DNA from: Flavobacteriales bacterium
Lineage (GTDB): Bacteria > Bacteroidota > Bacteroidia > Flavobacteriales_D > Sanyastnellaceae
Direction of reading: 5' to 3'
DNA: 64,000 nucleotides
NCBI GenBank assembly: GCA_015665315.1
Contig: JADFAK010000145.1
Location: forward strand, 1 to 64,000
Part shown: piece by piece, positions 1 to 64,000 of the stretch
Numbering within the stretch: position 1 is the first letter of the stretch
How the letters are laid out: every line of letters begins with the position of its first letter
Position numbers and translations under genes: made by a program
Notes under the pieces: model-generated
What the model was told of the DNA's origin: nothing
Seen by the model: the letters and a program-made list of their open reading frames with translations, nothing else
The model's database searches: none

Positions 1-22
1 CCCCCTCATTTCTAAGGGAGTG

Positions 23-53
23 CAAATGTAGAAAAGCTTTTCGTATGCGCAAA
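23..53 (-). promoter_or_regulatory. Sigma-ABfr-type promoter facing out of the left edge
   Basis: On the minus strand a TTTG (-33) at 50-53 is followed after 19 nt by TACATTTG (-7) at 23-30, a full match to the Bacteroidota consensus TTTG-N17-23-TAnnTTTG. It lies downstream of hpf and reads leftward out of the window, so it must drive the next transcript. In many Bacteroidota hpf is followed by tRNA genes and tuf; that this promoter serves such a cluster is inference, since no tRNA is seen in bases 1-22. Confidence 0.6.
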
Positions 54-90
54 CAACGAAGCTATATTTTTCTTCAGAATTTTGATATTT

Positions 91-390
91 TTAGTGATCC
101 ATCATTTTCGTCTTATGCTTTTCAATCTGCTTTCGCAGTGCATCTACCGCTTGATCAGTGGATTCCTCGAAAGATTTCGCCTGTTTTTTCGCAAAAAGCT
201 CCTTGCCTGGAACATTCAATTTTATTTCAGAGACCTTGTTTTCACGATTATCGGCCTTATCAATTTTCAATGTTACTTCAGCACTGATGATTTGGGCATG
301 GAACAACCTCAGTTTTTCCAATCTCTCCTCAATAAACTCAATCAGTTTTTTATCGGCGTCAAAGTGAATGCTATGAATTTGTACTTGCAT
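91..390 (-). CDS. hpf: Ribosome hibernation promoting factor (short HPF/RaiA family)
   Basis: A 99-residue cytosolic protein of the HPF/YfiA family, which binds the 30S decoding region and helps inactivate or store ribosomes in stationary phase. It shows the family's N-terminal strand MQVQIHSIHFDAD, the helix rich in Glu/Lys after it (KKLIEFIEERLEKL), and a basic second helix (AVDALRKQIEKHK). It ends about residue 99, so it is the short form, without the C-terminal dimerisation domain of long HPF. It is the last gene of an rpsU-xerC-hpf run on the minus strand, 18 nt after xerC, an order known from Flavobacteriia. Confident in family; regulation is probably from the rpsU promoter. Confidence 0.92.
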   Translation of the reverse strand: MQVQIHSIHFDADKKLIEFIEERLEKLRLFHAQIISAEVTLKIDKADNRENKVSEIKLNVPGKELFAKKQAKSFEESTDQAVDALRKQIEKHKTKMMDH

Positions 391-408
391 ATGAACGTAA
401 AATTTAAA

Positions 409-1320
409 TTATCCTTTTGGATGTGCTCTTTTGTGCACATCCTTTAATTTCTCGATAGTATTATGTGTATACACCTGCGTAGAAGAAAGGCTGCTGTGAC
501 CAAGTAATTCTTTGACCGAATTCAAGTTTGCCCCGTTATTAAGTAAATGTGTGGCAAACGTGTGGCGTAGTACATGCGGACTTTTTTTATCTATGGTGGT
601 TACCAGACCAAGGTAATATTTTACCTTATCGTAAACAAACCGAGGATACATTTTGTTCCCCTTATTTGTAACGAGTAATTCGGGCAAATATGTTGTGTCG
701 AATTCTTCCTTTTTCAATCTTTGGTATTGTTGCATTTCAACAATAAGATTATGAGATATTGGGACAATCCTCTCTTTGTTTCTTTTTCCGATTACACGAA
801 TCTGTCCCTGCGTGAAATCAATCTGTTCTTCTCGCAAGTTAATAAGCTCTGCCTGCCTTATACCCGTTTCATACAAGATTGTTACAATTAACCTATCTCT
901 CGTACCGGCAAAATCTTCAGATAGATCTAGCTTATCGAATCTTAACATTCCAGCCTCCTCAACAAACTGAGGAAGTCGCTTATTGGATTTTGGTGCAACG
1001 ACCTTGGATGCGGGATTGATTTGAACAAGGTCGTTTCGTTTTAGGAATTTGAAAAAAGACCTCAATGAAGATAGTTTTCTTTGGATTGACTTGGGAACAT
1101 AATCCGTTTCCACTAGGTGAACAATCCACGACCTGATCATCACATGAGTCGTTTCGGCGTATTGATCTGACTCATAATAGTTAGACTGAAATTCGAAATA
1201 CTGCTCAATATCACGGCAGTAACCATCAACTGTATGGCTAGAATAGCGCTTTTCATGCGCTAGATAAGACAAAAATGCTTCAAATTGATCCAAAGAAAAA
1301 GGTGTAAATCTGTCAAACAA
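409..1320 (-). CDS. xerC: Tyrosine recombinase XerC-like
   Basis: Site-specific recombinase that resolves chromosome dimers at dif. An N-terminal SAM-like core-binding domain (about residues 10-100) precedes the catalytic domain. The catalytic set is complete: R155 (GIRQAE), K179 (IGKRN), H249 and R252 (HVLR), H275 (LLGHSS) and nucleophile Y284 (TQVYTH). No ATG is available before the first helix, so translation probably starts at a TTG: 1320 (preceded by an AAAGG element about 8 nt upstream) or 1293. Lies between rpsU and hpf, as in other Flavobacteriia, which argues for the housekeeping Xer protein and not a phage integrase. XerC versus XerD cannot be settled without the paralogue. Confidence 0.9.
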   Translation of the reverse strand: MFDRFTPFSLDQFEAFLSYLAHEKRYSSHTVDGYCRDIEQYFEFQSNYYESDQYAETTHVMIRSWIVHLVETDYVPKSIQRKLSSLRSFFKFLKRNDLVQINPASKVVAPKSNKRLPQFVEEAGMLRFDKLDLSEDFAGTRDRLIVTILYETGIRQAELINLREEQIDFTQGQIRVIGKRNKERIVPISHNLIVEMQQYQRLKKEEFDTTYLPELLVTNKGNKMYPRFVYDKVKYYLGLVTTIDKKSPHVLRHTFATHLLNNGANLNSVKELLGHSSLSSTQVYTHNTIEKLKDVHKRAHPKG

Positions 1321-1355
1321 ACTTACACCTTTCTTTATACTCTTTAGGTTTTACC

Positions 1356-1544
1356 CTACTCTTCGTTTTGCATCTGTAGCTTGTACGCAGCACGTTTAAT
1401 CATTTCTCGCTTCGCAATCGAAGGTTTTGTGAAATGTTGACGAGCGCGAAGCTGTTTCATAGTGCCAGTACGTTCAAATTTCTTTTTGAACTTCTTCAAA
1501 GCACGATCAATGTTCTCTCCTTCCTTTACTGGTATTACTAACAT
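1356..1544 (-). CDS. rpsU: 30S ribosomal protein bS21
   Basis: A 62-residue basic protein starting MLVIPVKEGENIDRALKKF, the usual start of bacteroidotal bS21. A longer reading frame begins at 1568, but that codon lies within the promoter -7 element, so the start at 1544 is the right one. The leader would be only about 15 nt and carries AGGA close to the start (AGGAAAGT-ATG). In Flavobacterium johnsoniae bS21 helps mask the anti-Shine-Dalgarno sequence and rpsU is one of the few mRNAs with a useful Shine-Dalgarno, giving autoregulation; the AGGA here fits this idea weakly. First gene of rpsU-xerC-hpf. Confidence 0.95.
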   Translation of the reverse strand: MLVIPVKEGENIDRALKKFKKKFERTGTMKQLRARQHFTKPSIAKREMIKRAAYKLQMQNEE

Positions 1545-1565
1545 ACTTTCCTGATTTAAGGGCTG

Positions 1566-1595
1566 CAAAGATAAAACGAATTTTTAATTTTCAAA
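1566..1595 (-). promoter_or_regulatory. Promoter of rpsU-xerC-hpf
   Basis: TTTG at 1592-1595 (minus strand) and TATCTTTG at 1566-1573 with an 18-nt spacer match the Bacteroidota consensus exactly. Transcription should begin near 1559-1561, leaving a short leader before the rpsU ATG at 1544. The upstream end abuts the stop codon of the acyl-CoA dehydrogenase gene (1598). Confidence 0.75.
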
Positions 1596-1597
1596 GG

Positions 1598-2740
1598 TTA
1601 GTCTCGAAGAATCTCACGAGAAATCACAAGTTTTTGAATTTCAGAGGTTCCTTCACCAATAGTACAAAGCTTACAATCGCGATAGAACTTCTCCACAGGG
1701 TATTCTTTTGTGTACCCATATCCACCAAATATTTGTACCGCCTCGTTGGCGACTTTGCAAGCCACTTCAGATGAATAATACTTAGCCATGGCACTTATCT
1801 TGACTACACTCTGACCATTGTTTTTAAGGTCTGCCGCTTTATACAACAACAATTCGGCTGCTTCAATTTCAGTTTCCATATCGGCAAGCTTAAAAGCAAT
1901 CGCTTGAAATTTCGAAATTGGCTGTCCAAATTGCTCTCTTTCCTTTGAATATTTCACAGCAGCTTTCATGGCTCCTTTAGCTATTCCAAGACCAAGTGAA
2001 CCAATTGATATTCGTCCGCCATCCAAAACTTTCATAGCTTGGATAAAACCTTCTCCTACGTTTCCAAGCACATTTCCGATTGGAACACGGCAATTATCGA
2101 AAAACAATCCGGCCGTTTCGGATGCTCTCATCCCCAGTTTATCCTCTTTCTTTCCACCCGAAAACCCAGGCGTTCCCTTTTCTACAATAAAGGCTGTCAT
2201 GCCGCGAGAATCTCCTTTTTCACCTGTACGAACAATGACCACGGCTACGTCTCCCGAAATCGCATGTGTAATGAAATTCTTGGATCCATTGATAACCCAA
2301 TGATCACCATCCAGAACGGCAGTTGTTGCCATGCCCCCAGCATCAGATCCTGTTCCTTGTTCAGTTAGGCCCCAAGCTCCAATCCATTCGGCACTCGCCA
2401 ATTTTGGCAAGTACTTCCTTTTTTGTTCCTCATTACCAAATGCTAAGATATGCCCAGTACACAACGAATTGTGAGCAGCTACAGAAAGGCCGATTGAACC
2501 ACACACTTGAGATATCTCATCTACAACGGTAATGTATTCAAAGTAGCCAAACCCACTACCGCCGTATTCTTGAGGGACCAATACGCCCATCAGTCCCAAT
2601 GCACCAAGTTTCTTAAACAATGGAACAGGAAACTCCTGCGCTTCGTCCCATTTCATAATATTTGGACGAATCTCTTTCTCAGCAAAATCACGCACCATCT
2701 GTGCAATCATTTTCTGATTTTCATTTTTGCTAAAATCCAT
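1598..2740 (-). CDS. Acyl-CoA dehydrogenase (short/medium-chain type)
   Basis: FAD flavoenzyme of 380 residues that makes the trans-2,3 double bond in acyl-CoA in beta-oxidation or branched-chain amino-acid breakdown, passing electrons to ETF. All three family domains are present: N-terminal helices (1-115), a beta domain with WGLTEQGTGSDAGG and NGSKNFIT, and a C-terminal helical domain with FGGYGYTKEYPVE. The catalytic base is the Glu of GEGTSEIQ near residue 367, in the position used by short- and medium-chain enzymes and not the isovaleryl-CoA position. Butyryl-CoA dehydrogenase-like by motif; the substrate is not determined. Flanked upstream by an inverted repeat at 2762-2778. Confidence 0.93.
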   Translation of the reverse strand: MDFSKNENQKMIAQMVRDFAEKEIRPNIMKWDEAQEFPVPLFKKLGALGLMGVLVPQEYGGSGFGYFEYITVVDEISQVCGSIGLSVAAHNSLCTGHILAFGNEEQKRKYLPKLASAEWIGAWGLTEQGTGSDAGGMATTAVLDGDHWVINGSKNFITHAISGDVAVVIVRTGEKGDSRGMTAFIVEKGTPGFSGGKKEDKLGMRASETAGLFFDNCRVPIGNVLGNVGEGFIQAMKVLDGGRISIGSLGLGIAKGAMKAAVKYSKEREQFGQPISKFQAIAFKLADMETEIEAAELLLYKAADLKNNGQSVVKISAMAKYYSSEVACKVANEAVQIFGGYGYTKEYPVEKFYRDCKLCTIGEGTSEIQKLVISREILRD

Positions 2741-2761
2741 GTGTAGTCTATTATTATTGCA

Positions 2762-2778
2762 TCGTAAATCTTTTACGA
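2762..2778. promoter_or_regulatory. Perfect 7-bp inverted repeat upstream of the acyl-CoA dehydrogenase
   Basis: TCGTAAA-tct-TTTACGA is a perfect 7-bp inverted repeat with a 3-nt centre, in the short gap between apt and the acyl-CoA dehydrogenase gene. No U-tract follows on the minus strand, so an operator is more likely than a terminator for apt. No regulator is identified. Confidence 0.35.
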
Positions 2779-2805
2779 CAACATTGGCATTAACTCAAGT
2801 AGAAT

Positions 2806-3333
2806 TTACCAGCCGGCTAAATTATGAATATTTTCAGAGTAACGAAGTAGCTTGTCTCTTCCGTTTAAAAATGACAACTCCACAATGAAATCAAAACCAC
2901 CTACAATCCCTCCTTGCATCAAAATCAATTCAGCAGCTGCTGCAGCTGTGCCACCGGTAGCCAATAAATCATCATGAACAAGCACCTTCATTCCTGGTTT
3001 AATAATCCCTTTGTGTATTTCAATCACCGCAGAACCATATTCAAGGTCGTAATTCACACTTACAGTTTCGGCTGGTAACTTGCCCTTTTTACGCACTGGC
3101 GCGAATGGCAAATTGAGTAATTTAGCTAGTTCTAAACCGAAGAAAAAGCCACGGCTTTCCACGCCTATTACCAGATCAATACTTTTATCCCTATAAAAAC
3201 CACTCATCTCAGCGACCATATCCTTGCATAGTTGTGGGTCTAAGAAAATGGGAGTAATATCCTTAAATAATATTCCTGGAGATGGAAAGTCCGGCACATC
3301 GCGCACGGCAGATTTAATTCTTTCTTCAATCAT
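2806..3333 (-). CDS. apt: Adenine phosphoribosyltransferase
   Basis: Purine salvage enzyme converting adenine and PRPP to AMP. It has the PRPP-binding loop VLVHDDLLATGGTA (around residue 120), the N-terminal helix and hood (ERIKSAVRDVPDFPSPGI) and FKDITPI, all standard for Apt; 175 residues from the ATG at 3333. An earlier in-frame TTG at 3342 is unlikely. The start overlaps the 3' end of the ComEA-like gene by 8 nt, so the two are probably co-translated, although their functions are not obviously linked. Confidence 0.95.
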   Translation of the reverse strand: MIEERIKSAVRDVPDFPSPGILFKDITPIFLDPQLCKDMVAEMSGFYRDKSIDLVIGVESRGFFFGLELAKLLNLPFAPVRKKGKLPAETVSVNYDLEYGSAVIEIHKGIIKPGMKVLVHDDLLATGGTAAAAAELILMQGGIVGGFDFIVELSFLNGRDKLLRYSENIHNLAGW

Positions 3334-4261
3334 GAACTGCAAAGAAAGGCCTTATTCTCTTTAAAATTGAATCATTCATCAAATGTACATTCAATAAATC
3401 CTCCAGTGATTGGTAATCTCCATGTTGTTCGCGATATTTCACAATGCTGCGCGCCACCTTGTAATCTAAATACAGATGAGAATTAAGCTCTTCAATTGAA
3501 ACTTTATTGATGTTTCTCACTTCAGCAAGCGTGGAATCCAGTGAGCATTGCTCCATTATCTTAGCCAATTTAATCTCGTCCATCCCGTACAAGCCCATTA
3601 ATTGATCATAAGATGTAAAACCGCCAAGCTCCTTCCGCAATTGAACAATTGCACCAGCATAGAATGGACCCACCCCATTTATTCTAATGAGTTCAGCCGA
3701 ATCTGCCTTGTTAATTTCAATTAAGTCGACAGATTTGGTGACCAAATTCTGCTCCTTATCTTTCACACCAACTTCTTCGTTATCAAACACCATCCAAGGC
3801 CTAAGTTGATTCAATTTATCTTCTGAAACAACAAATGACTTTCCCACATCTTTCGGAGAATTGAAACCACCCAATACATTTTTGAACTTGATCAGAGACA
3901 TGGCTTGTTTTTCACTAAACCCCAGCTCTACCCATCCTTTCGAGGTAAGTTCGTTCGGATTAAAATAATGATCAACGGTGACCAATTTACGCGCATCATC
4001 AGATCTTGGCTCAACGACTTGAGAGAAGTACTCTGTATTCTTCTCACCCCAATTTGTAAAGACGGTGTCTTTTTCAACAAAACATTCGGAAAAGGACACA
4101 TCAGGGTATTCAGGAGGATTGAGTCGATCCCACGATGCTCTAATTAGAGATACTACAAGCAATAGTGTGCACAACACAACAACGCCATAGCGTTCACGCC
4201 TGTTAAATGCAAGATGCTCCTTCCAACGTCCCACTAGCTTAGCGATATTTCTTGATTGCAC
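3326..4261 (-). CDS. ComEA-like helix-hairpin-helix protein
   Basis: About 311 residues with one N-terminal membrane segment (residues 25-42, [14 protein letters not shown]) followed by an extracytoplasmic part with repeated helix-hairpin-helix units: [19 protein letters not shown] (about 180-200) and [17 protein letters not shown] (about 250-270), plus a degenerate earlier one. Such proteins bind DNA non-specifically and are related to the competence receptor ComEA; a role in DNA uptake here is inference. No ATG is available: GTG at 4261 (overlapping the symporter gene) or GTG at 4234 (just after the symporter stop) are the candidate starts. Followed by apt. Confidence 0.8.
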
Positions 4262-6089
4262 CGGATTTCACCCGACCTAGATAATCGGCCAAGTCTTTTT
4301 TAATCTCAGGAGCCAAGAAATACAAACCAAGTATGTTAGGAAAGGCCATGGCAAAAATCATAATGTCCCCAAAATCAAAAACTGCGCCTAAACTCATGGC
4401 CGATCCAACCACTACAAAAAAGCAAAACATAGCCTTATATGTGATGTTTGCCACCTTGCTTTCCCCAAATAGATAAGTCCATGCTTTGAGTCCGTAATAA
4501 GACCATGAAATCATCGTCGAAAGCGCAAACAGAATTACTGCAATAGATAGAACAACAGGAAACCAAGGAATGGCCGACTCAAAAGCGGCGGATGTCAATG
4601 ATACCCCACCAAGTTGTCCAGCGGTGTTGAATACGGCTTCCGTTCCCAGCCCACCAAAGTTTGTAATTATTATCACTAGTGCAGTAATTGTGCAAATGAC
4701 CACTGTGTCAATAAATGGTTCAAGGAGTGCCACGACCCCTTCGCTAACAGGCTCGTCGGTCTTGGCTGCGCTATGCGCAATTGACGCAGATCCAATACCA
4801 GCTTCATTGGAGAACGCCGCTCTTTTAAATCCGAGAATTAATACTCCAATGAATCCTCCAAAGACTGCATCGGGACTAAAGGCACCAGTAAAGATTTGGC
4901 CGAAGGCCCAACCCAATTTATCAATATTCAAGACGATCACAACTATGGCCGCTACCAAGTAGATTGCAACCATGCCTGGAACTATTTTATCTGTTACTCG
5001 AGCTATACTTTTGATTCCACCGATAATGATCATGGCAACCACTACCGCGATAATAAGTCCAAAAATCCACCCTCTTTCAAAGAATACACTTTCTGTACCA
5101 CCTGTGACATCTATCAGCTGTTGTGTAGCTTGATTGATCTGAACCATATTACCACCGCCAATTGAACCTCCAATACAAGCAACAGCGAAGAGTGCGGCCA
5201 AAACCTTTCCAAGTCGTTTTTTACCTTGCTTTGCTAGTCCTTGACTAAGGTAAAACATAGGTCCACCAGAAACCGAACCGTCATCGTTGTACTTTCTATA
5301 CTTGACACCTAAGGTGCATTCCACAAATTTGGAGGACATGCCAAAAATTCCTGCCAGAATCATCCAAAACGTAGCCCCTGGTCCGCCCATTGAAACTGCC
5401 ATGGCTACACCTGCTATATTTCCAACGCCCACTGTTCCAGATAGCGCAGCGGTTAGAGCTTGAAAGTGTGATACTTCACCAGGATGATCCGGATCATCGA
5501 ATTTTCCTCTTACGACATCTAAGGCGTGACGGAAGCTTCGTACATTTACAAACTTCATGTATACGGTGAAAAACAAAGCTCCTACCAAAAGCCATATAAG
5601 TACAAATGGAATTTCCTTTTGCAGCGGCGTAAAATGATAAGATGCACGACTGTCCGTTTCTGTTGGGGATACTTTGATTGTAAAACCTGGAAAATTTTCT
5701 AACTCAACGACATCGCCAAAACGATGTTGAGATTGCACAGGAGCATCATCAATTGTATAGGTCAGGTCGAAATAGCCTTGATCAATAGGATCGATTGTGA
5801 ACTCCTGACCGTATGGAACCTCGTCACCAGAAAAACTGACAGAAAGCCCCATTTCGTCCATCGACCAATACTCTCCATTTTCCTGCAATTCAGTGAGTGT
5901 ATGCGTCTCACCGGTTGGTATTGCGAAAAATATCACTCTACCCAAAGCAGCAGTTAACGGTGTCATGGTATTGTTAATGACATCATCCAAGCTCTGCTCC
6001 TGCTCGGCAGTTTCTTGAGCTGTTGCCTGAACAGATATCGACACAATCGCGGCTAACAGGAATAAATTAAGGAGAATCTTTTTTATCAT
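4239..6089 (-). CDS. Sodium:alanine symporter family protein (AGCS)
   Basis: Inner-membrane Na+/amino-acid symporter of 616 residues. A signal peptide ([19 protein letters not shown]) and a periplasmic extension of about 130 residues precede the transporter core, an arrangement seen in Bacteroidota members and absent from the roughly 450-residue enterobacterial forms. The core carries the AGCS signature [12 protein letters not shown] and GGPGATFWM near residue 215, and about ten hydrophobic helices. The reading frame is open to 6131 through a TTG, but the promoter (-7 at 6119-6126) lies there, so the ATG at 6089 is chosen. Substrate (alanine, glycine or glutamine) cannot be told. Expected to feed amino acids released by the secreted peptidases. 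Confidence 0.92.
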
Positions 6090-6118
6090 TTTGATGCAGG
6101 TTAAATGTTCGGTTTCGA

Positions 6119-6148
6119 CAAATATATTCAAGAATGTTTTATCGCAAG
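6119..6148 (-). promoter_or_regulatory. Promoter of the AGCS symporter gene
   Basis: TATATTTG (minus strand, 6119-6126) preceded after 18 nt by CTTG at 6145-6148, a near match to the TTTG -33 element. It gives a leader of about 25 nt before the ATG at 6089 and lies just beyond the end of the K+ channel gene. Confidence 0.55.
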
Positions 6149-6155
6149 GAATTCA

Positions 6156-7196
6156 TTACGAGGGCGGCGAAATGCCAAACAAACGGTTAAGGAGCTTGAT
6201 TTGATCTTTGTTTCCAAGAACAAAAAACTTCGAATTAGGCAGAATTCTGGTATCGGGACCCGGGTTGATGACGTATTCTCCATCTTCATTTTTAAAGCCT
6301 ATGATATTGACACCAATTTTATTCCGAATCTGCATTTCCCCCAAAGTCTTGAATTGGAAGTCGGTAGGCAAATCTTTGAACGTTACTTCTTCCAAATTAA
6401 TATCGCCCACACCTTGCACGGACACATGATCCAAAAACTCCATGACATCAGGTGTCACGACAAGAGAAGCCATATGCGCCCCTCCCACACTATCCGGCAT
6501 GATAACGTTGTCGGCTCCAGCTATGCGTAGCTTTTTAACCGACTCAGCCTTAGATGCCCTAGATATAATTATTACATCTTTATTTAGCTCACGCGCTGTG
6601 AGGACAACATATAGATTATCCGCATCATTTGGCAATGTTGTGATCAATGCTTTTGCCGACGCGATGCCAGCTCGACAAAGGTCCTCATCGACAGTCGCAT
6701 CCCCTGAAATAACCAAATAATCAGGGTCATCATAAAGCACTTTGAGCTTTTCTTCAGATTTCTCAATAACCACAAATCGTTGGGTTAAATAATTCAGGTC
6801 AGCAGCAGCTTTGTTCCCTACACGCCCGTATCCGCAGACAATGACATGATCTTTGATATTTGCAAGTTCTTTCTCCACTTTAGCTTTTCGGATAATATTT
6901 ATGTATTCTCCAGCGACAAAATACGTAGTTATAGCGGAAATGCCATAAGCAAACGTACCAATACTAGTGACAATGAGGACAGCCGTGAACATTCGGCCTT
7001 CGAAGGACAAACTATGCACTTCCTGATACCCGACGGTCGAGATCGTAATAATGGTCATATAGAAGGCATCGAAGAATGAATAGTCTTCAATGATCATATA
7101 CCCTAGACTACCTGACAACACAATCGAAACCAGGATAACAAGAGCAAAATATATTCGAGAAAATGCTTTAAATGAGAACAAAACGTTAGTCTTCAA
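6156..7196 (-). CDS. Two-TM potassium channel with RCK/TrkA-N domain
   Basis: 346-residue K+ channel subunit. Two membrane helices (about 14-35 and 68-92) flank a pore helix with the selectivity filter TVGY (54-57). The cytosolic half has a Rossmann RCK domain with the dinucleotide motif VCGYGRVG, then a TrkA-C-like domain (about 260-340). This is the MthK/Kch architecture: ligand-gated K+ flux across the inner membrane. There is no ATG before the first helix; TTG at 7196 or 7181 is the likely start. It overlaps the PspC gene by 11 nt and lies in a DUF2851-pspC-channel run, which suggests co-transcription. Confidence 0.88.
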   Translation of the reverse strand: MKTNVLFSFKAFSRIYFALVILVSIVLSGSLGYMIIEDYSFFDAFYMTIITISTVGYQEVHSLSFEGRMFTAVLIVTSIGTFAYGISAITTYFVAGEYINIIRKAKVEKELANIKDHVIVCGYGRVGNKAAADLNYLTQRFVVIEKSEEKLKVLYDDPDYLVISGDATVDEDLCRAGIASAKALITTLPNDADNLYVVLTARELNKDVIIISRASKAESVKKLRIAGADNVIMPDSVGGAHMASLVVTPDVMEFLDHVSVQGVGDINLEEVTFKDLPTDFQFKTLGEMQIRNKIGVNIIGFKNEDGEYVINPGPDTRILPNSKFFVLGNKDQIKLLNRLFGISPPS

Positions 7197-7419
7197 TATC
7201 CCAAATGGTTTTACGCCGACGGGCAGTTTTAAAATATTCTTTGTTCTCTAGAATGAAGGCCATCATCAGATAAATCAACAGGGGCGACCCTAAAGTAATG
7301 AAGGACAGATAAATAAAGGCCAATCGAATTTTAGTAGCATTGATCCCCAAGCGGCGACCCCACCAATCACAAACTCCAAAAGTTTGTCTTTCAAAATAGT
7401 CTTTAATCTTGTCAATCAT
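7186..7419 (-). CDS. PspC-domain small membrane protein
   Basis: 77 residues from the ATG at 7419, which sits 2 nt after the stop of the DUF2851 gene; a longer frame to 7470 lies inside that gene and is disfavoured. The sequence has the PspC pattern: FGVCDWWGRRLGINATKIRL followed by one strongly hydrophobic segment (about 27-50) and a charged tail. PspC proteins take part in envelope-stress responses in proteobacteria; the role of stand-alone PspC proteins in Bacteroidota is not known to me. Confidence 0.75.
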   Translation of the reverse strand: MIDKIKDYFERQTFGVCDWWGRRLGINATKIRLAFIYLSFITLGSPLLIYLMMAFILENKEYFKTARRRKTIWDIED

Positions 7420-7421
7420 AC

Positions 7422-8699
7422 TCAATCCTGTCTTTTTAAAAGTTTGGTTCCTATCATGCAAGATAGGCATTTTTTACTATCACAAAATTCATTCTTTAAT
7501 TCTAACAATGCCTGCGAATCCGCCGCAGAATTGGCCACTACTCCATCATTCTTCCAGTCCTGCAACACCGTATTTTTCTCACTCGGCAGTTCCTGTAAAA
7601 AACGAAATGCTTTCTCGGCTATTGCGTCATTTGACCTCATTTTAGCGTAAAAGAACAACATTGGTACCACAGCATTCACAACAATCGAACGAGCGGTAGA
7701 CAGCCCTATTTTCTTCGGTCTATTCACAGTAGAATTTCCAAACGAAAAATGATCATTCCAATAAGTACTTGCGGTCACTCGAAGAACATTCAATAAGTCA
7801 GAAAGAGTTTGAACTTCCAGAAAGACACTCATACAATCCACATTCTGTCGGGCAAAAACGGCCAATTGAGCAATTCGAATTTCAGGAAAATTTGATGGTC
7901 TCATCCTCAATTTTTTCCATACACCATTGGCCAATGGAATGAGCTTGAATTTGTGTCTGAGAAAGATATACTCATTCACCAAAGCCGATTCATAAGGGGA
8001 CTTCGGTTCGTTGGGAAGTAGACCTGCTTGACCGAACAGAAGCGCTTCCAACTGAAAGGTACTGTTGGCACACCCACTTAAAACTGTCGACGGCACTGCA
8101 TTTGCCAATAGCTCAAAAGCATTTTGATTTACTTTCAACCCCATTGATCGGCACAACATTAACCAGGCTACATAATTCCAATTGTTCTTGTACCGGGATA
8201 ACAACACTTCGATTCTTAGACACTTCTTCTCTAATCTAGCAACAAGTAGCCTATCCTTCCAATTGACCCAAATCACCTCTGAAATCTCAGGAAGTTCCCA
8301 CTTACAGGACCGTTCCAATTTGCGCTCGCGCAGAGCTTTATAATTCCTTAAATAGTTTAAGTCAATATGGCTACTGAGCTCGACTACAGGAAGATCTCCT
8401 GGTGTTTTCAAGTAAATTTCTTGATCATTTTCAAAGACAACATGAAGAACAACCTGGCCATAAGCCTCATCATGGTGATGATCGTGTAAAATCCAATCTG
8501 AAGACTTTAAATGAATCTCGATATCGCCGTGCCAAGTGTAACTTCCTATGGACACATGCCCATTCCTAAAATCCGGACCCGCATTCGTGTTAAGCTCGCC
8601 GGGATGATGGACAAGGACTTCAAATCCCTGAGAAGTTTTCAAGGGTAAATTGGACAGCAGTCGGTAGCGCCAAATAAAATGGAGAAATTCTTCTTGCAT
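7422..8699 (-). CDS. DUF2851 family protein
   Basis: 425-residue protein recognised as DUF2851 by its N-terminal block: EEFLHFIWRYRLL, then HPGELNTNAGPDFRNG and WHGDIEIHLKSSDW, with a His-rich HDHHHDEAYG loop. The Asp/Glu/Lys pattern (GPDF, GDIEIH, then VVLHVV) resembles the PD-(D/E)XK nuclease fold; this is my inference and its function is unknown. The C-terminus has a Cys-rich CDSKKCLSCMIG tail. No signal peptide. Heads the DUF2851-pspC-K+ channel run; no clear promoter in the 8700-8832 gap. Confidence 0.75.
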   Translation of the reverse strand: MQEEFLHFIWRYRLLSNLPLKTSQGFEVLVHHPGELNTNAGPDFRNGHVSIGSYTWHGDIEIHLKSSDWILHDHHHDEAYGQVVLHVVFENDQEIYLKTPGDLPVVELSSHIDLNYLRNYKALRERKLERSCKWELPEISEVIWVNWKDRLLVARLEKKCLRIEVLLSRYKNNWNYVAWLMLCRSMGLKVNQNAFELLANAVPSTVLSGCANSTFQLEALLFGQAGLLPNEPKSPYESALVNEYIFLRHKFKLIPLANGVWKKLRMRPSNFPEIRIAQLAVFARQNVDCMSVFLEVQTLSDLLNVLRVTASTYWNDHFSFGNSTVNRPKKIGLSTARSIVVNAVVPMLFFYAKMRSNDAIAEKAFRFLQELPSEKNTVLQDWKNDGVVANSAADSQALLELKNEFCDSKKCLSCMIGTKLLKRQD

Positions 8700-8832
8700 A
8701 GTAGCTTAGTCGATAGAATCGGACCAAACTACAGCTGTATCTTTCACGCTCGGTAAAAAACTTTGTAAGTGCTTGAGAAATTTTATAGTCGCTTTAAATT
8801 GTAGGTTCTTATCCCAACAACAATCTCACTCG

Positions 8833-9564
8833 CTAAAAAAGATAGGCTACTTGAATCTGTGGCACTAGTAGATTTCTGCCGAATTCAAAAACGATCAAAC
8901 CACTTCTATAGTCGATAAATTCATCTACAATAGGTGAGCTTTTATCGTCTACCCAAAACCCATACGAATTGGTATTGGTTAATTCGGCAACGATAGGAAT
9001 AACACCCGTTTTAACTTCCCCTCCGACAAGAAAATGCTCTCCTAAAATGGTTTGCCAACCCACCTTAAACCAAAACTGTGCCTTGATATATTTTAGTTCG
9101 TAGTCCCTCAGAATAAACTCTCCGGATTCTAAAAACCTGAAAGAATCGTTGACCTTGTAGTAATCTAGTGTAAAATCCATTCCCCAATAAGTTCCTATGG
9201 GTGAGATAGATCCGGTCGTGTATCTAAATCTTCTGAAGCCAACCTTTCCTCCATAGCCAACCAGATTATTATGCTCCATTTCTGTGCGGCTACTATGTTG
9301 CCTACCTCCGACGCTATATGGATACCTTGCTCCCACAGAATATTGCCCCCCCACAGAAACCTCCAAATTTCGGTTCACTGTTCGGGCGATTGATAAGCCT
9401 AAACATTTATTCCAGGGTCGGGCATAAAATGAAAAACGTTGGTATGAAGTAATATCCCCATGGATATAAACAGCGGTCTTTCTACCCAAATAACCTCCTT
9501 GAGCATTCAATACTTCCACATTGGCCAAGAAAGAAAGCAGGAAAAAGAGAAAAATTCTAGTCAT
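8833..9564 (-). CDS. Secreted protein, probable outer-membrane beta-barrel
   Basis: 243 residues with a signal peptide (MTRIFLFFLLSFLANVEVLNA). The rest is rich in alternating aromatic/polar stretches and ends in an aromatic residue (VAYLF), as outer-membrane barrels do. No family recognised. Its ATG overlaps the 3' end of the M48 protease gene by 8 nt, so the two are very likely co-expressed and may act in the same envelope process. Confidence 0.6.
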   Translation of the reverse strand: MTRIFLFFLLSFLANVEVLNAQGGYLGRKTAVYIHGDITSYQRFSFYARPWNKCLGLSIARTVNRNLEVSVGGQYSVGARYPYSVGGRQHSSRTEMEHNNLVGYGGKVGFRRFRYTTGSISPIGTYWGMDFTLDYYKVNDSFRFLESGEFILRDYELKYIKAQFWFKVGWQTILGEHFLVGGEVKTGVIPIVAELTNTNSYGFWVDDKSSPIVDEFIDYRSGLIVFEFGRNLLVPQIQVAYLF

Positions 9565-11674
9565 GGCTAATGGATTGAACCAAATCGTAAATATGGTGTT
9601 TGATGATCTGATCTTTATTCTTGACCCCTTTGATTTCGCGCCCTTCGGAATAAATCACTGTTGAGGCATTAAAGTCGTACAAGGAATAGACAAAGTAGGA
9701 TTCATACTTAGCTTTCCAGGTGTGATACAGGTAGAATGGAATCCCTACGACTGTCATCAGTGGTAGAATCATACCAGCCGAAAGGAAGAAATCATAGGAT
9801 GCCGAACGTTCGGTATACATCCCTGCGACTAGCATGTAATTGCAATTGTATTTCTTTCTAAGCAACTCAATATCTTCCGTATAAATAGAGGCGTTTGCAA
9901 AGTCCTTATGGATATCGATATCGTTCATCCAATCTTGGATAAGCATCATATCATTCAGTTTGTCCACATCTGACGCCGAAAAATTGCTCACATCAAGAAC
10001 GCTGTATGCTCTTTCAAAATCCTGTAGCTGTTTCTCTAGTGTCTGAATGAAAAATGATTCTCGTTCCTCGCCCCCGAGAAAATCTATATACTCTGGTTTT
10101 CTGCTATCGGCTTGGTAATAGAAAGGACTATACACTAAAATTGAATCGGCGTTTAGTTTTGCCCCTACCCTCAAAGCCTTTTTAGTTTCTTTCATCGAAG
10201 CATAAGTACTCGAAGCACCTTTTTTGGATCTTTTTCTTTCCGCTAGTTCGTCATCCGATTTTTCCCAAAGTTCTCTCCACAACGTATCGGATGCTGCTAG
10301 TTCCAAATATTCCATTCCATTGAAAATTCTGCTACTATTATACGCTACACCCACCTCTCTCACTTTATACCCAGTTTCCTTGATAATTTCCTTCATCAAG
10401 CTATGGTATACGTCGAGATAATATCTCTCTTCCGGATGTGCTCGGTGCAAGTTAAACGCATGGCGAATCGCTACAACGAGGATCTCCTCACTTCTCATGT
10501 CATCAAGTAACTCGGCTAAATCATCCTCAATTCCTTGATCGTTCAGCGAAAATTTGGTCATAAAGCGCCCATTGACATGAGCCATGGAAAGTTTATAGAG
10601 CGACTCCATCAAACTTCTTTCTAGATATTGGTTCCCTGGAAACTCTTTGAGCATTGTCAAAGAATGATAAAACCCAGAAACAAACAAATCCTCAGCATTG
10701 TAATATCGGGCCATATCCAATCTGGACAAATCACGAACTCTTAAAAATTCCTCCTCAGACACCAAAAACTTTGCACCTTCATCCTTAATGCTTCCGCCCA
10801 ATTTCTTTTTTAGTTCCCGTCGCCTTTCATCGGTCCCTGGATGTGTTGTAAGCTCATCATCAACAACCAAAACAACTTTGGAAGGCTGAATAGAGGTCAC
10901 AGAATCAGGAAAAGCAAAACCCTGAGGCCTGAAAGGCTCCAAGTCAACTTCTTGGAAAGAGTACGGAAAGGAAGCACTATCTAACACATCGAACACACTG
11001 TAAGCATACTTCTCGTTGTAACCTGCATTTAAGAATAAGTCGATACCCTTTATGTCGGCTTCTGTTTCCAAATTTCGGTTATAGGCATGTTTTCGAAATA
11101 TCTTTTCATTCACACCACTGCTCCCCATGAACTCCACTTGATTCTGAATCTTCACTTCTTCGAGCACCAAATTCGAATTATGGTTATTGATAAAATGGAT
11201 CGATTCGTGGGCGAGAATAAAGGCTAGCTCGGCCTCATTTCTCACTTTACTCATGAGACCTAAATTGACCAAAATGATTCCCTGCTCTGTGGCGTAGGCA
11301 TTGACATATGGATTACGCACCATTAACACCTTCATCTTTTTGCGCACTTCAGGCTCGTTGGCCAAGAGTTTATCTAAGACTTTCTCTACATAATTCCCAA
11401 CCTCGCTATTGACCAGTACTGTGCCATTTGTAAGATTGTAATCCATAAAGAAATGCGTGCGCAAATAGAAGCTGATCATCGCCTCCTTTTCTTTGGTTGT
11501 CATTGTATCCAGACGAGCATCATTGGCTATATCGGAATAGAATTTCTCGCTGCTACTGGACAAGTATTCAGCACTTAACAAACCTGTGGATCTCAAGCCA
11601 TCAAAGTCGTCATACTGCGCAGTAAAATGTAGAAAGCTCAAGAGCGCACAAGAAATAAGAAGTGCATTTCTCAT
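9557..11674 (-). CDS. M48-family metalloprotease, periplasmic, with long C-terminal region
   Basis: 705 residues. A signal peptide (first 20 residues) is followed by an M48 peptidase domain: zinc site HESIH at 156-160 and the third ligand in ETEADIKG near 204, preceded by NAYATEQGIILVNLGL, typical of BepA/Oma1-type enzymes. Beyond about residue 300 lies a long region without recognised domains, with two hydrophobic stretches near the C-terminus (MILPLMTVVGIPFYLYH). BepA-like proteases assist and clear outer-membrane proteins; that role here is inferred from the coupled barrel-like gene downstream. About 200-400 residues longer than simple M48 proteins. Confidence 0.82.
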   Translation of the reverse strand: MRNALLISCALLSFLHFTAQYDDFDGLRSTGLLSAEYLSSSSEKFYSDIANDARLDTMTTKEKEAMISFYLRTHFFMDYNLTNGTVLVNSEVGNYVEKVLDKLLANEPEVRKKMKVLMVRNPYVNAYATEQGIILVNLGLMSKVRNEAELAFILAHESIHFINNHNSNLVLEEVKIQNQVEFMGSSGVNEKIFRKHAYNRNLETEADIKGIDLFLNAGYNEKYAYSVFDVLDSASFPYSFQEVDLEPFRPQGFAFPDSVTSIQPSKVVLVVDDELTTHPGTDERRRELKKKLGGSIKDEGAKFLVSEEEFLRVRDLSRLDMARYYNAEDLFVSGFYHSLTMLKEFPGNQYLERSLMESLYKLSMAHVNGRFMTKFSLNDQGIEDDLAELLDDMRSEEILVVAIRHAFNLHRAHPEERYYLDVYHSLMKEIIKETGYKVREVGVAYNSSRIFNGMEYLELAASDTLWRELWEKSDDELAERKRSKKGASSTYASMKETKKALRVGAKLNADSILVYSPFYYQADSRKPEYIDFLGGEERESFFIQTLEKQLQDFERAYSVLDVSNFSASDVDKLNDMMLIQDWMNDIDIHKDFANASIYTEDIELLRKKYNCNYMLVAGMYTERSASYDFFLSAGMILPLMTVVGIPFYLYHTWKAKYESYFVYSLYDFNASTVIYSEGREIKGVKNKDQIIKHHIYDLVQSISHD

Positions 11675-11736
11675 TTAGTATCTGATTAATGTGTGAGCAA
11701 AATACAATAATTTGTGCTCCGTAAAAAATGGAAAAA

Positions 11737-11751
11737 TGGGTCTTTGTCCCA
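11737..11751 (-). terminator. Possible weak terminator after pyrF
   Basis: On the minus strand TGGGAC-aaa-GACCCA (one A/A mismatch) is followed by ATTTTTCC. The stem is short, but it lies 37 nt after the pyrF stop with a U-run behind it. Confidence 0.3.
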
Positions 11752-11787
11752 CGATCAGGTATTTTTCAAACCATTTAGGTATACCGA

Positions 11788-12594
11788 TTAAAGGTCAAAG
11801 AACTCAGCCATCTGCAATTGCAGTTTTTCGGCTTCTTGTTTAGCGCTTTGCGCAAATGTCTCACCTGCCCCCGCATAAATTATCCCGCGAGAACTATTGA
11901 CTAACAGTCCGCACTCTTTATTGGAACCATGCTTAACCACCTCATCTAAACTTCCTCCCTGAGCTCCGACCCCTGGGACAAGTAAAAAGTGATTTGGTAC
12001 TTCTTCACGTACTTTTGCCAACAATTCACCTCGTGTGGCGCCGGCAACGTACATGATGTTCTTTTCACTTCCCCATGTAGAAGAGGTCTTCAGAACATGT
12101 TGAAAAAGGTGTTTACCATGGGATTTGAGCATCTGAAAATCCATGGCCCCAGGGTTCGAAGTCAAAGCCAATAGAATCGCCCATTTATCCTGGTAGTCAA
12201 GAAAGGGGCTCACTGAATCAATTCCCATGTACGGAGCGACAGTTACAGAATCGAAGCTCATGTACTTGAAGAATGTGTCGGCGTAGTACTTTGACGTGTT
12301 TCCAATGTCGCCTCTTTTGGCATCGGCAATGGTGAAAACATCCTCAGGTATGATTTCCAATGTTTTCTTCAGCGTGTCCCATCCTTTGGAGCCCAATTTT
12401 TCATAGAAGGCAATGTTTGGCTTGAACGCCACAGCAAAATCACTCGTAGCCTCAATTATTTGCTTGTTGAATTCAAAAATGGGATCTTCAAATTGCAGCA
12501 AATGTTCAGGAATTTTTTCCAGGTCGGAATCCAGACCTACGCACAAAAAGGACTTCTTTCGTTGGATATTCTTTATTAACTGATCTCTAGTCAT
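11788..12594 (-). CDS. pyrF: Orotidine 5'-phosphate decarboxylase
   Basis: Last step of de novo UMP synthesis: decarboxylates OMP. 268 residues, the longer type-2 form. The catalytic Asp-Lys-Asp set is in DAKRGDI at 91-97, with substrate residues in CVGLDSD (18-24), FKPN (57-60) and PGVGAQGG near 215. It is the third gene of purM-prfA-pyrF, 8 nt after prfA; nucleotide synthesis genes thus bracket a release factor, an order seen in other Bacteroidota. Confidence 0.96.
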
Positions 12595-12602
12595 AGCTTT
12601 CT

Positions 12603-13688
12603 TTAAGCTGATTCCTGCCCGGCTTGCAATTTCGAGGCATTTTCAGCCATTTTCAACGCATCGATTACGGGATCAAGATCACCATCAATCGTTTGCTGCA
12701 GTGTATACAATGTCAAGTTGATTCTATGATCGGTGACACGGCCTTGCGGATAATTATAGGTACGTATTTTGGCCGAACGATCTCCCGTTGAAACAAGGGT
12801 CTTTCTTTCCGCGGCTCGTTCAGCATTTCTCTTTTCCAATTCGGCTTCGTACAGACGCGAGCGCATAACCGATAGCGCTTTCTCGTAGTTCTTGTGCTGA
12901 GACCGACCGTCTTGGCATTCCACCACTACCCCCGTGGGTATATGCGTAATTCGAACGGCAGATTCGGTCTTGTTCACGTGTTGTCCACCAGCACCAGAGG
13001 CACGATACGTGTCTTTTTTTAGGTCAGACACATTGAGTTGAACATCAACCTCATCGGCTTCAGGCATTACTGCAACCGTAGCAGCTGATGTATGCACACG
13101 GCCTTGAGATTCGGTTGCCGGCACACGTTGGACACGATGCACTCCGGACTCATACTTCATGGTTCCGTAAATATCTTCACCTGAAATTGAAAAAACAATC
13201 TCTTTGAATCCACCGGCTGTTCCTTCGTTGATATTGGCGATCTCCATTTTCCATCCTCTATCTTCGACATACTTCGAATACATTCGAAATAGATCGCCTG
13301 CGAATATGCTTGCTTCATCACCTCCTGTTCCGGCGCGAATTTCAACGATGCAATCTTTGGCATCTTCGGGATCCACGGGAATGAGCATGACTTTGATATC
13401 TTCTTCAAGTTCCAGTTGTCGCTTTTCCAAAGACAGCAATTCCTCTTTGGCCATCTCCTTCATTTCTGGATCGTCCTCTGTCTTCAACATAGCCTTACTT
13501 GATACAATGTTTTCGAGGACCGATTTGTACTCGCCAAACATCACATCAAACTTGCCCAAATCTTTGTATTCCTTCATCAATTTGGAATAAGCCTTTTGGT
13601 CAGAAATAATGGCAGGATCCACAATTTGCTTCGATACTTCATGGTATCGATCGGCGATCGCGGCTAATTTATCAAGTAGATTATTCAT
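12603..13688 (-). CDS. prfA: Peptide chain release factor 1
   Basis: 361-residue release factor for UAA/UAG stops. The peptidyl-tRNA hydrolysis motif GGQ is at 234-236 and the stop-codon recognition tripeptide PAT at 190-192, which is the RF1 (PxT) type and not the SPF of RF2. Acidic N-terminal helical domain and basic C-terminal domain complete the normal architecture. Starts 2 nt after the purM stop, so it is coupled to it. Confidence 0.97.
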
Positions 13689-13690
13689 GT

Positions 13691-14884
13691 TTATCCTTCG
13701 TAAACAAACTTTCCGTGTTCAGATTCTATGGTCACTTTCTTTCCTTCTATTTCCTCACATCGACCAATTACTTTTGCGGGAATATTAAATCCGTTGGCCA
13801 AATCAATAAGTGCGAGCGCGGTAGTTGCATCCGTATAGACCTCAAGTCGGTGGCCCATATTGAATACTTTGTACATCTCTCTCCAATCTGTGCCAGACTC
13901 ATCTTGGATGAGTTTAAATAATATCGGTGTAGGAAATAGCGCATCTTTAATGACGTGCACATTGTCTACAAAATGCAATACTTTGGTTTGCGCTCCACCA
14001 CTGCAATGGACCATCCCATGTATATCGGACCTATGAGACTCAAGGATCTTTTGGACCAAAGGTGCATAAGTACGTGTTGGCGAGAGGACCAATTTTCCAG
14101 CGTCCAAGGGGACACCATCCACATTATCGGTCAACGCTTTCGATCCGCTATAGACAAACTGCTCATCCGTTTTTGGATCGAAGCTCTCGGGGTACTTGGT
14201 GGCCAAAGACTTTCTAAAAACATCATGTCGCGCGGAAGTCAAACCATTGCTCCCCATTCCTCCATTGAACTCTGACTCATATGAAGCTTGTCCATCGCTT
14301 GCAAATGCCACGACCACATCTCCTGGGCGAATATTGGCATTGTCGACAACTTCGTCCCGGCGCATTCTACAAACCACTGTGGAGTCCACTATGATGGTGC
14401 GCACTAAATCACCGACATCGGCCGTTTCACCACCCGTTGATTCTATCCCAATGCCATGAGACCTCAAATCGGCTAGAAGCTCTTCTGTTCCATTGATAAT
14501 CGCCGACAAAACCTCGCCTGGAATAAGGTGTTTGTTTCGACCAATGGTCGAAGAAACAAGGATATTGTTGGTAGCTCCAACGCAAATGAGGTCATCAATA
14601 TTCATGATCAAGGCATCTTGGGCAATTCCCTTCCACACGCTTAAATCACCTGTTTCCTTCCAGTACATATAGGCAAGCGACGACTTGGTACCAGCACCAT
14701 CGGCGTGCATGACGATACAGTGCTCATCGCTTCCGGTGAGCGTGTCGGGAACAATTTTACAGAAGGCTTTTGGAAACAAACCCTTGTCGATATTCTTAAT
14801 AGCTGCGTGAACATCCTCTTTTCCCGCCGACACTCCGCGGGCCATATATCTAGATTCTGTTGCGGCTTTTTTCTGTTCAGACAT
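13691..14884 (-). CDS. purM: Phosphoribosylformylglycinamidine cyclo-ligase (AIR synthetase)
   Basis: ATP-dependent closure of FGAM to aminoimidazole ribonucleotide in purine synthesis. 397 residues, longer than the about 345 of the E. coli enzyme but usual for Bacteroidota. Seen: metal/ATP loop DGAGTKSSLAY, NIDDLICVGAT, the glycine-rich GMGSNGLTSAR and HCSGGAQTKVLHF. First gene of purM-prfA-pyrF. The leader (14885-14963) shows no clear sigma-ABfr promoter. Confidence 0.94.
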   Translation of the reverse strand: MSEQKKAATESRYMARGVSAGKEDVHAAIKNIDKGLFPKAFCKIVPDTLTGSDEHCIVMHADGAGTKSSLAYMYWKETGDLSVWKGIAQDALIMNIDDLICVGATNNILVSSTIGRNKHLIPGEVLSAIINGTEELLADLRSHGIGIESTGGETADVGDLVRTIIVDSTVVCRMRRDEVVDNANIRPGDVVVAFASDGQASYESEFNGGMGSNGLTSARHDVFRKSLATKYPESFDPKTDEQFVYSGSKALTDNVDGVPLDAGKLVLSPTRTYAPLVQKILESHRSDIHGMVHCSGGAQTKVLHFVDNVHVIKDALFPTPILFKLIQDESGTDWREMYKVFNMGHRLEVYTDATTALALIDLANGFNIPAKVIGRCEEIEGKKVTIESEHGKFVYEG

Positions 14885-14963
14885 GGTAATACTCGATCAA
14901 AAATGGATCAATAAATTTCAATTAGAATTGGCTGTGATATAAGCCATAAGCACAAATAAAAAA

Positions 14964-14992
14964 GAGGCCGTCCGAATATTTCGGACGGCCTC
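14964..14992 (-). terminator. Strong rho-independent terminator of the PorE-like gene
   Basis: A perfect 13-bp stem (GAGGCCGTCCGAA / TTCGGACGGCCTC) with a TAT loop; on the minus strand it runs into CTTTTTTTATTTG. It ends the transcript of the OmpA-family gene at 15019-17016 and insulates purM. Confidence 0.9.
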
Positions 14993-15018
14993 AAAGTTAT
15001 GAGATATTAATGAATCTT

Positions 15019-17016
15019 CTAGTTATTATCAGGCTCAACAAAATCGTAGCTAATAATTTTAAATACCGTTCTTCTGTTCACCTGGTGAGCTTGCTCTTGC
15101 TCCTCTTCAGTGGCCATAGCGTTAATCGCCTTATCACTAATAATTGGCTGAGATTTACCCAGTCCGAGTGGCTTCATTCGCAATGGATGAATACCTTTCG
15201 TAATCAAGTAATTCACACAAGTCTCGGCACGACGTTGCGACAGACTTTGGTTATAGTCGGCCTTACCACGTGTATCGGTGTGAGCTTCAAGTTGAATCAC
15301 AAAAGTCGGATTCCTTGTAAGCAAGTCATACAGATAATTCAATGAATCTGCAGAATTCACTTCGTCGTTGATCAGAAGTTCACTCTTATCAAAAGGATAC
15401 AATACCAAAGGAAGGTCGTACTCAGTATTCAAGATAATTGGCTGCAAGAAGTACTCACGAGCAAATGTTGTTGATTCAGTAAGTCCGATCGTCGAGAATT
15501 GATCACCAGTACCGATATAGCCGTCCTTGGCTACATCAACCGAGTAATTTGTTTCTGCAATAATCTGACCTTCGCATAAAGCAAATCCGCCATTGCCATC
15601 GGTGACAATTTCGTATGATGATCCGTCTGTTCCTTGAACTATTACTTTAGCATCCGCGATTGGATTACCGCTATCGAAGTCATATACAGTTGCTTTCAAG
15701 CAAAACTCCAAAGGAGGCATTTTGAAGCTGTAGATATCATCCTTTCCTTTTCCACCTGGGCGGTTAGAAGAGAAAAATCCTTGATCCTTATCACCGTCGA
15801 AGATAATACCGAAATCTTCAGAAGAAGAGTTGATTGGATATTGCAAGTTCGTAGGATTCTCCCATTGCATTTCACCAACATTATCAGCTTTGAAGATATC
15901 CAGTCCGCCTAACCCACTTAGACCATTCGAAGAAAAGTAAAGTGATCCGTTCTCGTGAACGAATGGGAACATCTCGTCTCCAGTCGTATTAATCTTATCT
16001 CCTAAGTTCTGAGGCTTACCCCATGTCTTTGCTTTTCTATCATAGGCAATATACCAAAGGTCCTTACCTCCATAGCCGCCTGGCATGTCAGATGCAAAAA
16101 TCATGTTCATATCGTCTGGCGTCAAAGTCGGATGACCTACTTGTGAAGAATCATTGCAACCGTCACACTCTCTTTCGATAATTGGAACCAATTCACTTAC
16201 ACCAAACTCTTTACCTTGCTTCTTTACCGTATAAATATCGCAGGCAAAATTTCCTTTCTTCGTGTAGATACAGCGCGTGAAATACATGTTACTTGCCTTC
16301 TTATCAAATGCCGCAGCACCTTCATTCGAAGTCGTATTCACGGTGTTGTTCAAGGGTGTTGGCGTACTCCATTTACCTTTCTTATCGCGAGAAGAAGTGA
16401 ATAAGTCCATAAAACTCTCACCCGTGATTGGATCATCTCCTGAACCTACAGACGCTTGTCGTGATGAAGAGAAGACCAATTCATCATTTTTCTTCGAAGA
16501 GAAAACGGGAGAATAGTCAAACTGTCCTGAGTTAAGGACGATCTCATTTTCAACAAGATAACGCGTTGGTGGCTGGTCAATCATCAAAGCAGCGTTTTCG
16601 CAATCAGCAATTCGACCATTGGCCAAGCCTTTGTCGCCGCCTCTTTCAAGGTACTTCTGAAATTGAACAACCGCCTCATCGAACTTACCTTGCTCTCTCA
16701 AGCTCTCGGCATAGTTGAAGTAAACGTCATTGTTGGTCTTGTAATACTTGGCTGTAATTGCCTTTTCATACCATTCGGCTGCGCCAGCGCAGTCTTTCAT
16801 CAGTCGATGGCATTCGCCAATACGGAAGAGAACACGTCCCTTTTCCTCGATGCTGTTGATTTTTGGATAGACTCTTTTGTAAGCCTCGGCAGCTTCGTGA
16901 TAGCCTTCTCTATTGTATTGACTATCAGCATCCTCAGTGTATTTACTTTGGGCAGATACGGCAATCGCCAGAACAAGTGTGAAGCAGGTTAAGATCAGTC
17001 TTTGCGCTATTCTCAT
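15019..17016 (-). CDS. PorE-like T9SS-associated OmpA-family lipoprotein/outer-membrane protein
   Basis: 665 residues in the four-part layout known for PorE of the type IX secretion system: signal peptide, TPR repeats (about 25-150), WD40/PD40-like beta-propeller (about 170-430, with blades such as DELVFSSSR, NMIFASDMPGG, GSLYFSSNG), a carboxypeptidase-regulatory-like beta-sandwich (about 435-520), and a C-terminal OmpA domain (about 540-655) whose peptidoglycan-binding pattern HTDTRGKADYN...LSQRRAE is intact. PorE anchors the PorK/N or Sov-side machinery to peptidoglycan. Bacteroidota often have several proteins of this layout, so it may be a paralogue and not PorE itself. Monocistronic: own terminator at 14964-14992. 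The mature N-terminus has no lipobox (AQSKYTED). Confidence 0.75.
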   Translation of the reverse strand: MRIAQRLILTCFTLVLAIAVSAQSKYTEDADSQYNREGYHEAAEAYKRVYPKINSIEEKGRVLFRIGECHRLMKDCAGAAEWYEKAITAKYYKTNNDVYFNYAESLREQGKFDEAVVQFQKYLERGGDKGLANGRIADCENAALMIDQPPTRYLVENEIVLNSGQFDYSPVFSSKKNDELVFSSSRQASVGSGDDPITGESFMDLFTSSRDKKGKWSTPTPLNNTVNTTSNEGAAAFDKKASNMYFTRCIYTKKGNFACDIYTVKKQGKEFGVSELVPIIERECDGCNDSSQVGHPTLTPDDMNMIFASDMPGGYGGKDLWYIAYDRKAKTWGKPQNLGDKINTTGDEMFPFVHENGSLYFSSNGLSGLGGLDIFKADNVGEMQWENPTNLQYPINSSSEDFGIIFDGDKDQGFFSSNRPGGKGKDDIYSFKMPPLEFCLKATVYDFDSGNPIADAKVIVQGTDGSSYEIVTDGNGGFALCEGQIIAETNYSVDVAKDGYIGTGDQFSTIGLTESTTFAREYFLQPIILNTEYDLPLVLYPFDKSELLINDEVNSADSLNYLYDLLTRNPTFVIQLEAHTDTRGKADYNQSLSQRRAETCVNYLITKGIHPLRMKPLGLGKSQPIISDKAINAMATEEEQEQAHQVNRRTVFKIISYDFVEPDNN

Positions 17017-17055
17017 GGCATTAATGTTGTTTTCCAGGTTCCCTAATATGGAAAG

Positions 17056-17088
17056 CGAAAATACATAATTATATTTTAGTTAGACAAA
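17056..17088 (-). promoter_or_regulatory. Candidate promoter of the PorE-like gene; rest of the gap is empty
   Basis: Minus-strand TTTG (17085-17088), 21 nt, TATTTTCG (17056-17063, one mismatch to TAnnTTTG), about 40 nt ahead of the ATG at 17016. In the remaining 17089-17267 I see no gene; an 80-codon frame there runs through the glnN terminator and is rejected. Confidence 0.4.
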
Positions 17089-17267
17089 TTGCTCAAACTC
17101 CATAATCGACAAGAGTTTCAGCACGTCACCTTGATCATTTATCAGCAATTTGTCTTGAAGTTCACAAGATTCTTTGCCGAATGGTTTCAAAATCGACGCA
17201 CAATATAGGAGTATAACACGAGAAGTGAAAAAAGGATACACATTTTCTAATTCTCGGTCAAAATAAA

Positions 17268-17294
17268 GGCCGCCCAGTTGTAAACCGAGCGGCC
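17268..17294 (-). terminator. Rho-independent terminator of glnN
   Basis: 12-bp stem (GGCCGCTCGGTT / AACTGGGCGGCC, two G-U pairs) with a TAC loop, then TTTATTTT on the minus strand, 25 nt after the glnN stop. Confidence 0.85.
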
Positions 17295-17318
17295 AAATTA
17301 TTTTCGCTAGAGGATGTA

Positions 17319-19508
17319 TCAACGTGTGAACAAAAGCTCACGTAGTTTTGGCATAGGCCATAACTCATCGTCAATTAACATTTCCAGACTATCGGAGTGT
17401 TCTCTTATCACATCGGTAAGTGGTTTAAGAACATCAGCATACATTTTAGCTCTTTTCTCTAAACTTCCAAGAGAATCTACTTTACGTCTTTGCTCAAGAA
17501 GCTTGTCAACATTTTCCTTGATGCCATTCATGTGATCTGAAATCTTCAAAATAAGCTCAGATTGCATGGAAGAGGCCTTTTTAGCTGTTGTCGTTGGAAA
17601 TACCTCATACATACCTTTCACATTGGTGATCAAGCGGTTCTGATAGTTGATAGCCGTCGGAATAATATGATTCTGGGCAATATCACCACAAACACGTGCT
17701 TCTATCTGTCGGCGCAAGACGTAATCTTCTAACGCTACTTCCAATCTAGACTCGATTTCAGGGGCCGACAAGACATTCAGTGATTCAAATAATTCATGAA
17801 CTTCTTTCTTCTTCCAAACAGCCAAGGCTTCTGGGGTCGTTCTGAAGTTGGACAATCCGCGCTTCTTGGCTTCTTTTACCCAATCATCACTATACCCATC
17901 TCCTTCAAAGATGATCGATTTCGACTCTTTGATGAGCTTTTGAAGTTCTTTGAGGATAGCCTCATCTTTCTTGATACCCGACTTTATACGCTTGTCAACT
18001 GCCTTTTTGAACTCGTTAAGTTGGTTGGCCACTATCGTATTGAGCACTACCATTGAACTCGCGCAATTGGCAGATGAACCAACAGCACGGAACTCAAATT
18101 TATTTCCAGTGAAGGCAAAAGGCGATGTTCTGTTTCGATCGGTGTTATCAAGTAAGATCTGCGGAATACGACCTATTTCAAGCTTCAACTCTGTTTTATC
18201 TTCTGGAGTCATTGTCCCCGCCTTCACGTTCTTTTCGATAGCACTGAGAAGTCCTGACAATTGCGTTCCAATAAAGGCCGACATGATCGCAGGAGGTGCT
18301 TCATTGGCTCCTAATCGGTGGTCATTTCCTGCCGTTGCGATTGCCGCTCGTAAGATATCCGCGTGAACGTGAACTGCTTTGAGTGTATTGATAAAGAAAG
18401 TAAGGAACTGAAGATTGGACTTCGGATTTTTACCTGGCTTGAGTAGGTTTACCCCTGTATCAGTAGCCAAAGCCCAGTTATTGTGCTTTCCAGATCCATT
18501 GAGGCCTTCAAAAGGCTTTTCGTGCAGCAACACTTTGAAGTTGTGCTCACGCCCCACTCGTTCCAAGATATCCATCAACAGTAAGTTGTGGTCATTGGCG
18601 AGGTTCGTTTCTTCAAACATAGGAGCTACCTCAAACTGATTCGGAGCAACTTCGTTGTGACGTGTAGTAACTGGAATTCCAAGGATGTGACATTCGGTCT
18701 CGAAGTGCTTCATGAACTCCATGGCCCTCCGTGGGATAATACCAAAATAGTGATCATCCAATTGCTGACCTTTGGCTGGATTGTGTCCAAACAAAGCCCT
18801 ACCTGTCAAGGCCAAGTCAGGACGAGCCTCGTACAGTGCTCTATCTACTAAAAAGTACTCTTGCTCCCAACCTAGTGTGGCGTGTACTTTCTTAACGTTT
18901 TTGTCGAAATATTGACAAACACTAGTCGCTGCACTATCAACAGCGGTTAATGCTTTCAACAATGGCATCTTGTAGTCAAGAGAGAAACCTGTATACGAGA
19001 TAAAGATCGTCGGAATACAAAGCGTGTTTCCCAAAACGAATGCTGGAGACGAAGGATCCCATAGGGTATATCCACGGGCTTCGAAAGTGTTTCGGATTCC
19101 ACCACTAGGAAAGGATGAGGCATCAGGCTCTTGCTGAATGAGCATGGTTCCTTCAAACTTCTCAATTGCCGTCCCATCTGAAGCTGGCTTGGCAAAGGAA
19201 TCGTGTTTCTCTGCAGTCGACCCAGTTAGTGGTTGAAACCAGTGGGTATAATGCGTCGCTCCCCTTGAAATCGCCCACTCCTTCATGGCCGAAGCAACTT
19301 GATCGGCGATTTTTCGATCGATTCGGGTGCCATTTTCCATAGCATCCGTAACAATTTCCATTGCCTCGTCGGTGAGATACTCACGCATGGCTTTGGCACT
19401 GAATACATTCTGACCATAGAATTCAGATATTCTATTCGATGGTTTCTGATGAAAAAGCGGCTTACGGTTGACCGCGTCTTCCAATGCTTTGAATCTGATT
19501 GTTGCCAT
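17319..19508 (-). CDS. glnN: Glutamine synthetase type III
   Basis: Assimilates ammonium: glutamate + NH3 + ATP to glutamine. 729 residues, the length of GSIII, whereas GSI is about 470. GSIII features seen: THYTHWFQPLTG near 81-92, EGTMLIQQEPDASSFPSGG, GWEQEYFLVD, RHNEVAPNQFEVAP (catalytic centre), HEKPFEGLNGSGKHNNWA, and NRTSPFAFTGNKFEFRA. GSIII forms a dodecamer with the opposite ring orientation to GSI. It is a single-gene unit: promoter 19550-19584, terminator 17268-17294. A pair of phased G-rich repeats lies upstream (19606-19668), probably for nitrogen-dependent control. No adenylylation signature was looked for, as GSIII lacks that site. Confidence 0.95.
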   Translation of the reverse strand: MATIRFKALEDAVNRKPLFHQKPSNRISEFYGQNVFSAKAMREYLTDEAMEIVTDAMENGTRIDRKIADQVASAMKEWAISRGATHYTHWFQPLTGSTAEKHDSFAKPASDGTAIEKFEGTMLIQQEPDASSFPSGGIRNTFEARGYTLWDPSSPAFVLGNTLCIPTIFISYTGFSLDYKMPLLKALTAVDSAATSVCQYFDKNVKKVHATLGWEQEYFLVDRALYEARPDLALTGRALFGHNPAKGQQLDDHYFGIIPRRAMEFMKHFETECHILGIPVTTRHNEVAPNQFEVAPMFEETNLANDHNLLLMDILERVGREHNFKVLLHEKPFEGLNGSGKHNNWALATDTGVNLLKPGKNPKSNLQFLTFFINTLKAVHVHADILRAAIATAGNDHRLGANEAPPAIMSAFIGTQLSGLLSAIEKNVKAGTMTPEDKTELKLEIGRIPQILLDNTDRNRTSPFAFTGNKFEFRAVGSSANCASSMVVLNTIVANQLNEFKKAVDKRIKSGIKKDEAILKELQKLIKESKSIIFEGDGYSDDWVKEAKKRGLSNFRTTPEALAVWKKKEVHELFESLNVLSAPEIESRLEVALEDYVLRRQIEARVCGDIAQNHIIPTAINYQNRLITNVKGMYEVFPTTTAKKASSMQSELILKISDHMNGIKENVDKLLEQRRKVDSLGSLEKRAKMYADVLKPLTDVIREHSDSLEMLIDDELWPMPKLRELLFTR

Positions 19509-19549
19509 TGTACTCTTTAATTTCAGAGAATTAATAATTGATAACGCGG

Positions 19550-19584
19550 CAAAATTAGCCTTTTACTCGATTTTCACGCTCAAA
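19550..19584 (-). promoter_or_regulatory. Promoter of glnN
   Basis: Minus-strand TTTG at 19581-19584, 23-nt spacer, TAATTTTG at 19550-19557. The spacer is at the upper limit of the usual range, which fits an activator-dependent promoter. Expected leader about 35 nt to the ATG at 19508. Confidence 0.6.
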
Positions 19585-19605
19585 TAATACATTTTTTATA
19601 AACAC

Positions 19606-19668
19606 CCCCTCTTTTTCATCGTGACAACCCAATATTATTAACTTTTCTCGCGTCGAACCCCTATTTTT
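19606..19668 (-). promoter_or_regulatory. Two G-rich direct repeats upstream of glnN, 52 nt apart
   Basis: On the minus strand AAAAATAGGGG (19658-19668) and AAAAAGAGGGG (19606-19616) differ at one base and are offset by 52 nt, about five helical turns. The distal copy is also half of an imperfect palindrome CCCCT-N7-AGGGG (19658-19674). The proximal copy ends about 20 nt upstream of the -33 element. They look like binding sites for an activator of glnN; the protein is unknown. The rest of 19669-19773 shows nothing I can name. Confidence 0.45.
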
Positions 19669-19773
19669 AAGGGGGCAAATCATTATGAACTGAAATTATC
19701 ACCTAGAAACTTAACTGATTGTAGGCGCCTGTCCTATATACACGTATCACCATTTGCCGAATGGCTAAAAAAA

Positions 19774-19798
19774 AAAGCACCCCAAAACGAGGTGCTTT
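19774..19798 (-). terminator. Rho-independent terminator of the glycosyltransferase/PNGase operon
   Basis: 8-bp stem AAAGCACC / GGTGCTTT with a 9-nt loop; on the minus strand it continues into a run of about ten T. It lies 21 nt after the stop of the PNGase F-like gene. Confidence 0.88.
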
Positions 19799-19819
19799 AA
19801 TTTTTCGAACAGGAAAGGA

Positions 19820-22800
19820 TTAGTGCGACACAACCACCGTTTCATTGGAAACTTGTGTCCCGTCGCTTACCTTAATATAGTACAGACCGTTATTTACGTC
19901 ACTAAGATCGAGAGACTCGAGTAAATAGCTGCCATTCGATTTAAACCTATTTTGCTTCACCAAGCGACCGTTGGTATCAAACACACGAACCTCAACATTT
20001 TGTCCGAAGCCTTGCAGTTTTAAGAAAAATTCTCCTGTGCTTGGATTGGGGTAAACTACTGCTGAGACTTTCTTCTCTGGCAATTCCTCGGTCGAAACGA
20101 TGTCGGTTTTCCAGTAGAAATAGTGATTGATCTCCTTCCCGAAATTAGGTTGGAATGTCTCCAAAATCGAACTACCCACTTTCTTCAAACGCATAGATCC
20201 ATTGCCATCGTTGTTGGCGAAAAACGACAAACCATCGTCATCACTGTCTTCCAAATGAAACAGATAACACCCTCCGCTCAACTGGATCGTATCACGGTAA
20301 GCCGTCTGCGCTTCACTAAAATCATCACGGCCGTACACTTCATTGCCATCCATATCATAGATCGTATACGACGTTTCCCAATAAGCTTGATTCGTCGTGT
20401 GCCATAAGATTAGGCGATTATCATCGTCGTCTCCTTCGCCGTAGGTGTACATTGGCGGACGAACAAACTGACTTGACGAACTATTGTTGCTTGGGTTTTG
20501 GTCGGTTGTACCATTTGGAGCCGCTACCGAAATCTCAAAAGTCTCTATCTCATCTTCGATGCCTTCCCAGAGCACAGGATTGCTGTATTCCAACTCGACG
20601 ACAATGCTCTCAAGCGGTGCCAAGGTCCCGGTCCACACATAGGACTCCATCTCGCTTCCTGTCACGCCATACGTAAAGGTACAGCTAGTAAGTGTTTCGG
20701 AGCCGTTGTTGCGAATTCGGACTTCTGGCTTGTTGCAAATTGGGTTTACACGGCTATTGAGTTTAAATGTACTTGGAGAAATGATCTCGGTAATTTCTAC
20801 GTCATGTGTGTAATTGAAATCACCATACGTAAACATGTAAGCTTCGAACACATAGTTTCCATAAGGGTCTTCTTGGATGTCGTAATCAAGACTTATTTGT
20901 CCGTCACCAACCCAAGGAGTTACTTCAAATTCATACAATCGGCCAGGCGCACCGGGGCACCATCCCGCGCGATCGTAGATCCAGGTTCCACCTTGGGGGT
21001 AGAGTGGATTATCGGCACACTCTTGCATGATTTGCCATTGCCATTCGGCATCACCGTTTACTTTGAGGCTATGGATATTGTTGCAAAATTCAGCGCAATT
21101 GGCACCCGACCCAAATCCATGTCCTGTAGTTGTTGCTGTTACTTTGGCCATTACATCGCCCTCTTCAAAAGTCAATGTTTTTTCTTCGATGGTGGTATTC
21201 CAGTTGTTCAATCCCCAGTTTCCATTCCACAGTTTTTCAACTCGATTCACATCTCGTGTAGGTTCTCCTTCAATGAAAAGGAATTTTAGATCCAACAATT
21301 CTTGCCAGTTTCCACATTGCAGATCAACTGAATCATGGAGGAAAGGCTCCCAGTCGGTCACGTCGTACACCCACGTCCAACCATCGTCATCGAGTGATAG
21401 CTGAATACCGTAAGGAGTAATGTACCTTCCTAATTCATAGCGATCGACCACTTCGTAAGGTGGCTGGAAATACTGCAATATGGTATTGAAATACGCTTGT
21501 CCCCCATCTTCGAGGGTCGAATCAATGACCTCACCGTCGGCGTTGAAAACATAACTATAACCCTCCGGATATTGGTAGCTAATATTGTCGATAACCACTT
21601 GGTTTCCATCAACCACCCATTCGCTCAAAGAAATTGGCGCAATCGGAATTTCAACCTCCAATACATCCGAAATTTCTTCAATGACAAAATCTCCTTGAAC
21701 AAAAATCACATTCGGACGAACCGACGAAATGGTGAAATTTTTGAATAATTCATCGGCATGGTACTTCAGGAGATTCGGACTACCATGTTGAATGCCGTTT
21801 AATCCTTGTCCGCTCATATCTTCAATCGCCTCTCCATTGTCGCCATTGAATTGGTAGTATACGTTTAGATCATTCCAGAAAGGGTGGGTATCGTTCAAAT
21901 CCTGGTACATCCAATCGGCGATTGTCTCTTCATCGAGTTCGACTGACCAGAGGCGAAATTCATCGAGTGAGCCATCGTAATAATTCGACCAACCGGTTGC
22001 TGCTCCGATAGAAAACTTCACGATGTCCTCCATAGGATTGTCTTTATCAGTCCCCGAATGCCAAAGCTCTCCATTTAGGAAGATCTTCATCGAACCAGTA
22101 GCCGTGTTCTTGGTGAAAGCCCAATGGTTCCATTCACCCTCGTAGTTTGAGTTAACTGCTAGTTTATCAATTCGATCATAGCCTCCATCTTGGCCTGCAT
22201 CCCAGTACACTCGTCCATTGCTCCATGGCAAGTGCGAATTGAGGACGCGTGCATTGGCCGAGTTGACACCTTCGAATATCGTGCTGTTCTCTGGTTGAAG
22301 CTCAGCATCACCATTCAACCAAAACGAAATGGTTATTTGTTCACCAATGTTACTCAACGCCTCGGCTGGAACTTTTACTTCATCGAACCATTCGAAATCA
22401 ACATAACCATCAAATGCGTCTGAATGGACAGCAGCATCAAATCCCGCTTCACCTGCCATGACAGGATTGTCATTTCCACTGGCGACATTTTCATTTGAAA
22501 TTTCGATGGCAAGGTTTGAACTACCATCCCATGTATAAGGAGTGGCAAACTGAAATTCTTGCAATCCGGCTGCATCAATTCCAAGCGACCAGGCGTAGAC
22601 ATCGGTCCATCCTTGGGCAAGGAACCTATTCAGCGAATCGGCCGTCGTATGTTGCAACTTCAGCTTTAGCCATTCCAGTTCGGAACCAGTCTGACTAACA
22701 TCCAACTTAATCGAACCGATATCACCGGCTACCATTCCCAAATCTATCAATTCAGTCGCTCGCCATAGGTATTGAGAACGCGACAATTTCTCCCCTGATC

Positions 22801-23311
22801 GAAGTGGAAAAGCCGACTCCAGTTCACCAAGAGTCGAATTGTATTCTACGACATTTTCAGAAGAAGTAAGCTGGCCACTAAACAGATTGAACTGCTGAAT
22901 ATTGAAGTAAGGATTATTGGCAAACGCCAGAGTATCAAATGGCTGATTGTTCGCAAGATATTGCGGATGTTCCACCAAATTTGAATCCAAGACCCCTGTA
23001 TGATCGAATAGGTAATTGTAGCTCAAGTAATCCCACTCACCACATGGGTAACCTAAATTTCCTGCTGTTCCATCACTGAAACACTTGAGCGTATGATACA
23101 TGAGTATTTTTTGATACTTCGTCCCATCATCAGCTGGAAAATCGAACCATCTCCTTCCTGGATTATCATAAGCAGTAGCAGGATTGTTTTGTTCCTCCCA
23201 GGTGTATGTTTGTACGATTAGGGTGTCACCGGGATCGGCGCTAGCTTCAAATAGTAGACTGGCAAATAGTACGGTTATGATCAGGCATAACCAGCAAGTT
23301 AATTTTCGCAT
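19820..23311 (-). CDS. Secreted PNGase F-like N-glycanase with LamG insert and T9SS sorting domain
   Basis: 1163 residues from the ATG at 23311, which begins a clear signal peptide (MRKLTCWLCLIITVLFASLL). The first beta-sandwich segment (about 40-110) contains FPADDGTKYQKI and CGEWDYLSYNY, matching FPAD and CDEWDRYANVY of Flavobacterium PNGase F, which hydrolyses the GlcNAc-Asn bond of N-glycoproteins. After a long insertion with a LamG/jelly-roll domain (about 290-510) the PNGase F pattern resumes: YELGRYITPYG, VYDVTDW, CAEFCNNIHSL and YDRAGWCPG. The catalytic Asp (in GEWD) and the second acidic residue (in CAEFC) are kept; the third acidic residue (in ETW of PNGase F) is not evident. A T9SS type A sorting domain with VYPNPSTGEF ends the protein. 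Family assignment is from remembered PNGase F sequence. Confidence 0.8.
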   Translation of the reverse strand: MRKLTCWLCLIITVLFASLLFEASADPGDTLIVQTYTWEEQNNPATAYDNPGRRWFDFPADDGTKYQKILMYHTLKCFSDGTAGNLGYPCGEWDYLSYNYLFDHTGVLDSNLVEHPQYLANNQPFDTLAFANNPYFNIQQFNLFSGQLTSSENVVEYNSTLGELESAFPLRSGEKLSRSQYLWRATELIDLGMVAGDIGSIKLDVSQTGSELEWLKLKLQHTTADSLNRFLAQGWTDVYAWSLGIDAAGLQEFQFATPYTWDGSSNLAIEISNENVASGNDNPVMAGEAGFDAAVHSDAFDGYVDFEWFDEVKVPAEALSNIGEQITISFWLNGDAELQPENSTIFEGVNSANARVLNSHLPWSNGRVYWDAGQDGGYDRIDKLAVNSNYEGEWNHWAFTKNTATGSMKIFLNGELWHSGTDKDNPMEDIVKFSIGAATGWSNYYDGSLDEFRLWSVELDEETIADWMYQDLNDTHPFWNDLNVYYQFNGDNGEAIEDMSGQGLNGIQHGSPNLLKYHADELFKNFTISSVRPNVIFVQGDFVIEEISDVLEVEIPIAPISLSEWVVDGNQVVIDNISYQYPEGYSYVFNADGEVIDSTLEDGGQAYFNTILQYFQPPYEVVDRYELGRYITPYGIQLSLDDDGWTWVYDVTDWEPFLHDSVDLQCGNWQELLDLKFLFIEGEPTRDVNRVEKLWNGNWGLNNWNTTIEEKTLTFEEGDVMAKVTATTTGHGFGSGANCAEFCNNIHSLKVNGDAEWQWQIMQECADNPLYPQGGTWIYDRAGWCPGAPGRLYEFEVTPWVGDGQISLDYDIQEDPYGNYVFEAYMFTYGDFNYTHDVEITEIISPSTFKLNSRVNPICNKPEVRIRNNGSETLTSCTFTYGVTGSEMESYVWTGTLAPLESIVVELEYSNPVLWEGIEDEIETFEISVAAPNGTTDQNPSNNSSSSQFVRPPMYTYGEGDDDDNRLILWHTTNQAYWETSYTIYDMDGNEVYGRDDFSEAQTAYRDTIQLSGGCYLFHLEDSDDDGLSFFANNDGNGSMRLKKVGSSILETFQPNFGKEINHYFYWKTDIVSTEELPEKKVSAVVYPNPSTGEFFLKLQGFGQNVEVRVFDTNGRLVKQNRFKSNGSYLLESLDLSDVNNGLYYIKVSDGTQVSNETVVVSH

Positions 23312-23439
23312 TGGTTTGGATTTAAAGCCGAAAAATACGCAAAGTCTGCCGGAACCCCCAGACCTCATTTGTCATCATATTGTAGTTCTTTCGAAGGCAT
23401 TCGAGAATCGACAGTCCTCCACTAAGGACATTCAGCTTT

Positions 23440-24726
23440 CTATTCACCTACATATCGAACGCGCCAAATCATATTCCCAGCGTCATCGGCCACGAGCATT
23501 GACCCATCCGACAATAGGGTGAGAGCGCTTGGGTTTCCGTGTGTGTTTTGCTTGGGCGAGTCGTCCAGAAACCCCGTCATGAATGGAATAGGATCACCCG
23601 CAGGCACACCATTTTCAAACGGAATGTACACCACTTCATACCCAGCCAATTCCGACCGATTCCATGAACCATGCTCGGCAACGAAAGCTCCTTGGCTCCA
23701 CTCGGCTGGAAAATTATCACCTTGGTAGAACAACAAATCTCTCGCTTCAACATGGGCACCCAGGGAATACATGGGAGTTTTAATATCTTGCTCTATCACT
23801 GGGATTTCGGCGTGTCTTGGATCGACATGTGAACCCCAATAGTACCAAGGCCAGCCGTAGAAATCACCGTATTCAACCTTCGTCAAATAATCAGGCACGA
23901 GATTATCACCGAGATCCTTTCGCTCACTCACCACGGCCCATAAATCTCCTGTCGCAGGCTCGAAATCAAGACCTACGGGATTGCGCATACCATGAGCGAA
24001 AAACTCCTTTTTGCCGGTTTTGAGATTCACCCTTAGTATAGCTGCGCGGCCTTGTTCATCTTCCTGACCAGCGGGATCAATCATGGCATCGGTTAATGAT
24101 CCGACGGTCGCAAATAAGTATTCCCCACCTTTATCGAGCACAATATTTCGCATCCAGTTTCCATTGTATCCACCGCCGGGCAAGTCCGTTAGCGTCTTTT
24201 TTTGCACTAGCGTGGTTTGGCCTTCGGCAAATGTTGATTCGTAGATTCTATAACTATCAGCCACATAAATCGCAGAATCCGTGTGGGCCATTCCACAAAC
24301 ACCGACTAGGTCTCGCGAAAAAATCCGTTGTGCCTCGGCATAGCCATCTTGGTCTAGATCCTTGGTGTGTATGACTTGATTAAGCCCCTCCACTTTGGTT
24401 TTTTCTAACTGTCTAATTCCAGATTGTGCTACCAAGACACTCCCATCGCTCAAGGTGTGAAGCCACAGCGGACTGTCGATTCCTTTGATATATGGGCTCA
24501 CTTCAAAACCTATTGGTACTTGGGGCATTTCTCCTGGCTGCCAGCCGATACATGTGGGGATTTGGACCGAGATTTCTGTAGCGAATGGCGCGGGAAGTTG
24601 GACCGACGAGCCCACGGGGTTTGGTTCTAGGCCGACCTGCTTTTTCGGCTGGTCACATGACATGAATAATACGGTCAGGACCGCGAAGGCAAAACTATTG
24701 TTCAACTTGAAGCTCATTGTTTTCAT
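23440..24726 (-). CDS. PQQ-type sugar dehydrogenase lipoprotein (sorbosone dehydrogenase-like)
   Basis: About 428 residues. The N-terminus has a lipobox (VLFMSC) after a hydrophobic stretch, so it is likely a lipoprotein. The rest is a six-bladed propeller of the glucose/sorbosone dehydrogenase family: SVLVAQSG, VCGMAHTD, HGMRNPVGLDFEP, YGWPWYYWGSHVD, and ALTLLSDGSMLVADDAGN. Members oxidise sugars or aldoses with PQQ in the periplasm; substrate unknown and PQQ dependence is not proven. ATG codons at 24738, 24726 and 24717 are all possible; the coding region overlaps the end of the GT-C gene upstream, so it belongs to the glycosyltransferase operon. Confidence 0.75.
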   Translation of the reverse strand: MKTMSFKLNNSFAFAVLTVLFMSCDQPKKQVGLEPNPVGSSVQLPAPFATEISVQIPTCIGWQPGEMPQVPIGFEVSPYIKGIDSPLWLHTLSDGSVLVAQSGIRQLEKTKVEGLNQVIHTKDLDQDGYAEAQRIFSRDLVGVCGMAHTDSAIYVADSYRIYESTFAEGQTTLVQKKTLTDLPGGGYNGNWMRNIVLDKGGEYLFATVGSLTDAMIDPAGQEDEQGRAAILRVNLKTGKKEFFAHGMRNPVGLDFEPATGDLWAVVSERKDLGDNLVPDYLTKVEYGDFYGWPWYYWGSHVDPRHAEIPVIEQDIKTPMYSLGAHVEARDLLFYQGDNFPAEWSQGAFVAEHGSWNRSELAGYEVVYIPFENGVPAGDPIPFMTGFLDDSPKQNTHGNPSALTLLSDGSMLVADDAGNMIWRVRYVGE

Positions 24727-26050
24727 TTGTGAGCACATCCATTTGCATGAATTGCCAAATCCTTTTTTCAAAAACCATTGCTAAGATCAACAAAAGGTAC
24801 TCTATTCCAATGAACCAATAGTGCTCCTGAAAGCCCCCACCCCAGTAATGGCTGTAGGACAAAATGATCAACAACGACCAAGTAATTGGGAAGAACCAAC
24901 GGGATAGGACGCCCAAGCCCACCACTGTAATCATGTACCACGGATGCACCGTCGTCGCCATCATGTAGTAGATTAACAGTCCGACCACGATTTTCGAGAG
25001 GAAATCGGCCCGAAGGAATTTTGGCTGGAAAGCGAGAACCAGTAGGCCAAGCCCCGTAATTAGTGATAAAACAGGACCTGCCGATTGAATGATGTTGTAG
25101 CCCATGACGGCAAACCCCACCTCGCGCACTAAGTAGTAGACGCTTGCATTGAACTCAAAACTTTGGAAATAGAGATCGACCGAAGAGGCGAATTTCTCAA
25201 CGAGCTCCATGGAAAGAAAAGGCAGAAATGTGATCAAAGCGGTGAGGCCAACTAAAGGCGCCCAGGCCAACCACTTTTTCCATCCCCAGTGGTAGAAGAA
25301 AAAAGGCACCAGGATAAGCGGAATCAATTTAGTGCTCACTCCAAGTCCCAGCGCAATGGCCGAAAAGACCAGCTTCTCTTTGAGAGCCAAGAAAATCGCA
25401 AGGAGAATAAAAAACAGCATCAGTCCTTCAAAGTGCAGGTTGCCCACAGTTTCCACGATTACCAAGGGATTCCAGGCATACCATAAAATCCATCGCGCCG
25501 ACCTTTTCAGGTGCACCAAAATTTTGGCCATGAGCATCATTACGCCGATCTCTGCTAACAGGAGAATAAAGCGCATCCAGAATATCGAACCTGCAATTGA
25601 ATCGCCGCCAAGAAAAGCTCCAATAGCGTAAACTAACTGACTCACAGGAGGATAAACCGTAAAATAGTTCTTGGAATTGAGTCCGTTGTACAGCTCTTGC
25701 GTTAGGCCGATATCTGTGATTTCAGGGGCCCCGATGAGGACCGCAGGCAAGTGGAGATATGGATTTTCTCCGGCCAATAAAATTCGTCCGTCCCAGACAA
25801 ACCTAAAAAAGTCATCGCTTAGTTCGGGAGACGAGAGGAGCAGGCTCAATCGAAAAAGCACTCCAATCGTAATTATTTGTTTGATTTTTAAGCCGTTGGC
25901 AAATGACTTGGCAGTTGTAAGCAATGCAAACAGGAGAATAAATGTACCTAGCAGAAGTGGAAATTGGTCTCGCGTGAGTCCGTAACCGAGAAAGCAATAC
26001 CCCGCGTAGCTCAGGGAGATGAAGATTAACTTTTTCCAAGCATCTGCCAT
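24695..26050 (-). CDS. GT-C fold polyprenyl-phosphate-sugar glycosyltransferase (mannosyltransferase-like)
   Basis: 451 residues with about ten membrane helices. The first periplasmic loop has the acidic motif SDDFFRFVWDGR followed by GENPYLHLP, the signature of the GT87/PMT-like group annotated as mannosyltransferases in Bacteroidota; the Asp pair is the likely catalytic/metal site. Such enzymes take sugar from polyprenyl-phosphate donors on the periplasmic side. The ATG at 26050 shares one base with the stop of the upstream GT2 gene (TGATG), indicating translational coupling. With the DPM1-like enzyme encoded two genes upstream, it could form a donor-synthase/transferase pair. Acceptor unknown. 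Confidence 0.78.
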   Translation of the reverse strand: MADAWKKLIFISLSYAGYCFLGYGLTRDQFPLLLGTFILLFALLTTAKSFANGLKIKQIITIGVLFRLSLLLSSPELSDDFFRFVWDGRILLAGENPYLHLPAVLIGAPEITDIGLTQELYNGLNSKNYFTVYPPVSQLVYAIGAFLGGDSIAGSIFWMRFILLLAEIGVMMLMAKILVHLKRSARWILWYAWNPLVIVETVGNLHFEGLMLFFILLAIFLALKEKLVFSAIALGLGVSTKLIPLILVPFFFYHWGWKKWLAWAPLVGLTALITFLPFLSMELVEKFASSVDLYFQSFEFNASVYYLVREVGFAVMGYNIIQSAGPVLSLITGLGLLVLAFQPKFLRADFLSKIVVGLLIYYMMATTVHPWYMITVVGLGVLSRWFFPITWSLLIILSYSHYWGGGFQEHYWFIGIEYLLLILAMVFEKRIWQFMQMDVLTNENNELQVEQ

Positions 26051-27510
26051 CAAGCACGTGTATGTTTAATCGAATAAAAGAAGACATAGCCATACCCCAA
26101 GCTGAGCATAATATGGAAAGGAAGCAGTCCGAATTCATTGGTCCAAAAGGCGTATGCCACTCCGGCAATGAAGTAGATCATCAACAGCCCTTCTAATATA
26201 GTAAGCGGATTGGTTTTGAGGGCACGGTATTTCTTATCGGTCCAACTGCCCGATTGCTTTTGAATGGCAAATTTGGGCGTGCGAATAAAAGGCGTTTTAC
26301 GTCCGGCGTAACCTTCGACCACCGCAATGGCATTGTGCAATGACAAGCCCATGCTCATAGAAAGGAACATGGGGAAATCGAGTAGAAATCTGCCAAAACC
26401 CTTCTTTTCATTGCGTTGAGAAACCCAGTAAAAAAAGGCCAATATGACGAAACTAAGCAGGAAGATACTGGCAAGATTGAACAGAAAATCAAAGTCATCG
26501 ATTGAATGTTTCACGACGAGTAGAGGAACACTCAACAGGGCTGTACAGAGCACACAGATGAAAATGAAGCTATTCATGAGATGGAAGGTCGCGTGCAATT
26601 TGGTACCTACGCCGATTCCTTTCTTCCGTAGCACTTTTGGTAAATTCTTCACGGCACATTCGGCCGCTCCTTTGGTCCACCTGAATTGCTGGTTTTTGAG
26701 CGCATTCATTTCGGCTGGTAATTCGGCGGGAGTGGCCACGTCTTCCAAGTACCTAAACTTCCAACCCACCAATTGTGCCCTGTAGCTTAAATCAAGATCC
26801 TCGGTAATGGTATCGTGCTGCCAACCACCGGCTTCTTCGATGCACAGGTTGCGCCAAACGCCGGCTGTTCCATTGAAATTTATAAAGTGGCCTTGCGAAT
26901 TCCTACCTCTTTGTTCGACCGAAAAGTGAGCGTCCAGACCAAAAGCTTGGAGCTTGGTAAGCAATGAATAATCCTTGTTCAAGTGTGCCCATCGGGTCTG
27001 CACAACGCCTACTTTCTTGTCCTTGAAAAAAGGAATTGTCTCTTTTAGAAATGAAGCATGCGGCACGAAGTCGGCATCGAATATCGCTGTAAACTCACTG
27101 TCGATCAAGGTGAGTCCGTACGCCAGAGCACCTGCTTTGTACCCTATTCTATCAGGACGTTTAACATGGGTGATTTTTATCCCTTGCGCAGCAATTTCTT
27201 GAACTTTTTTGGCGGCGACTTCAAAACTTTCGTCGTCGCTATCATCGAGTACTTGAATTTCGAACTTATCTCTTGGGTAATCTAGTAGAGCGACTGAATC
27301 AATTAATCGTTCGACCACATACAATTCATTGTACACGGGTAATTGAACAGTTACCGTGGGCCACTCTCCTTCGGCATAGTCTGTTTCAACGGGTTGGTTG
27401 TTTTTGCTTTTGGAGCGCACATAGGAGATGGCCAGACTTAACTGCACCATGCTGTACAGGAAAATGAAGGACAGAAAAAATCCGTATATGATAATGAGCA
27501 CCAGCTCCAC
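26050..27510 (-). CDS. Membrane glycosyltransferase family 2 (processive-synthase-like)
   Basis: 486 residues. An N-terminal helix (about 5-28) leads into a GT-A domain with DDSDDESFE, FDADFVP (DxD), TITEDLDLSYRA (catalytic TED) and QQFRWTKG (QxxRW), the D-DxD-TED-QxxRW set of cellulose/glucomannan-synthase-like enzymes. Four to five C-terminal helices follow. It probably polymerises or transfers hexose at the inner membrane; closest to CslA-type glucosyl/mannosyltransferases by length and layout. The start is GTG at 27510, sharing one base with the stop of the gene before it (TAGTG). Confidence 0.82.
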   Translation of the reverse strand: MELVLIIIYGFFLSFIFLYSMVQLSLAISYVRSKSKNNQPVETDYAEGEWPTVTVQLPVYNELYVVERLIDSVALLDYPRDKFEIQVLDDSDDESFEVAAKKVQEIAAQGIKITHVKRPDRIGYKAGALAYGLTLIDSEFTAIFDADFVPHASFLKETIPFFKDKKVGVVQTRWAHLNKDYSLLTKLQAFGLDAHFSVEQRGRNSQGHFINFNGTAGVWRNLCIEEAGGWQHDTITEDLDLSYRAQLVGWKFRYLEDVATPAELPAEMNALKNQQFRWTKGAAECAVKNLPKVLRKKGIGVGTKLHATFHLMNSFIFICVLCTALLSVPLLVVKHSIDDFDFLFNLASIFLLSFVILAFFYWVSQRNEKKGFGRFLLDFPMFLSMSMGLSLHNAIAVVEGYAGRKTPFIRTPKFAIQKQSGSWTDKKYRALKTNPLTILEGLLMIYFIAGVAYAFWTNEFGLLPFHIMLSLGYGYVFFYSIKHTRA

Positions 27511-28196
27511 TAGCTATATTTTAATATGGTGGCAATGATTTTGTAGCCTGCAAAGATAGTCCCTTTGACAGTTCCGGCTACTTTCGATTTCCCCGCGCCT
27601 CTTTTTCTATAATCAACAGGAATCTCCTTGAATCTCAGACCCTGGCGAATCGCTTTCACCTGCATTTCAACAGTCCACCCATAGGTACGATCCTTCATAT
27701 CCATTTTATTCAATGCGTCAAGGGAGACGGCACGGAAAGGACCTAAATCGGTGAATTTCACTTTGTAGATTATTCGAATCAAGAAAGTTGCGAGCCAATT
27801 GCCGAATACTTGTTGCGGAGTCATACTGCCACTTTCTCTGATTCCTAGGGCCCTGCTTCCTATGACCATGTCCACTTCATTTGCCCGAATGGGCTCTATC
27901 AATTCTATTAATTGCTCTGGATGATCGGAATAGTCGCCATCCATAAATACAATCGCATCGGCTTTTTCAGGAAGATCATTCACGTATTTAATGCCTTTCA
28001 AACAGGCGGCTCCATACCCCATGAATGTCTCGTGGAGCACCAGGGCGCCAGCAGCTTCGGCAACCTGCACGGTAGCATCGGTCGAGCCGTTGTTGACCAC
28101 AATAACATTGCGCACAAGGTTTCGATCAATATCTCCTACGACCCTTCCAATAGTACCCTCTTCATTGAATGCAGGGATTACAACGTCGACTATCAT
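27510..28196 (-). CDS. DPM1-like polyprenyl-phosphate glycosyltransferase (GT2)
   Basis: 228 residues, soluble GT2 without C-terminal membrane helices. VVIPAFNEEGTIG, NNGSTDAT and FMDGDYSDHP (DxD-type) are typical of dolichol-phosphate mannose synthase and its bacterial relatives, which load a polyprenyl phosphate with mannose or glucose. First gene of the operon DPM1-GT2-GTC-sugar dehydrogenase (and possibly the PNGase F-like gene), and therefore the likely source of lipid-linked sugar for the GT-C enzyme. The promoter -7 element ends only 4 nt before its ATG. Confidence 0.82.
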   Translation of the reverse strand: MIVDVVIPAFNEEGTIGRVVGDIDRNLVRNVIVVNNGSTDATVQVAEAAGALVLHETFMGYGAACLKGIKYVNDLPEKADAIVFMDGDYSDHPEQLIELIEPIRANEVDMVIGSRALGIRESGSMTPQQVFGNWLATFLIRIIYKVKFTDLGPFRAVSLDALNKMDMKDRTYGWTVEMQVKAIRQGLRFKEIPVDYRKRGAGKSKVAGTVKGTIFAGYKIIATILKYS

Positions 28197-28200
28197 CGTG

Positions 28201-28208
28201 CAAAAGTA
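28201..28208 (-). promoter_or_regulatory. -7 element 4 nt from the DPM1-like start (possible leaderless mRNA)
   Basis: Minus-strand TACTTTTG at 28201-28208 matches TAnnTTTG and is followed by CACG and the ATG at 28196. No good TTTG -33 element is seen 17-23 nt upstream, so the promoter call is tentative. Confidence 0.4.
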
Positions 28209-28314
28209 CTATTTGACGCACGTTGATTATCACATTTCTGTGTTGAGAAGTATCAATTTGTACATTTTTCCCTCTGAGCTATGGGTTTATCTTTATCGCG
28301 CCAAACGTATACCT

Positions 28315-29151
28315 ATGTTCAAAAACCTACTTTTTGTAGCTACCCTCAGCTTAATTTTAAGCAGCTGCTCTACCCCAGAAGCTTCCCCTATGGGATTTCA
28401 AGGAGAAATGAGTGAGCGCTATGTGAGTTTACGCCTCCTGCTCTCGGAGCAATTTCAACTAGCCTCAGAGGGCAATCCTTCGGAAGTTTCTAGCTATGTC
28501 GTGGACTTCGATCGAGAAAGTAAAAAGAGCACTATCCTTGAAGAAAGTACCAAGGACACTATTTTTCATGGACGTGCTTCACGAAATGGCGGCTTGTGGT
28601 TTTTGGAATACGATCAAGGCAATGGCACTTTTTGGGTGGGTGCTTTGAAAGCAGACGCCAACCATCTTCTAGGCTGGGGAAAAGTGAAAGAACAAATGCA
28701 GACGATTGAGGCGAAGGTGAAAGATGGATCTTTGCAATACTTGGTGGCTTCGAGAAGTGGCGCCGACAATATTCTGGCGGCCGATCAAAAGATTCTGACG
28801 CCTGTTTACAACGAAATCTTGGACGCGTCGGCGAAAGAGACTATAATCGTGCGTATTGGCAAAGGCCAAGGAGGGAATGATAAAGTGGAGGAAGAAGACC
28901 TTACTTCTTTCATTCGTAAAGTGCATCCGAATCCTGCAGATACGTATTTCGAGGTTGACTTGCGGTCGACTGGAAACTACATTCTACAGGTTGTTGATAT
29001 TCAAGGAACGATTGTTCACGAAGCTCCAATGACGACGAAGGAATTATCCGTCGACTGCACGCAATTTGCTGTAGGTAGCTACAACGTAGTCATCAGAAAT
29101 GCCGAGGATAAAAAAGAACTTGGAAGTAAGATGTTAAACGTTGGGCGCTAA
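28315..29151 (+). CDS. T9SS sorting-domain protein with a lipobox
   Basis: 278 residues from the ATG at 28315 (a longer frame runs back into the GT2 gene and is rejected). The signal sequence MFKNLLFVATLSLILSSC ends in a lipobox (LSSC), which predicts a lipid-anchored N-terminus. The middle (about 30-195) is a unique region with no recognised domain. Residues from about 200 form a T9SS type A sorting domain: VHPNPADTYFEV, YILQVVDIQGTIV and SYNVVIRN. Having both signals is unusual. Its 3' end overlaps that of the convergent aminotransferase gene by 18 bp. Confidence 0.75.
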   Translation: MFKNLLFVATLSLILSSCSTPEASPMGFQGEMSERYVSLRLLLSEQFQLASEGNPSEVSSYVVDFDRESKKSTILEESTKDTIFHGRASRNGGLWFLEYDQGNGTFWVGALKADANHLLGWGKVKEQMQTIEAKVKDGSLQYLVASRSGADNILAADQKILTPVYNEILDASAKETIIVRIGKGQGGNDKVEEEDLTSFIRKVHPNPADTYFEVDLRSTGNYILQVVDIQGTIVHEAPMTTKELSVDCTQFAVGSYNVVIRNAEDKKELGSKMLNVGR

Positions 29152-30360
29152 AGTCTCTTCAAATTCCAACCTTCCAGGATACTGCTTGAGGGCCACAGCT
29201 AAACATTCAACGGCCTTCCTCAAAGACTCTTTCTTCAAAACGTAGGCAATACGTACTTGATTGAATCCTTTGTCTGGCGACGCGTAAAAGCCCGAAGCCG
29301 GCGCCATCATAACAGTTTGATTTTCATGCTCAAAGCTTTCCAACATCCATTGGCAGAACTTATCGGCATCGTCAATAGGTAATTGGGCGATGCAATAAAA
29401 TGCGCCAGAAGGGTTAGGACAAATGACTCCCGGGATATTGTTAAGTCCTTCAACCATAATGTTTCGTCGGCCCACATACTCCTCAATAACTTCTTCAAAA
29501 TACTCAGGAGGAGTGTCTAAAGCTGCTTCGGCCGCTATCTGCCCCATCGTTGGAGGAGACAATCTCGCTTGCGCAAATCTAAGCGCTGCAGCCATAATCC
29601 CTTTATTCCTACTTATTAAGGCACCAATTCTAGAACCACACATGCTGTAGCGCTTACTAATCGAATCTACCAATATCACATTCTGCTCGATCCCTTTGAG
29701 ATTAAGAACAGAATACGGAGTAGCTCCATCGTAACAAAACTCACGGTAAACTTCATCGGCAAACAACCACAAGTCGTTATCTGTCACCAGTTTCTTCAAC
29801 TTAAACAGCTCTTCGTGCTTGTAGAGGTAACCTGTTGGATTTCCGGGATTGCAAATCAGGATTCCCTTCGTATTCGGGGTAATCTTCGCTTCAAATTCCT
29901 CGATGGTCGGCAAAGCGAATCCATCGTCTATCGTAGCCGTTACAGGAACAACTTTGATTCCCGACATCACAGCAAATCCGTTGTAATTGGCGTAGAACGG
30001 CTCTGGTATGATCACCTCATCACCTGGGTTTAGACAGGTTTGAAACGCAAACAACAAAGCTTCCGACCCACCCGTAGTGATCATAATATCCTCCACGTTT
30101 AGGTTGATATCATTGTCGGCATAATACTTCGCTAGGCCCTTGCGATAGGACAGAAAACCTTCCGAATTGGAATATTCGATAACGTCGAGCTTGACCCGCT
30201 TAAAACGGTCCATGACCACTTCGGGGGTTTTCACATCGGGCTGACCGATATTCAAGTGATAAACGATTCTACCTTTGTCTTTAGCTGCTTCGGCATATGG
30301 AACCAACTTTCGAATGGGTGACGCGGGCATTAGCGTCGCCTTATGTGATATTCCTGGCAT
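29134..30360 (-). CDS. Class I/II pyridoxal-phosphate aminotransferase
   Basis: 408 residues, fold type I. It shows NIGQPDVKTPE near the N-terminus, TTGGSEALLFAF (PLP phosphate), CNPGNPTGYL, DEVYREFCYDG, and the Schiff-base lysine in SISKRYSMCGSRIG. The late arginine lies in FNQVRIAYV. This is the aspartate/aromatic aminotransferase branch; the substrate is not determined. Single gene, with a -7 element immediately in front of its ATG. Confidence 0.92.
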   Translation of the reverse strand: MPGISHKATLMPASPIRKLVPYAEAAKDKGRIVYHLNIGQPDVKTPEVVMDRFKRVKLDVIEYSNSEGFLSYRKGLAKYYADNDINLNVEDIMITTGGSEALLFAFQTCLNPGDEVIIPEPFYANYNGFAVMSGIKVVPVTATIDDGFALPTIEEFEAKITPNTKGILICNPGNPTGYLYKHEELFKLKKLVTDNDLWLFADEVYREFCYDGATPYSVLNLKGIEQNVILVDSISKRYSMCGSRIGALISRNKGIMAAALRFAQARLSPPTMGQIAAEAALDTPPEYFEEVIEEYVGRRNIMVEGLNNIPGVICPNPSGAFYCIAQLPIDDADKFCQWMLESFEHENQTVMMAPASGFYASPDKGFNQVRIAYVLKKESLRKAVECLAVALKQYPGRLEFEETLAPNV

Positions 30361-30364
30361 GGGT

Positions 30365-30372
30365 CAAATGTA
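30365..30372 (-). promoter_or_regulatory. -7 element 4 nt from the aminotransferase start (possible leaderless mRNA)
   Basis: Minus-strand TACATTTG at 30365-30372 is an exact -7 match, followed by ACCC and the ATG at 30360. Initiation 5-7 nt downstream would fall on the start codon itself. The -33 element is not clear. Confidence 0.45.
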
Positions 30373-30452
30373 ATGTGAGAAATCTATTTGATCGCTATTG
30401 CAAGGGAATAAAATCACCTAAAAATCCGTAACATCCCTGCCTATCAATGCTT

Positions 30453-30752
30453 TCAGAGCTGTTTACTGGTGGGATATATGGCTTTACATTTGGCACATTC
30501 AAGGCCTTCCAAACTGTTGCGAAGCTTGATACCATCGATGTGATTCACTACAAATTCCTGAATAAAGGTATAGTTGGCACTGCCTTTACCCACCTCCAAT
30601 TGGAAGTCTTTCTCAATTTCTCGGATCTGATCGCCATATTCCTGCGATCCCCAACAATTCGGACATACCCCCTCAGGGGCGACTATATCTTCACCATTTT
30701 TCCGCTGTCCGAAGAATTTTACGACCTTTTCAACTAAGTTCATAATCACCAT
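30453..30752 (-). CDS. Small protein with two CxxC zinc-ribbon halves
   Basis: 99 residues, no signal peptide. CPNC (about 30-33) and CAKC (about 86-89) can form one zinc or iron site, as in rubredoxin or zinc-ribbon proteins. Between them lies an acidic segment. I recognise no function; similar small proteins occur in Flavobacteriia. Last gene of the DUF427-msrA-msrB run, 12 nt after msrB, so it may be part of the methionine-sulfoxide repair unit. The start could also be the ATG at 30743. Confidence 0.65.
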   Translation of the reverse strand: MVIMNLVEKVVKFFGQRKNGEDIVAPEGVCPNCWGSQEYGDQIREIEKDFQLEVGKGSANYTFIQEFVVNHIDGIKLRNSLEGLECAKCKAIYPTSKQL

Positions 30753-30764
30753 TTTCTATTCAAC

Positions 30765-31205
30765 TCAATCTACCTTCTTCAAGGCCACTGCATTCATACA
30801 GAATCTCAGTCCGCTTGGAGGCGGCCCATCGGGAAACACATGCCCTAAATGCGCATCGCAGGTATTGCAGGTTGTCTCAACGCGTGTCATGCCATGCGAT
30901 GTATCTTTAATATGACCTATTGCATTGTCTTTGATCGGTTGGGTAAATGAAGGCCACCCTGTTCCGCTGTCGAATTTCTCGTTGGCGTCGAACAATTCCG
31001 TTCCGCAACACACACAGGCATAGATTCCGGGTTCAAACAAGCTGCACGAATCAGAACTAAATGCTCGCTCCGTTCCTTTTAACCTAGCCACCCGAAACTG
31101 TTCTTCGGAAAGCACTTCTCTCCATTCTTCTGGACTTCGCTCATCTCGGCGATCTGGTGTCAAATTTCCGTGATTGGCGTATCTAATTACATCTGCCCAA
31201 TTCAT
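30765..31205 (-). CDS. msrB: Peptide-methionine (R)-S-oxide reductase
   Basis: Reduces R-methionine sulfoxide in proteins. 146 residues from ATG 31205. Zinc site from two CxxC pairs (CVCC and CNTC), GTGWPSF and the active-site Cys in LRFCMNAVAL near the C-terminus. The open frame continues to a GTG at 31235 inside msrA; the ATG, 13 nt after the msrA stop, is preferred. Cytosolic (no signal peptide). Second gene of an msrA-msrB pair. Confidence 0.94.
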   Translation of the reverse strand: MNWADVIRYANHGNLTPDRRDERSPEEWREVLSEEQFRVARLKGTERAFSSDSCSLFEPGIYACVCCGTELFDANEKFDSGTGWPSFTQPIKDNAIGHIKDTSHGMTRVETTCNTCDAHLGHVFPDGPPPSGLRFCMNAVALKKVD

Positions 31206-31218
31206 CTTTCTTTCGAAT

Positions 31219-31740
31219 TTATTGTTGCTTTTCACTTCTTTTCCTTTCTGCTTGTTGCCACCTATCGTTCATCACTTGAGGATACCGTTGAGCAATGGCC
31301 TGGAGTTTGGGAGTAATGTAGGTGGTACAAAACGGTCGCTCAGTATCCGAATAGTAGTAGTCCAAAAATTCGGGGTCGTTCAGTTTGAAATCCTCTAAAC
31401 TTATCACTTTTGTTATGATTTGCTGTGGAAATTCGGCTTGTAGATTTTTTATCGCCTGCTCAACTTCACATCCCGTTCTCTCTTCCTCAAAATAGATCGC
31501 CGATCGGTATTTTGTCCGCATGCTGTGCTCACTCGTACAACTATGCGAATGAAGGTGAACAGCCACAAGCAATTCAATAGGTGTTATCCCCGGATCAAAT
31601 TTTAATCGAATTCCTTCTGACCAAGCTTCGTGTGGATGTGCAGACTTGAGCCATCCTTGCTCAACTTCTAAAACGCCTTTTATCGAACGAAAAATCCCTT
31701 CGGTGCACCAATGGCAGCTTCCTCCCAGACCAATGACCAT
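31219..31740 (-). CDS. msrA: Divergent peptide-methionine (S)-S-oxide reductase
   Basis: 173 residues, one of two MsrA proteins here. The catalytic motif is GGSCHWC (nucleophile C9) where canonical MsrA has GGCFWC: the Phe that helps to form the methyl-binding pocket is His. The acidic residue (WSEGIRLKFDP) and the Tyr of KYRSAIYF are kept, and PFCTTYITPKL matches the YCRAVIEPK region of the canonical paralogue. It is therefore probably active but of a distinct subclass. Starts 2 nt after the DUF427 stop and is followed by msrB. Confidence 0.85.
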   Translation of the reverse strand: MVIGLGGSCHWCTEGIFRSIKGVLEVEQGWLKSAHPHEAWSEGIRLKFDPGITPIELLVAVHLHSHSCTSEHSMRTKYRSAIYFEEERTGCEVEQAIKNLQAEFPQQIITKVISLEDFKLNDPEFLDYYYSDTERPFCTTYITPKLQAIAQRYPQVMNDRWQQAERKRSEKQQ

Positions 31741-31742
31741 GT

Positions 31743-32027
31743 CTAACTCTCCACTACCTCAACACCCTTCCAAAATGCAAAATGCCCCTTGATATTCTTG
31801 GCCAACTCCTTGGTTTCAGGATAGTACCAAGCTGCATCAACATTCTCTTTACCGTCGACTTTGATCGTCTTATACGAAGCCGTCCCCTTCCAAGGACATA
31901 CGGTATGGGTCTCGCTTTCGGTAAAAAACTCTTCCTTGATATCGCTTGCAGGAAAATAATGATTCCCCTCAATATTCTTCGTGTCATTGCTCTCAGCGAT
32001 GACTTGTCCGTTCCAAATTGCTTTCAT
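31743..32027 (-). CDS. DUF427 family protein
   Basis: 94 residues. The block VCPWKGTASYKTI, preceded by YFPASDI and followed by AAWYYPET and VEVVE, is the DUF427 signature, a small beta-rich fold of unknown function. It contains one Cys (VCPWKG). It is the first gene of a tightly packed run (DUF427-msrA-msrB-zinc ribbon) and so probably belongs to oxidative-damage repair. The 122 nt in front of it shows no clear promoter. Confidence 0.88.
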   Translation of the reverse strand: MKAIWNGQVIAESNDTKNIEGNHYFPASDIKEEFFTESETHTVCPWKGTASYKTIKVDGKENVDAAWYYPETKELAKNIKGHFAFWKGVEVVES

Positions 32028-32149
32028 TTTCTGCTCTTTAACATGAATTATACTGTCACACTTTTACTTTTCTCCATCATTCTTTTTGGACGCCATTCGG
32101 CAAATGATCCAGTACAGACATTTGCGTATGCTAATCCCTAAAAATGGCA

Positions 32150-33730
32150 CTACGAACTACAAGACAACATCGAACAACCAACTTTATTCCTCGCCCATTC
32201 CGGTCTCTTGGCGTACCATTTGGATTTATTTTCTTGCTCGTTATAGGGCGATTTCAGCAATTCGTACAACTCCTCAACGACAGAATAGTCGCCCTTCTCG
32301 GCCTCGTCGATTGCCAATTGCGCCATGTAGTTTCTTAGAACATATTTGGGGTTCACCTTGTTCATTCTCGCCTTACGCTCTTGATCAGAACTATCCTCCT
32401 TCACCAAGCGCGCATCGTACAACTCAAACCAATTACGCCATTTTAACAGCAAGGCCCCCGTGCATTCCGACGGCTCGTAAAACGCCTCGAGCATCGTGCT
32501 AAAAAATGCATTGTCTTCATCCAATTTTTGTCCCACTTGATAATCGGCCAAACCGCGATAAAACAAGGTCATATCGGTCTCACTGCCCTGAAGCACTTTT
32601 TCGAGCTCGACGATCAATTCGTTATCACCTTCTTCCTCACCGGTGATGCCCAGTTTCTCCAACTTCATAGTCTTGTACTTCACTAGGTAATCGTTGCCAT
32701 ATTCCTCCAAAGCTTCCTCAAAAGGCTTGGCGTCGTTGACCAGTGGATATAGAGCGTTGGCCAGTTTGTGCAGGTTCCAAAACACCATTTCTGGCTGCTT
32801 GCCGTAGCGATATCTTCTGTGCTGACTGTCGGTCGTATTCGGTGTCCAGGTGAGATCATACCCCTCGAGCCAGCCGTATGGACCGTAGTCGATTGTATGA
32901 CCCAAAATGGACATATTGTCGGTGTTCATCACGCCGTGCACAAAGCCTACGCGCTGCCAGTGGATCACCATTTCAAGTGAGCGCCGACAAACCTCTTTAA
33001 ACATGGCACCGTAGCCTTGTGGAGTTAAAGGCAATTCGGGAAAATGATGCTTCAGTGTGAAATCTGCTAGTTTTTTGAGCGTGTCTACATCTTGGTTTGA
33101 CAGCAGGATTTCAAAGCTTCCAAAGCGGATAAATGACTCGGCCACGCGGCACACGACTGCACCTTGTTCCATCGCCGGATTCCCGTCATACATCACGTCG
33201 CGCATGACTTTGTTTCCAGTGAGCATCAAACTCAAAGACCTGCTCGTAGGTACTCCCAAATGGTGCATGGCCTCGCTACAAAGATGTTCCCTGATCGACG
33301 ATCTGAGAACCGCTAGGCCATCGGCGTTTCGGGAATAGGGTGTCTTTCCGGCGCCTTTCAACTGCAAAGCCCATGACTTGTTTTCATGCTCTACCTCAGC
33401 CAAATTAATCGCTCTCCCATCCCCCAGCTGACCGGCCCAATTGCCGAACTGATGCCCGCCATAACACATCGCATAGGGTCTCGTCCCGTCCAAAATCGAA
33501 GCGCCAGAAAACACCTGTAGAAATTCCTCACTTCCAAGCACTTTCGGGTCGAGCCCTATCAATTGAGCCACTTCTTCCGAAGCATGAATCAAGGATGGAT
33601 TGGCCGGAACAGTCGGATCGATGAAGGAGAAACATGCGCCCGTCACCTTGCGCTCGGTCCCTTGCTCAATCGGGTCGGCAGGTAGCTCCTTGTTAAAGGT
33701 ATCTTTGATATGTAATCCGTCTATCTTCAT
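32150..33730 (-). CDS. selO: SelO/YdiU-family protein adenylyltransferase
   Basis: Pseudokinase-fold enzyme that transfers AMP from ATP to Ser/Thr/Tyr of proteins, linked to redox homeostasis. 526 residues from ATG 33730. Family motifs: YGGHQFGNWAGQLGDGRA, LQLKGAGKTPYSR, RSSIREHL, VCRVAESFIRFG and HGVMNTDNMSILG with DYGPYGWLE (metal-binding Asn/Asp). It ends in GCSMLSCSS, the conserved C-terminal Cys tail; the selenocysteine of animal SelO is Cys here. It follows the thioredoxin-like gene by 24 nt in an msrA-led operon. Confidence 0.93.
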   Translation of the reverse strand: MKIDGLHIKDTFNKELPADPIEQGTERKVTGACFSFIDPTVPANPSLIHASEEVAQLIGLDPKVLGSEEFLQVFSGASILDGTRPYAMCYGGHQFGNWAGQLGDGRAINLAEVEHENKSWALQLKGAGKTPYSRNADGLAVLRSSIREHLCSEAMHHLGVPTSRSLSLMLTGNKVMRDVMYDGNPAMEQGAVVCRVAESFIRFGSFEILLSNQDVDTLKKLADFTLKHHFPELPLTPQGYGAMFKEVCRRSLEMVIHWQRVGFVHGVMNTDNMSILGHTIDYGPYGWLEGYDLTWTPNTTDSQHRRYRYGKQPEMVFWNLHKLANALYPLVNDAKPFEEALEEYGNDYLVKYKTMKLEKLGITGEEEGDNELIVELEKVLQGSETDMTLFYRGLADYQVGQKLDEDNAFFSTMLEAFYEPSECTGALLLKWRNWFELYDARLVKEDSSDQERKARMNKVNPKYVLRNYMAQLAIDEAEKGDYSVVEELYELLKSPYNEQENKSKWYAKRPEWARNKVGCSMLSCSS

Positions 33731-33754
33731 GTCTTTTGACAAACTTTTTTGGCG

Positions 33755-34366
33755 TTAATTCATTTGAATGGTCTGCTCTTGCAAAAAGTCAATTGCGCCA
33801 TCGGTATTGACCCGGAAATCATTAAAAATTACCGTGCCTTGTGGGTCAATGAACACAAACCAAGGCGTACCTCCAGTCCTGTAATGATACATAACGCTCG
33901 AGTGATTTTCGGTCGATGCATCGCCTATATCATGTCCAAAAGGAATTTTCAGATCGTACTTGATCTGCGTTTCCCGAATCTTGTCATAGGTATTGGCCTC
34001 AAAGCCCTCGAAAACCGTCTGCACAGCCAGAAATTCAACCTTTCTATTCCCTTTCAGTCCGTCAACCATTTTCTTTAGCATAGGTAATCCCGCACTATGA
34101 CATCCAAGACACCACGATTGGTAGCAAAACAGAACTGTATACTTGCCTATGTTGTTGGCCAACTTTGGCGCATCCATTTCTTTCCCATTGCCGTCGATCC
34201 AACGAGCTACTTCCAGTTCAGGAGCTTTGTCTCCCTCTATTCCATATCCATCGTCTTCTTCCATTGTATTGTATTTTGTTTTTAAACTGTCTGCCTGGTT
34301 CTCCGTTATTGTCGAGGCTCCGAGCAGACTACTCAGCAAAACAGCCACCGAGAAGTTGTAAACCAT
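33755..34366 (-). CDS. TlpA-like thioredoxin-fold protein
   Basis: 203 residues from the ATG at 34366, which shares one base with the msrA stop (TGATG). The N-terminal hydrophobic segment (MVYNFSVAVLLSSLLGAS) predicts export. The thioredoxin fold has SWCLGC (CxxC) near residue 85 and a cis-Pro in GGTPWFVFID. Redoxins of this kind reduce disulfides in the periplasm. As it is coupled to msrA, an electron-donor role in repair of oxidised envelope proteins is possible, but both Msr proteins next to it lack signal peptides. Confidence 0.8.
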   Translation of the reverse strand: MVYNFSVAVLLSSLLGASTITENQADSLKTKYNTMEEDDGYGIEGDKAPELEVARWIDGNGKEMDAPKLANNIGKYTVLFCYQSWCLGCHSAGLPMLKKMVDGLKGNRKVEFLAVQTVFEGFEANTYDKIRETQIKYDLKIPFGHDIGDASTENHSSVMYHYRTGGTPWFVFIDPQGTVIFNDFRVNTDGAIDFLQEQTIQMN

Positions 34367-34905
34367 CACACCTTGTCTTTAGCTAACATATGGGCGTATT
34401 TGGCTCTCAACTTCGAAACTTTTGGTTCGATCACTGCTCGGCAATATCCTTGTGCTGAATTGTTGTTGTAATAATTCTGATGATACTCTTCGGCTTGAAA
34501 AAACTCCTGCAAGGGTACTATTTCCGTGACGATGAGGTCCGAAAACTCGGTGCTTAAACTTGCGAGAACCCTCTCGGCTATCTCTAGCTGTTCCTCGTTG
34601 TGATACATAATCGTCGACCGGTATTGCGTGCCTCTATCAGCACCTTGACGATTTAGGGTGGTCGGGTCGTGGCTCGTCATAAACACCATCAGCAAATCTT
34701 CATAGCTCAATATATCGGCATCGAATGTCACTTGAATCACCTCGGCATGGCCTGTCTCACCTGTACAAACTTCTCGATAATTGGGCTTTTCTCGGTGTCC
34801 GCCAGCATATCCAGGAACAACATTGAGAACCCCATTCAATCGCTGAATCACGGCCTCAACACACCAAAAACACCCTCCTCCAATTGTTGCTACTTGCTTG
34901 TTCAT
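34366..34905 (-). CDS. msrA: Canonical peptide-methionine (S)-S-oxide reductase
   Basis: 179 residues. Standard GGGCFWCVEA with nucleophile C12, GYAGGHREKPNYREVC, TGHAEVIQVTFD, and QYRSTIMYHN. Resolving Cys probably in GYCRAVIEPK. Cytosolic. First gene of msrA-tlpA-selO, with a -7 element at 34942-34949. The second MsrA, 2.6 kb downstream in the same orientation, has a changed active-site motif, so the pair is not a recent duplication. Confidence 0.95.
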   Translation of the reverse strand: MNKQVATIGGGCFWCVEAVIQRLNGVLNVVPGYAGGHREKPNYREVCTGETGHAEVIQVTFDADILSYEDLLMVFMTSHDPTTLNRQGADRGTQYRSTIMYHNEEQLEIAERVLASLSTEFSDLIVTEIVPLQEFFQAEEYHQNYYNNNSAQGYCRAVIEPKVSKLRAKYAHMLAKDKV

Positions 34906-34941
34906 TTTTCCCTTTTTTCAGATTCCTTCCTAGTTACTGTG

Positions 34942-34949
34942 CAAACATA
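34942..34949 (-). promoter_or_regulatory. -7 element of msrA-tlpA-selO
   Basis: Minus-strand TATGTTTG fits TAnnTTTG, about 37 nt ahead of the msrA ATG. A matching TTTG -33 is not visible, suggesting a regulated promoter; the AraC-type regulator gene lies next to it. Confidence 0.45.
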
Positions 34950-35051
34950 CGCCATGAATAAAGCACTTCACTTATCCATTCTTCCTTGTGAATTGTTAAT
35001 TCTTCCCGAACAGCAGCAATTCAACCAATAGCCAAATCCCATGCCTTACGA

Positions 35052-35873
35052 TCAAGCCTCCCGAAACTCAGATGGCGACCGTCCTTCCGACTTTCGAAAG
35101 AAGTGACTGAAAGCCTGTATGTCTGAGAATCCGAGTTCGAAGGCAATTTCCTTGACCGACTTCTTCTCCGACATCAAAAGCCGCTTTGCCTCGAGTAATC
35201 GTCTGTTCTGAATAATCTGCAGCGGACTTTGATCAATGAACTTGGTGAAGATATTGGACAACGTTTTTGGCGACTTATTGAGCATCTTGGCGTAGGCGTT
35301 GACCGTGGTATGAGTGCGGAATTTATGCTCTACCAGGTAATTGAATTCACGGATTATCCCCACATTGGCATTGTCTGCAGGAAGATCCGTACCCTCGCGC
35401 TTGTACGACCGCAAGCACATAATTAAAAAGCGCTTGAGCATGGTTCGAAGCATGACCAATTTCAAGTCATCCTGTTCCTCCATCTCCATAACAAACATGT
35501 TCCACATGAGGTCAAACTTGCCCAAATCGTCCTTCGAGATCACAATTTTCGGAATATCCGACGCGCCAAAGAAAAGCACTCCCCGACATCCCACTTCATC
35601 ATCGTCATCCCGCACGCAATTGAACGGCCGGTTGAACTGAATGATGTTCATTCGCTCAAATTCGAATCCTTGGATTTGATGAAACTCAGTCAGAAAAATG
35701 ATGCAGTTCTTATTGATAGTCATCGGTTCGCCATCAATCGTAAACGTCGCTTTTCGGCCGGTATTCCACACGATGGTCAGACCCGTTTTCAAGTCTTGGT
35801 CAAACATATAACTGCGTTCCGGGACTATTTCGGACACAAAAATCTGTTCGTCATTTTCAGTGTGGAATTTCAT
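35052..35873 (-). CDS. AraC-family transcriptional regulator
   Basis: 273 residues from the ATG at 35873; the open frame to 35999 starts with no plausible codon and is not used. The C-terminal third (about 175-273) has the double helix-turn-helix: YAKMLNKSPKTLSNIFTKF and VKEIAFELGFSDIQAFSHFFRK. The N-terminal half looks like a cupin-like sensor (FTIDGEPMTINKNCIIFL). Located just upstream of the msrA-tlpA-selO operon in the same orientation, 146 nt away, so it may control it; this is inference. Confidence 0.88.
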   Translation of the reverse strand: MKFHTENDEQIFVSEIVPERSYMFDQDLKTGLTIVWNTGRKATFTIDGEPMTINKNCIIFLTEFHQIQGFEFERMNIIQFNRPFNCVRDDDDEVGCRGVLFFGASDIPKIVISKDDLGKFDLMWNMFVMEMEEQDDLKLVMLRTMLKRFLIMCLRSYKREGTDLPADNANVGIIREFNYLVEHKFRTHTTVNAYAKMLNKSPKTLSNIFTKFIDQSPLQIIQNRRLLEAKRLLMSEKKSVKEIAFELGFSDIQAFSHFFRKSEGRSPSEFREA

Positions 35874-36004
35874 GGCTCTAAGAAAGGAAATTTGTAGAAT
35901 CAGGTGGTTGCATCTACAAAGTTTGCGCGCTACAGTTATGAAAAATGTGTGCTTTGGGTAACTTGGCACAACATCAGTTTGCCATGTAATCAAAACCAAC
36001 CCAT

Positions 36005-36186
36005 GAGAAATTAGAATCGATAGAAATCACCCCGCAGGTTGCCAGTCTTAGTGGTGGTTTTAGTTTGCCAGACCACCTGGACGTTCGAAAAGAACACATC
36101 GAATACCTGGACGAGAAATTCAAATGAAGGTACTTCGTCACGGATCAATTCGGATTGCTTAGTTTTAGCCTTGATCATCTAATAGG
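36005..36186 (+). other. Possible gene remnant with an in-frame TGA
   Basis: This gap (35874-36189) has no intact gene. On the plus strand a protein-like frame reads EKLESIEITPQVASLSGGF, continues through LPDHLDVRKEHIEYLDEKFK to TGA at 36125-36127, and resumes in the same frame as RYFVTDQFGLLSFSLDHL until the stop overlapping the next start. There is no in-frame ATG; the ATG at 36003 is one base out of frame. It may be a decayed small gene or chance. The family is not recognised. Confidence 0.25.
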
Positions 36187-36189
36187 ACC

Positions 36190-36819
36190 ATGAACATTTT
36201 TGCCGTAAGCGGACTGGGCGCCGACCATCGGGTTTTTGATTTTCTGAAGCTAAACGGTGAACTGCATGTTCTAACTTGGCTCGAGCCAGAACACAATGAG
36301 TCGATTACCTCCTACGCAGTCCGAATGACGGCCCAAGTCGACATAACCCAACCTTTTATTTTACTAGGTGTGAGTTTTGGTGGATTGATAGCCATTGAAA
36401 TGAGCCGTATTATCGAGGCACAGCAAGTCATTCTCATTTCTTCAGTGGCGCATTTTCAAGATTTAAATTGGTTTTTCCGCCTTACAGGCAAATACGGTTT
36501 TAGTCGACTCATACCAGCTCGCCCAATTCCGTGGTTTGTTCCCATAACGTGGCTTTTTGGCGCCAAGGATAAAACCCTGTTACGCCAAATTATTGCCGAT
36601 ACTGATCTCAAATTCTCTCAATGGGCTAGTCGAGCTTTGTGCACCTGGAATGGTGAACACCCGATGTGTACATGGAATAGAATTCACGGAAACAAGGACC
36701 GATTGATGCCAGTCGGAAACAAATTGAATACCGTAACTATAGCTGGCGGTGCACACTTTATGATTGTCGACCGCGCCGAAGAAGTCAGCGCAGAAATCAA
36801 TCGACTCCTCCAGTCCTAA
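36190..36819 (+). CDS. Small alpha/beta hydrolase
   Basis: 209 residues. Nucleophile elbow GVSFGG (S62), acid in HGNKDRLMP (about 172) and His in GGAHFMIVD (about 191) complete a catalytic triad; SGLGADHRVF near the N-terminus supplies the oxyanion loop. A cap of about 70 residues lies between. Probably a soluble esterase or lipase-like enzyme; the substrate cannot be told. Its last 4 bp overlap the end of the convergent GT9 gene. Confidence 0.82.
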   Translation: MNIFAVSGLGADHRVFDFLKLNGELHVLTWLEPEHNESITSYAVRMTAQVDITQPFILLGVSFGGLIAIEMSRIIEAQQVILISSVAHFQDLNWFFRLTGKYGFSRLIPARPIPWFVPITWLFGAKDKTLLRQIIADTDLKFSQWASRALCTWNGEHPMCTWNRIHGNKDRLMPVGNKLNTVTIAGGAHFMIVDRAEEVSAEINRLLQS

Positions 36820-37835
36820 AAATCAATCTTAGCACAATCGAAATGTCCTAGCGGACAAGCTTTGTAGCCGTGTAAGCCGCATGGCCGACAGTCCAGGTCT
36901 TCGGAAACTTGTCTGATGGTGGAATCATCGGAGAGCGGACCGAAACCGAACTCGGGAACAGTCGAACAGTAAATCGCCGTGACTGGAGCATTCATGGCCG
37001 AAGCCAAATGCATTGGCGCCGAATCGTTGACGTAGTTCATTTTCGCTTTAGCGATCAAGGCGGTCGATTCAAGCAAGGTCAGTTGTCCGGCGCGATTGAG
37101 CACTTCGTAGCCCGCACACTGGTCCAAAATCCAAGCGCATAATTCTTTGTCGCCCGGAGCACCAATGAGGTGAACGGGATGACGATTGTTCAATGACTGG
37201 ATAAGCTCCACCCACTTTTCTTTTGGGTATTGCTTGGTGAACCAAACTGAGGCTGGAGCCATTACAATATAGTCACCCAAACCCTCCGCTTGCGCCAAAC
37301 TACAGGTAGATGGATAGAGCTTCGGCTTGCCCGGAACTTCATCGGTCAGCTCGGCGATGAGTTGGTGATTGCGCCATGTTTCATGCTTGCCACTTTCTAC
37401 GGTAATATCATGATCTACGACCTTGGTATACAGGAAAGACAAGGGGTTTTTATTGAAACCGATACGCATCGTTGCTTCCGATAATCCTGCAATTAATCCG
37501 CTCGAGAAAAACCGATGGTGGTTGATGACGAGATCGTATTTCCTGCTTCGAACGAGTTTAATGAGTCGCAGCAAGTCTCGCCATTTGCCTTGTGCTTTAT
37601 TAAAAACTAGCACTTCGTGCAAATGGGGATGATCGTACAACAAACCTTCATTCCCACTCTTTACGAGGAAGTCAATTTTAGCTTCGGGAAAAGCTTCATG
37701 CAATTTTTCAACCTGCGCAGTAGCCAATATCACGTCGCCAATAAAGGCCGTTTGCATCAACAGAATTGTGCGGGGCTTGGTCGATATGGAATTGGAATGG
37801 GACAATGCTTGCTCTTGAGGGCGCAAGGTATTCAA
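36816..37835 (-). CDS. Glycosyltransferase family 9 (heptosyltransferase-like)
   Basis: About 339 residues of GT-B fold. ILLMQTAFIGDVILAT at the N-terminal Rossmann domain, VINHHRFFSSG, then VMAPASVWFTKQYP, HLIGAPGDKE and NDSAPMHLASAMNAPV (donor site) are standard GT9 (WaaC/WaaF) features, so it probably adds heptose to lipopolysaccharide core. No ATG exists before the first strand; an ATG at 37757 would delete it. TTG at 37835 (or 37826, 37805) is the likely start. Last gene of xre-glpK-glpD-GT9. Confidence 0.85.
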   Translation of the reverse strand: MNTLRPQEQALSHSNSISTKPRTILLMQTAFIGDVILATAQVEKLHEAFPEAKIDFLVKSGNEGLLYDHPHLHEVLVFNKAQGKWRDLLRLIKLVRSRKYDLVINHHRFFSSGLIAGLSEATMRIGFNKNPLSFLYTKVVDHDITVESGKHETWRNHQLIAELTDEVPGKPKLYPSTCSLAQAEGLGDYIVMAPASVWFTKQYPKEKWVELIQSLNNRHPVHLIGAPGDKELCAWILDQCAGYEVLNRAGQLTLLESTALIAKAKMNYVNDSAPMHLASAMNAPVTAIYCSTVPEFGFGPLSDDSTIRQVSEDLDCRPCGLHGYKACPLGHFDCAKIDF

Positions 37836-37870
37836 CCCTGTGGAATCGAGAAAGGAAATAATACTCCCTT

Positions 37871-39493
37871 TTATTTAGGCAGCGTAAAACTTCTCACACG
37901 AAGCAATGCTTGATCGAGCAAATAGTTCTCTCTCACCAAGCGTTCCTTGGTCCACTTGAGTTTTTTCGCCATCAACTTGGTGACGTTCTCGCGAATCGAT
38001 CCAATGCTGCGAATCCTGAAATTCAGTCGACCTGTGCGACGCTCGAAGAAGTCAAGCGAACTCATAACCATTTCATTTTCAATCGCATAGTCGGTTTCAG
38101 CCAAGACCAATGCCAGGGCAGGATCTTTTTTCGACTCCGAAGCTTTTTGCAGAATCACTTCCGCATCGGTACCGTAATTGTGAACGAGGTATTCGGCCTC
38201 GGCGCTGCTCGAAAGGAATTTGCTGTAACGAAGCTTCAACTCTTCGACAAACGCTTGCACGGCCTCATAGGACTTGAAATCACCGCCGTCAACTTGAATC
38301 GTGTCAGTGATGCATTTGCCGATAGGCTTACCTACCTTACTAGCCACCTTGTCTACGACACGCTCCGCCATTTTTCGATAGCCGGTGAGCTTTCCGCCTG
38401 CGATGCTGATGAGTCCCGACTCCGAATAGAAAATTTCATCCTTGCGCGATAATTCCGACGGCTTTTTACCATCCTCGTGGATCAGGGGCCGCAAACCAGC
38501 CCAACTCGAATCGACATCATCGACCGTCAAATGGGCATTTGGAAACATGTCGTTGCACGCTTGAAGGATGTATTTGACGTCCTCCATGGTCACTTCCGGA
38601 CTGTCCTTTTCTCCCAAATAATCGGTGTCTGTCGTACCCAAATAGACCGACTCGCCGCGTGGAACGGCAAAAATCATTCGGCCATCGGCGTTGTCGAAAT
38701 AGATGGTTTGGGTGAGGGGTAATTTATCTTTTAGAACGACCAAGTGCACTCCTTTTGTCAAGTGCAATCGGCGGCCTTCGACTTTTTGATCCTTCTTTCG
38801 AACGTCGTCTACCCACGGACCCGTAGCATTTACGACGCAGGTAGCGTTTACATCAAATGCTTCTCCTGTATTTTCATCTTTGGCATGAACGCCCACAATC
38901 CGATCGTTTTCATAACGAAAAGCGGATGCCGACACGTAATTCATGACCATGGCTCCGTAACGTTGGGCCGTTTTGGCAATGCTCACAACCATACGTGAAT
39001 CGTCGGTTCGGTACTCGGCGTAAAGTCCGCCGCCTTCGAGAATATCTGTACGCAATAGAGGTTCTGCAGCTGCAGTTTCTTTGCGATTCAACATTCTACG
39101 GCGATCAAGTCCTTTTACATTGGCCAGCCAGTCGTAGATTTTCAGACCGATACTCGTGAGCCATTTTCCATAATTCCCACCGCGAACGAGGGGGAGGAGC
39201 ATTTTATCGGGATGTACCAAATGAGGTGCGATGTGGTGAACAATTGCTCGCTCTTTACCCACTTCACTCACAAGGCCAAATTCCATTTGTTTGAGATAGC
39301 GCAGTCCGCCATGAATAAGCTTGGTAGACTTGCTGCTGGTGCCAGAGGCGAAATCATGCATTTCGATGAGAGCAGTTTTCAGACCACGACTTTGGGCATC
39401 AAGGGCGATGCCAACACCCGTAATTCCCCCGCCAATGACGAGTAGATCGAAGTGCTCCGATTTCAAGTGATCTATTTGCTCTGTTCTTTTCAT
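37871..39493 (-). CDS. glpD: Aerobic glycerol-3-phosphate dehydrogenase
   Basis: FAD enzyme that oxidises glycerol-3-phosphate to DHAP and reduces quinone at the inner membrane. 540 residues from ATG 39493. FAD motif VIGGGITGVG, then GTSSKSTKLIHGGLRYL, the GlpD core and a C-terminal domain (DAO_C) with Leu-rich helices (RRTGRLNFR). The ATG overlaps the glpK stop by 4 nt (ATGA), so the two are translationally coupled for glycerol use. No GlpF facilitator gene is nearby. Confidence 0.95.
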   Translation of the reverse strand: MKRTEQIDHLKSEHFDLLVIGGGITGVGIALDAQSRGLKTALIEMHDFASGTSSKSTKLIHGGLRYLKQMEFGLVSEVGKERAIVHHIAPHLVHPDKMLLPLVRGGNYGKWLTSIGLKIYDWLANVKGLDRRRMLNRKETAAAEPLLRTDILEGGGLYAEYRTDDSRMVVSIAKTAQRYGAMVMNYVSASAFRYENDRIVGVHAKDENTGEAFDVNATCVVNATGPWVDDVRKKDQKVEGRRLHLTKGVHLVVLKDKLPLTQTIYFDNADGRMIFAVPRGESVYLGTTDTDYLGEKDSPEVTMEDVKYILQACNDMFPNAHLTVDDVDSSWAGLRPLIHEDGKKPSELSRKDEIFYSESGLISIAGGKLTGYRKMAERVVDKVASKVGKPIGKCITDTIQVDGGDFKSYEAVQAFVEELKLRYSKFLSSSAEAEYLVHNYGTDAEVILQKASESKKDPALALVLAETDYAIENEMVMSSLDFFERRTGRLNFRIRSIGSIRENVTKLMAKKLKWTKERLVRENYLLDQALLRVRSFTLPK

Positions 39494-40953
39494 GCTGGTT
39501 TCCACCCTCTAATACAATTGACAGCCATTTTCCACCCCTCCAATTTCTTGCGTCGCATTTCTTGGTCCATAGACGGAATAAAATAGCGATCGTTGCCTTT
39601 GAATGTTTGGACGTCGGAACTAGTCCATAAGTCACATGCAATCCCCGCCATATAAGCCACTCCGCAAGCTGTCGATTCAATTTGCTTCGGGCGCTCAACA
39701 TTTACATTCAAAATATCGGCCTGAAACTGCATCAAGTAGTTGTTGGCACAAGCCCCTCCGTCTACTTTCAGCACCGTCAACTCTTCCCCGCAATCCTTGT
39801 TCATGGCGTCAAGAACGTCATTCGTTTGAAAAGCGAGGCTCTCCAAGGTAGCCTTTACGAGTTCAGCTTTGTCTGAGTTTCGTGTAAGTCCCAATACCGC
39901 TCCTTTGGTCTCCATATCCCACCACGGTGCGCCGAGTCCGGCAAATGCTGGTACGACGTAGACATCATCACTGGTGGCAGACATGGCCAACTCTTCGGTT
40001 TCGCTCGCATTACCGATCAATTCAAGTCCGTCTCTTAGCCATTGGATAGCAGCCCCTGCAACAAAAACGCTCCCCTCGAGCGCATAGTACACCTCGTTCT
40101 TAGATTTCCATGCGATTGTTGTGAGCAAGCCATGCTCCGACTTGTGTGCTTCCTTACCCGTGTTCATGAGCATGAAGCAACCCGTTCCGTATGTATTTTT
40201 CGACTGACCTTTTTCCCAACACAGTTGTCCGTACAGGGCCGACTGCTGATCGCCCATTACCGAATGAATTGGAGCGCCCATGAAGTGAGCGAAGCAATGA
40301 TCGGAAGCATGAACTTCAGGCAGCATCGAACGAGAAATCCCGAAAAGGTCGAGTAATTCGTCATCCCAATCGAGTGTATGGATATTGAACAGCAAGGTGC
40401 GAGAGGCATTGGTCACGTCGGTCGCAAAAACCTTTCCGTCGCTAAGGTTCCATAGAAGCCACGCATCCACTGTTCCCAAACAAAGCTCATCTTTCGCAGC
40501 CCATTCTTTGGCTTTTTCGCTGTTGTCCAGCAGCCACCTGAACTTGGAGGCAGAGAAATATGTATCGATGACCAAACCGGTTTTTGCACCGACCATCTCT
40601 TGATGAATTGATAGCTCTTTGCAATACTTCTTGGTTCGTTGATCTTGCCAGACGAGAGCGTTGCCGCATGGTTCGCCCGTGATTTTATTCCAGCCAAGAG
40701 CTGTTTCTCGTTGATTTGTAACACCGAGTGCCGCTACGTCATTCCATGTGATACCCGCATTGTCAACTGCATTGAGCAGGACTTTCTTTTGCGATTCAAT
40801 AATCTCGAGTGGGTCATGTTCTACCCAGCCATCATGGGGGAAATGTTGTTTGAACTCTTGTTGTTCCATTTGAATCATGGCGCCTTTTTGGTCAAAGACA
40901 AGTGCTCGCGAACTGGTTGTTCCTTGGTCGATTGCGACGATGTATTTTGGCAT
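39490..40953 (-). CDS. glpK: Glycerol kinase
   Basis: Phosphorylates glycerol to sn-glycerol-3-phosphate. 487 residues of the FGGY/actin-like family. Seen: AIDQGTTSSRALVFD (phosphate loop), GWVEHDP, GVTNQRETALGW, VWQDQRT, GDQQSALYGQ, GTGCFMLMNTG and DGGACANNYLMQFQAD. Complete and ordinary. Starts 17 nt after the HigA-like gene, which suggests a common mRNA, and runs into glpD. Confidence 0.96.
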   Translation of the reverse strand: MPKYIVAIDQGTTSSRALVFDQKGAMIQMEQQEFKQHFPHDGWVEHDPLEIIESQKKVLLNAVDNAGITWNDVAALGVTNQRETALGWNKITGEPCGNALVWQDQRTKKYCKELSIHQEMVGAKTGLVIDTYFSASKFRWLLDNSEKAKEWAAKDELCLGTVDAWLLWNLSDGKVFATDVTNASRTLLFNIHTLDWDDELLDLFGISRSMLPEVHASDHCFAHFMGAPIHSVMGDQQSALYGQLCWEKGQSKNTYGTGCFMLMNTGKEAHKSEHGLLTTIAWKSKNEVYYALEGSVFVAGAAIQWLRDGLELIGNASETEELAMSATSDDVYVVPAFAGLGAPWWDMETKGAVLGLTRNSDKAELVKATLESLAFQTNDVLDAMNKDCGEELTVLKVDGGACANNYLMQFQADILNVNVERPKQIESTACGVAYMAGIACDLWTSSDVQTFKGNDRYFIPSMDQEMRRKKLEGWKMAVNCIRGWKPA

Positions 40954-40970
40954 GGGGAAAGATGGTTAAA

Positions 40971-41234
40971 TCATCCAATTCGAAATTCATCATACCTCCT
41001 TTGCCTTGCAAGCCAAAAAGTCGCCGGGATTTTTAGCACACTCTCGAATTTAACCGCCATTTCGGTTGTTATTCTGCTTGTCCCATTTGTAAGCGCACTA
41101 ATCGCGATCTCTGGCTCTCCAACACACATGGCAAATTCATTATTGTCCATACCTAATTCTTGCAGCTTTTCGGCTAGCGTGATTGAGGGATGTGTTACCG
41201 ATTGAGGTAAATATTCATTTCCTTGTTCTGCCAT
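40971..41234 (-). CDS. HigA-like XRE/HTH protein without a toxin partner
   Basis: 87 residues from ATG 41234. Similar to HigA antitoxins: HPSITLAEKLQELGM, a helix-turn-helix (DNNEFAMCVGEPEIAISALTNG), SRITTEMAVKFESVL and IPATFWLARQRRYDE. HigA normally follows a small HigB RNase gene; none is present on either side. Placed directly ahead of glpK-glpD on the same strand, so it may serve as a regulator of glycerol use, or be a solitary antitoxin. Confidence 0.8.
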   Translation of the reverse strand: MAEQGNEYLPQSVTHPSITLAEKLQELGMDNNEFAMCVGEPEIAISALTNGTSRITTEMAVKFESVLKIPATFWLARQRRYDEFRIG

Positions 41235-41374
41235 GACTTCTTGATTCAAATACAAAGAACATCATTTTAATTTACAGAATGTGCAAATCTGAATCGTACT
41301 TCTTATGATTGTAGGAACTTGGCAAATAAACTCTAGACTACCCTAGTTTAACTGGACCTAGGTGATTGACTCCA

Positions 41375-42931
41375 TCACCAAACCACCAACTTCTCAACCT
41401 GACGCACCCCACTCACATCGCTCAATTGAACCTGATAATTCCCAGCAGCATAACCACTCAAATCTATCAAATAAGTCATCGCATGATTGCGCATGGCAAC
41501 AGTTTCAACGACTTGGCCCAAAGCATTCGTAATAGTGAGGACTGGTTGGTCTAAGTGCTCGACTTCAGAATAAAACACATTCAAATAGCCCTGACTAGAA
41601 GCTGGATTAGGGCCTATTTTAAAGTAGCCATTTTCCTCTTCGAATTCTTCAACTGATACGTGGCAGCCTGGGACAAGGCAGCCGTGTTCATCTGTTTTTA
41701 CGAGCCAACCTTGTTGGTAGGCGATGAGTTCGGGAGTTTCGTTGGCCCAGTCAGCCGCTTGACCACAAAAAAGATAACCTCCATCAGATGTTTGAATTAA
41801 ATCAATCAAAAGATGCTCGTCTTGAAGACTTGAAACATGATTAAATCGTCGTGACCATAGTTCTTCGCCATACTGACTATACTTTGTCATGACAACATCC
41901 CTATTGTATGGCCCATTTTGTTCAGCATTCTCTGGATCCAAAATGTAGAGCATTCCTCCAGCTACAAAGCCGTCATCCAACGTCTGAACGATATTCCTAT
42001 AATATTGTTCCCTATTGTTGACAGGAGCAACATCCAAATATGTCAACCATTGAAGATTCCCTAACCAATCTACTTGATAAATAACAGGAACAAGGCTATT
42101 AGTGGCATCAAAACTTAACCCTGTCACCATAGTTATAAGTCCATCTGAATATACTGATTCTTCCACATGACAGACAAATATGCCAGTATCATAAGACACC
42201 CAAGACTGCACACCGCCATCATCCTCATCCACAATTAAAATCCATTTATCTATGAGTTCGTCATTTTCAAGATTGACTTCTCCATAGGTAATTAAGATCT
42301 GACCATCCATAATATTAATGGACTTCGCGCTTGTACTTAAACCTTCAAACATTTGCGACCAAAGAATATCTCCTGCGCTATTGTGCTTTATTAAATATGT
42401 ATAAAAACCGGTACCATTTCCAGGCGAAACTCCTGACACCGTATAAATATCTCCATTCGCTGCAATCTTGATGTCCCAAGGAAAGATTATATCCTCGGCC
42501 TCTGGATCTTCAACAACAAAAGGAGATGAAAAAAATTCCTGGCCTATTAATTCACCCGTTATCGAAACCCAATTGAGAATCATGAAATTTTGACCGTCAA
42601 CAAAACCATCATCCGCCATTACAATCGTCTCCGCATCTTTCAAATCAGTCGCGTCGAACCTCATGAGGAGAAACATCTCTTCCGACCCGAATCCATTCAA
42701 CTCCTGAATTTCACCATCCAGGTTAAAACGACTCAAAGTGAATTGATAAAAGGGACTTTGTCCGGAAATAACACGTGGCCCCAATACATAATAGGCCCCA
42801 CCAATTTCGTGCACAGCCGCGTATTGCGAATTAAATGTGCTCCATGTCCGAAAGCTGAATGTGTTTTGACACACAGAAGTTGCAGACAATGACAACAAAA
42901 GCAAGAATAAAACTGATCTAGTGAACCACAT
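41375..42931 (-). CDS. Secreted protein with T9SS type A sorting domain
   Basis: 518 residues from the ATG at 42931, chosen because it begins a normal signal peptide (MWFTRSVLFLLLLSLSATSV); an ATG at 42949 is also in frame. The body (30-430) has repeated units of the kind DGFVDGQNF, GDIYTVSGV, DDGFVAGGML and SDGGYLFCGQ, each about 50 residues, as in beta-propeller surface proteins. The C-terminal domain (KIGPNPASSQGYLNVF, AAGNYQVQLSD) directs export by T9SS. Single gene with a -7 element upstream; function unknown. Confidence 0.82.
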   Translation of the reverse strand: MWFTRSVLFLLLLSLSATSVCQNTFSFRTWSTFNSQYAAVHEIGGAYYVLGPRVISGQSPFYQFTLSRFNLDGEIQELNGFGSEEMFLLMRFDATDLKDAETIVMADDGFVDGQNFMILNWVSITGELIGQEFFSSPFVVEDPEAEDIIFPWDIKIAANGDIYTVSGVSPGNGTGFYTYLIKHNSAGDILWSQMFEGLSTSAKSINIMDGQILITYGEVNLENDELIDKWILIVDEDDGGVQSWVSYDTGIFVCHVEESVYSDGLITMVTGLSFDATNSLVPVIYQVDWLGNLQWLTYLDVAPVNNREQYYRNIVQTLDDGFVAGGMLYILDPENAEQNGPYNRDVVMTKYSQYGEELWSRRFNHVSSLQDEHLLIDLIQTSDGGYLFCGQAADWANETPELIAYQQGWLVKTDEHGCLVPGCHVSVEEFEEENGYFKIGPNPASSQGYLNVFYSEVEHLDQPVLTITNALGQVVETVAMRNHAMTYLIDLSGYAAGNYQVQLSDVSGVRQVEKLVVW

Positions 42932-42962
42932 GAAATCTAATTGTTCCATAATTCTAGTGTTT

Positions 42963-42970
42963 CAAATATA
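42963..42970 (-). promoter_or_regulatory. -7 element of the T9SS propeller protein gene
   Basis: Minus-strand TATATTTG, exact TAnnTTTG match, about 32 nt ahead of the ATG at 42931. No clear -33 element. Confidence 0.4.
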
Positions 42971-43096
42971 AGCATAAACTACGGCTGCCTCGATGAAGTT
43001 CGACTCTTTGCTGTTTCACAATTTCAACTTGCGTCCTTAACCAAGAAACCGCCCCCTGACCCCCCAAATCCCACCACTTCCCACTATCTTCGCGCC

Positions 43097-43759
43097 ATGA
43101 ACGAAATTCTCCATCTTCTTTCACGTGAAGTGCAAGCCGAATTGCGCCAGAAGCACGTGCTATGGGGACTTTTGCTCTATACCCTTTCTACCATCTTCGT
43201 GTGCTACCTGAGTTTTGAAGTCATCGAGGACCAAGCAGTTTGGAACGGACTTTTATGGATCATTATCCTCTTTGCGTCTTTTAATGCAATTGGTAGGAGT
43301 TTCGATCGCGAGCGAACTGGTTACAATCTATACCTATATACACTGGCCAATCCCAAGTCGGTCATCCTGTCGAAAATCATTTTCAATGCTTTGGTCCTTA
43401 TGTTCCTTTCCGGACTGGCACTCCTGCTCTACTTGTTGTTTCTAGGAACGGCCGCCATTGCCGATGCGCGCATGATGCAATTTGTGGGCGGACTACTTTT
43501 GGGGAGTATTGGTCTGAGCTCGGCGCTGACGATGATTTCAGGGATCGCGGCCAAATCGGGGAACAACATGGGAATGATGGCTTTGTTGGGCTTCCCGATC
43601 ATTATTCCTACGATGTTGATCTTGATGAGCTATACAGCAAATGCATTGGCGGGAAAGCCTATTGATGAAAATGCACAAAATTTGGTGTTAATGTTTGTCA
43701 TAGACGGGGCCGTAATCTCCTTGTCGTACATATTATTTCCCTACCTTTGGCGGGACTAA
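43097..43759 (+). CDS. ccmB: Heme exporter membrane subunit CcmB
   Basis: 220-residue membrane protein with six helices, the permease of the CcmAB ABC transporter that drives release of holo-CcmE in cytochrome c maturation. ILHLLSREVQAELRQKH at the N-terminus and FDRERTGYNLYLYTLANPK after helix 2 match CcmB. The frame extends 5' to 42941, but the ATG at 43097 gives the normal length. TATCTTCG, close to a -7 element, lies 4 nt before it. First gene of ccmBCDEF. The ATPase gene ccmA is not in the window. Confidence 0.93.
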   Translation: MNEILHLLSREVQAELRQKHVLWGLLLYTLSTIFVCYLSFEVIEDQAVWNGLLWIIILFASFNAIGRSFDRERTGYNLYLYTLANPKSVILSKIIFNALVLMFLSGLALLLYLLFLGTAAIADARMMQFVGGLLLGSIGLSSALTMISGIAAKSGNNMGMMALLGFPIIIPTMLILMSYTANALAGKPIDENAQNLVLMFVIDGAVISLSYILFPYLWRD

Positions 43760-43773
43760 TTTCGAGTCGAATT

Positions 43774-44802
43774 ATGGCAAAAAACTGGTGGAAAATACTG
43801 GGAATAGGGCTCCTAATCTACGCTTCTTCATTTACCTTCTTGGCACCTTTGGATCCAGGCATTTTAGGGGTAGAAAACGGACAAGTTGAACCCGGGAATG
43901 CCGAGGTACTGGTTATTGGGTACAATACTCACTTTGACACTGAGTCGGCGAGTATGCAGACTTTCATGCAAAGCGGCGATGTTCGAATTTGTGGAATGAT
44001 TGCAGAAATAGTCAGTCCGACCCGAGTAAAAATCGCATTCGATATTCCGCAAAATTTACCGCTTTCTCTAGCCGATGTGTACGTCAACAATGATCATGAC
44101 GGCACGGTCTATTTACCCAATGCGCTTTCGATCAGCAATCTCGACAAAAACGCACCTATTCCATCGAATTGCAACATCACGGTAAACACCAATTCTTTCG
44201 AGGGGTTTGGATTCCCATTCCTTCCGACAATTTTTGAGACGATCCGAAATCTGATTTTTCATGTCCCAATGTGGTTTACCATGTTCTTCATTATGATTGT
44301 GAGTTTCTCGCAGTCGATTGTCTATCTGAGCAAGGGAAAAATCATCAACGACATTCGTGCCGAGCAGGCTGTGCAAGTCGGACTGGTCTTTTGTGTCCTT
44401 GGCTTGGTTACGGGTTCTATCTGGGCTCGATTTACCTGGGGAGCTTGGTGGCTCAACGATCCGCAATTGAACGGGGCGATGGCTACATTCTTGATTTACG
44501 CAGCCTACATGATCTTGCGCAAGTCCATTCCTGAAGAGAATAAGCGCGGACGGATAGCTGCCGTCTACAATATTTTTGCGTTCGTGATGCTGGTGGTTCT
44601 ATTGATGATTCTGCCAAAATTCACTGAATCGCTACATCCCGGTAAAGGTGGAACGCCTGCCTTCAGTTCGTATGACCTCGACAGTTCGTTGCGAGCTGTA
44701 TTTTATCCCGCTGTGATTGGATGGATCATTGTGGGTTACTGGATGTATAAAATCAGACTTCGTTACGTTCAACTTTTAAGAAAGGTAGATTATGATGAAT
44801 AA
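43774..44802 (+). CDS. ccmC: Heme handling protein CcmC with a large first periplasmic loop
   Basis: 342 residues from ATG 43774; six helices. The heme-handling parts are present: tryptophan-rich TWGAWWLNDPQLNGAM, His in HVPMWF and His in LHPGKGGTPAF. E. coli CcmC is about 245 residues; here about 110 extra residues sit between helix 1 and helix 2 (about 30-140), on the periplasmic side. CcmC presents heme to CcmE. The last codons overlap ccmD by 11 nt. Confidence 0.9.
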   Translation: MAKNWWKILGIGLLIYASSFTFLAPLDPGILGVENGQVEPGNAEVLVIGYNTHFDTESASMQTFMQSGDVRICGMIAEIVSPTRVKIAFDIPQNLPLSLADVYVNNDHDGTVYLPNALSISNLDKNAPIPSNCNITVNTNSFEGFGFPFLPTIFETIRNLIFHVPMWFTMFFIMIVSFSQSIVYLSKGKIINDIRAEQAVQVGLVFCVLGLVTGSIWARFTWGAWWLNDPQLNGAMATFLIYAAYMILRKSIPEENKRGRIAAVYNIFAFVMLVVLLMILPKFTESLHPGKGGTPAFSSYDLDSSLRAVFYPAVIGWIIVGYWMYKIRLRYVQLLRKVDYDE

Positions 44803-45001
44803 AATCTCACTAGTAGCCATGTTCATGATGCTGGCAATTTCAGGATTTGCTCAATCGAGCAGTCTGGAAGGCACCTTTTACCAATCTGGTAAATTCTACG
44901 TGGTTGTATTCGTGGTTGCCGTAATTTTACTGGGGATTTTCGGATACCTCTTTTCAATGGACCGAAAGATTAAAAAACTTGAAGATCGACTCAAAGACTA
45001 A
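44792..45001 (+). CDS. ccmD: CcmD-family small membrane protein
   Basis: 69 residues: a signal-like N-terminus (MNKISLVAMFMMLAISGFA), a second hydrophobic segment (YVVVFVVAVILLGIFGYLF) and a charged tail with DRKIKKLEDR, as in CcmD proteins that stabilise the CcmC-CcmE complex. Position between ccmC and ccmE supports the call. Confidence 0.8.
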   Translation: MMNKISLVAMFMMLAISGFAQSSSLEGTFYQSGKFYVVVFVVAVILLGIFGYLFSMDRKIKKLEDRLKD

Positions 45002-45006
45002 GACAA

Positions 45007-45426
45007 ATGAAGACTTCACAAATCATTCTCGTAATTGTAATTGCCGTGGTGGCTGGGATTATTTTGTCTACATACATGGACACTAGCTCAAGCGTCGCCT
45101 TTTCAGAGGCCTTTGCAAATCCAGGAAAGGAATACAAAGTAAGTGGTACTCTCGACAAAAGCCGCGAGGTAATCTACAACCCGCAAATAGACGCGAGTTT
45201 ATGCACATTCTACGTTATCGACTCAGAAGGCACTTCCAAAAAAGTGTACTACCGGAAGTCGGCCGATCCAAAACCAATGGGCCTCGAGCAATCGGAATCC
45301 ATTGACATGCACGGAAAGGTTGTCGATGGAGAGTTTCATGCAAGTACCGTACTGATGAAGTGCCCTTCTAAGTACAACGAAAACAAACATTTCATCGAGG
45401 AAACCGCTTCGAACGGATCGAATTAA
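45007..45426 (+). CDS. ccmE: Heme chaperone CcmE, cysteine (CxxxY) type
   Basis: 139 residues with one N-terminal helix (5-22) and an OB-fold domain: GTLDKSREVIYNPQ, CTFYVID, and GKVVDGEFHASTVLMKC. In the usual CcmE the heme is bound covalently by His in HxxxY; here the motif is CPSKY, with C119 and Y123, so the heme ligand is a cysteine. Such CxxxY CcmE proteins are known from the Ccm variant (System I*) of deltaproteobacteria and archaea, which lacks CcmH. The cluster here also shows no ccmG, ccmH or ccmI. Confidence 0.9.
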   Translation: MKTSQIILVIVIAVVAGIILSTYMDTSSSVAFSEAFANPGKEYKVSGTLDKSREVIYNPQIDASLCTFYVIDSEGTSKKVYYRKSADPKPMGLEQSESIDMHGKVVDGEFHASTVLMKCPSKYNENKHFIEETASNGSN

Positions 45427-45430
45427 CCAC

Positions 45431-48226
45431 ATGGAAGAAATCATCTACCAAGGAGAACACCTTTTGCCGGGCCAACTTGGAACCTTTTTTATCATTGTCT
45501 CTTTTCTGGGATCGTTGTTGGCTGCAGCCGGCTACTTTTTCAATGCTCAGCGCGGTGATCGCAGTTTTCTCAACCTAGGGCGCTGGAGTTTTCGCATCCA
45601 TAGTTTCGCCCTCTTGGGGATCATGGCTTGCCTCCTCTACATTCTTTTCAATCACCTTTACGAATACGAATACGCGTGGAAACACCTCGATAATGCCATG
45701 CCCATTCGCTATATTTTTAGCTGTTTTTGGGACGGACAAGAGGGAAGTTTCATCCTTTGGATTTTCTGGCATATTGTTCTTGGGAATATTTTAATTCGCC
45801 ATGCCGGCAAATGGGAAGCACCAGTCATGACAGTGATTGCACTCGTGCAAGTTTTCTTGTCGTCTATGCTTATCGGTGTCTATTTCGGCGATTTCCAATT
45901 TGGTCAGAATCCGTTTATCCTCATGCGGGATGTAGGTTCCAATATCGGTTTACCGTGGACCATGAACCCCGACTACCTCACGGCCTACAAGCAATTTCAG
46001 GACGGAACAGGTCTCAATCCATTGTTGCAAAACTACTGGATGACCATCCACCCGCCTACGCTGTTCTTGGGCTTTGCTTCGGTTGTTGTGCCTTTTGCCT
46101 ACGCGATTGCAGGCATGTGGAAACGTGATCTTACTGGCTGGATGCGCCCTGCCATTCCATGGACTTTCTTCTCGGTTTCCATTCTTGGTACTGGAATCCT
46201 CATGGGAGGAGCTTGGGCCTATGAAGCACTTGGATTTGGAGGATTTTGGGCATGGGATCCCGTAGAGAACGCCAGTCTGGTTCCGTGGATTCTGTTGATC
46301 GCTGCTGCTCACTTGATGGTGATTAACAAGCGTAAGCAGACATCACTTTTCTCAACATTTATTCTGACTACGGGTTCGTTTATTTTTATCCTCTACTCTA
46401 CATTCTTGACGAGAAGTGGTGTTTTGGGTGATACTTCGGTACACAGCTTCGTGGAGAGTGGTATCGTTCCACAGCTTTTGATGTATCTCCTATTCTTTGT
46501 GGCTTTGACAGTTGCCTTACTGAACAAATCCACCAAGACAAGGAAGATCTTTTGGGTTTTCGCCGCGTTTGCATTTGCCGGAGGCTTATTCTTTGACGCA
46601 ACGATATCCATAAGCTTGTTCATGATTGCTGCTCTGGCATTTACAGTTCGGGCATTCCGCAAAGACTTTCCTAAAACGGAGAAAGAAGAGCAGTTGTGGT
46701 CGCGCGAATTTTGGGTGTTTATTGGTGCCTTGGTACTCGTATTTTCGGCCTTGCAGATTATCGTGCAGACCTCACTTCCGGTAACCAACGAGTTTCTCGC
46801 CGACTTCTCAGGCGTATTTACTTCGCTCTATGAATCTACTGGCTGGGAATGGCTCAATACGCTGTCAAAGCACGACTACCACCCACCTTCTGAAGTCGCT
46901 CCCACCTACCACAAGTGGCAAATTCCTTTCTCGATTGTGATAATGTTGCTGGTTGCGGTCGGACAATACTTCAAATACTCGAAGACCGACATGAAGCAAT
47001 TCGGCAAGAAAATGCTGGTTTCATTTGCTGCGAGTATCGCTTTGACATTCATTCTCATTTACGGCTTTGACTTCTCGTATTTCAACGGGCAAGTTTACGT
47101 TTTGATCTTCGCATCCATATTTGCGCTTGTCGCTAACCTGAATTACATAATAAGTGTACTCAAAGGTAAAATGGATACGGCCGGCGCTAGTGTTGCTCAC
47201 GTTGGTTTCGCGATGATCTTGATTGGGGTTGTGATGAGTACGAGTCAGCAGCACACGATTTCCGAGAATCACCTAGGCGACTTGCGCCAAATGAGTGAGG
47301 AATTTGACAACCGAAGTGATATGGCGATGTATGAGGGTGATACCTTATTAATGGGGCCGTATTTTGTGAGCTATCGGGGCAAAGAACGCAGCGAAAACGG
47401 AGTGAACTTATGGTGCAATGTCGAGTACTTTGACAAAACCGAAAAGACGTATCACGCCGAGGATCTCGTGTGGATTAAGGGCGGCATGTTCATGTGCATG
47501 GAAGATCATGTGGCCTCCGAAAGTTTCCTTGAAGATTTTGATCTCTGGTCGGCAGTACCATTGCCAAATCCACGTCAAACGCGCGAGGCAAAGACTTGGG
47601 TAAATGGGAGTCCGGGCAAACACCTCTTTACGCTCAATCCGGGTCTGATCATGAACGAGACCAAAGGAAACAGCCGCGAGCCTAGTATCAAACACTACCT
47701 CGATCATGACGTTTATACCTATTTAAAGTATATCACAACTGAGGAAGAAATTCCAGATGAGGATGGCTGGCTTCCGGGCCGACAGCACGTCGTGAAGGTT
47801 GGAGATCGCGTATTGGTTTCGAATACGATGGTTAGCGTCGACAGTCTGCTCGGAGTAAAAGACCACGCCAAGTACAAGTTGATGGATAAAGACCATGCAG
47901 CGAAAATCGTACTCACTGTTTCGGATAAAGGCATCACTTCAGTTGTGGAGCCGCTATTCATTATGCGTGATTCACTGGTGATTCCTGACGTTGTGCAGTC
48001 GGACCAGCTAGGCCTGCGATTTAGCTTGGCCAAGATTGATCCACACACATCGGAATGTACTTTGACTATTTGGGAGCGCCAGGATAGGAAGAAAGATTTT
48101 ATCGTGATGCATGCTATTATCTTCCCACAGATCAACATATTGTGGTTGGGATGTTTGGTGATGGTTATTGGCACGATCATGGCTATTCGTCATCGACGCA
48201 GACTCAACAAACGATCGAATGCCTAA
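45431..48226 (+). CDS. ccmF: Cytochrome c heme lyase CcmF
   Basis: 931 residues, about 280 more than E. coli CcmF. About 14-15 membrane helices carry the WWD-type motif GFGGFWAWDPVENASLVPW (about residue 260), HPPTLFLGF and the conserved His sites. A large periplasmic region follows the next-to-last helix (about 610-880), and a final helix with a basic tail ends the protein. It attaches heme to apocytochrome CxxCH. Ends 8 nt inside the DUF2520 gene. Confidence 0.92.
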   Translation: MEEIIYQGEHLLPGQLGTFFIIVSFLGSLLAAAGYFFNAQRGDRSFLNLGRWSFRIHSFALLGIMACLLYILFNHLYEYEYAWKHLDNAMPIRYIFSCFWDGQEGSFILWIFWHIVLGNILIRHAGKWEAPVMTVIALVQVFLSSMLIGVYFGDFQFGQNPFILMRDVGSNIGLPWTMNPDYLTAYKQFQDGTGLNPLLQNYWMTIHPPTLFLGFASVVVPFAYAIAGMWKRDLTGWMRPAIPWTFFSVSILGTGILMGGAWAYEALGFGGFWAWDPVENASLVPWILLIAAAHLMVINKRKQTSLFSTFILTTGSFIFILYSTFLTRSGVLGDTSVHSFVESGIVPQLLMYLLFFVALTVALLNKSTKTRKIFWVFAAFAFAGGLFFDATISISLFMIAALAFTVRAFRKDFPKTEKEEQLWSREFWVFIGALVLVFSALQIIVQTSLPVTNEFLADFSGVFTSLYESTGWEWLNTLSKHDYHPPSEVAPTYHKWQIPFSIVIMLLVAVGQYFKYSKTDMKQFGKKMLVSFAASIALTFILIYGFDFSYFNGQVYVLIFASIFALVANLNYIISVLKGKMDTAGASVAHVGFAMILIGVVMSTSQQHTISENHLGDLRQMSEEFDNRSDMAMYEGDTLLMGPYFVSYRGKERSENGVNLWCNVEYFDKTEKTYHAEDLVWIKGGMFMCMEDHVASESFLEDFDLWSAVPLPNPRQTREAKTWVNGSPGKHLFTLNPGLIMNETKGNSREPSIKHYLDHDVYTYLKYITTEEEIPDEDGWLPGRQHVVKVGDRVLVSNTMVSVDSLLGVKDHAKYKLMDKDHAAKIVLTVSDKGITSVVEPLFIMRDSLVIPDVVQSDQLGLRFSLAKIDPHTSECTLTIWERQDRKKDFIVMHAIIFPQINILWLGCLVMVIGTIMAIRHRRRLNKRSNA

Positions 48227-48980
48227 AATTTCGATCATAGGTTCGGGGAATGTGGCGACGCATTTGGCTAAAGCACTCAAATCGAAGGGAATCGAAATTG
48301 TCGAAATTTGGTCTCGGGATGGCAACAAAGCAGAGGTCCTTGCCCATCAAGCAGGTGCTGAACGAGCCGAGTTTATTCGCACCATGAAGTCGGTCGATTT
48401 AATGATTATCGCGATTGCCGATGATGCCATTTCGGCCGCAAGTCACTTTTTGGAAGAAGACCAATTAGCCGTTCACACAAGTGGATCGGTTTCTCTGGAG
48501 GCGTTGGGACCTGGCCGACGAGGTGTTTTTTATCCCTTGCAGACTTTTTCGAAAGACAAGGAAGTTGATTTCAGCCACGTGCCTATTTGTTTGGAAGCAC
48601 GCTTTAAAGATGACGAAGTAATTCTCAAAGAAGTGGCTGATATTCTCAGCGACGGAGCGCAAATGGTGAATTCCGATCAGCGAAAATACATTCATCTGGC
48701 GGCGGTTTTTGCGTGCAATTTTACGAATCAAATGTTCAGTATTGCCGAGGATATTTTGAAAGGCCAAGGTTTGAAGTTGGATTTACTTTTGCCCCTCATT
48801 GAAGAAACTACCGAGAAGATCAAGACTATTTCTCCGCGACAAGCGCAAACGGGTCCAGCGCGACGAGGGGACATGCATGTGCTGAATAGCCACTTGGACT
48901 TATTGAACGACAATCCGGATCTTCGTTCGCTATACGGCGATCTATCCGAACGAATTTTGAAGAACAATGACAACCTATAA
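48219..48980 (+). CDS. Rossmann-fold DUF2520 protein
   Basis: 253 residues from ATG 48219, which overlaps the ccmF stop by 8 nt. N-terminal dinucleotide-binding domain (KISIIGSGNVATHLAKAL) resembling F420-dependent NADP oxidoreductase/ProC folds, with VDLMIIAIADDAI and VHTSGSVSLEAL; the C-terminal helical DUF2520 domain has HLAAVFACNFTNQMF and QTGPARRGD. A putative NAD(P)-dependent enzyme of unknown substrate. Coupled to kdsC downstream. Confidence 0.85.
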   Translation: MPKISIIGSGNVATHLAKALKSKGIEIVEIWSRDGNKAEVLAHQAGAERAEFIRTMKSVDLMIIAIADDAISAASHFLEEDQLAVHTSGSVSLEALGPGRRGVFYPLQTFSKDKEVDFSHVPICLEARFKDDEVILKEVADILSDGAQMVNSDQRKYIHLAAVFACNFTNQMFSIAEDILKGQGLKLDLLLPLIEETTEKIKTISPRQAQTGPARRGDMHVLNSHLDLLNDNPDLRSLYGDLSERILKNNDNL

Positions 48981-49488
48981 GCAACGACTCAAAGACGTTA
49001 CCACCTTTTGTTTTGACTACGACGGCGTATTTACCGATGGAGTCATGATCCTTTTGTCCAATGGTGAAATCGCGCGAACAGCTCATGTGCGCGACGGTTA
49101 TGCCGTACAACTCGCAGCTAAAAAAGGATTCAATATATCGATCATCACGGGCGGTAATCAGGAATCTGTGCGCACTCGTTTCGAAGGACTGGGTGTGGGC
49201 GACGTATTTCTTGCAGCGAAGAACAAAGTTCAAGTTTACCATCAATACTTGGCCGACAAAGGCATCGACCCCAATCAAGTGGTCTACATGGGCGACGACA
49301 TCCCCGATTACCACGTATTGCAACTTGCAGGAATAGCCTGCTGTCCAGCCGATGCCGCAACTGAAATCAAGTCGGTATGCGATTATATTTCGCCAATAAA
49401 AGGTGGAAGTGGTTGTGTGCGCGACATTATCGAGCAGACTTTGAGAGCGCAGGGCAAGTGGTTGGATTCCGATAGTGTTGAGTGGTAA
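48967..49488 (+). CDS. kdsC: KDO-8-phosphate phosphatase (HAD, KdsC-like)
   Basis: Removes phosphate from KDO-8-P in synthesis of the lipopolysaccharide inner core. 173 residues, capless HAD type C0: FDYDGVFTDG (motif I), IITGGNQ (motif II), K in AAKNKVQ and MGDDIPDYHVL (motif IV). GGSGCVRDIIE near the C-terminus is the substrate-specifying tail of KdsC. Overlaps the DUF2520 gene by 14 nt. Confidence 0.9.
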   Translation: MTTYKQRLKDVTTFCFDYDGVFTDGVMILLSNGEIARTAHVRDGYAVQLAAKKGFNISIITGGNQESVRTRFEGLGVGDVFLAAKNKVQVYHQYLADKGIDPNQVVYMGDDIPDYHVLQLAGIACCPADAATEIKSVCDYISPIKGGSGCVRDIIEQTLRAQGKWLDSDSVEW

Positions 49489-49493
49489 AAAAA

Positions 49494-49511
49494 GCAGCTC
49501 CGAAGAGCCGC
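49494..49511 (-). terminator. Rho-independent terminator of marR-DOMON-NTF2
   Basis: Minus strand: 7-bp stem GCGGCTC / GAGCTGC (one G-U) with a TTCG tetraloop, then seven T. On the plus strand the stem has a mismatch and no T-run, so it serves the minus-strand operon. Confidence 0.8.
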
Positions 49512-49535
49512 CTTCTTCATGTTCTGATGTTTCTC

Positions 49536-49964
49536 TTAGGCCCTAATTGTTGGCGTATCGCTCACTATGAGCCACTGTCCGTCGCCATCTTGCACCAAGT
49601 TCAATAGCGTGACGAACGTCGCTTTATCGCCAGTCAAAGTCACTTTGGCCGAAGCTGTATTTCCATTCAGTACGATCTTTTCAACCTGTACTTTTCGTTG
49701 GTCGCCTCCAAATTCCTTTGAGCGGATCTTTTCGACATACACCTCCTTGGGCATAATACTCACCGTTTCAGAACCAAACAAGCGATTCATCACCACGCGA
49801 AAATTGTCGTCCAGACAAGCTGCTAGTTTGTCGGCATCATTTTGATCTCCAGCTTGCGCAAATGTCTGAATGAGTTGAGTGATTGCTTTCTCTTCCGATT
49901 GCTGGGCACTGCCCAACTGTGCGAATAGGACCGTGAACAGTCCGCAAATAAATAGTCGTTTCAT
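49536..49964 (-). CDS. Secreted NTF2/SnoaL-like protein
   Basis: 142 residues with a signal peptide (MKRLFICGLFTVLFAQLGSA). The rest is a cone-shaped NTF2-like fold: AITQLIQTFAQAGDQNDADKL then four to five strands ending DGQWLIVSDTP. No catalytic residues can be named. Third gene of the MarR-controlled operon, 10 nt after the DOMON gene; both are exported, so they may act together in the periplasm. Confidence 0.78.
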   Translation of the reverse strand: MKRLFICGLFTVLFAQLGSAQQSEEKAITQLIQTFAQAGDQNDADKLAACLDDNFRVVMNRLFGSETVSIMPKEVYVEKIRSKEFGGDQRKVQVEKIVLNGNTASAKVTLTGDKATFVTLLNLVQDGDGQWLIVSDTPTIRA

Positions 49965-49974
49965 ATTCTTGAAT

Positions 49975-50496
49975 TTATAGATTGATTTGAATAGCTGTGC
50001 GCATCATCGAGTGATGTTGAAAATCGTCGTCGCGACTGTAGGCCATAATGAGGAAATAGCTTTGACCGCGAAGAAGTGCTCGTTGATATTCTGTGGCCGT
50101 ACCAATTGGCAGCGAAAAAGAGATAGTCGTGGTTTGAGAGGATTCTTTTCCACCAACATGCGCAACGAGAATCTCCCCGCCCAGTTCAGCAATTGGCCTA
50201 TACATCCCTGGACTTGAGGTAAAATGTTCGACTACTTCTGGTCGACCATTGATCACTCGACCCATGATCAAATAAGCTCCTTGTATTGAATCATCATCGT
50301 CGAAACCTATCGTTACCCAACCTTCTGTTGGCGCCTGCAGTTCGAATTGAATACGTCCTCCCTCTTCCTTCCATTGAACGGTCATTCCCTTGTATTCCAC
50401 CTTTCCCAGTTCGACAAGCTGCGCCTGGGTATGGATTGAGAATCCGAGTCCTATGCTAAAGCATGCCGTCATGATGCAAGTAGCTAGTGCCTTCAT
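49975..50496 (-). CDS. Secreted DOMON-domain protein
   Basis: 173 residues from ATG 50496, with a signal peptide (MKALATCIMTACFSIGLGF). An ATG at 50526 is also in frame but overlaps an operator-like palindrome. The body is a DOMON beta-sandwich: VQWKEEGGRIQFELQAPTEG, GWVTIGFDDDDS, AYLIMGRVING and FQHHSMMR. DOMON domains bind heme or sugars and often act in extracytoplasmic electron transfer; the Met and His residues near the ends could be heme ligands (inference). Under MarR control by position. Confidence 0.82.
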   Translation of the reverse strand: MKALATCIMTACFSIGLGFSIHTQAQLVELGKVEYKGMTVQWKEEGGRIQFELQAPTEGWVTIGFDDDDSIQGAYLIMGRVINGRPEVVEHFTSSPGMYRPIAELGGEILVAHVGGKESSQTTTISFSLPIGTATEYQRALLRGQSYFLIMAYSRDDDFQHHSMMRTAIQINL

Positions 50497-50524
50497 GTTT
50501 GATAGTTTTAATTCAGTCATATTC

Positions 50525-50538
50525 ATTGATATATCAAT
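50525..50538. promoter_or_regulatory. MarR operator candidate 2 (ATTGATATATCAAT)
   Basis: A perfect 14-bp palindrome between marR and the DOMON gene. Its 12-bp core TTGATATATCAA is identical to the core of the palindrome in the marR promoter (51029-51042). Two identical sites next to a MarR gene indicate its operator. Confidence 0.65.
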
Positions 50539-50559
50539 TGATGATTTAAAAAAATAGAC

Positions 50560-51000
50560 CTAGGTCATATTCTCCTTAATGGTTTTAAGCATTCGGCTCA
50601 ATTCTTTGAGTTCTTCTTCATTCAAACCATCGGTACTCTTTTGACGCAGGGCATGAATCAGTTCCATGTTCTTATCGATGAAAGAGGTGCCTGTTTTAGT
50701 CAGACCAATATGATAAGACCGTTTATTCTCCTCTACAGCTTCACGAAGAATTAGGCCCTTCTTCTCCAACAAATCCAAGGTCCGCGTAATGGAAGCTGGA
50801 TCGCGGTACGACTCATGGGCGAGTTCTCTTTGGGTGAGTGGCTGCTTTTCGTGGACAATTTTCAAGAGTACCCATTGCTCCACCGTCACTCCCAGCCCCA
50901 TTTTATCCATTTCCTTCTGTGAATACTGGCGAGTAGCCTTGACTGCTTGGTCAAGCTGAAACATAATTACTTCCTCAATTGCTTTTTGCGCCATTTCCAT
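50560..51000 (-). CDS. MarR-family transcriptional regulator
   Basis: 146 residues, winged helix-turn-helix. VTVEQWVLLKIVHEKQ, LTQRELAHESYRDPASITRTLDLLEKKGLI (recognition helix) and a beta wing with ENKRSYHIGLT are typical. N- and C-terminal helices form the dimer interface. MarR proteins repress their own operon until a phenolic ligand or oxidant binds. The 14-bp palindrome at 51029-51042 covers its -33 region and a second copy precedes the DOMON gene. Ligand not known. Confidence 0.92.
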   Translation of the reverse strand: MEMAQKAIEEVIMFQLDQAVKATRQYSQKEMDKMGLGVTVEQWVLLKIVHEKQPLTQRELAHESYRDPASITRTLDLLEKKGLILREAVEENKRSYHIGLTKTGTSFIDKNMELIHALRQKSTDGLNEEELKELSRMLKTIKENMT

Positions 51001-51012
51001 GAATTAGAGATG

Positions 51013-51042
51013 CAAAGATAAAACAATAGTTGATATATCAAC
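51013..51042 (-). promoter_or_regulatory. marR promoter with overlapping operator (GTTGATATATCAAC)
   Basis: Minus-strand -7 element TATCTTTG at 51013-51020; 18 nt upstream GTTG (51039-51042) serves as -33. The perfect palindrome GTTGATATATCAAC at 51029-51042 covers the -33 element and part of the spacer, so bound protein would block RNA polymerase. Leader to the marR ATG about 7 nt. Confidence 0.7.
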
Positions 51043-51163
51043 ATTAATATCTTCAGCTCTTGACTTACAGGGGGATAGCCCGCCGCCAAACCCCAATATT
51101 CACAAGAAAATCTAAGTTTGAAACCATTCATCAAATTGCCTATTATTCTCTCAACAATAACCC

Positions 51164-51171
51164 TATCTTTG
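51164..51171 (+). promoter_or_regulatory. -7 element of yidC
   Basis: TATCTTTG on the plus strand, 17 nt before the yidC ATG at 51189. A TTG (in AAATTG) lies 25 nt upstream, slightly beyond the normal spacing. Confidence 0.5.
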
Positions 51172-51188
51172 CCCCCCAATTTGATCAA

Positions 51189-53084
51189 ATGGATAAGAAT
51201 CAAATCATTGGGGTAGTTCTCATCGTCGTATTGATGGCTGGGTTCTACTTCGTGAATCCCCCCGTGGAAAAAGTGCAGGAAGAACAGCCTACAATTGAGG
51301 CTGCTGAAGTGACTTCCGAAACCCCAACGACACCAGTAGATGTCGAGGTCAATCAGCTCACTACCGAGTTAGACTCATCGCAACAAGCATTGGTCAATGC
51401 TCAGTTGGTGGATCGATATGGCATTTTCGCTGGCGCTTCGGAAGGAAATGGTGAGCTCGTTATTCTTGAGAACAACAGAATAAAGACAGTGCTAAATACG
51501 AAAGGAGGCTTGTTTGAAAGTGCCACCCTTGTTGACGGCTACCAAACCTACTGGGATTCGATTCCGGTTTCGCTTTGGGATCCAGCGCATTCTGAAATGT
51601 ATTTCTCATTTGTCAACTACGGCAAGGGAATCCAGAAGTCCAACGAATTTGTTTTCACACCAAGCGCTTCAAAAGCTACGGCGAATGAAGGAGCCCCGGC
51701 AATGATCTCTATGAGATTAAATTCGTCGGACCCTTCAAAGTACATCGAATACAATTTCACGCTAGCTCATGACAGTTATGAGGTCAAGACCTCGGTGAAT
51801 TTCGTTGGCTTGGACCGACAGATAGATTTAGCCGATGACACACCTGTCTTTACGTGGGAGGCTTTGGGTAATCGAAATGAAAAAGGTATTCTCGAAGAGC
51901 AACGTCACAGTTCGATATTCTTCCGAGAAATGGGAGAAGATCGTGACTACCTGAGCGAAGCTAGAGAAGATGACGAGCAACCAGAAGAGCCGCTGAACTG
52001 GGTAGCTTTTAAGCAGAACTACTTTACGGCTGCTGTAATTGCAAACAACGGATTTAAGCCTGGCGCTGATTTATACAGCAACAAGGCAGATGAAGCTGAC
52101 ACTTCACATACCACACAATTCCGCGCTACCATTCCTTTAGCCGTAAGTGCATCGGCCATGAGCTCGACAGATCTTCGCTTTTACTTCGGTCCGAACGACT
52201 ACGCTGAACTTAAAAAATTAGAAGTCGACGAATTCGGAAGAATCATTGACTACGGTTGGTGGATCTTTGGATGGGTCAACAGAAACATGATTCGCCCTGT
52301 TTTTGCCTTCCTTTCCGACCACATTGCCAGCGCGGGAATTGTCATTATCATCTTGACTATCCTTATTAAGATGTTGCTCTTCCCCGTTACGTGGAAGAAC
52401 TACTTATCAAGTGCCAAGATGCGTGTCTTAAAGCCAGAAATGGACGAGATCGCCAAGAAATTCGAAGGCAAGGAAAAAGCGGTTGAGAAACAACAAGCCA
52501 CCATGGCCTTGTACCGGCAAACGGGTGTAAATCCTTTTGCAGGTTGTTTACCCGTACTCCTTCAAATGCCAATCCTCTATGCCATGTTCCGCTTTTTCCC
52601 AGCGAGTATTGAGCTAAGAGGTAGAGGTTTTTTATGGGCCGATGATTTAGGTGCCTACGACTCAATCTATTCGTGGTCTACACACATTCCTTTGCTTTCA
52701 GACTTTTACGGAAATCACATCAGTGGATTCACCGTGTTGATGGCCATTTCTACCTTCTTCTACACAAGAATGAACTCGGCCAATATGCCTACTACCCAGC
52801 AACCGGGTATGCCGAACATGAAAGTGATCATGAACATCTTCCCCTTCATGATGTTGTTCTTCTTCAACAAATTTGCTTCTGGTTTGAGTTTCTATTACTT
52901 GATTGCCAACTTGATGTCAATCGCTCAGATGGTTGTCATCAAGAACTACATCATCGACGAGACCAAAATTCGTGCGAAGATTGAGGGCAACAAAGCGAAG
53001 CCTAAGAAGAAGAGTGGATTCGCTCAACGTTTGGAAGAAATGCAGAAATTGCAACAAGAGAAAGCCAAACAACAAAAGAAGTAG
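51189..53084 (+). CDS. yidC: Membrane protein insertase YidC
   Basis: 631 residues from ATG 51189; the frame is open further 5' but that part crosses the promoter. Layout: N-terminal helix (IIGVVLIVVLMAGFYFV), a beta-supersandwich periplasmic domain (about 60-350), and a conserved five-helix core with IVIIILTILIKMLLFP, the coiled cytoplasmic loop, GCLPVLLQMPILYAMFRFFP and a Lys-rich C-tail (KPKKKSGFAQRLEEMQ) for ribosome contact. Inserts membrane proteins alone or with SecYEG. Confidence 0.96.
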   Translation: MDKNQIIGVVLIVVLMAGFYFVNPPVEKVQEEQPTIEAAEVTSETPTTPVDVEVNQLTTELDSSQQALVNAQLVDRYGIFAGASEGNGELVILENNRIKTVLNTKGGLFESATLVDGYQTYWDSIPVSLWDPAHSEMYFSFVNYGKGIQKSNEFVFTPSASKATANEGAPAMISMRLNSSDPSKYIEYNFTLAHDSYEVKTSVNFVGLDRQIDLADDTPVFTWEALGNRNEKGILEEQRHSSIFFREMGEDRDYLSEAREDDEQPEEPLNWVAFKQNYFTAAVIANNGFKPGADLYSNKADEADTSHTTQFRATIPLAVSASAMSSTDLRFYFGPNDYAELKKLEVDEFGRIIDYGWWIFGWVNRNMIRPVFAFLSDHIASAGIVIIILTILIKMLLFPVTWKNYLSSAKMRVLKPEMDEIAKKFEGKEKAVEKQQATMALYRQTGVNPFAGCLPVLLQMPILYAMFRFFPASIELRGRGFLWADDLGAYDSIYSWSTHIPLLSDFYGNHISGFTVLMAISTFFYTRMNSANMPTTQQPGMPNMKVIMNIFPFMMLFFFNKFASGLSFYYLIANLMSIAQMVVIKNYIIDETKIRAKIEGNKAKPKKKSGFAQRLEEMQKLQQEKAKQQKK

Positions 53085-53087
53085 CCT

Positions 53088-53591
53088 ATGATGATCAGGA
53101 TAACATTTCTAGCACTCATTTTCACCCTTGTGGCCAGTTCTTGTGGTTCTCGCAAAGAAGCTCAATCTGCCGCCAATAGCGAAGGGAAAGAAGTGATTCA
53201 AGAAGATTTACCTGAACATCCATTGGTCCACTACGTTCGCACACCATGCTTCGGCACCTGCCCCAGTTTCGACCTTGTTGTATTCAGCACCGGTCGGGTT
53301 ACCTATGACGGCAAAAATTTTGTCGAGAACATCGGTATGTATACGGGAGAATGGTCTTCTGAACAAATAGGTTCGATTTTTGCAATTGCAGCAGAGATCA
53401 ATTATTTCGACCTGCAAGATTCTTACGACAACAAACTGATAATGGACCTCCCTTCTGTTTCTACAGAACTGTGGGATGGGGCCGTTATGAAACCTGTTCG
53501 CGATAGATACCAAGGTCCTGATGAGCTCAAAAAGCTCTACGAGGTACTTGACAATTTAATAGCTAATACAAAGTGGAAAGCCGCTTCCTAG
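53088..53591 (+). CDS. DUF6438 lipoprotein
   Basis: 167 residues, 3 nt after yidC. Lipobox VASSC near residue 19. The domain after it has RTPCFGTCPSFDLVVFSTG and VTYDGKNFVENIG, which I recognise as the DUF6438 family of Bacteroidota; the two Cys of PCFGTC may form a disulfide. Function unknown. Confidence 0.75.
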   Translation: MMIRITFLALIFTLVASSCGSRKEAQSAANSEGKEVIQEDLPEHPLVHYVRTPCFGTCPSFDLVVFSTGRVTYDGKNFVENIGMYTGEWSSEQIGSIFAIAAEINYFDLQDSYDNKLIMDLPSVSTELWDGAVMKPVRDRYQGPDELKKLYEVLDNLIANTKWKAAS

Positions 53592-53623
53592 TAGTTTTTC
53601 GCTGATAATAAATAACACACCAA

Positions 53624-55843
53624 ATGATGAGAAAACTTACATCCATTGTTGCCCTTCTTCTGGTAACAATCTTCACTGCCCAAGCGCACGAAGGCATGTG
53701 GCTCATGCACATGTTGAAGAAGATCAACGAGGCCGAAATGCAGAACCTCGGTCTAAACTTAACCGCTGATGATATCTACAACATCAACAACGCCAGTCTG
53801 AAAGACGCAATTGTTCGACTAAATGGCGGAATGTGTACTGCTGAAATTATAAGCGGCGAAGGCTTGGTTCTTACCAACCACCACTGCGGATACGGTGCCA
53901 TTCAATCTTTGAGCACAGTAGAAAATGATTACTTGACCAACGGCTTCTGGGCCATGAGCAAGGACCAAGAACTACCCATCGAAGGTTTCGAAGTTTCTTT
54001 CCTCGACCGCATCGAAGATGTGACTACTCGTGTACTCGAAGGCATCGATCACTCAACTCCAACTGCCGATCGTGCAGCTAAGATTGGTGAACGCATGCAG
54101 GCGATCCAAGCAGAAATTGACGCCGATGGAAGCGGCCTTTCTGGAGAAGTGAAGTCATTCTACTATGGAAATGAATTCTACCTTTTTGTTTACAACACAT
54201 ACCGCGATGTGCGACTTGTTGGAAATCCTCCTGAGGCGATTGGTAAGTACGGTGGCGACACCGACAACTGGATGTGGCCTCGTCACACGGGTGATTTCTC
54301 GTTGATGAGAATTTATGCCGACAAGGACAACAAGCCAGCTGATTACAGCGCGGATAATATTCCTTTGACTCCAAAGCATCACCTTCCTGTTTCTTTGAAC
54401 GGTGTTCAAGATGGTGACTTCTCAATGATTATGGGATACCCTGGAAGCACAGATCGTTTCCTTTCTTCTTACGGTGTTAAGCAAGCCATTGACCTACACA
54501 ACCCATCTGTGGTTGAAGTTCGCGACATGAAGCTCAAGACCATGAAGAAGCACATGGATGCCGATCCTGCAGTTCGCCTGAAGTATGCGGCAAAGCACGC
54601 ACAGACGGCCAACTACTGGAAGTATTATATCGGACAGACGAAAGGTCTAAAACGTCTTGACGTTTACAACCAGAAGAAAGAACTCGAGGATAGGTTTACT
54701 TCTTGGGTAGAGCAAGACCCAAAACGCAAGTCTGTTTATGGCGAAGCACTTCCAATGATCGAAGCATACTACAAGAGCACTGACGCTACCGAAAAAGGCA
54801 ATGTTTATGCCCTTGAGGCTGGATTGATTGGTGCCGACATTACCTTGTTTGCTTTCCGTTTCTCACGTACGTTTGGAGCTGCTATGAAGCAAGAAGGTCC
54901 TGAGGCGCAAGCTGGTGTCCTTGGTGGATTTAGCGAGCGAGCTGATGGTTTCTTCAAAGATTACGATATGGCAACAGACCGTGATATCTTGACGCAACTA
55001 CTCACGATGTACAAGAAGAATATTCCTGCTGATCAATTGCCAGATATCTTCGCTTTGATTGACAGCAAGTACAAGGGTTCTATTGAGCGTTTCGTTGAAA
55101 AGATGTACGCAACGTCATTCATGGTAGACCGCACGAAGCTTGATGCGTTTATCGCCAAGCCGAGCCAGAAAGCTTACGACAAAGACCTTGCAATTAAATT
55201 GGCAAGCAGTATTTACGATGCCTACGCTGCTTCTTTCTCTAACCCAGAGCAGGAGAAGTTTGACATCGGATACCGCTTATTTGTTGATGGTTTGCGCAAG
55301 ATGCAGCCTAAAAAGGCTTTCTATCCAGACGCCAACTCAACGATGCGATTGACCTATGGTCAGGTAGGTGATTACTACCCTGCTGATGGTGTTCACTATG
55401 ATTTCGTGACGACTGCTAACGGTATTATCGAAAAGAAAGACAACTCAAACCCTGAGTTTGTAGTTGACGACAAGTTGGATCGTATGATTCGCGCCAAGCA
55501 ATTCGGACAATACGCCGATGAGAATGGTGAGTTGATTGTATGCTTCATCTCGAACAACGACATTACGGGTGGTAATTCTGGTTCTCCTGTTATCAACGGC
55601 GACGGTCACTTGATCGGTCTGGCTTTTGACGGAAACTGGGAAGCAATGAGTGGTGACATCGCTTTTGAGCAAGAACTACAACGTACGATTTCGGTTGACA
55701 TTCGCTACGTAATGTGGGTGATCGGTGAGTACGCTGGTGCGAAGAACTTGATCGACGAAATTGATTTCGTTAAGACCAAGCCTGTACGTGCTACTGATAT
55801 TCCTGCCGATGCGAAAGCTCAAGCAACGGATGTGAAGAAGTAA
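53624..55843 (+). CDS. S46 dipeptidyl-peptidase, DPP7-like
   Basis: 739 residues with a signal peptide (MMRKLTSIVALLLVTIFTAQA). S46 chymotrypsin-fold exopeptidase that frees dipeptides from peptide N-termini. The catalytic His is in LTNHHCGYG (about 87) and the Ser in GGNSGSPVING (about 651). The specificity region after the Ser reads LAFDGNWEAMS: Gly follows FD, the state linked to DPP7 (hydrophobic P1), where DPP11 (Asp/Glu P1) has Arg. It acts in the periplasm with other peptidases, and the symporter may take up its products. Terminator at 55865-55908. Confidence 0.9.
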   Translation: MMRKLTSIVALLLVTIFTAQAHEGMWLMHMLKKINEAEMQNLGLNLTADDIYNINNASLKDAIVRLNGGMCTAEIISGEGLVLTNHHCGYGAIQSLSTVENDYLTNGFWAMSKDQELPIEGFEVSFLDRIEDVTTRVLEGIDHSTPTADRAAKIGERMQAIQAEIDADGSGLSGEVKSFYYGNEFYLFVYNTYRDVRLVGNPPEAIGKYGGDTDNWMWPRHTGDFSLMRIYADKDNKPADYSADNIPLTPKHHLPVSLNGVQDGDFSMIMGYPGSTDRFLSSYGVKQAIDLHNPSVVEVRDMKLKTMKKHMDADPAVRLKYAAKHAQTANYWKYYIGQTKGLKRLDVYNQKKELEDRFTSWVEQDPKRKSVYGEALPMIEAYYKSTDATEKGNVYALEAGLIGADITLFAFRFSRTFGAAMKQEGPEAQAGVLGGFSERADGFFKDYDMATDRDILTQLLTMYKKNIPADQLPDIFALIDSKYKGSIERFVEKMYATSFMVDRTKLDAFIAKPSQKAYDKDLAIKLASSIYDAYAASFSNPEQEKFDIGYRLFVDGLRKMQPKKAFYPDANSTMRLTYGQVGDYYPADGVHYDFVTTANGIIEKKDNSNPEFVVDDKLDRMIRAKQFGQYADENGELIVCFISNNDITGGNSGSPVINGDGHLIGLAFDGNWEAMSGDIAFEQELQRTISVDIRYVMWVIGEYAGAKNLIDEIDFVKTKPVRATDIPADAKAQATDVKK

Positions 55844-55864
55844 GATCTTCTCAAACATACTAGG

Positions 55865-55908
55865 AAAGCACCTGTCGCGGACTTCATTGAAGTTCAGGCA
55901 GGTGCTTT
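55865..55908 (+). terminator. Rho-independent terminator of the DPP7 gene
   Basis: 10-bp stem AAAGCACCTG / CAGGTGCTTT enclosing a second small hairpin (ACTTC-att-GAAGT), followed by a T-run on the plus strand. The reverse side has no T-run beyond TTTCCTA. Confidence 0.85.
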
Positions 55909-56015
55909 TTCATTTGCCTTGTGCTAAAAAAAACATGCTTGATATGGCGGTAAAAATGTCCCTAAAGGACAGAAAGAATTGATCGAATCTCCTGAATATT
56001 CGACATCCTGAGATC

Positions 56016-57872
56016 CTATCTTTTAACTAAGCGGACTTTGCTCGACGAGAATCCTCCCTCTGTTTTTACTTGCAGCTCCAAAATATATACCGCGGGCACC
56101 AAGCCACTAAGATCAAGTGAAATGTAGTGCAATCCCCTGGGCAAATTCCCCTGCGTCATGTGTGTCACAAGGCCGCCATCGAGTCCATATAGATTGTAGG
56201 TAACATCGCCTGATTTGAACAGGGAATATTGCATGACCGCCTTATCTGTGGTGGGATTGGGGTACACGCCTAGAATTGAAACTTCACTAGACAGCGGTTT
56301 GATATTATTTGCGCCTTCGGCAAATGGACATAAGGGTGGAAAGGGAGCCAAGTTGTCCAACGCAAAGCTCGGATTGGCTGCATGGTAAAGGAAATGATCG
56401 CCGTCGTCAACCGCGTATGAGGCTCCGACGTACTGTCCCCAGTCCGGTTCGTTCAAATTCTCGACATAATAATAATCGCCTTGCACTCTGCTTTCCGTGA
56501 CATCCAACATGACGTATCCATGCGCTGTCAGATCGACGTACTGTACGTGTGGATTTAGGATCTGGATCAGAGAGACCCCCATATCAATCGGCGAGCCTTG
56601 TGAGGTGATGCTGGTGACGACATATTCAACGCCAACAGACCCTGTCTGCGTATTTTCGTTGTAATCAGACAGTGGAAGATTATTGGCCCAAGACGTGTGA
56701 ATATCGCCTGTGAGAATGACTGGATTCGAAATCTCAAATCCTTGAAGTACAGAATAAAACCAGTTTCGATCGCCTTGGTAGCCGTCCCATTGATCGGTGT
56801 TCACTTCCAGACCGAAGACCGTAACTGGAGCCATCATCACTTGCTGACCAAAGAGATTCCATTGCGCTGTAGAATTCACCATTTCGTCGAGCAGCCAGTC
56901 TTTTTGATCCTGACCTAGAAGTGTTCTCGACGTACTCATGATTTCATCTGATCCAACTGCGACTTGCTCATCGCGCCCTTCAATACGGGTGTCTAACATA
57001 TATAACTTGGCAAGATCGCCCCAATCAATGGTGCGACGGATAATATTGTCCCCCAAGTCTCTCACTGGCATCCATTCGAAATAAGCCTGCCAACCGTTGT
57101 TCTTTCTATCGCTCCACTCCCCTTCGCCTGGATTGTGATTATTGGCACCACCAGTCCACGCATTGTTGGCAAATTCATGATCATCCCAAACTGTAATAAA
57201 TGGATAATTTTGATGCAATAAACGCAGGTCATCATCCAATTTATAATGCGAATGCCTCAACCTATAATCCTCTAAATCAATCACCTCGTTCACAGGTACA
57301 TTTTGTCGGCCATCAATAAAAGCACTAAATCCACCAAGCTCATATTCATATATATAATCTCCCAGATGAATTACCGCATCAAAATCGTTGCGATGGGCCA
57401 ATAATTTATAGGCGTTGAAATACCCATGCTCGTAGTTGGAGCAGGACATAACAGCAAATCGAGCACGGTTCACTGGACCTGTAGGCAAGGTGCGGGTTCT
57501 CCCTCGCAGACTGTACAAACCAAAAGCCTTGAAATCGTAATAATACCACGTTCCGGACTCCAATCCCTCAACATCGATTTTAACTGTATAATCAATATCT
57601 CCATTCGTAGTAAGCGAACCCGATGCCACAATATTCGTCATACCCGTATCCAAGGCCATCCGCCATGCAACATCAAATTCTGTCTGCCCTTCATTCGGAC
57701 TTACCCGTGTCCATATTATCACACGATCATCCAAAGGATCACCAGATGCCACCCCATGGTAAAAAGGATATAAATCGGCACATGGAAAGGACCGTTCGTT
57801 TTGCGCATCTATTTTTAGCACAAGGCAAATGGCACAACACGTTGTAAGCAAAGCAATTAATAATGATTTCAC
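56016..57872 (-). CDS. PhoD-type alkaline phosphatase with T9SS sorting domain
   Basis: 618 residues. The best start is GTG at 57872, giving a clean signal peptide (VKSLLIALLTTCCAICLVL); an upstream TTG at 57881 is possible. N-terminal PhoD domain (HGVASGDPLDDRVIIWTRV), then the metal-dependent phosphatase with SCSNYEHGYFNAY (Cys and Asn metal ligands), HLGDYIYEY, WDDHEFANNAW and GDIHTSW. C-terminal T9SS domain (LGVYPNPTTDKAVM). PhoD enzymes cleave phosphodiesters and monoesters using Ca2+ and Fe3+. Placed on the cell surface or outside, it would release phosphate from organic sources. Confidence 0.88.
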   Translation of the reverse strand: MKSLLIALLTTCCAICLVLKIDAQNERSFPCADLYPFYHGVASGDPLDDRVIIWTRVSPNEGQTEFDVAWRMALDTGMTNIVASGSLTTNGDIDYTVKIDVEGLESGTWYYYDFKAFGLYSLRGRTRTLPTGPVNRARFAVMSCSNYEHGYFNAYKLLAHRNDFDAVIHLGDYIYEYELGGFSAFIDGRQNVPVNEVIDLEDYRLRHSHYKLDDDLRLLHQNYPFITVWDDHEFANNAWTGGANNHNPGEGEWSDRKNNGWQAYFEWMPVRDLGDNIIRRTIDWGDLAKLYMLDTRIEGRDEQVAVGSDEIMSTSRTLLGQDQKDWLLDEMVNSTAQWNLFGQQVMMAPVTVFGLEVNTDQWDGYQGDRNWFYSVLQGFEISNPVILTGDIHTSWANNLPLSDYNENTQTGSVGVEYVVTSITSQGSPIDMGVSLIQILNPHVQYVDLTAHGYVMLDVTESRVQGDYYYVENLNEPDWGQYVGASYAVDDGDHFLYHAANPSFALDNLAPFPPLCPFAEGANNIKPLSSEVSILGVYPNPTTDKAVMQYSLFKSGDVTYNLYGLDGGLVTHMTQGNLPRGLHYISLDLSGLVPAVYILELQVKTEGGFSSSKVRLVKR

Positions 57873-57964
57873 AGACCCCAATTCACATTAATAAGTTAAC
57901 AAGTGTTCGCTAAGTTAATAGTACAAGCCTTGCTTTTGAGCAACTTTAAGAAAAATTTCTGGAA

Positions 57965-58159
57965 ATGAGTGATACTACACGAGAACAAGAGCACCTGGTC
58001 AATTCGAATAGCACAATTGATCAACGCACCGCAAGCCAAATGATCGAAGAAGAAGTAAAAAGACTGCGCCTTGAAAACAAGCGACTCATGGATGAGTTGA
58101 TTGAAAAAGATAACGCCGTACAAAACCTCTTCAGCTATATTCAAAGCGCTGGTGCCTAA
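57965..58159 (+). CDS. Small acidic coiled-coil protein
   Basis: 64 residues, no signal peptide. Residues 25-55 (MIEEEVKRLRLENKRLMDEL) form an obvious heptad coiled coil. A clear terminator follows, which supports a real gene. I do not recognise the family. Confidence 0.55.
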   Translation: MSDTTREQEHLVNSNSTIDQRTASQMIEEEVKRLRLENKRLMDELIEKDNAVQNLFSYIQSAGA

Positions 58160-58205
58160 TTTTTTGTTAATCTGCTTTTCCAAAGAGTCACACCCAAACC
58201 CATTA

Positions 58206-58232
58206 AACCATCTCCTCGAGGTGGTTTTTTTT
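58206..58232 (+). terminator. Rho-independent terminator after the coiled-coil gene
   Basis: 9-bp stem AACCATCTC / GAGGTGGTT (one T-G) with CTC loop and eight T. The T-run overlaps the -33 element of the next promoter. Confidence 0.82.
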
Positions 58233-58265
58233 GCTCCATAGTTTTCAAATTCATCCCTACATTTG
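58230..58265 (+). promoter_or_regulatory. Promoter of the S37 peptidase gene
   Basis: TTTG at 58230-58233, inside the T-run of the terminator, 24-nt spacer, TACATTTG at 58258-58265. Leader about 11 nt to the ATG at 58282. Confidence 0.5.
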
Positions 58266-58281
58266 AGTCTAAGCTCGTTAC

Positions 58282-59574
58282 ATGAAACATCTACTTCTAC
58301 TCGCACTACTACTTTCCTTTTCCGTTTCGGGAATAGCCAATGACAGATTAAAACAGCGCATCCAAAAGCTATTTCCAGGATGTGAAATCAATGAATCCAA
58401 AACACGCGATCACTTTGAGTCTTGTTATGAAATCAAGATTGATCAACTACTTGATCACAAGAATCCGCAAGCGGGAACGTTCAAACAGCGATTCTTTTTG
58501 TTTCATGCCGACAACAAAGCTCCGGTTCATTTGGAGACGGAAGGGTATTGGGCAAATGCCTACACACGAGAGCCGGCTAAAATTTTAAAGGCCAATCAAG
58601 TTACAGTCGAGTATCGGTTTTATGGCGAATCAAAACCCGATGTAATTCCCTGGAAGTACCTCACCAACGACCAAGCCATTGAGGACCTGCATCGCATTGT
58701 AGTCACCTTGAAGAATATCTATTCAGGACCATGGATCTCTTCTGGAATAAGTAAGGGTGGCGAAACAACAATCATTTACAAGCATCATTATCCCACAGAC
58801 TGCGATGTACACATTCCCTATGTGGCTCCCATCATTCTCGACCGAGAAGATCCAAGAACTGAAAAGCACTTGAAGACGACAGGGTCTGACGCTTGCCGAC
58901 TGGCCTTGCACCAATTCCAACGAAGGTGTTTGGAGCGTCGAGATTCCATGTTGGTCTATTTAAACGACTGGGCGAAGAAAGACAACCACAGCTATACATT
59001 GGCTACCCCAATTGAAGCATTGGAATATGGCGTCCTGGAGTTTACATTCTCGTTTTGGCAATGGGGAGGAAAATGCCATGAAATTCCTTCAGCCAACGCG
59101 ACCACTCGCGAGCATTTCGAGTATGTCAATGCCTTGGTCGGATTTGATTTTTACGACGATGCTACGTTCGAAAGGCTGTACCCTTCCTATTACCAACATG
59201 AATTAGAACTAGGCTACTACGGTTTTCCAACAGGTCACCTCGACGACCTACTCACTGTGGTCAAAGATCCCGACAACATGTTCTTTGCGCCAAGAGATGA
59301 AGAAATCGTGTACAATACGGAATACATGCAACCAATCCTCGAATACGTAGAAGGACATGGCGACCGTATGATCTATGTGTACGGTGAATATGATACCTGG
59401 TACGCTTGTTCGGTGCATCCTAGTCCGCTAGTCGACCACCTCAAAATGGTACTGCCAGGTGGATCCCATTCAACGCGTATTGCCAACTTCCCTGCTGATC
59501 AACAGCAATTGATCTATGACAAACTGAAAGAGTGGTTAGATGTTCCTGTTTATCCCCTAGAGTCTAAAAAATAA
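58282..59574 (+). CDS. S37-family (PS-10-like) secreted aminopeptidase
   Basis: 430 residues with a signal peptide (MKHLLLLALLLSFSVSG). Alpha/beta-hydrolase serine peptidase of the S37/S28 type: LETEGYWANA, VEYRFYGESKPD, nucleophile GISKGG (S157), the acid probably in YGEYDTWY and His in PGGSHSTRI. Family members remove tripeptides or prolyl peptides from N-termini, so it fits the DPP7-like enzyme encoded nearby. Exact specificity unknown. Confidence 0.85.
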   Translation: MKHLLLLALLLSFSVSGIANDRLKQRIQKLFPGCEINESKTRDHFESCYEIKIDQLLDHKNPQAGTFKQRFFLFHADNKAPVHLETEGYWANAYTREPAKILKANQVTVEYRFYGESKPDVIPWKYLTNDQAIEDLHRIVVTLKNIYSGPWISSGISKGGETTIIYKHHYPTDCDVHIPYVAPIILDREDPRTEKHLKTTGSDACRLALHQFQRRCLERRDSMLVYLNDWAKKDNHSYTLATPIEALEYGVLEFTFSFWQWGGKCHEIPSANATTREHFEYVNALVGFDFYDDATFERLYPSYYQHELELGYYGFPTGHLDDLLTVVKDPDNMFFAPRDEEIVYNTEYMQPILEYVEGHGDRMIYVYGEYDTWYACSVHPSPLVDHLKMVLPGGSHSTRIANFPADQQQLIYDKLKEWLDVPVYPLESKK

Positions 59575-59645
59575 TTTTATTGGAGCACATCGGCAATTTC
59601 CCTTGTATTATTTAACTTACAGCTACTAATCAACTTTTCGAACCC

Positions 59646-60803
59646 ATGAAAAAAGCTGTACTCTCCGTATTCTCCACTTTGTTTGTCCTACTGCTTAATG
59701 GGCAGTCCTACGAACCGGTTGGCTGGTTCAATTACGGCTATACTTTGGAGACGAATTGGAATGTCGACGCCAATTTTTTCAGAACGAATATTTTTCCCGA
59801 CAGTACGGTGCAAGTTGAGTATTCCGACGGAATGGGTGCTACATGGATGTATGGCATAGGACAAATCTTAGACCCAACCTCTGAGTGGTTTGACGATGGA
59901 TTTGTGGAGCCTATTTCAGAAGACGAGCCCTATATGGTTGATTCTATCGGTTTCTTTTATGCTTATTTCCGACCACAAACTGAATCGAGTGACACACTCG
60001 TCATTCAATTCTACAAACAAGAAAATGTCGAGGCTTTTTATGAAAATCCATGGGAAGGGGATCCTACGTACGGAGAGCGGTCCTATGCACGCCTTGCCTA
60101 CGACACACTCACTCTTCGCGGTAAAACTCCTTTTTTGGAAATCGTGGAACTAATGGATGATGAAGACGTGGCCACAGAAAATATAGCCTTCAAATCCTAC
60201 GCCATCAATGAGGAGATTAATCCGGGTGAAGTGGTTGGAATGACCGTTACCTATTACCCAGGTAATCCGCATAATTTGAATGATACGATCGATCACTTCA
60301 TGGAACCACTACCCACGAACTTGATTAATTCCTTTGTGATGTATTATTACTACGATAATGAATTGGTCTACGAAAACGGCATATACAACCATGGGATCAT
60401 CGCACGAAATAGTGCTCGATACAACGACAATTCCAATGGTTGGGGCGGACAGTACTGGCCGGGCATCGCGTCGGGAGGTGGCTTGTATCACACCGATTGC
60501 GCTTTCCTATTATCACGAGCGGTAGGTATCGAAGAACATGCTAGCAACTTGAGCGCGGTCGTCGCCTATCCGAATCCTTTCGACCAAGAAGTTGCTCTCT
60601 CCTACAGCCTTGCATCAGTAGAACCTGTTCAACTCACCTTGACCAACATTACTGGTCAGGTTATTCTCGAAATGTCGGTCAACCCAAGGCAAGCCGGCAA
60701 AAACGAAATATCTCTAGGTGATCTCGAGTTGGAATCGGGTGTTTACTTGTTTTCGCTAGAAACCAGCAAGGACCTCTTGACAGGCCGCATTGTGAAGCGA
60801 TAA
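59646..60803 (+). CDS. Secreted protein with T9SS type A sorting domain
   Basis: 385 residues, signal peptide MKKAVLSVFSTLFVLLLNG. The body (25-290) is a unique acidic, aromatic-rich region with no domain I can name; MTVTYYPGNPHN and GGQYWPGIASGG stand out. The last 80 residues (VVAYPNPFDQEVALSYS, ESGVYLFSLET) form a sorting domain. Its stop abuts, without spacing, the convergent flavoenzyme gene. Confidence 0.78.
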   Translation: MKKAVLSVFSTLFVLLLNGQSYEPVGWFNYGYTLETNWNVDANFFRTNIFPDSTVQVEYSDGMGATWMYGIGQILDPTSEWFDDGFVEPISEDEPYMVDSIGFFYAYFRPQTESSDTLVIQFYKQENVEAFYENPWEGDPTYGERSYARLAYDTLTLRGKTPFLEIVELMDDEDVATENIAFKSYAINEEINPGEVVGMTVTYYPGNPHNLNDTIDHFMEPLPTNLINSFVMYYYYDNELVYENGIYNHGIIARNSARYNDNSNGWGGQYWPGIASGGGLYHTDCAFLLSRAVGIEEHASNLSAVVAYPNPFDQEVALSYSLASVEPVQLTLTNITGQVILEMSVNPRQAGKNEISLGDLELESGVYLFSLETSKDLLTGRIVKR

Positions 60804-62057
60804 TTACGAGAAGCGGCCTGGGTTAAGCAAGTCCATCGCATGACTTGAGGCTTTATCTTGGAGCATATCGGCGACGAGTTTACCTGTAATCGGCCCCATA
60901 CTCAAGCCCAACATGGCATGTCCGCATGCAAAGGTGATTCGCCTATTCTTTGGATGCTTCCCAATATAGGGGAGTCCGTCAGGAGAGACGGGGCGGAAGC
61001 CAAATTGAGGTCTTACGTTCTCAAACCACGTATTATCGACGCCGTTCAGATAGGATTGCGATTTCACCTTGATAGTGTCCACACGAGCGGCATTTATCGA
61101 GGAATTCAATCCATTGATTTCCATCGTACCGCCAAATCGCATGGCATTTTCCAAAGGCGTCAGCGCGACCTTGGCTTCTACTAAAATGGCGGGATGGTGT
61201 AGCTTTTTCGTTGGACTCGGGACGGTCAGACTATAGCCTTTTCCTGCTTGCAGGGGCAATTTTAAACCTACGCTTTTTGCCAATTGTGCCGACCAGCTTC
61301 CACCTGCTAGCACGACATCTTTTGCCGATATACTTTTGTCCTTCAAGGTCAAGGACGGCATTTCCTCATTTGCGTTTATCGCTATTATTTTTGAATCCCA
61401 TAGAAATTCCACCCCCTCTTTTTTGAGATACGCGCGCATCGAATTCACCAAGTTCACCGGACTCAAATGGGCATCGTCCGGAAAATAAACTCCTCCAATT
61501 ACATTGGGCAAAAACTCGGGTTCCATGGCATGGATTTCTTCGCGGGATTTCATTTCTGCGGCTAGTCCGAGGGCTCTACTCATCTTGGCTATCGACTCCT
61601 CGTGGTGAAGCGCTTTTTCAGATTTGCACAACATCAGCAGTCCTTTATCCTGCTTTCCCATCTTAAAACCATGGTCTTGCGACAACTCGGAATACAGCGA
61701 CCGACTTTCGAGATTGAGATCCAGTAATAACTTGCACTTTCGGTCTTGATCAGTGCGCGACGAACGGGCAAAAAGCCAAAGCCACCGCAGCAAATCGGCG
61801 TCCAATCGCGGTTTAATGTAAAGCGGACTGGTCGAATTAAACATCCACTTGAGTCCTTGTGTGAGGACGCCTGGAGCCGCCAAGGGAACAAAATGACTGG
61901 GTGAAATATAGCCGCAATTGATGAAGGAACAGCCGTCTTGGTCGGACTCGGGCATACTGTCAATCACGGTGACTTTGCGTCCCGACCTGTGCAAGTAATA
62001 CGCCGAGCACACACCAATTACCCCCGCGCCAATTATGACAACATCCTTGTTTTCCAT
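60804..62057 (-). CDS. FAD-dependent D-amino acid / D-hydroxyproline dehydrogenase
   Basis: 417 residues of the DadA/DAO family: VVIIGAGVIGVCSAYYL (FAD), the substrate domain, and FGFRPVSPDGLPYIGKH near the C-terminus. DadA-like enzymes oxidise D-amino acids to imino acids with electrons passed to quinones. It follows the hydroxyproline epimerase gene with no gap and precedes nothing else, so cis-4-hydroxy-D-proline is the probable substrate, giving pyrroline-4-hydroxy-2-carboxylate. Confidence 0.85.
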   Translation of the reverse strand: MENKDVVIIGAGVIGVCSAYYLHRSGRKVTVIDSMPESDQDGCSFINCGYISPSHFVPLAAPGVLTQGLKWMFNSTSPLYIKPRLDADLLRWLWLFARSSRTDQDRKCKLLLDLNLESRSLYSELSQDHGFKMGKQDKGLLMLCKSEKALHHEESIAKMSRALGLAAEMKSREEIHAMEPEFLPNVIGGVYFPDDAHLSPVNLVNSMRAYLKKEGVEFLWDSKIIAINANEEMPSLTLKDKSISAKDVVLAGGSWSAQLAKSVGLKLPLQAGKGYSLTVPSPTKKLHHPAILVEAKVALTPLENAMRFGGTMEINGLNSSINAARVDTIKVKSQSYLNGVDNTWFENVRPQFGFRPVSPDGLPYIGKHPKNRRITFACGHAMLGLSMGPITGKLVADMLQDKASSHAMDLLNPGRFS

Positions 62058-63068
62058 TTAGCGAACAGTAAATCCAGAGACAAAAGGATCTTCGGGATCC
62101 AGAATTATTTCGTTGTGACCCATAATACGCGCCCAACCTTCAATGCTAGGCACAATGCCCTTGTTCGGCCCCACGTTCACCAGTTTTTCCACGCGGCCGA
62201 TAAACTGACTGCCAATAATACTTTCATGAATAAAGGTACTGCCCTCGGATAGTTTGCCTTGGCTGTACCACTGCGCCATTCTCGCCGAGGTGCCCGTTCC
62301 ACAAGGTGATCGATCGATGGCCTTTTCGCCGTAAAACACAGCATTCCGCGCGTCCGATTTCGGGTCGATTGTCTTACCGGTCCACAGCACATGGCTCAGG
62401 CCTTGAATATTGGGGTCTTCGGGATGATGGAAGGTGTAATTTTCGTTCATGCGTTTCCGAATAATCGGACTCCACGCAATTAATTGAGAAGAACTCACGT
62501 GTTCCAATCCCGGGAAATTCTCTTGTGGATCAATGATGGCGTAAAAATTCCCTCCGTAGGCCACATCGCATTTCAACATCCCCAAATCAGGACATTCTAC
62601 CTCCAAATCACTAGCATGTAAGTAGGACGGAATATTCGTAAGACGCACACTTGTGACCTTGCTACCTTCTTGCTTGTAACTCACTTCCACCAATCCTGCT
62701 GGCGTCTCCAACCTCAATTTTCCAGGAATTTTGGGCTCAACAAGTCCTTCTTCAATGGCAATCGTCACCGTACCAATCGTTCCATGTCCGCACATGGGCA
62801 GGCAACCACTCGTTTCAATAAAAAGGACACCTACATCATTTGCGGAATCGCAAGGCGGATAAAGGATACTGCCCGACATCATATCGTGGCCACGTGGTTC
62901 AAACATAAGGCCCGTCCGAATCCAATCGAATTCTTCTAAAAAGTGCAGTCGGCGCTCCATCATCGAATTGCCTCTGAGCTCGGGTTTGTTGTCCAGCACC
63001 ACGCGCACGGGATTCCCGCAAGTATGCGCATCCACGCATTTGAAACGTATCGCACGGTCCAATTTCAT
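62058..63068 (-). CDS. 4-hydroxyproline 2-epimerase
   Basis: 336 residues of the proline racemase superfamily; converts trans-4-hydroxy-L-proline to the cis-D form. Both catalytic Cys are present: C93 in MCGHGTIG and C256 in RSPCGTGTSA, so it is an epimerase/racemase and not the Thr-containing dehydratase. DAHTCGNPVRVV is the N-terminal signature. The operon (epimerase, D-amino acid dehydrogenase, semialdehyde dehydrogenase) supports hydroxyproline over proline as substrate. Confidence 0.9.
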   Translation of the reverse strand: MKLDRAIRFKCVDAHTCGNPVRVVLDNKPELRGNSMMERRLHFLEEFDWIRTGLMFEPRGHDMMSGSILYPPCDSANDVGVLFIETSGCLPMCGHGTIGTVTIAIEEGLVEPKIPGKLRLETPAGLVEVSYKQEGSKVTSVRLTNIPSYLHASDLEVECPDLGMLKCDVAYGGNFYAIIDPQENFPGLEHVSSSQLIAWSPIIRKRMNENYTFHHPEDPNIQGLSHVLWTGKTIDPKSDARNAVFYGEKAIDRSPCGTGTSARMAQWYSQGKLSEGSTFIHESIIGSQFIGRVEKLVNVGPNKGIVPSIEGWARIMGHNEIILDPEDPFVSGFTVR

Positions 63069-63069
63069 G

Positions 63070-64000
63070 CTACTTCGGACTTACATATTCACCATCCTCC
63101 CGTCGGCATATCCCAAGCGGATTGCCATCTTTCAAGGCATCAGGCAACTGAGAAGCCGGCCAATTTTGGTAACAGACTGGTCGGGCAAATCGCTTGATAG
63201 CATCCATACCCACCGACGTAAATCGCGCATCAGTGGTTGCCGGGAATGGTCCGCCGTGATGCATCGAATGGCACACTTCAACACCGGTAGGTACATTGTT
63301 AAATACGATCCTTCCCGATTTTGATTTTAGGAGATTAGCGCTATGCGCAAATGTTGCTAGTTCGTCCTCATCACCCCAAATCGAACAAGTCAACTGGCCT
63401 TGCAGAGTAGCAATAACCTCGTCCAATTCTCGCTTGTCGGCACAAACAATGGTCATCGTAAACGGACCAAACACTTCTTCGTGCAGCTGAGGATTTTGGA
63501 GGAAAGCCTTTCCCGAAGCGGTGGCACAATAAGGAACCGATGAGTTTTTACTTTGCTCGTTGCCCTTGCCTTTACCTGTGATCTCAACACCTACTTGATC
63601 GGCCGCCTTTTCCACCATGGTGTGGTAGTTGCTTCGAATGCCTGCATTGAGCATGGTCGAGCCCGACTTTTGTTCAAACGCTGAAGCTAGCTGTTGCTGA
63701 AATTTCTTTGACGCATCACTGTCAATCGTCAAAAGCAGACCAGGATTGGTACAAAACTGACCTTCCCCCAGGGTGACGGAATTGGCAACCACATTGGCCA
63801 TATCTGGACGATCTAGTGCACTTGGAAGGAGGAGCATAGGATTGACACTGCCCATCTCCGAAAATACGGGAATGGGATTTTTTCGACCTGCGGCTAAGTC
63901 ATACAAAGCCTTCCCTCCACGCAATGATCCCGTAAATGCCACTGATTGCACCCGCGAATCGAGAACCAATTTCTTACCCAGCTCATGTCCTTCTCCAACC
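63070..64000 (-). CDS. 2,5-dioxopentanoate (alpha-ketoglutarate semialdehyde) dehydrogenase, 5' end cut
   Basis: Partial gene; the reading frame runs off the right edge (in frame to 63999). 310 C-terminal residues are seen. Aldehyde dehydrogenase features: general base Glu in FSEMGSVNP, nucleophile Cys in GEGQFCTNPG, and EEVFGPF; the MGSVNP and FCTNPG forms are those of the NADP-linked alpha-ketoglutarate semialdehyde group. It performs the last step of hydroxyproline breakdown, to 2-oxoglutarate. The stop is 1 nt before the epimerase ATG. Confidence 0.88.
   Translation of the reverse strand, partial: VGEGHELGKKLVLDSRVQSVAFTGSLRGGKALYDLAAGRKNPIPVFSEMGSVNPMLLLPSALDRPDMANVVANSVTLGEGQFCTNPGLLLTIDSDASKKFQQQLASAFEQKSGSTMLNAGIRSNYHTMVEKAADQVGVEITGKGKGNEQSKNSSVPYCATASGKAFLQNPQLHEEVFGPFTMTIVCADKRELDEVIATLQGQLTCSIWGDEDELATFAHSANLLKSKSGRIVFNNVPTGVEVCHSMHHGGPFPATTDARFTSVGMDAIKRFARPVCYQNWPASQLPDALKDGNPLGICRREDGEYVSPK

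Follow-up and report, generated by a model that had tools for sequence, protein, structure and literature searches.

Bacterial repressors that stop an elongating polymerase by standing in its path are established, with GbsR of Bacillus subtilis among the proposed cases (PMC7396694, PMC4132739, PMC10310618, PMC6237814). GbsR, a MarR-type protein reported to act by roadblock, uses an A/T-rich inverted-repeat operator that lies downstream of the transcription start and at which it is proposed to stop elongation (PMC7396694); roadblocks by MarR proteins are thus already known. The controller protein C.Kpn2I, which belongs to an unrelated family, autoregulates by an elongation roadblock in its own transcription unit, at a site within its own reading frame, and so shortens its own mRNA (PMC6237814). 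LacI, CodY, CcpA and PurR are further bacterial repressors that stop elongation, and at the LacI roadblock release is mainly by Mfd (PMC4132739, PMC10310618). In eukaryotes, RNA polymerase I stops in a T-rich stretch about 15 bp before a roadblock site, that of Reb1 or Nsi1, at terminators that are constitutive and for which an RNA hairpin is necessary (PMC12366685).

The locus described here lies on the minus strand of a 64,000-nucleotide stretch of DNA from a Flavobacteriales bacterium, the whole of which is called the window below; its features are collected in Table 1. Its putative operators, O1 and O2, are palindromes with the common core TTGATATATCAA. Like GbsR, the regulator is of MarR type and has an A/T-rich inverted repeat downstream of the transcription start, but GbsR acts just downstream of the promoters of other operons whereas O2 lies behind the regulator's own gene, and here there are in addition an invariant T-run at a fixed distance and a second operator on the promoter. 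Unlike the C.Kpn2I site, O2 stands behind the stop codon and should spare the marR mRNA. The polymerase I terminators share with this locus a T-rich stretch at a fixed distance before the roadblock site, but no hairpin was found here. The new part is the combination of operator and T-run behind a regulator gene, which is unusual and sharply conserved. To our knowledge, no conserved element at a fixed distance upstream of the operators of LacI, CodY, CcpA or PurR has been reported.

Table 1. Features of the marR-DOMON-NTF2 locus, in window coordinates
Feature	Position	Strand	Basis and remarks
O1, putative operator palindrome GTTGATATATCAAC	51029..51042	-	sequence; covers the -33 region of the marR promoter
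-7 element TATCTTTG of the marR promoter	51013..51020	-	sequence; a TATCTTTG box is also found behind O1 in G012
marR, 146 aa, Cys-free	50560..51000	-	Pfam MarR PF01047, 1.7e-15
A/T run TATTTTTTT, with TTT at its end	50548..50556	-	ends exactly 10 bp before O2; follows closely on the marR stop
O2, putative operator palindrome ATTGATATATCAAT	50525..50538	-	22 bp behind the marR stop, along the operon
DOMON-fold protein, 173 aa, hydrophobic N-terminus	49975..50496	-	Pfam PF03351, 6.4e-14; AlphaFold2 model
NTF2-like protein (Lumazine_bd_2), 142 aa, hydrophobic N-terminus	49536..49964	-	PF12893, 2.9e-11; model, NTF2-fold matches
Terminator hairpin behind NTF2, UUCG loop and U run	49486..49519	-	fold -19.9 kcal/mol, z -5.8

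Both palindromes are perfect and, like the -7 element between O1 and the marR start codon and the order marR-DOMON-NTF2-terminator, stand where the first-pass annotation had placed them; the three genes have now been identified by Pfam and the terminator by hairpin folding. The position of TATCTTTG puts the TTG of O1 at the -33 position. The terminator, with a stem of 15 pairs, is absent from the listing of a consensus terminator scan, probably since pairing of the stem can continue into and past the T run. Family alignment sets the DOMON start at 50496, leaving 29 bp between O2 and the gene; the mechanical ORF start, 50526, falls inside O2.

At up to one mismatch the window would be expected to hold 0.26 sites, and it holds two, both exact. 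A search of the whole 4.6-Mb genome found just three exact copies of TTGATATATCAA, namely O1, O2 and one within an hsdS-like gene, so that the pair at the marR locus is the only one in non-coding DNA. Allowing one mismatch raises the genome count to eight, the same as in the reversed control; the extra sites sit in other genes, and only the exact pair stands out. This equality is what could be said for taking the palindromes as chance or relics, a reading that is hardly conceivable in view of their position and their conservation across orders, and that the footprint described below makes untenable. The looser pattern TTGAYRYRTCAA adds six further sites, five of them within long ORFs and one in a possibly non-coding stretch; for a wider regulon, then, the genome offers no clear additional intergenic site and at most one doubtful place. 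Within the reach of such a search by sequence pattern, the target of MarR in this genome appears to be the marR-DOMON-NTF2 operon alone, and the small local regulon that had been proposed for it is supported by the want of other clear intergenic sites.

The conservation was established by a DOMON profile search of named genomes, carried out blind to marR and to the sites, which gave 59 loci. In nearly all of those from Bacteroidota the order is O1-marR-O2-DOMON, mostly followed by NTF2. The module is found in Ulvibacter, Kriegella, Sediminicola, Hyunsoonleella, Flagellimonas, Maribacter, Crocinitomix, Imperialibacter and Chryseotalea and in uncultured Cytophagales, Saprospiraceae and Chitinophagales, and thus spans these groups as well as Flavobacteriales, though it is rare, DOMON being present in 7 of 395 genomes of the class. 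DOMON relatives outside Bacteroidota (Spirochaetes and others) are without this MarR and without the sites. In the analysed set of 32 loci, two of which are marR-NTF2 without DOMON, both sites are present within one mismatch in 29 and both are exact in 15, whereas in shuffled sequences each site turns up in about 0.1 loci per set; O1 is found upstream of marR in 30 of the 32 at up to one mismatch. The distance matrices of the three proteins are correlated (Mantel r 0.75-0.86, higher than in any of 999 permutations), which fits a jointly inherited unit. This phylogenetic footprinting supports both MarR autoregulation and the second, internal control point at O2 that the first-pass annotation had suggested. 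On these comparative grounds MarR very likely represses at both O1 and O2, and the autoregulatory module, so judged, is real, conserved and in its main outline ordinary.

Several loci depart from the common plan. G012, of the same family, keeps marR-O2-NTF2 without DOMON, and there GTTGATGTATCAAC precedes a TATCTTTG box; its sibling G031 (L012 / L049) has a decayed copy, with in-frame stops in marR and in the NTF2-like gene and with sites that have drifted, one of them to TTGATGTATCAG. L105 has an additional exact palindrome (3943-3954), its third, between DOMON and NTF2, 13 bp behind the DOMON stop, with the TTT element described below missing. RidA-like (Ribonuc_L-PSP) genes are found between palindrome and DOMON in L090:2971-3441, L091:2402-3483 and L095:3058-3444, together with a peroxiredoxin in L091; these insertions point weakly to reactive-compound stress.

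The regulator itself is a clear MarR protein (57 bits for PF01047 against a cutoff of 24.6), and the palindrome goes with its close relatives. Thirty loci of such relatives were taken from a MarR profile search of 399 genomes of the order, and the palindrome was scored as present when it adjoined marR or stood in front of marR's operon; at up to one mismatch it was present in 25 of the 30 and in none of 25 loci of distant MarR paralogs. A recognition helix [RK][DE]xAS[IV]xR is common to the site-bearing MarR proteins and different in others. The best NCBIfam match is BilQ (NF045593), at 58 bits far under the 125-bit equivalog cut-off; a search of genome contigs with the single MarR sequence as query gave no match, and a literature search found nothing relevant on a MarR with DOMON or on the palindrome. 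An OhrR-type thiol switch was also considered: the window MarR has no cysteine and in its relatives cysteines are merely scattered, none being conserved, so that redox sensing by cysteine was rejected and a bound ligand would be the more likely inducer. In a sister group of MarR proteins (L051, L053-L055, L059-L065) an AraC-like half gene precedes marR and has the palindrome in front of it, often next to a gene for an MFS transporter; the operator would here control an operon of another kind. In G039 (L010:1960-1971) marR and a divergent gene for a PLP-dependent decarboxylase have one exact palindrome between them, with TATATTTG directly behind it on the decarboxylase side.

The two sites differ in what they are anchored to. 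O1 lies over the -33, as in the window locus, or, in other loci, between the -7 box and the start codon, and both positions are suited to repression. O2 lies 14-22 bp after the marR stop (median 18), while its distance to the DOMON start varies from -22 to 1069, including loci with RidA-like or peroxiredoxin genes between; its anchor is the end of marR, not the beginning of DOMON. Many loci have an extra half-site, TTGAT three bases past the O2 palindrome (e.g. L082:3396-3422) or ATCAA three bases before O1 (e.g. upstream of marR in L088), an arrangement that suggests a second dimer at a 15-bp step.

Aligning the loci on O2 exposed an element that the first-pass annotation had not described. 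In all 35 loci TTT occupies positions -13 to -11, which leaves exactly 10 bp before O2, and it does so in 34 of 34 once similar sequences are removed, against a background of 2%; the nine-base run that it closes consists wholly of A/T in 34 of the 35. Four loci that were not used to notice the element (L076, L138, L139 and L140) fit it too, and in L076 there is extra sequence between the stop codon and the element with the spacing to O2 unchanged. The element is found neither at O1 nor at the palindromes without marR in L093 and L095. When the DNA of 395 genomes of the class was scanned blind for W6-TTT-N10-TTGATATATCAA, there were 12 matches, against none for the reversed control; O2 sites that follow a marR of this clade make up seven of the 12, among them two new marR-NTF2 loci, which, having been chosen by the pattern itself, were not counted as tests of it. 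The composite is also present once in L141 (1520-1531), between two large genes without marR, before the gene of an apparently secreted protein.

The element could be part of a promoter, and O2 the operator of a second promoter for DOMON and NTF2 with a non-standard -7 made up of the A/T run and TTT, so that MarR would block initiation there as well. The fixed TTT could belong to a TAnnTTTG box, ten of 31 runs do go on as TTTG, and in one of the O1 arrangements the operator likewise sits about 12 bp behind the -7 box. Set against this, TAnnTTTG, the standard Bacteroidota -7 box, is found in 15 of 32 marR promoter regions (2.7 in shuffles) and in none of 32 O2 regions, which makes an ordinary second promoter at O2 unlikely; as to a non-standard one, neither the TA nor the final G is conserved, the spacing is 10 rather than about 12, and O2 remains with marR where genes have been inserted before DOMON. 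We regard a second promoter of this kind as unlikely. From these patterns O2 appears to be an operator within the transcribed unit, downstream of the promoter and without a standard promoter of its own.

Cooperation of O1 and O2 on the single promoter, by DNA looping or otherwise, would account for the near-identical pair of sites that almost all loci have at a distance of 455-514 bp, and the A/T run would then serve to bend the DNA, as A-tracts do. MarR proteins are, on the other hand, usually dimers without a looping tetramer, and the distance between O1 and O2 has no helical phasing (R 0.22 at 10.5 bp, p about 0.24; an exact period of 10.0 bp gives p about 0.05 among five periods tried and was not counted). 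Bending, moreover, would not require TTT on one strand at one place, where AAA is never found, and the TTT is left unexplained, so that looping seems quite improbable. The element might also have nothing to do with MarR and be bound by a different factor, or act in the RNA at the end of marR in stability, pausing or reinitiation, with O2 merely an extra binding site. It is conserved as strictly as the operator, and a direct link between the two is putative, which favours such a reading; but its spacing to O2 is exact while that to the stop codon varies, and it is absent where the palindrome has no marR in front, and we consider this reading very improbable.

A roadblock behind marR offers an explanation that we hold to be, on balance, the probable one: a self-contained MarR module in which O1 blocks initiation and O2 is a roadblock with an element for stalling or release. 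We infer MarR binding and repression at the two sites, and stalling and release at O2, as follows. The MarR dimer would bind both copies of TTGATATATCAA, O1 on the promoter and O2 immediately after the regulator's own gene. Occupancy of O1 would block initiation of the marR-DOMON-NTF2 operon; a polymerase that escaped O1 would transcribe marR and then be halted by MarR on O2, with the 3' end of the stalled RNA in or near the A/T-rich, TTT-ended element. Released there, it would have transcribed marR past its stop codon but not DOMON and NTF2, and since O2 lies just behind that stop the regulator's own mRNA would be spared. An inducing ligand would free both sites, and the two putatively exported proteins would be made. 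A protein roadblock explains the fixed spacing of TTT and O2, because the dimensions of the polymerase determine where it stalls and any sequence relevant at the stall must therefore keep a fixed distance to the operator.

Some observations count against the roadblock reading. About half of the A/T runs are AAAAAAATTT, A-rich before the TTT and not T-rich, so that a weak rU-dA hybrid is less evident, and a search for an RNA hairpin ahead of the T-run gave none (mean z 0.05, 35 loci). Mfd can free a roadblocked polymerase without any special sequence (PMC4132739). More tentatively, the A/T run with its TTT, the 10 bp and the MarR operator may together form a conserved terminator, fixed behind the regulator's own gene and operated by the repressor, at which polymerase stops and is released; and, with the same reserve, one promoter may in this way yield only the regulator under repression and the whole operon on induction.

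As for the genes so controlled, the DOMON protein scores 52.7 bits for PF03351 against a cutoff of 32.7, and its AlphaFold2 model (pLDDT 91) has a predicted fold like those of the heme b cytochrome domain of cellobiose dehydrogenase and the DOMON of dopamine beta-hydroxylase, at Z 13-14.6 over about 134-142 residues, the value of 14.6 being that for dopamine beta-hydroxylase. Unlike those two domains, with which it has about 10-13% identity, it is a small stand-alone protein; a DOMON profile gave no match among PDB sequences. M78 is present in 29 of 30 proteins of the Bacteroidota set, and H161 and H162 in all 30; they are not conserved in the marR-less DOMON relatives of other phyla. The conserved residues are compatible with a possible Met/His pair of heme ligands, and together with the predicted fold they would suit a putative role in binding heme or another ligand. 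The NTF2-like protein is modelled (pLDDT 88.5) with the common NTF2 fold. Both proteins are apparently exported, as judged only from their hydrophobic N-termini.

The usual ground for inferring roadblock repression is where the operator lies and nothing more. In this case comparison of loci from several Bacteroidota orders fixes the distance between T-run and operator to the base, and the locus thereby becomes a directly testable case of how a stalled bacterial polymerase is released and of how a repressor may spare its own mRNA. The three-gene module, a regulator and two apparently exported proteins, carries a reliable DNA signature by which further members, and the inducer, may be found.
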